Shown here: positions 1-17,448 of the stretch, one piece after another
How the letters are laid out: every line of letters begins with the position of its first letter
How positions within the stretch are numbered: position 1 is the first letter of the stretch
From: a bacterium
GTDB lineage: Bacteria; Thermosulfidibacterota; Thermosulfidibacteria; Thermosulfidibacterales; Thermosulfidibacteraceae
Assembly (NCBI GenBank): GCA_027022065.1
Contig: JALVZS010000225.1
Location: forward strand, 407-17,854
Reading direction: 5' to 3'
Length of the DNA stretch: 17,448 nt
Made by a program: the position numbers and the translations under genes
The notes under the pieces: model-generated
What the model saw: only the letters and a program-made list of their open reading frames with translations
Told to the model about the DNA's origin: nothing
Database searches by the model: none

Positions 1-960
1 GTCTATCATAATGACAGAAAGGGGTAGTCCAAAGCGCTTGCTTCTTGCAATCTCTTTCTGAAGTATCTCCATTATACCTCTGCGGTTCAGAATCTTTGTA
101 AGCTCATCAATGATGGATATCTCTTTGTATTTCTCAAGCTCTGCCTTCAGCCTTTCAACGGACTGTTTGCTCTTTTGTATCTCTGCCTTTGATCTTGAGA
201 GCTCCCTTTTTACATTGAGAATAGTCTGCTTAAGTCTGCCAGAAAGCTTTGTCAGTCTTTCAGTTATTTCTTCTAGACTTTCCAGTTTTAATACATCTTC
301 AATGTCTGCCACATGCTCATTTAAAGAGTTTATTATGTTGTCTTCCGAGGTGTCCAAGGAATTAAGGGTGTCAACTAGGCTTTTTGCCACAAGCTTCAAC
401 TTCTCCCTTATCTTTGCCCTTTCAAGGGCCAGTATCTTTTCCCTTTCTATTATGAGATCCTGGATCCTCTTGTAGGTTTCTGGATTGAATATGGCTTCTG
501 TATCCTCATCAAGCTTATCAAGGGTAGCCTCAACGATGATCCTTGAATCGGGGGAGGGGTACCTATCTCCTATGTGTTCTATCAACTCCTTTATGTATTC
601 TCTTATTCTCTCAATTTGTTCCTTCTTAGTGCACTTGAAGCTTTCCCTTGCCCTTTCAGCCATATCCGCCAGTTCTTTGAAGGCTTCGTCCAGCGTTCTA
701 GGTGTCTTTATCTCAAGGGGATCAATGCTCAGGATTTCGCAGAAGCTGTTTATAATCTCTAAAGCTATATCCATAAGTTTCTTTTCTTCCTTTTCTTTTA
801 GACTTTCTGCTATCTTCTCCGCACACTTTTCTATCTCCTCAGGATTATCTGAGAACTTCACTATGTCTATAAGTTCGTTTATTTCTTCATTGGAAAGGGG
901 AAGTTTTAGATTGCTTAACATGGTTATTACAAAATTTCTTAGCGCCTCTTCTAAAGCCAT
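1..960 (-). CDS. GGDEF-domain diguanylate cyclase, N-terminal part (cut by left edge)
   Basis: Reading the minus strand from ATG at 960 gives 320 codons without a stop to the window edge. The first 230 or so residues are helical, charged and lack membrane segments. A long coiled coil follows (about 235-280), then a GGDEF domain begins near residue 280, with DELTKILNRRG at 285-295 and an IARSKRFGLPLSVIMID stretch typical of the first helix and strand. The catalytic GGDEF loop lies outside the window, so activity cannot be judged. The expected reaction is c-di-GMP synthesis from two GTP in the cytoplasm, with the N-terminal domain as sensor. The start has a strong Shine-Dalgarno (GGAGAAGG just upstream). 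It is divergent from a small gene and a PilZ protein, a likely c-di-GMP receptor. Confidence 0.85.
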   Translation of the reverse strand, partial: MALEEALRNFVITMLSNLKLPLSNEEINELIDIVKFSDNPEEIEKCAEKIAESLKEKEEKKLMDIALEIINSFCEILSIDPLEIKTPRTLDEAFKELADMAERARESFKCTKKEQIERIREYIKELIEHIGDRYPSPDSRIIVEATLDKLDEDTEAIFNPETYKRIQDLIIEREKILALERAKIREKLKLVAKSLVDTLNSLDTSEDNIINSLNEHVADIEDVLKLESLEEITERLTKLSGRLKQTILNVKRELSRSKAEIQKSKQSVERLKAELEKYKEISIIDELTKILNRRGIMEILQKEIARSKRFGLPLSVIMID

Positions 961-984
961 GACCTTCTCCTTCGTTGATTTTGC

Positions 985-1013
985 TTAACATTTGGCATAT
1001 TTAACCTTATAAA
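985..1013 (+). promoter_or_regulatory. Sigma-70 type promoter for the 1039-2251 gene group
   Basis: TTAACA (985-990) is 17 bases from TATAAA (1008-1013), each matching its consensus in 5 of 6 positions at the ideal spacing. Transcription would start near 1020, a few bases before the AAGGAG ribosome site at 1026-1031 and the GTG start at 1039. The match is visible directly; activity is inferred. Confidence 0.6.
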
Positions 1014-1027
1014 GAGGTTATTATCAA
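999..1027 (-). promoter_or_regulatory. Possible promoter for the diguanylate cyclase gene
   Basis: On the minus strand TTGATA (1022-1027) lies 17 bases before TTAAAT (999-1004), 5 of 6 and 4 of 6 matches to the -35 and -10 consensus. It overlaps the plus-strand promoter, so the two divergent promoters would share one 40-base region. The -10 match is only fair. Confidence 0.3.
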
Positions 1028-1038
1028 GGAGATTGCTA

Positions 1039-1251
1039 GTGTATTCCCGCAGCACTTTGCATCTTGTTGGCAAGCTGTCCTATGTGTGGGATGTGGTGGG
1101 TACTGTGCATATAAGCCCTAGGAATGTGCCTGCTGAGCTGAGGATGGCTGAAACGAAGAGCTATTTCAACAGCAGGGAGTTTCGTGTTAACGAGCTAGAG
1201 GAATCGGCAGGGTCCAGAGAGGTTGGAAGGCGCATTAACATAAAGGTGTGA
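1039..1251 (+). CDS. Small protein of unknown function (70 aa)
   Basis: I do not recognise this protein. It is 70 residues, mixed in charge, without a clear membrane segment, signal peptide or metal motif; the C-terminal half is rich in Glu and Arg. Support for its being real: a sigma-70 promoter match directly upstream, an AAGGAG site at 1026-1031 seven bases before GTG 1039, codon use like its neighbours, and close spacing to the PilZ gene (stop at 1249-1251, next ATG at 1260). A TTG at 1033 is in frame but only one base from the ribosome site, so GTG 1039 is preferred. Its place before a PilZ protein and a flagellar-type membrane protein suggests motility or c-di-GMP signalling, but this is only context. 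Confidence 0.55.
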   Translation: MYSRSTLHLVGKLSYVWDVVGTVHISPRNVPAELRMAETKSYFNSREFRVNELEESAGSREVGRRINIKV

Positions 1252-1259
1252 GGTGGGTA

Positions 1260-1829
1260 ATGCGAGAGGGGAAGAGAAGCTATGTGAGAATTCCCATAGC
1301 CATAAATGTGAGCTTTAACATAATAGGCAACGAAGAGAAAACGAAGGTGGTTGAGGCCCTGAACAAGGGAGAGGGGGACTTTTACGAGAATGTCTCTTCT
1401 TTTAGTAGGCTTATCATGGAGAAGTATAAACTGCATGAAACCAAGGAGGTTAATCCCGTAGTTCTGGAGCTTTTGGTTTACCTTATGAAAAGGGTTGATG
1501 AGATATCCTCAAGGCTTGAGCATGAAAGCAAAAGATTCTATGAACATCAGGCGGTTACTCTGGATCTAGGGGGAGGGGGCTTTTCCTTTGGCTGGGATAG
1601 GAGGATGGAGAAGGAAACAATGCTTGATGTATTTCTACACATTCCCCTCTTCCCCAAAACTGGGATAAGGGCTGTGGGTAGGGTGGTGAGCTGTGATGAG
1701 GGTAACAATGGCTTTATAGTTAGGGTTTCCTTTGATTACATAAGGGAGGACGACAGAGAAGATATCATTAAGTTTGTCTTTATAAAGCAAAGGGAGCTTC
1801 TTGCCAGGAGATGTCTGGGTCGCACCTAG
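1260..1829 (+). CDS. Atypical PilZ-domain protein with a helical insertion (likely c-di-GMP receptor)
   Basis: This 189-residue protein begins with an RxxxR motif (R6 and R10 in RSYVR). A second PilZ motif lies at D102, reading DLGGGG instead of the usual DxSxxG: the Asp and last Gly are kept and the Ser is Gly. Between the two motifs, about residues 25-95, is a predicted helical insertion with heptad-like character, followed by the remaining beta strands of the barrel. Atypical PilZ proteins with long helices, such as the tetrameric Xanthomonas type, have a similar plan; whether this one oligomerises is inference. ATG 1260 is chosen because GAGG at 1250-1253 is correctly placed; a GTG at 1248 would overlap the previous stop. 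It overlaps the next gene by 19 bases, so the pair is probably cotranslated. Binding of c-di-GMP is likely but unproven because of the Ser to Gly change. Confidence 0.75.
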   Translation: MREGKRSYVRIPIAINVSFNIIGNEEKTKVVEALNKGEGDFYENVSSFSRLIMEKYKLHETKEVNPVVLELLVYLMKRVDEISSRLEHESKRFYEHQAVTLDLGGGGFSFGWDRRMEKETMLDVFLHIPLFPKTGIRAVGRVVSCDEGNNGFIVRVSFDYIREDDREDIIKFVFIKQRELLARRCLGRT

Positions 1830-2251
1830 TATTTGTCTTCATAGTGCTTCAGGTGCTCTTTGATATAGTGGTCGTTTTTCTTCTGTTCTTTCTTGCCTCC
1901 CGTAGAAGGCTTGAAAAGAAGGATCTAGAAAGGGTGCTGGCGGTTGAGGAACGCATAAAAACCCTTATTGAAGATAAGGCGAAGGAGATAGGGGCACTTC
2001 AGGATGCTGTGGTTTATGAGAAGGATAGGGCCATAAAGGAGCTAAAGAAGCTTGAGCTTGAGGTGGAGAGGAAGATGAAGTTTCTTTCCGATGCGGTTTC
2101 CCGCAAGGAGGAAGAAAAGAAGAAAAAGAGGGAATTGGTTAAGCACCTTTTAAGCAAGGGTAAAAGCCCTGCTGAGGTTGCAAAAGAGCTTGATATGCCT
2201 TTAAGTGAGGTTAAGTTTATCGCAGAGCTCATGGGGAAGGCTGGTTTATAA
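1811..2251 (+). CDS. Membrane-anchored coiled-coil protein with C-terminal helix-turn-helix-like end (DUF6115/DUF2802-like)
   Basis: This 146-residue protein has one N-terminal membrane segment (about residues 5-28, very rich in Val, Leu and Phe) followed by basic residues, placing the rest in the cytoplasm. Residues 30-112 are a highly charged predicted coiled coil. The last 35 residues (GKSPAEVAKELDMPLSEVKF region) resemble a small helix-turn-helix. This architecture is known from uncharacterised families next to flagellar genes, often directly after PilZ genes; I assign the family by pattern only. No enzyme motif is visible. The start overlaps the PilZ gene; AGGAG abuts the ATG, so initiation may depend on coupling. 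The 3' end overlaps the convergent SUMF1 gene by 23 bases and contains an inverted repeat over its stop. Confidence 0.7.
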   Translation: MSGSHLVFVFIVLQVLFDIVVVFLLFFLASRRRLEKKDLERVLAVEERIKTLIEDKAKEIGALQDAVVYEKDRAIKELKKLELEVERKMKFLSDAVSRKEEEKKKKRELVKHLLSKGKSPAEVAKELDMPLSEVKFIAELMGKAGL

Positions 2252-2966
2252 CCAGCCTGAATCCTATGGTGTCGTAGCTTCTTTCTGGAGAAACTCTCAT
2301 CTTAACAGAGCATCTTAATAGCTTCCTTTTGCTTTCCCATCCGCATCCCTTTATAAGACCTTTTTCCTTCATCATTTCCCACACGTTTCCCATCATGCCG
2401 TAAAGCCCAAGTTTATTGGGTGGAAGTGCCTTTACTGGAGAGGTGTATCTAAAGGGGTCATTTTGGGAGCGGCCTCCAAATCCCGACCAGTAGTTTGCTG
2501 GCACGGTTTCACTTTTTCCCTTTTTGCAGGCGTATTCCCACTGGATCTCTGTGGGTAAATCTATTGGTAGCTTGGTCTTTTCCCTCAACCAATTTATGAA
2601 GGCCTGGGCGTCAAGCCAGCTTATGCATACCACGGGATCCTCTGGGGTTTGTTTAAACATGGGCTTTGCCGTGTCCTCGCATCCCCAGAGGTCCTTTTTG
2701 GCTGGTCTGTAATGTGTGGATTTCACAAACTGCCACCAAAGTTTCAGTGGGACTTCCGTTTCTGAGATCCAGAATCCCTTTACACACTTTTTAACTGGAG
2801 GCTTTTCGTCCATATAGCAGTTTGGGTTGTTTCCCTCGCAGCCCATTATAAAGCAACCGCTTTTCACATACACAAAGTTCATACCCATAAGGTTAAGCTT
2901 TTTCGCCTGTGCTGTTAGGGATATAAGCAGGAAAATAAAGACGGCTTTAAAACTCCTCCTCTTCAG
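2229..2966 (-). CDS. Secreted FGE-fold (SUMF1 / formylglycine-generating-enzyme family) protein, probable CTG start
   Basis: The body matches the SUMF1 fold: FIMGCEG near the N-terminus, WISETEVPLKLWWQFV, PVVCISWLDAQAFINWL, LPTEIQWEYAC, GLYGMMGNVWEM and a terminal IGFRLV. The first in-frame ATG (2888) has no ribosome site and starts inside the domain. Extending upstream to CTG 2966 gives a good Sec signal peptide: MKRRSFK, a hydrophobic core AVFIFLLISLT, and AQA before the mature protein. GGGAGG sits six bases before that CTG. There is no ATG, GTG or TTG between the upstream stop and 2888. The full product is 245 residues. Nine Cys in the mature part would suit disulfides outside the cytoplasm. 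The paired active-site Cys of true FGE are not in their usual place (KGCGW replaces RGGSW), so an enzymatic role is doubtful; a structural or binding role is more likely. It overlaps the GcvH-like gene by 20 bases. Confidence 0.8.
   Translation of the reverse strand: MKRRSFKAVFIFLLISLTAQAKKLNLMGMNFVYVKSGCFIMGCEGNNPNCYMDEKPPVKKCVKGFWISETEVPLKLWWQFVKSTHYRPAKKDLWGCEDTAKPMFKQTPEDPVVCISWLDAQAFINWLREKTKLPIDLPTEIQWEYACKKGKSETVPANYWSGFGGRSQNDPFRYTSPVKALPPNKLGLYGMMGNVWEMMKEKGLIKGCGWESKRKLLRCSVKMRVSPERSYDTIGFRLVINQPSP
2238..2258. terminator. Perfect 9-bp inverted repeat over convergent stop codons (possible bidirectional terminator)
   Basis: AGGCTGGTT, a TAT loop, and AACCAGCCT form a perfect 9-bp hairpin on either strand. 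It covers the TAA (2249-2251) of the plus-strand coiled-coil gene and the last codons of the minus-strand SUMF1 gene. No T-tract follows on either strand, so it is not a canonical intrinsic terminator; it may still end or protect both transcripts. Confidence 0.45.
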
Positions 2967-3360
2967 CTCCTTCCTCCCTTATGGTTTCTATGTAGTCTTC
3001 ATACTCCTCTTTAGGCATTAGTCTGTTTAGCTCGTCTGGATCGTGGAGCCTTATTACGGCTATCCATCCGTTTCCGTAGGGGTCCTCGTTGATGAGGGAG
3101 GGATCGTCTATGAGCATCTCGTTTATCTCAATCACCTCCCCACTTACAGGACTGTATATGTCCATAGTGTCCCTTAGTGACTCAACTGAGGCTATCACCT
3201 CCATTTGGGATACCTCTTGTCCAATGGAAGGAAGCTCAACATAGGTTATCTCTCCAAGCTCATCTACTGCAAACTCAGATATGCCTATGGATACAGTTTC
3301 CTCGTCCTCTATCCTTGCCCAGCTATGCTCTTTAGTGAAGAGAATCTCTTCCCTTTCCAT
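2947..3360 (-). CDS. GcvH-like protein lacking the lipoyl lysine (Lys to Arg)
   Basis: This 137-residue protein is a homologue of glycine cleavage H protein: TKEHSWARIED at 9-19, IGISEFAVDELGEITYVELP at 25-44, and PVSGEVIEINE after the modification site. The lipoyl hairpin of active H proteins reads ESVKAxxDxYxP; here it reads ESLRDTMDIYSP, with AGG (Arg63) at the lipoyl-lysine position. It should therefore not carry lipoate at the standard site and is unlikely to shuttle methylamine in glycine cleavage. An acidic tail (about 118-137) extends past the usual domain. The start has a strong AAAGGAGG site. It overlaps the tRNA nucleotidyltransferase by 29 bases and the SUMF1 gene by 20, so the three genes are probably one transcript. 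No other glycine cleavage gene (gcvT, gcvP, lipA, lipB) is in the window. Its role is unknown. Confidence 0.85.
   Translation of the reverse strand: MEREEILFTKEHSWARIEDEETVSIGISEFAVDELGEITYVELPSIGQEVSQMEVIASVESLRDTMDIYSPVSGEVIEINEMLIDDPSLINEDPYGNGWIAVIRLHDPDELNRLMPKEEYEDYIETIREEGAEEEEF
2973..2978 (-). promoter_or_regulatory. Ribosome binding site that supports the CTG start of the SUMF1 gene
   Basis: The minus strand reads GGGAGG followed by six bases (AAGGAG) and CTG at 2966-2964. It lies inside the end of the GcvH-like gene. It is the only strong site that would give the SUMF1 protein its signal peptide. The sequence match is clear; use of CTG is inferred. Confidence 0.5.
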
Positions 3361-4711
3361 CTCGGAAAACCTCCTTTACAAATTTTATGGCTTCCTCTTT
3401 GGTTTTTACCCTCCCCTCAGTTTGTGCTTCCAAAAGCTCACTGAGCACCTTTCCCACCATAGGCCCAGGCTTAATGTTTAATATATCCATAACATCATAT
3501 CCCGAAAGTAGAGGTTTCTGGAGTTTTTCTTCTTTTATGAAGTCCAGGTAAAAGGCAAGCATTTCTTCGGCGTATCTGAGAAGATAGAAGAAGCCTAGGT
3601 GACCAGAGCTTGACAGGGAGTCGGAGAGAGACAGATACACGGTGAGCACGCCATCTTCCTTAAGATGCCTGAAAAAGCGCCCCTTTGCCTTCTGGCTTAT
3701 TTCCCCAGCCCTTGCTAGAAGATGCAGCCTCATGTGGTTTTCAACCAAGGTTCTTACAAGTTTTGCGCTCTTGCTGGAGAACTTAAGCCTCTTAAGGGCG
3801 TTTTCAGCAATTTCTGCTCCAAGTTTATCATGGCCCCAGAATGTGTACTGATCGTTTCTTATCTTGAATGTATGTGGCTTTGCTACATCGTGTAGCAGTG
3901 CGGATAGTTTAAGTATCTGCCTTTTCTCTACCCCCTTTTCTGTTTCCTGTTTTAAGGGTGCGTTTAGCTCTTCTTCTGGGAAGAAGTACTTAATGTGGTT
4001 TATGAGGTGTTCGCAGCACCTGTATGTGAAAAGCAAATGCCCTTTTAGGTCAACTCCGTAAAATTTTCCCTGAAAGAGTCCTCTGCTTCTTGCAAGCTCG
4101 GGAAATATCTCGTCAATTATCCCCAACCTTTCCATTTCAAAAACCGCTTTGTGCGAGAGTGGATGGGCCGTTATCTTAACAATCTCTTCTTTTATTCTTT
4201 CGGGTGCGGTAAGTCTCAATAGATTTGCGTTACTTTTTAGCATGTGTCTGGTTTTCTCTTCCATTTTCAGGGGAAGCCACAGCCAGAGTCTAATGCCTCT
4301 GAGTATCCTTACGGGATCATCTTTTATGTTATCTTCGGACACCGCTCTCAGAATACCCAGCTCTGCATCCTTTAGCCCTCCAAGGGGATCTATAAACTTC
4401 TTGAGATTGAGCTCGTATGCTACGGCGTTTATGGTGTAGTCTCTTCTTTTTAGATCATCCTCAATGCTTTCTCCCTGCATTCTTGCAACATCTATGGTCA
4501 TTCCTTCCCATAGACAGCGGTATATTCCTCTTTCCTGATCCAGAGGGAAAAATCCTGCATCTAGAACCTTAGATGGGTCTTCGTGTATTACCACATCCAC
4601 ATCTTTTACCTTTATCCCTAGGGCTTCGTCCCTGAGGGCTCCTCCAACCACATATACCCTGCGGCACTTTTTCAGAAGTTTTCTTATGGGCTCTATATGT
4701 GTATACTCCAT
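3332..4711 (-). CDS. cca: tRNA nucleotidyltransferase (CCA-adding / poly(A) polymerase family) with HD domain
   Basis: The enzyme adds all or part of the 3'-CCA end to tRNA from CTP and ATP. The nucleotidyltransferase head shows VVGGALRDEALG (21-32) and the catalytic Asp pair in KDVDVVI (D37, D39), then RRDYTINAVAY (89-99) for nucleotide binding and DDPVRILRGIRL (131-142). A metal-dependent HD domain follows, with LLHDVAKP (H274, D275). At 459 residues the length is normal. ATG 4711 is chosen because it leaves the usual short lead before GG; an in-frame ATG at 4765 would add 18 residues and run into the divergent kdsC gene. Some thermophiles split CC and A addition between two such enzymes, and sequence alone here does not tell which activity this one has. 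Confidence in the family is high. Confidence 0.88.
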   Translation of the reverse strand: MEYTHIEPIRKLLKKCRRVYVVGGALRDEALGIKVKDVDVVIHEDPSKVLDAGFFPLDQERGIYRCLWEGMTIDVARMQGESIEDDLKRRDYTINAVAYELNLKKFIDPLGGLKDAELGILRAVSEDNIKDDPVRILRGIRLWLWLPLKMEEKTRHMLKSNANLLRLTAPERIKEEIVKITAHPLSHKAVFEMERLGIIDEIFPELARSRGLFQGKFYGVDLKGHLLFTYRCCEHLINHIKYFFPEEELNAPLKQETEKGVEKRQILKLSALLHDVAKPHTFKIRNDQYTFWGHDKLGAEIAENALKRLKFSSKSAKLVRTLVENHMRLHLLARAGEISQKAKGRFFRHLKEDGVLTVYLSLSDSLSSSGHLGFFYLLRYAEEMLAFYLDFIKEEKLQKPLLSGYDVMDILNIKPGPMVGKVLSELLEAQTEGRVKTKEEAIKFVKEVFRDGKGRDSLH

Positions 4712-4749
4712 ACAGGAGCTAATTATACGCTGAAGAGGAGATAGTAAAT

Positions 4750-5265
4750 ATGTTGGATCGCGCAAAGAGGGTAAAACTGCTTATAATGGATGTGGACGGT
4801 GTGATGACGGATGGAAGGATCGTTCTTGATGGGGAGGGCAATGAGTGGAAGTTCTTTAACGTGAAGGACGGGCATGGCATAGTGATGCTCCACAGAATAG
4901 GGGTTGAAACGGCCATTATAACGGGGAGAACGTCTAAAGTTGTGGAAAGAAGGGCACGGGAGCTCGGGATAAAGCATGTGTTTCAGGGGGCGCATAACAA
5001 GCTTGAGGTTTATGAAAAGTTGAAGCTTTCACTGGGGCTTTCCGATGAGGAGATTGCCTACATAGGGGATGATGTTGTGGATATGCCCATAATGAAAAGG
5101 GTGGGCTTTGCAGTGGCCGTTCAGGATGCCCATCCTGAGGTTAAGAGGATAGCCCACTATGTTACCGAGAAGGAAGGGGGAAGGGGTGCTGTGAGGGAGG
5201 TGGTGGAGCTTATCATAAGGGCCAAGGGTCTTTGGGATAAGGTGATGGAAAGATACAAAAGATGA
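4750..5265 (+). CDS. kdsC: 3-deoxy-D-manno-octulosonate 8-phosphate phosphatase (HAD family)
   Basis: It removes phosphate from KDO-8-phosphate, giving KDO for the LPS inner core, in the cytoplasm. The 171-residue length fits the capless C0 HAD subfamily, which forms tetramers. Motif I is MDVDGVMTDG with nucleophile D14 and acid/base D16; motif II is the Thr of AIITGRTS; the Lys of NKLEVYEKL fits motif III; motif IV is YIGDDVVDMP. GGRGAVREV near the C-terminus is typical of KdsC. GAGGAG at 4735-4740 lies nine bases before ATG 4750. It is the first gene of the eleven-gene operon and overlaps lptC by four bases (ATGA), the classic kdsC-lptCAB order. Confidence 0.93.
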   Translation: MLDRAKRVKLLIMDVDGVMTDGRIVLDGEGNEWKFFNVKDGHGIVMLHRIGVETAIITGRTSKVVERRARELGIKHVFQGAHNKLEVYEKLKLSLGLSDEEIAYIGDDVVDMPIMKRVGFAVAVQDAHPEVKRIAHYVTEKEGGRGAVREVVELIIRAKGLWDKVMERYKR

Positions 5266-5789
5266 AGAAGTTCGTTCTCATTTTGTTGCTACTTTTTGCT
5301 GTTGGCTTCGTCGTTTTAAAAAAGGGGCTTCAGCTCTACCACAGGTTTGAAAAGGCAAGGGTTTCTGTTTCTGTTAAGCGCAGGGGAAAGGGGCTTTCGT
5401 TAGAGGTGAAGTCTATGGATAGGGATGGTGCTGTATGGCTTCTTGTGGCGCGTTCGGTTAAGCTAGAAGGCCAGAAGTTGGCCTTAGAGGATGTGAAGCT
5501 GAGTTTTTTCTACCCTAAGATAAAAAGCCGTCTATACATAACGGGGGATAGGGGAACCTTTGACAGAAAGAAGAAAAAAGGGTGGCTTAGGGGAAACGTG
5601 GTTGTTAGAAGCAAGGCGGGAGTCCTTAAGGCAAAAAGGCTTGTGTGGTGGCAGAGTGAGAGGAAGGTGTGTGTTCCTGGTTACTTTGTCTTTACGGGAA
5701 GGTATAATGTAACGGGAAGGGATGTATGCATGTTTCTCAAAAGGGACAGGGTGGTGGTTTATCACCTTAAGAGGGTGGTTTTGAGATGA
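5262..5789 (+). CDS. lptC: LPS export protein LptC-like (inner-membrane anchored, periplasmic)
   Basis: LptC receives LPS from the LptBFG transporter and passes it to LptA. This 175-residue protein has an N-terminal membrane anchor (about residues 3-20, VLILLLLFAVGFVVL) and a basic periplasmic beta-rich domain. Sequence conservation in LptC is low; I call it from the anchor, size, strand pattern (ITGDRGTFDRKKKKGWLRGN resembles the OstA-type repeat) and, above all, its position between kdsC and lptA with ATGA overlaps on both sides. It is unusually rich in Lys, Arg and Val. LptF and LptG are not in the window. Confidence 0.8.
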   Translation: MKKFVLILLLLFAVGFVVLKKGLQLYHRFEKARVSVSVKRRGKGLSLEVKSMDRDGAVWLLVARSVKLEGQKLALEDVKLSFFYPKIKSRLYITGDRGTFDRKKKKGWLRGNVVVRSKAGVLKAKRLVWWQSERKVCVPGYFVFTGRYNVTGRDVCMFLKRDRVVVYHLKRVVLR

Positions 5790-6286
5790 GGAAATGCTTC
5801 TTGGCTATTTTGCTCTGCCTTTTGTTGGTTGCTGGCTCTTTTTCGGCTTACAAAAGTGGCAGGAAACTACCCATAATTATTGAAGCGAAGAAGCTCATAG
5901 CAGACAACAGGGCTGGAGTTGTGGATTTTATAGGGGACGTGACGGCTACCAAGGGTGATATGAAGCTTGTTTGTGATAGGATGAAGGTTTACCTAAAAAA
6001 GGGCAAGGTTTTTAAGATCGTGGCCGTTGGGCATGTGGAGGTGTTGCTAAAGGATAAGGTTGTTAAGTCCGGTAACGCCACATACTACGCCCAGGATGAG
6101 AGGATAGTTTTTGAGGGAAATCCAGAGATATGGAAAGGGGAAAATGTGGTTAGGGGCGGCAGAATTATCTATTTTATAAAAGATGACAGAAGCATAGTGG
6201 AAACGGACAACGCAGTTTCAACGGTTAAGGCAATAATATCTCCTTCAGAGGCTAAAGGTGAGTCTAAAGGCTCAGGGACTCGTTAA
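5786..6286 (+). CDS. lptA: Periplasmic LPS-bridge protein LptA (OstA-like)
   Basis: LptA oligomers form the bridge that carries LPS across the periplasm to LptD. The 166-residue protein has a signal peptide (MRKCFLAILLCLLLVAG, cleavage near SFSA) followed by an OstA-type beta-jellyroll: PIIIEAKKLIADNRAGVVDF, then FIGDVTATKGDMKLVCDRMKV and GHVEVLLKDKVVKSGNATYY. Length and strand pattern fit the family. Start ATG 5786 overlaps the lptC stop (ATGA), and the end overlaps lptB by 29 bases. Confidence is good because pattern and context agree. Confidence 0.87.
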   Translation: MRKCFLAILLCLLLVAGSFSAYKSGRKLPIIIEAKKLIADNRAGVVDFIGDVTATKGDMKLVCDRMKVYLKKGKVFKIVAVGHVEVLLKDKVVKSGNATYYAQDERIVFEGNPEIWKGENVVRGGRIIYFIKDDRSIVETDNAVSTVKAIISPSEAKGESKGSGTR

Positions 6287-6977
6287 GCGCTATGGAGAGA
6301 GGGCTGTGGTTAATGGGGTTTCTATTGAGGTTAGGGGAGGGGAGGTGGTAGGTTTATTAGGACCAAATGGTGCAGGCAAAACCACTACATTCTACATGAT
6401 GGTCGGCATAATAAAGCCTGATGAGGGAAGCATAGTGATGGATGGTGAGGAGATCACTGGGCTTCCCATGTATCTTAGGGCCAGAAAGGGATTAGGGTAT
6501 CTACCCCAGGAGCCTTCTGTTTTTAGGAAACTCACGGTTAGGGAAAACATAGAGGCAGTGCTTGAGCTTCTGGGGTTTTCTGAGGAAGAGATAAGGGAGA
6601 GGACAAAGAGACTCCTTTCCGAGTTTGGATTGGAGAGGGTGGCCGATGTTAAGGGATATGCCCTATCTGGAGGGGAGCGCAGGAGGGTGGAGGTTGCCAG
6701 AGCACTTTCCGTAAGTCCAAAATTTATGCTTTTGGATGAGCCCTTTGCTGGTCTTGATCCCATAGTGGTTGCTGATCTACAGCAGCTTATTGTGGATTTG
6801 AAGAACAGAGGAATAGGTGTGATAATAACGGATCACAATGTTAGGGAAACTTTGAAGGTTACCGACAGGGCCTACATAATAAACGAGGGAGTTATTGTGG
6901 CAGAGGGAACGCCTGAAGAGATAGCCTCTATGCCTAAGGTGAGGGATATATACTTGGGGAGGGACTTTGCCTTATGA
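6258..6977 (+). CDS. lptB: LPS export ABC transporter ATP-binding protein LptB
   Basis: LptB hydrolyses ATP to power LPS extraction with LptF and LptG at the inner membrane. All ABC motifs are present in 239 residues: Walker A GPNGAGKT (35-42), Q-loop PQEPSVFRKLTV, the LptB-type signature LSGGERRRVEVARAL, Walker B FMLLDEPFAGLD, and the H-loop ITDHNVRETL. GTG 6258 is preferred because GAGG at 6248-6251 is six bases upstream and the protein then starts at the usual MSLKAQGLVKRYG. The stop overlaps the rpoN ATG, so rpoN is translationally coupled, the order seen in many Gram-negative bacteria. Confidence 0.95.
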   Translation: MSLKAQGLVKRYGERAVVNGVSIEVRGGEVVGLLGPNGAGKTTTFYMMVGIIKPDEGSIVMDGEEITGLPMYLRARKGLGYLPQEPSVFRKLTVRENIEAVLELLGFSEEEIRERTKRLLSEFGLERVADVKGYALSGGERRRVEVARALSVSPKFMLLDEPFAGLDPIVVADLQQLIVDLKNRGIGVIITDHNVRETLKVTDRAYIINEGVIVAEGTPEEIASMPKVRDIYLGRDFAL

Positions 6978-8194
6978 GGCAGCGCCTTGAGTTGAGCCTT
7001 CAGCCCAAGCTCATTTTGACCCCAGAGATGCAGCTTTCTCTTGAGGTGCTTACCATACCTGTAATGGAACTAAGAGAAATGGTTGACAGGGAGCTTCTGG
7101 AGAATCCCTTTCTTGAAGAGCTTCCCCCTTCTAAGGAGGCGTATTATCCGGAGGATGAGGATGAACTTCCCTGGTGGGAGAGGCTTCCTGCGAAGGAGAG
7201 AAGCCTTCAGGAAAGGCTTATGGAGCAGGTGGAGGTTCTTCCGCTGGGCGAAAGGGAAAAGCGCATTATGAAGGAAATTGTGAAGTGCATAGATAATACA
7301 GGTTTTCTTTCTGTTTCTACTTCTGATATAGCTAGGAGACTGGGCGTTGGGGAAGGGGAGGTGGAGGGTTTAAGAAGATTTCTCATGCAAAGTGTAGAGC
7401 CAGAGGGTTGTGGGGCTTTGGATCACGAGGAGTTTATAAGATTCCAGCTTGAAGGGGCAGGTTTTAACTGCGATGGTAGCTCTATTGAGGAGGTTGCAAA
7501 AAAGGCGGTTGAAAATGGAGTAACACTTGTTCCCTATCCTGCATGGGGGGGTGGGGATGTAGATGTGGCCGTTGTGGAACCCGATGCCTTTGTGGTTAAG
7601 GTGGGGGATGAGTATCAGGTGTATTTGAACGAGCGCTACACGCCAAGGCTTGTGTTAAACGAATCCTATAGGTCTCTCCTCTATGAAGGTTCTATAGATG
7701 AGGAGGTTCAGCAGTTTCTCAAAAGGAAGATGAAAAGAGCCATAATGATGATGAAGGCCATTGAGCAGAGAAACAAGACCCTGAGAAGGACGGTGGAAGC
7801 CATAGTGGAGATGGAAGAAGACTTTTTAGATAAAGGCCCTGCATTTTTCAGGCCCTTGACACTAAAAGAGATTGCGGAAAAAGTGGAGCTGCACATATCA
7901 ACGGTGAGCAGGGTGGTTAACAGCAAGTATGTTCACACCCCGCAAGGGGTATATCCTCTTAAGTTCTTCTTTGAGGATAAGGGTTTTGTGATAAAGAGGA
8001 GGATAAAGGAGATAATAGACAAAGAGGACAAGACGAGACCTCTAAGCGATAGCGCCATTGCTGAAATTTTAAGGGAAGAGGGTTTTGATATTGCACGTAG
8101 AACTGTGGCAAAGTATAGAGAAGAACTTGGTATACCATCTTCTTCCAAAAGGAGGTTGAGGAATGCAGGTAATAATAACAGGAAAAAATGTTGA
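6974..8194 (+). CDS. rpoN: RNA polymerase sigma-54 factor
   Basis: RpoN directs RNA polymerase to -24/-12 promoters and needs enhancer-binding ATPases to melt DNA. Region I is at the N-terminus (LQPKLILTPEMQLSLEVLTI, ELLENPFLEELP), with fewer Gln than usual. Acidic region II is very short (about residues 53-70, EAYYPEDEDELPWWE), which explains the 406-residue length against about 480 in Escherichia coli. The helix-turn-helix (LTLKEIAEKVELHISTVSRV, then KYVHTPQGVYPLKFFF) and the RpoN box ARRTVAKYRE (374-383) are intact, so it should be functional. Start overlaps the lptB stop; the end overlaps hpf by 32 bases. No enhancer-binding protein and no clear -24/-12 promoter is seen here. Confidence 0.95.
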   Translation: MRQRLELSLQPKLILTPEMQLSLEVLTIPVMELREMVDRELLENPFLEELPPSKEAYYPEDEDELPWWERLPAKERSLQERLMEQVEVLPLGEREKRIMKEIVKCIDNTGFLSVSTSDIARRLGVGEGEVEGLRRFLMQSVEPEGCGALDHEEFIRFQLEGAGFNCDGSSIEEVAKKAVENGVTLVPYPAWGGGDVDVAVVEPDAFVVKVGDEYQVYLNERYTPRLVLNESYRSLLYEGSIDEEVQQFLKRKMKRAIMMMKAIEQRNKTLRRTVEAIVEMEEDFLDKGPAFFRPLTLKEIAEKVELHISTVSRVVNSKYVHTPQGVYPLKFFFEDKGFVIKRRIKEIIDKEDKTRPLSDSAIAEILREEGFDIARRTVAKYREELGIPSSSKRRLRNAGNNNRKKC

Positions 8195-8690
8195 CCTTAC
8201 TCAGGCTTTAAAAGATTATGTAGAGAAGAAGGTTAAGAGGTTGGAAAAGTATCTTGAGGAGCCTATAACGGTTCAGGTGGTTCTTTCTTCTGAAAAGTTT
8301 AGGAGGATTGCCGATCTAACCATATCTTCCAAAGAGGGGGTGTTTCACGGCTCAGAAGAGTCCCACGATATGTACACCTCTATAGACAAGGTGGTTGATA
8401 CCATGGAGATTACTCTGAGGAGAAGGAAGGAAAAGATAAAGGAGGGCAAGTACAGGGGAGCAAGGCCCGGTTCCAGTCAGGAGTTTGTGGAGTCACCGGA
8501 AACCACTTCTAGGGAGCCTGAGATAATAGAGGAAAAGGTTAACTCAAAGCCCATGAGTGTGGAGGAGGCCGCCTTACAGCTTGAGACTTTTAATCTGAAC
8601 TTTTTGGCGTTTGTTAATGCGGCAACGGGCAGGATGAATGTCATATACCGTAGAAAGGACGGGAATCTAGGACTTATAGTGCCAGAGTAG
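8163..8690 (+). CDS. hpf: Ribosome hibernation promoting factor, long form
   Basis: Long HPF dimerises 70S ribosomes into inactive 100S particles during starvation. The N-terminal domain (1 to about 97) starts MQVIITGKNVDLTQALKDYV and ends in a basic helix TLRRRKEKIKEGK. A linker rich in Ser, Pro and Glu (about 100-128) joins it to the C-terminal dimerisation domain (129-175, KPMSVEEAALQLE, then FVNAATGRMNVIYRRKDGNLGLI). The 175-residue length confirms the long form. GAGG lies just before ATG 8163. Its place after rpoN is standard; the 32-base overlap suggests coupled translation. Confidence 0.94.
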   Translation: MQVIITGKNVDLTQALKDYVEKKVKRLEKYLEEPITVQVVLSSEKFRRIADLTISSKEGVFHGSEESHDMYTSIDKVVDTMEITLRRRKEKIKEGKYRGARPGSSQEFVESPETTSREPEIIEEKVNSKPMSVEEAALQLETFNLNFLAFVNAATGRMNVIYRRKDGNLGLIVPE

Positions 8691-8693
8691 GCG

Positions 8694-9173
8694 ATGAGGT
8701 TCACGGATTACATTACCGAAAGCTCCGTAATAGTGGATTTAAAGGCTAGGGATAAAGAAGGGGCTCTAAAAGAGATAGTTGATACCTTGAAAAACAGAGG
8801 GGTTCTCAGGGGGGAGGCTCCCTATCTTGAAGCCCTTGTGGAGAGGGAAAAACTTTGTAGCACTGGGATAGGTAGGGGAGTTGCCATTCCACATGCTAAG
8901 CTTAAGGGTATAGATGCTATCCTCGTCTCCTTTGCCCGCTCTAAGGAGGGGGTTGATTTTGAGGCTTTGGACAAAAAGCCTGTTCACTTTTTCTTCACCA
9001 TATTCACGCCAGAGGATGTGCCAGAGGAGTATCTTGTGCTTCTTGCCCGCATATCCCGCATAGCTAAGGATGAGGAATTTAGAAAGGCGGTTTTAGAGGC
9101 GGAAACGCCTCAGGATATAATAAAAATCTTTGAGGAGAAGGACCAGGAGTTTGAGAAAGAGGCTGTTGGTTAA
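8694..9173 (+). CDS. ptsN: PTS EIIA component of the nitrogen-regulatory (PtsN) / fructose type
   Basis: This 159-residue single-domain EIIA accepts a phosphoryl group from HPr on His67 in GVAIPHAKL and acts by binding regulatory partners according to its phosphorylation state. The rest of the fold is present: TDYITESSVIVDLKARDKEGAL, LVEREKLCSTGIGRGV, and VHFFFTIFTPE. No EIIB or EIIC is attached or adjacent, which supports a regulatory rather than transport role. ATG 8694 follows the hpf stop by three bases. The gene overlaps hprK. A PtsN next to rpoN, hpf and rapZ is a well-known arrangement. Confidence 0.92.
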   Translation: MRFTDYITESSVIVDLKARDKEGALKEIVDTLKNRGVLRGEAPYLEALVEREKLCSTGIGRGVAIPHAKLKGIDAILVSFARSKEGVDFEALDKKPVHFFFTIFTPEDVPEEYLVLLARISRIAKDEEFRKAVLEAETPQDIIKIFEEKDQEFEKEAVG

Positions 9174-10092
9174 GGAACTCTACGAAGAGCTGAAACCCAC
9201 CCTTTCTTTTGAGCTGCTTGCTGGAAGTGCGGGGCTTTTGAAGTCCGTTGATAACAGCAGGATTCAGAAGCCTGGCTTGGCCCTTGCTGGCTTTCTAAAG
9301 CATCTTCATACCGAAAGGGTGCAGATATTTGGGGAAACAGAAATATCCTATCTAAACTATATAGGGAAGAAGGAGGGGAAAAGGAGGGTTAGGGATCTGT
9401 TTTCTCTGGGGCTTTCCTGTGTGGTGGTGACCAAGGGGTTGGAGGTTCTAGATTACTTAATAGAGGCTGCGGAGGACTTTACCACCCCTCTTATAAGGTC
9501 TCCGAAGGTGAGTTCTTACTGTATAGAGGTTATATCTGACTTTTTAGAAGATCGTTTATCACCTGAGATAAGCCTGCATGGTGTTCTTCTGGATGTGTTT
9601 GGAGTGGGAGTGCTCATTACGGGGGATAGTGGAATAGGAAAAAGCGAGTGTGCTTTAGATCTTATCTCTAGGGGTCACAGGCTTGTGGCGGATGACATAG
9701 TGATTGTTAAGAACAAGAGGGGGGTTCTATGGGGAACTGCTCCTGTTAGGGTTCAGCACTTGATGGAGGTTAGGGGGCTGGGCATTGTGGATATAAAGGA
9801 TCTGTTCGGGGTGTCTTCCATCAGGGAGAGGAAGCGTCTGGATATGATAGTGAGGCTTCTCAAGTGGTCTGAGAGCCCTTCAATAGAGAGGCTTTCCTTC
9901 ACCAGCAGAACCAAAGAAGTTTTGGGGGTTAAGGTGCCCTATGTGGAGATTCCCGTGTCTCCAGGAAGGAACATAGCACTTCTGGTAGAGGTGGCATCCA
10001 AGCTCTTCTTGCTTCACAAAAACGGTATAACCTTCAACAACATAGAGAAGCTTCTTCTTGGGGTGGAAGTGGATGGCAAGGGCGTTGAGTAA
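9151..10092 (+). CDS. hprK: HPr kinase/phosphorylase
   Basis: HprK phosphorylates a regulatory Ser of HPr with ATP or pyrophosphate and also reverses it. In the 313-residue product the P-loop GDSGIGKS is at 158-165, followed by ISRGHRLVADD with the catalytic acidic residue and then the HprK signature VRGLGIVDIKDLFG. HGVLLDVFGVG precedes the P-loop with the conserved His143. The N-terminal domain (VKELYEELKP, ELLAGSAGL) is complete. TTG 9151 is preferred, with GGAGAAGG about nine bases upstream; TTG 9130 would add seven residues, TTG 9166 would remove five, and both are possible. It overlaps ptsN by 23 bases and its target gene ptsH is two genes downstream. Confidence 0.93.
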   Translation: MRKRLLVKELYEELKPTLSFELLAGSAGLLKSVDNSRIQKPGLALAGFLKHLHTERVQIFGETEISYLNYIGKKEGKRRVRDLFSLGLSCVVVTKGLEVLDYLIEAAEDFTTPLIRSPKVSSYCIEVISDFLEDRLSPEISLHGVLLDVFGVGVLITGDSGIGKSECALDLISRGHRLVADDIVIVKNKRGVLWGTAPVRVQHLMEVRGLGIVDIKDLFGVSSIRERKRLDMIVRLLKWSESPSIERLSFTSRTKEVLGVKVPYVEIPVSPGRNIALLVEVASKLFLLHKNGITFNNIEKLLLGVEVDGKGVE

Positions 10093-10945
10093 GGTTGTGG
10101 TCGTTTCTGGCCTCTCTGGAGCGGGAAAGACCACGGCCCTTAAAGCACTAGAGGATCTTGGTTTTTACTGTGTTGACAACCTGCCCGTGGAGTTCTTTGA
10201 GAGCTTTCTCAGCTACTGTGAGAGGGAAAAGTTGCCCCTTGTGGCCCTGGGAGTGGACATAAGGGACAAAAAAGGCATAACCCATATAGGAGACAAGCTG
10301 GAAAGCTTGAGGGAAAGGTTTGATATTTCGTTAATTTATCTTGAGGCCGATGATTCTGCCATAGTTTCCAGATACAAGGAGACCAGAAGGTTTCATCCCC
10401 TTGCGGATTTTACACTTTCTGAGGCCCTAAAGAGGGAAAGGGATCTTTTGGCGCCTGTGAAAAGCATGGCGGACAGGGTTATAGATACCTCTTCCATGAA
10501 TAGTTATGCCCTTAGAAGGTGTATATTTGAGCTCTTTTACGACGTGGTAGATCCTTCCTTTCAGGTGTTTATAACCTCATTCAGCTTTAAGAGGGGCATT
10601 CCTCCGTATCTAGACATGGTTCTTGATGCAAGGGGGCTTCCCAATCCTCACTATGTTGAAGATCTGAGGCATCTAACAGGTATGGATGAGAGGGTTTCCT
10701 CATATGTGCTTTCATCTTCCGAGGCTCAGAGTTTCATCCGAAAGTTGTGCGACTTTGTTCTCTTTTCCGTTGAACAGTTGAAGGCAGATGGCAGGGTTCA
10801 TGTGAGCCTGGGAGTAGGGTGCACAGGTGGTGTTCACAGATCCGTTGCGGTTGCTGAGGTTTTGGGTAAGAAACTTTTAGATGCAGGATATAAAGTTTCC
10901 ATATACCACAGAGAACTCAACAGCTATAGAACGCTTCTAGCATGA
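10073..10945 (+). CDS. rapZ: RapZ family RNase adaptor / nucleotide-binding protein
   Basis: In enteric bacteria RapZ binds GlcN6P and presents small RNAs to RNase E; in other groups the role is less clear. The 290-residue protein has the family P-loop GLSGAGKT (13-20) followed by LEDLGFYCVDNLPVEFF, ALGVDIRDK, the ETRRFHPL stretch and the C-terminal GVGCTGGVHRSVAVAE with SIYHRELN that binds ligand and RNA. ATG 10073 gives the usual short lead before the P-loop; a TTG at 10058 would add five residues. It overlaps hprK by 20 bases and ptsH by four. Control of cell-wall amino-sugar supply is a plausible but unshown role here. Confidence 0.93.
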   Translation: MARALSKVVVVSGLSGAGKTTALKALEDLGFYCVDNLPVEFFESFLSYCEREKLPLVALGVDIRDKKGITHIGDKLESLRERFDISLIYLEADDSAIVSRYKETRRFHPLADFTLSEALKRERDLLAPVKSMADRVIDTSSMNSYALRRCIFELFYDVVDPSFQVFITSFSFKRGIPPYLDMVLDARGLPNPHYVEDLRHLTGMDERVSSYVLSSSEAQSFIRKLCDFVLFSVEQLKADGRVHVSLGVGCTGGVHRSVAVAEVLGKKLLDAGYKVSIYHRELNSYRTLLA

Positions 10946-11214
10946 AGAGAAAGAAGATCGTCGTTGAAAACAAATACGGTATCCATGCAAGGGTAGCTGC
11001 TGCTATAGTTAAGGAGGCTTCCAAGTTTTCCTCCAAGATATATCTTGAAAGGGAGGATAACAACTTAAGGGCTAACTGCAAAAGCATCCTGGGACTTTTA
11101 GCCCTTGGGGCTTCTAAGGGCACGGTTTTAAATTTAGAAGTTGAGGGAGAGGACGAAGAAAGGGCCTTTAACGCCATGAGGGAGCTTTTGGAGGGGTTGT
11201 CAAAGGATGCGTAG
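10942..11214 (+). CDS. ptsH: Phosphocarrier protein HPr
   Basis: HPr takes phosphate from EI on His15 (NKYGIHARVAA) and hands it to EIIA. Arg17 is kept, but the residue normally Pro (GLHARPAA) is Val18, an unusual change right at the active site. The HprK target Ser is present as Ser48 in CKSILGLLALGA, matching Ser46 of model HPr. Length (90 residues) is normal. Start ATG 10942 overlaps the rapZ stop (ATGA) and the end overlaps ptsI by eight bases. With hprK in the same operon both His and Ser phosphorylation are expected. Confidence 0.93.
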   Translation: MKRKKIVVENKYGIHARVAAAIVKEASKFSSKIYLEREDNNLRANCKSILGLLALGASKGTVLNLEVEGEDEERAFNAMRELLEGLSKDA

Positions 11215-12760
11215 GGTTTTTGAGGGAATTCCCCTTTCTCCTGGTAAGGCATCGGGAAAAGCGGTTCTTATGGCCACTTTCGTTGGGAAAGAGCAGGCTG
11301 GAGCCTTTGCAGATGAGGTAGAAAAGTTTTTTAAAGCTCTCAGTTCTGCAAAAAAGGAGCTTGAGGCCCTCAAGAGCCGTATATCACGCACGTATAAGAG
11401 AGAGGTATTGGACATAATAGAGCTTTATCTGATGTTTATGGAGGATCCTGCCTTCACCGAGTATGTGGTTGAAAAATTAAGAGAAGGGGTGTCGGCTGCT
11501 GATGCTATAAAGTTCTTTTTTAAGGACTATGAGGAGAAAATCCTTAATGTTAACGATAAATATTTGAGAGAAAGGGCCAAAGATATAAGGTATGTGAGGA
11601 AGTTTCTTCTTGCAAAACTTTCCGATGTTGGAGTTGATTGGGACACTGTTGCCAGAAGGGGAGAGATCCTCGTAGTTACCTTCATATCACCAGTGGATGT
11701 GGTAAATGTGGCGGAGAAAGGGATAAAAGGGATTGTGGTTGAGAAGGGAAGCGAGACCTCTCACGCCAGCATACTTGCAAGATCCATGGGTATTCCCATG
11801 GTTAAGTTGCCCGATGCTACAGAGGTTCTAAATAACGGTGACGTTGTTTTGGTTGATGGGGATAGGGGTGTGGTGGTGGATCCCCAGAAGGAGGATCTCA
11901 CCACGGTTGTTGAGGTTGCTGAAGAACACGAAAAAGAGCCTATACCTGTTGATCTCTATGTGAACATAGACTTTCCGGAGGAGGCAAAAGTTGTTTCCAA
12001 GGTTGGAGCTAAAGGGGTGGGGATATTCAGGACGGAGTACATGTACCTTACATCAAGCAATTGGCCTACAGAGGAAGAGCAGGTTGGCTACCTTAGAAGG
12101 ATGTTGAGATACTTGGATGATAACATATCTGTGAATGTGAGGATAGCAGATCTCGGAGGGGATAAAATACCGATTTATGCCGAATACATGCGGGATCTTA
12201 TAAGTTACAGAGGGATAAGGTTTTTCATGGCAGAGGAGGACCTCTTCAGAACCCATGTTAGGGCAATATTGAAGGCCTTTGAGGGCAGGCAATTAAGGCT
12301 CCTTATTCCCATGGTTTCCGATCCCTATGAGGTTAGGTGGGTTAAGGGAGTGGTGGAGGAGGAGCTTTTCTGTTTGGATAAAAGGCCGTCTGAGCTGGTT
12401 TACGGTGCGATGCTTGAGACGCCTGCGGGTGTGGTGGAGGCAAAGAGGATCGCCTCAGAGGTGGACTTTGTCAGCGTGGGAACCAATGACCTTGTTAGCC
12501 TTTTATACGGGATAGACAGAGAGTGTGAGCTACCTGAGTATCTGGAGCCTCCCAATAACTTGGTGCTTATAGAGGCTTTAAGGTATCTTGTTAGGTCTGT
12601 GGGTCCCGATAAAATAACCCTTTGTGGTGAGGTTGCTAGGAATCCCAAATACCTTCCCTATATACTTAAGGCGGGTGTGAAGAAGCTAAGTGTAAATCCT
12701 GCCTTCGTCCCCAAGATAAGGAAGTGGTTAAGGGGATACGGAAAGGGACAAACAGCTTAG
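11207..12760 (+). CDS. ptsI: PTS enzyme I (phosphoenolpyruvate-protein phosphotransferase), short C-terminus
   Basis: EI autophosphorylates from PEP and transfers to HPr. The phospho-His is His186 in ETSHASILARSMGIP. The PEP site is intact: GVGIFRTEYMYL, RIADLGGDK, YGAMLETPAGV, VSVGTNDL, and the proton donor Cys473 in LCGEVA. There is no N-terminal GAF domain, so it is the sugar-type rather than the EI-Ntr type. At 517 residues it is about 55 shorter than Escherichia coli EI: roughly half is lost between His and Cys and half at the C-terminus, which ends soon after SVNPAFVPKIRKWL and lacks the last helices. It ends the operon; its TAG overlaps the convergent pnp stop, within a long inverted repeat. 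Confidence 0.93.
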   Translation: MRRVFEGIPLSPGKASGKAVLMATFVGKEQAGAFADEVEKFFKALSSAKKELEALKSRISRTYKREVLDIIELYLMFMEDPAFTEYVVEKLREGVSAADAIKFFFKDYEEKILNVNDKYLRERAKDIRYVRKFLLAKLSDVGVDWDTVARRGEILVVTFISPVDVVNVAEKGIKGIVVEKGSETSHASILARSMGIPMVKLPDATEVLNNGDVVLVDGDRGVVVDPQKEDLTTVVEVAEEHEKEPIPVDLYVNIDFPEEAKVVSKVGAKGVGIFRTEYMYLTSSNWPTEEEQVGYLRRMLRYLDDNISVNVRIADLGGDKIPIYAEYMRDLISYRGIRFFMAEEDLFRTHVRAILKAFEGRQLRLLIPMVSDPYEVRWVKGVVEEELFCLDKRPSELVYGAMLETPAGVVEAKRIASEVDFVSVGTNDLVSLLYGIDRECELPEYLEPPNNLVLIEALRYLVRSVGPDKITLCGEVARNPKYLPYILKAGVKKLSVNPAFVPKIRKWLRGYGKGQTA

Positions 12761-12774
12761 TGTTTGCCCCTTTC
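12741..12774. terminator. 14-bp inverted repeat centred on the overlapping ptsI and pnp stops (possible bidirectional terminator)
   Basis: GAAAGGGACAAACA (12741-12754), a six-base loop GCTTAG, and TGTTTGCCCCTTTC (12761-12774) pair at 13 of 14 positions; the odd pair is A-C on the plus transcript and G-U on the minus transcript. The loop holds both stop codons: TAG of ptsI (12758-12760) and TAA of pnp (complement of 12757-12759). No T-tract follows on either side, so factor-independent termination by the standard mechanism is uncertain. Confidence 0.55.
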
Positions 12775-14967
12775 TCCCTTGCCCCTAACGCTGGGGTGTT
12801 TGGGCTGGGGTCTTCTATTGGGTTTTTGAGTAGGATTTCTCCCTGTAGCTGCTCTTACAGTCTTCTGCTGAGGTTCCTCTTTGGGACCTCCTTCAAGCCC
12901 CCTTCTGGTGAGCCTAAATCTTCCTAGCTCATCTATCTCCATTATCTTTGCTTCCACCTCATCTCCTATGTTGAACTCCTCCTTGAGATCCCTGATCCTT
13001 CTGTCTGATATCTGAGATATATGTAGTAGTCCCTCTCTTCCCGGGGCTACCTCTATAAATAGGCCGTAGTCCTCAATACGCTTTATCCTACCCTTTACCA
13101 GTTCCCCCACATGGTACTCATGGGCTATTTTAGAAATGATATCCAGGGCTTCCTTTGCAGCTTCTTCTGTTTCTGCTGATACCGTTACAAGTCCGTTTTC
13201 ATCTATGAATATGCGGGCTCCCGTTTTGTCTATTATGGCCCTTATAGTTCTTCCACCGGGTCCTATGACATCCCTTATGAAGCTCGGCTTGATCTGCATG
13301 GAGAGTATCCTCGGGGCCTTGGGGGAAAGCTGCGGTCTTGGAGCAGGCAGTGTCTCCTTCATCTTCTCAAGGATGTACAGCCTTCCCTCTTTTGCCTGCT
13401 GCAGTGCCTCTGCCATGATATCCCAGGTTATGCCGCTTATCTTTATATCCATCTGCAAGGCGGTGATGCCGTCCTCCGTTCCTGCAACCTTAAAGTCCAT
13501 GTCTCCAAGGTGATCCTCCATACCCAAGATGTCCGACAGGATCACATACTTCCCGGTCTCCTCGTCCATCACTAGTCCCATGGCTATTCCAGCAACGGGT
13601 TTCTTTATAGGGACTCCGGCGTCCATAAGGGCCAAGGATCCGCCGCAAACTGTGGCCATGGATGAAGAGCCGTTGGACTCCAGTATATCAGACACCACTC
13701 TTACTATATACGGGAACTCCTCACTTTTTACAGGAACCATGGGCTTTAACGCCCTTTCTGCCAGGGCTCCGTGTCCTATTTCCCTTCTTGAAGGTCCTCT
13801 AAGTGGCCTTACCTCACCCACGCAGAAGGGTGGAAAGTTGTAGTGAACCATGAAGGGCTTGGATCCCTCTCCAAAGAGCTCGTCCAGCATCTGCTCGTCT
13901 TCCCCTGGCATGCCTAAGGTTACCGCCACCAGAGCCTGGGTTTCTCCTCTGGTGAAGAGGGCGGAACCGTGCGCTCCGGGAAGCACTCCCACCTCGCAGG
14001 TTATGGGCCTTATGTCCTTCGGCCCCCTTCCGTCAGCCCTCACTTTTTCTTCAAGGATCATTCTGCGCATCTCTTCCTTTTCCACCTTGTCAAAGGCAAG
14101 GGCCACAAGCGGTTGCTCCTCTTCCGGATACTCCTCAAGGATGCTCTGCTTTAGCTGTTTGAGCGCCTTTTCCCTTGCCTTCTTGCCCTGTACCCTTATT
14201 GCGGACAGAAGAGCCTGTAGGTGCTTCTCCCTTATCTGCTTCTCGTACTCTTCGGTGGAGGGTGGAGGTTCAAACGCTATCTTCTCTTTGCCCACTTCTC
14301 TAACAAGCTCTTCCTGCACGGCAACGAGCTTCTTTATCTCCTCGTGGGCAACCTTTAACGCCTCTATGATGGTTTCTTCGGATACCTCCTTAGCTCCTGC
14401 CTCCACCATAACGATGGCATCTTTTGTTCCAGCAACAACGATATTCAAAAGGGAGTTTTCAATCTGCTCCTGTGAGGGGTTTATCACAAACTGTCCGTCA
14501 ACGAGCCCCACCCTTACGGCTCCTATAGGTCCTTCAAAGGGAATATCCGATATGGAAAGGGCGGCTGATGCTCCGACTATTGCCAAAACATCTGGAGGGT
14601 CCTCCTCGCTGGCGGATATAACCAGGGCCATTACCTGCACCTCGTTTCTGAACCCATCCGGGAATAGGGGCCTTATGGGCCTGTCTATTAGGCGGGACAC
14701 AAGTATCTCGTTGTCCATGGGCTTTCCTTCTCTTTTGATAAAACCACCAGGGATCTTTCCAGCGGCGTAGGCCCTTTCCCTGTATTCAACTGTTAAGGGG
14801 AAGAAATCCAAACCTTCTGTGGGCTCTTCAGCGCAGCAGGCCGTTACAAGAACCATGCTTTCTCCGCACTTTACAACAACAGCACCGTTGGCCTGCTTTG
14901 CAACCTTTCCCGTTTCAATAATCAGTTTTTTCCCACCAATTTCGCACTCTACGCTTTTTGCCCCCAT
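12757..14967 (-). CDS. pnp: Polyribonucleotide nucleotidyltransferase (PNPase)
   Basis: PNPase degrades RNA 3' to 5' using phosphate and can add tails from NDPs; it forms a trimer. The 736 residues contain two RNase PH-like domains joined by a helical linker, with the catalytic set LGDMDFKVAGTEDGITALQM followed by the DIK triad residues in the second. A KH domain (563-619, VIGPGGRTIRAI) and an S1 domain (620-689, VGELVKGRIKRIEDYGLF) follow. A basic, Pro-rich, probably disordered tail occupies 690-736. ATG 14967 lies three bases after the rpsO stop, with AGGAAG about eight bases upstream. The 3' end overlaps ptsI by four bases, inside an inverted repeat. Confidence 0.97.
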   Translation of the reverse strand: MGAKSVECEIGGKKLIIETGKVAKQANGAVVVKCGESMVLVTACCAEEPTEGLDFFPLTVEYRERAYAAGKIPGGFIKREGKPMDNEILVSRLIDRPIRPLFPDGFRNEVQVMALVISASEEDPPDVLAIVGASAALSISDIPFEGPIGAVRVGLVDGQFVINPSQEQIENSLLNIVVAGTKDAIVMVEAGAKEVSEETIIEALKVAHEEIKKLVAVQEELVREVGKEKIAFEPPPSTEEYEKQIREKHLQALLSAIRVQGKKAREKALKQLKQSILEEYPEEEQPLVALAFDKVEKEEMRRMILEEKVRADGRGPKDIRPITCEVGVLPGAHGSALFTRGETQALVAVTLGMPGEDEQMLDELFGEGSKPFMVHYNFPPFCVGEVRPLRGPSRREIGHGALAERALKPMVPVKSEEFPYIVRVVSDILESNGSSSMATVCGGSLALMDAGVPIKKPVAGIAMGLVMDEETGKYVILSDILGMEDHLGDMDFKVAGTEDGITALQMDIKISGITWDIMAEALQQAKEGRLYILEKMKETLPAPRPQLSPKAPRILSMQIKPSFIRDVIGPGGRTIRAIIDKTGARIFIDENGLVTVSAETEEAAKEALDIISKIAHEYHVGELVKGRIKRIEDYGLFIEVAPGREGLLHISQISDRRIRDLKEEFNIGDEVEAKIMEIDELGRFRLTRRGLEGGPKEEPQQKTVRAATGRNPTQKPNRRPQPKHPSVRGKGERGKH

Positions 14968-14970
14968 GGT

Positions 14971-15240
14971 TTACTTCCTGAGTCCTAGTTTTTGTATCAG
15001 CTCTTTGTATCCCTCAGGATTTGTTCTTGCCAGATACTTAAGTAGCTTTCTTCTTCTTCCAATGAGCCTTAATAGGCCCCTTTTGGAGTTTGTGTCGTGC
15101 TTGTGCCTTTCAAAGTGCTCCGTGAGCCTGCGGATCCTTTCCGTCATTATGGCTATCTGCACCTCAACAGAACCTGTGTCTTTTTCGTGCTTCTGAAACT
15201 GCTTGATAATTTCCTGCTTTTTCTCCTTGGTGATGCTCAC
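14971..15240 (-). CDS. rpsO: 30S ribosomal protein S15
   Basis: S15 binds 16S rRNA early in assembly of the small-subunit platform. The 89-residue length and sequence are canonical: [31 protein letters not shown], and [13 protein letters not shown]. The start is GTG at 15240 with an excellent AAGGAGGTG site about seven bases upstream. rpsO is often autoregulated through its leader; the 45-base truB-rpsO gap is A-rich with no long stem that I can see, so I make no claim about this here. truB-rpsO-pnp is the usual order. Confidence 0.97.
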
Positions 15241-15285
15241 TGCCTACACCTCCTTTGTTTTGCTTTTCTTTTCATATAACCAACT

Positions 15286-16206
15286 TTAAGATGTGTAAAG
15301 CACTTTTTGCGGATGACACAACCACCTTCCGTCAGGTGAACGCTTTATAACCCCAAGGGCTATAAATTCATTGTCTTCGTTTAATATGCGCACATATTCC
15401 CCCTCTTCAAGACTTTCCTTTCCAAGCTCCTGCGGCGTAACCACCACGGCGTTTCCCACCGTTATCCACCACTTCAGCCTTCCCATTACCTTAAGCGTAG
15501 GCAGTTCCTTTAAGCATTCGCTTAGAGGAATTACAAGCTTTCTCCTCTCTTCAAGCTCCATTTCCTTTAGCTCCTCAAGGCTTACCATCTGGTCTGTGGT
15601 GAAGCCTGCTGCAGAAGTCCTCGTGAGATCCCAAAGGGTTCCCACAGTTCCCAGCTCTTCTCCTATGTCCTTCGCCAGGGTTCTTATATAAACCCCTTTA
15701 CCCACCTTTGTGTAGATCTTAAGGTATGGAGGCTGGTAGTCTATCAGTTTTATGTCGTAGATGTGGACCTTTTTTGGTTTCCTTTCTACCTCCTTTCCCT
15801 CTCTTGCTAGCTGATAAAGCCTTTTTCCCTTGTATCTCTTTGCAGAGTACATGGGAGGAATTTGCCATATGTCTCCCTTGAACTTTTCAAGCACCTCTTC
15901 TATCCTTTCCTTTGTGAGCTCAGGCACGGGCTTTTCTTCAATGACCTTTCCCTCCCTATCGTAGGTGTCTGTGAGGATACCGAGCTTTATCCTTCCCACA
16001 TACTCCTTAGGCTGTTCCATGAACACTTCCGAAAGCTTGGTGGCCCTTCCCACCGCTATGGGAAGCACTCCCGTTGCCATGGGGTCCAAGGTGCCCAGGT
16101 GTCCCGCCTTTTTCACCTTTAGCAGCCTTCTTATTCTTTCCACGACCTTCGTGGAGGTTATGCCCTCCCTTTTGTTAACCACTATTACTCCTGTGAGTTC
16201 GTCCAT
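15286..16206 (-). CDS. truB: tRNA pseudouridine(55) synthase
   Basis: TruB converts U55 of tRNA to pseudouridine in the T-loop. The 306-residue protein has GVIVVNKREGITST at the N-terminus, the catalytic Asp41 in GHLGTLDPMATGVLP, the YSAKRYKGKRLYQLAREG stretch and KGVYIRTLAKDIGEELG, then a C-terminal PUA-like part (about 245-300). ATG 16206 is chosen: it gives the family's standard start and has GAAGGG eight bases upstream. The open frame continues upstream across the divergent PHP gene, but that part has no TruB similarity. It heads the minus-strand truB-rpsO-pnp group; rbfA and infB, often upstream, are not next to it here. Confidence 0.95.
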   Translation of the reverse strand: MDELTGVIVVNKREGITSTKVVERIRRLLKVKKAGHLGTLDPMATGVLPIAVGRATKLSEVFMEQPKEYVGRIKLGILTDTYDREGKVIEEKPVPELTKERIEEVLEKFKGDIWQIPPMYSAKRYKGKRLYQLAREGKEVERKPKKVHIYDIKLIDYQPPYLKIYTKVGKGVYIRTLAKDIGEELGTVGTLWDLTRTSAAGFTTDQMVSLEELKEMELEERRKLVIPLSECLKELPTLKVMGRLKWWITVGNAVVVTPQELGKESLEEGEYVRILNEDNEFIALGVIKRSPDGRWLCHPQKVLYTS

Positions 16207-16240
16207 TTGCTGTCCCTTCTGTTGTAAATGATGAAAATTG

Positions 16241-16260
16241 TTGCTAAATCCCATTAGCAA
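16241..16260. repeat. 7-bp inverted repeat between truB and the PHP gene
   Basis: TTGCTAA, six bases, TTAGCAA: a perfect dyad in the 72-base divergent intergenic region. It could be an operator shared by the two genes or a small hairpin. I see no convincing -35/-10 pair in this region on either strand. Confidence 0.35.
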
Positions 16261-16278
16261 ATTTGTAGGAGCGTGGCA

Positions 16279-16938
16279 ATGGTGGATCTTCATACACACA
16301 CCACATTTAGCGACGGCGAGCTGATCCCATCGGAGCTGGTGAGAAGGGCACTTGTTAAGGGCATTGAGTACCTTGGCATTACAGATCACGGAGACTTTTC
16401 CAATATGGAAATTATTATTCCTAATGTGGTGAAGGTGGCGGAAAGGATAAACTCCTTCAACTTGGGGATAAAGGTCATTCCCGGCATAGAGATAACCCAT
16501 GTTCCGCCGTCCCTCATAGCCGATGCGGTGAAGACTGCCAGAAAGCTGGGTGCGAGGCTGGTGGTGGTTCACGGGGAGACCATAGTGGAGCCCGTGGCGC
16601 CAGGGACCAACAGGGCCGCAATTGAAGCGGGTGCCGACATTCTTGCGCATCCCGGCCTAATAACTGAGGAGGAAGTTGAGCTGGCCGCTGAAAAGGGTGT
16701 GATGCTTGAGATCTCTGGCAGAAAGGGCCATTCCTTTACCAACGGGCATGTGGCTCTTCTTGCGAAGAAGTTTGGGGCTTCCCTTGTGTTTAACACGGAC
16801 AGCCATTCTCCCGGGGATTTGATGGACAGAGAAATGGCCCTTAAGGTGCTGATGGGCGCTGGCCTTTCTGAGGATGAAGCTGAGGGTGTTTTAAAAAACG
16901 GACGCTTGTTAGCTCAAAAGATACTGGGAGGGATGTAG
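16279..16938 (+). CDS. PHP-domain metal-dependent phosphoesterase (histidinol-phosphatase-like)
   Basis: The 219-residue protein is a compact PHP domain with a full metal-ligand set: DLHTHTTFSDGE (H5, H7, D12), LGITDHGD, VIPGIEITH, VVVHGETI, ILAHPGLI and FNTDSHSPGD. It should hydrolyse a phosphate ester with a di- or trinuclear metal centre. The substrate cannot be read from sequence; histidinol phosphatases, 5'-3' exonucleases and DNA polymerase-linked phosphatases share the fold, and no his gene is nearby. ATG 16279 is preferred because AGGAG (16267-16271) is seven bases before it; GTG 16273 is too close. The next gene starts two bases after its stop, so they are probably cotranscribed. Confidence 0.85.
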   Translation: MVDLHTHTTFSDGELIPSELVRRALVKGIEYLGITDHGDFSNMEIIIPNVVKVAERINSFNLGIKVIPGIEITHVPPSLIADAVKTARKLGARLVVVHGETIVEPVAPGTNRAAIEAGADILAHPGLITEEEVELAAEKGVMLEISGRKGHSFTNGHVALLAKKFGASLVFNTDSHSPGDLMDREMALKVLMGAGLSEDEAEGVLKNGRLLAQKILGGM

Positions 16939-16939
16939 G

Positions 16940-17448
16940 ATGGATAAGAAGAGGGACCTTGCGGATGTTATCTATGAGAACAGAAACAGGATAATAGCGG
17001 TGGTGGTTGCCCTTGTTGTTCTGATAGTTGGTTTGGGCTTTATCCATCACTTAAGAACCAAAGAAAGGGAGAGGGCTGCCTATTACTACAGCAAGGGGCT
17101 TGAGAAGCTTGTTGCCGTTATAAACAGCGGAAACGACACGGAAAAAGAGCTCAAAGAGGCCCTTTCTCTATTCAAGAAGGCGGAAAAGATTGGCGTTGGT
17201 AAGGAGTCAAAGCTTGCCGTGGCCATGGAGGGAAAAGTTTTGATTATGATGGGTAAGGAAAAGGAGGGAAGAAAGCTGATAGAGAGGGCGCTGAAGGATA
17301 TTAAGGGCAAGTACCTTGAGCCTGTAATGGTGGCGGAAACAAGGAATCCTTCTGTTATGAAAGAGTATCTTGAGAAGGACAATCCCTTCTTTGAGGACTA
17401 TGTGAGGTTTCAATACGCCATGTTTCTTCTCTCTGAGGGCAAAAAGGC
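16940..17448 (+). CDS. Membrane-anchored TPR-like protein (YfgM/TPR_21-like), cut by right edge
   Basis: The frame opens at ATG 16940 with GGGAGG about seven bases upstream and stays open to the edge (169 codons). A short charged N-terminus (MDKKRDLADVIYENRNR) precedes one membrane segment (about residues 18-36, rich in Val, Leu, Ile), then RTKEREKAA-like basic and helical sequence. The exported part has repeated helical hairpins with TPR-like spacing: YYYSKGLEKLV, KEALSLFKKAEKIG, KLAVAMEGKVLIMMGKEKEG. This plan matches YfgM-type proteins that assist SecYEG or folding in the periplasm; the family call is by architecture only. The C-terminus is missing. Confidence 0.7.
   Translation, partial: MDKKRDLADVIYENRNRIIAVVVALVVLIVGLGFIHHLRTKERERAAYYYSKGLEKLVAVINSGNDTEKELKEALSLFKKAEKIGVGKESKLAVAMEGKVLIMMGKEKEGRKLIERALKDIKGKYLEPVMVAETRNPSVMKEYLEKDNPFFEDYVRFQYAMFLLSEGKK

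Follow-up and report, generated by a model that had tools for sequence, protein, structure and literature searches.

A SUMF1-like gene with a probable CTG start codon and an export signal in a draft bacterial genome

Where does translation begin when a reading frame carries no canonical start codon ahead of what looks like its N-terminus? This question is raised by a SUMF1-type frame in the 17,448-nucleotide stretch analyzed here (the window), which belongs to contig C225 of a 1.57-Mb draft genome (251 contigs, 88% complete). On the minus strand, a gene resembling that of the CCA-adding enzyme is followed by a gcvH-like gene (3360 to 2947) and then by the SUMF1 frame, which extends from the TAA at 2981 to 2979 to the TGA at 2231 to 2229. 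The frame opens TAA (2981) GGG AGG AAG GAG CTG (2966) AAG AGG AGG AGT TTT AAA, and its first ATG is preceded by CAG GCG AAA AAG CTT AAC CTT ATG (2888). As the earlier note had claimed, no in-frame ATG, GTG, or TTG was found between the TAA at 2981 to 2979 and ATG 2888, and GGGAGG (2978 to 2973) lies six bases upstream of CTG 2966. The features of the site are as follows.

2979 to 2981, minus strand: in-frame TAA stop codon at the upstream end of the SUMF1 frame.
2973 to 2977, minus strand: Shine-Dalgarno sequence GGAGG (within GGGAGG), six bases 5' of the CTG.
2964 to 2966, minus strand: candidate CTG start codon, overlapping gcvH at its 3' end by 20 bases; ATG at this place in the relative L002.
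2904 to 2966, minus strand: predicted signal peptide MKRRSFKAVFIFLLISLTAQA, with putative cleavage after AQA.
2229 to 2903, minus strand: predicted mature SUMF1-like (PF03781) protein, 224 amino acids, nine cysteines.
2886 to 2888, minus strand: first ATG, the choice of most gene finders, without a Shine-Dalgarno sequence.
2947 to 3360, minus strand: upstream GcvH-like gene, overlapping the candidate CTG start and ending GAG TTT TAA.

The frame is open for 245 codons with codon usage typical of the genome, and the extension from CTG 2966 encodes MKRRSFKAVFIFLLISLTAQA followed by KKLNL, with the SUMF1-type domain after it. The features of a Sec signal peptide, namely, a positive n-region, a hydrophobic core, and an AxA cleavage site, are present according to a score built on our own rules (positive n-region, hydrophobic core, and small residues at -3 and -1) and not on SignalP. 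As a reference, we used 558 kb of the same genome containing 435 genes, 75 of which have a signal peptide at their canonical start. The CTG form scored 6.93, a value that was reached by 2 of the 75 signal peptide genes and by none of 6,716 wrong-frame open stretches, 1.8% of which passed the rules (the comparison against the CTG form's own score was post hoc). A start-free 5' extension of 15 codons or more occurs in 87 genes, and the SUMF1 frame was the only one of these with a convincing signal peptide. The claim of the earlier note that a signal peptide is encoded between the stop codon and ATG 2888 was borne out. The codon usage of the extension was likewise of the coding type: its level was attained in 169 of 435 real N-termini and in 114 of 8,255 wrong-frame stretches.

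The aligned spacing between GGAGG and CTG 2966 is 3, and the genome mode is 3 to 4. Since an equally long match, of only five bases, precedes 11.8% of internal CTG codons, the Shine-Dalgarno sequence alone is weak evidence for this start. None was found before ATG 2888 or ATG 2882. Three other in-frame near-cognate codons (ATT 2936, CTG 2930, and ATA 2924) were rejected, as they have no Shine-Dalgarno sequence and their use would remove the positive n-region.

We compared the locus with two genomes of the same family. The nearest relative of the protein is the SUMF1 protein L002 of genome G002 (54% identity), which starts at ATG and whose N-terminus, MIKNIAIFVLIFCSIAYA followed by TPKNW, is a signal peptide. 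In a global alignment that spanned the full proteins with small gaps, the ATG of L002 fell on CTG 2966 and the two signal peptides fell on each other. The comparison of aligned start codons suggested by the earlier note thus returned a canonical codon in one relative, and, on the evidence of this ATG and the aligned signal peptide, its reading of an exported protein beginning at the CTG gained support. Close relatives yielded no homologue with its start at the place of 2888 and without the hydrophobic segment. The G002 gene occupies a different locus, adjoining a multiheme-cytochrome-like gene, and no SUMF1 gene lies behind G002 gcvH (73% identity). Because of this difference in position, the overlap between CTG and gcvH was observed solely in the genome that contains the window. 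A scan of genome contigs returned only distant SUMF1 proteins (26 to 29% identity). The dependence on a single close relative with its gene at another locus and the 251-contig state of the draft both count against CTG 2966.

The predicted protein matches the PF03781 profile over residues 30 to 239 (E = 8.8e-36; 124 bits versus a curated cutoff of 23.3), and the nearest solved structure by sequence is that of PvdO (PDB 5hha; E = 1.3e-14), with formylglycine-generating enzymes next. In an alignment with L031 to L035 (FLCSPDYCMRYR), the active-site cysteine pair of formylglycine-generating enzymes, LCxxxxC before RYR, was absent, with GWESKRKLLRC in its place. We therefore ruled out a formylglycine-generating enzyme and describe the protein as SUMF1-like. 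It shares a SUMF1-type sequence with PvdO but differs from it in its cysteines and loops, and the partner pathway of PvdO is that of pyoverdine. The mature form would contain 9 cysteines in 224 residues (4.0%; rank 8 among 435 genes), a content that fits an exported protein in an oxidizing compartment, and the best description would be a periplasmic SUMF1-like protein, probably held by disulfides. A structure predicted from an alignment of six rows was set aside (mean pLDDT, 46).

We consider it likely that the SUMF1 gene starts at CTG 2966 and that its product is exported. Translation would be initiated at the CTG with the initiator fMet, and the ribosome would be placed by GGAGG. Since the final 20 bases of gcvH are shared with the frame that opens at the CTG, termination and re-initiation by ribosomes that have translated gcvH would be the natural, and probable, source of these ribosomes. 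The 245-amino-acid precursor would carry a Sec-type signal peptide, and cleavage after AQA would leave a 224-amino-acid, cysteine-rich SUMF1-like protein in the periplasm. A single substitution in ATG, GTG, or TTG is the most likely origin of the CTG, and we infer that the CTG keeps expression low. Rare CTG starts are already known, and the SUMF1 frame would add another case. In E. coli, CUG belongs to the seven codons that initiate translation most strongly (PMC12350097). Counting against CTG 2966, switches from AUG to CUG are very rare, having occurred at 2 of 61,358 ancestral AUG starts (PMC5622118), and the CUG of Caulobacter dnaA, which has a Shine-Dalgarno sequence and gave a toeprint, is nevertheless unused in vivo (PMC8443254), which calls for caution over start codons assigned from sequence.

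In E. coli, infC starts at AUU. A non-AUG start of infC is well known, for example, AUA in S. aureus, where ccpN (AUA) and cvfC1 (AUU) also have near-cognate starts and where AUU and AUA starts in poor medium gave ~10% of the expression from AUG (PMC13009471). The SUMF1 frame resembles these S. aureus and E. coli genes in the absence of a canonical start, a properly spaced Shine-Dalgarno sequence, and a conserved N-terminus. It differs from them in that its codon is CTG, not AUA or AUU, is not conserved (the relative has ATG), follows a shorter Shine-Dalgarno sequence, and is known from sequence alone. The last difference also applies to Streptomyces sigR, whose GTC start has been tested at the bench and shown to be subject to IF3 repression, such that a start of this kind can act as a regulatory device (PMC5472188); the likeness lies in a noncanonical start codon in an operon gene with coupled translation, which for the SUMF1 gene would be coupling to gcvH.

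Near-cognate starts were also surveyed in about 815 kb (about half) of the draft genome, covering 594 genes, for cases in which coding begins before any canonical start and a Shine-Dalgarno sequence precedes CTG or ATT/ATC/ATA. Three further good cases were obtained. The infC gene (G000:C249:4267-4791) has an ATA start behind GGAGGTGTAGCC (Shine-Dalgarno sequence, GGAGGT), with IF3_N matching from residue 12, and this ATA is conserved across the order, in G001, G004, G005, and G006. The gene for a THUMP/UPF0020 RNA methyltransferase (G000:C76:4810-5970) has a CTG start behind a full AAGGAGGT, and the two relatives in the family both have TTG at the aligned position (CTG-K-A-L-F-STERG versus TTG-R-V-M-F-TTERG and TTG-K-V-M-F-STERG), with an alternative ATG start three codons downstream of the TTG in each. 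On these alignments, the predicted CTG start of the methyltransferase is better supported than that of the SUMF1 gene. The third case is a CRP/FNR-type regulator (G000:C26:6612-7289), for which an ATA behind AAGGAGGT is the probable start, as the match to its cNMP domain, from profile position 2, sets in 43 residues ahead of the first canonical start codon; this ATA was not conserved in relatives. Two other candidates (L092 and L193) were set aside because, by eye, their extensions were unlike a recognizable protein N-terminus. For near-cognate codons behind Shine-Dalgarno matches of at least 5 bases in 5' extensions, the excess was not significant (P = 0.65), and for matches of at least 7 bases, it was weak (5 of 165 versus 19 of 2,475; P = 0.014). 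Since class-wide enrichment was weak or absent, we did not rely on the Shine-Dalgarno sequence as evidence.

These cases indicate that near-cognate starts are used more than once in the lineage, and the second CTG start and the ATA of infC count in favor of CTG 2966. A broader proposal, that start codon discrimination is relaxed in this lineage, with several genes starting at CTG or ATA and regulation through the ATA-started infC, strikes us as doubtful; if true, a set of genes including that of the exported SUMF1 protein would respond to the level of IF3.

The cases also bear on a base error. CTG is one base away from each of ATG, GTG, and TTG, the relative has ATG at the aligned place, and the genome is an incomplete draft in many contigs, so that the true codon at 2966 might be canonical and the CTG an error of sequencing or assembly or a variant carried by a minority of the metagenome. 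However, consensus substitution errors in assemblies are uncommon, and a second CTG start, with its full AAGGAGGT, occurs in the same genome, which makes independent errors less likely. Given the near-cognate starts elsewhere, we regard a mere base error as unlikely; were it real, the signal peptide would stand and only the codon would turn ordinary. It is very unlikely that the gene is decaying and has lost its start codon together with parts of the domain. Two loops present in L002 (9 and 12 residues) are missing, including DWY after GNVWE, and the KGGGWES motif has GC instead of GG, but the 245 open codons, genome-typical codon usage, Shine-Dalgarno sequence, and intact signal peptide all speak against decay.

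A cytoplasmic protein starting at ATG 2888 (or 2882), with the hydrophobic segment a chance product or a remnant, would retain the whole Pfam domain, which begins past 2888. This start nonetheless seems highly improbable given that neither ATG has a Shine-Dalgarno sequence, the relative carries a signal peptide, the extension is an open stretch that resembles both coding sequence and a signal peptide, and the cysteine content is high. The view of the earlier note that an annotation from 2888 would be truncated and wrongly cytoplasmic is supported. Gene finders limited to ATG, GTG, and TTG would yield a seemingly cytoplasmic protein of 219 amino acids, whereas the real product is very likely the 245-amino-acid exported precursor predicted from CTG 2966. 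With two apparent CTG and two apparent ATA starts in roughly half of a single draft genome, losses of N-termini and export signals to start codon rules may be commoner in such lineages than is generally assumed; the consequence outside annotation is small.

The end of gcvH (2947 to 2960, minus strand) reads AGGAGG AG TTT TAA A, a prfB-like shifty stop with the SUMF1 gene in the +1 frame. A frameshift here, with a cognate slip from TTT to TTT before the stop and a Shine-Dalgarno-like stretch just upstream (a combination found in 2 of 435 genes), would fuse GcvH to SUMF1, and the hydrophobic stretch would serve as a membrane anchor, an outcome we can scarcely credit since G002 gcvH ends in TTC TGA with no SUMF1 gene behind it, the G002 SUMF1 gene has its own ATG, the purine-rich run is accounted for by a Glu-rich GcvH tail common to G002, and AQA resembles a cleavage site and not part of an anchor. 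The shifty-stop context is probably a by-product of this tail. The GcvH-like protein itself has Arg at the position of the lipoyl-lysine, with VESLRDTMDIYSP instead of ESVKAxSDIYAP. No other GcvH was found in the genome, and the nine genomes of the order yielded no glycine decarboxylase (PF02347). Arg also occupies the lipoyl position in G004 to G008 and Lys does so in G002, and this GcvH-like family is, as judged from these residues and genomes, apparently an orphan, nonlipoylated one.
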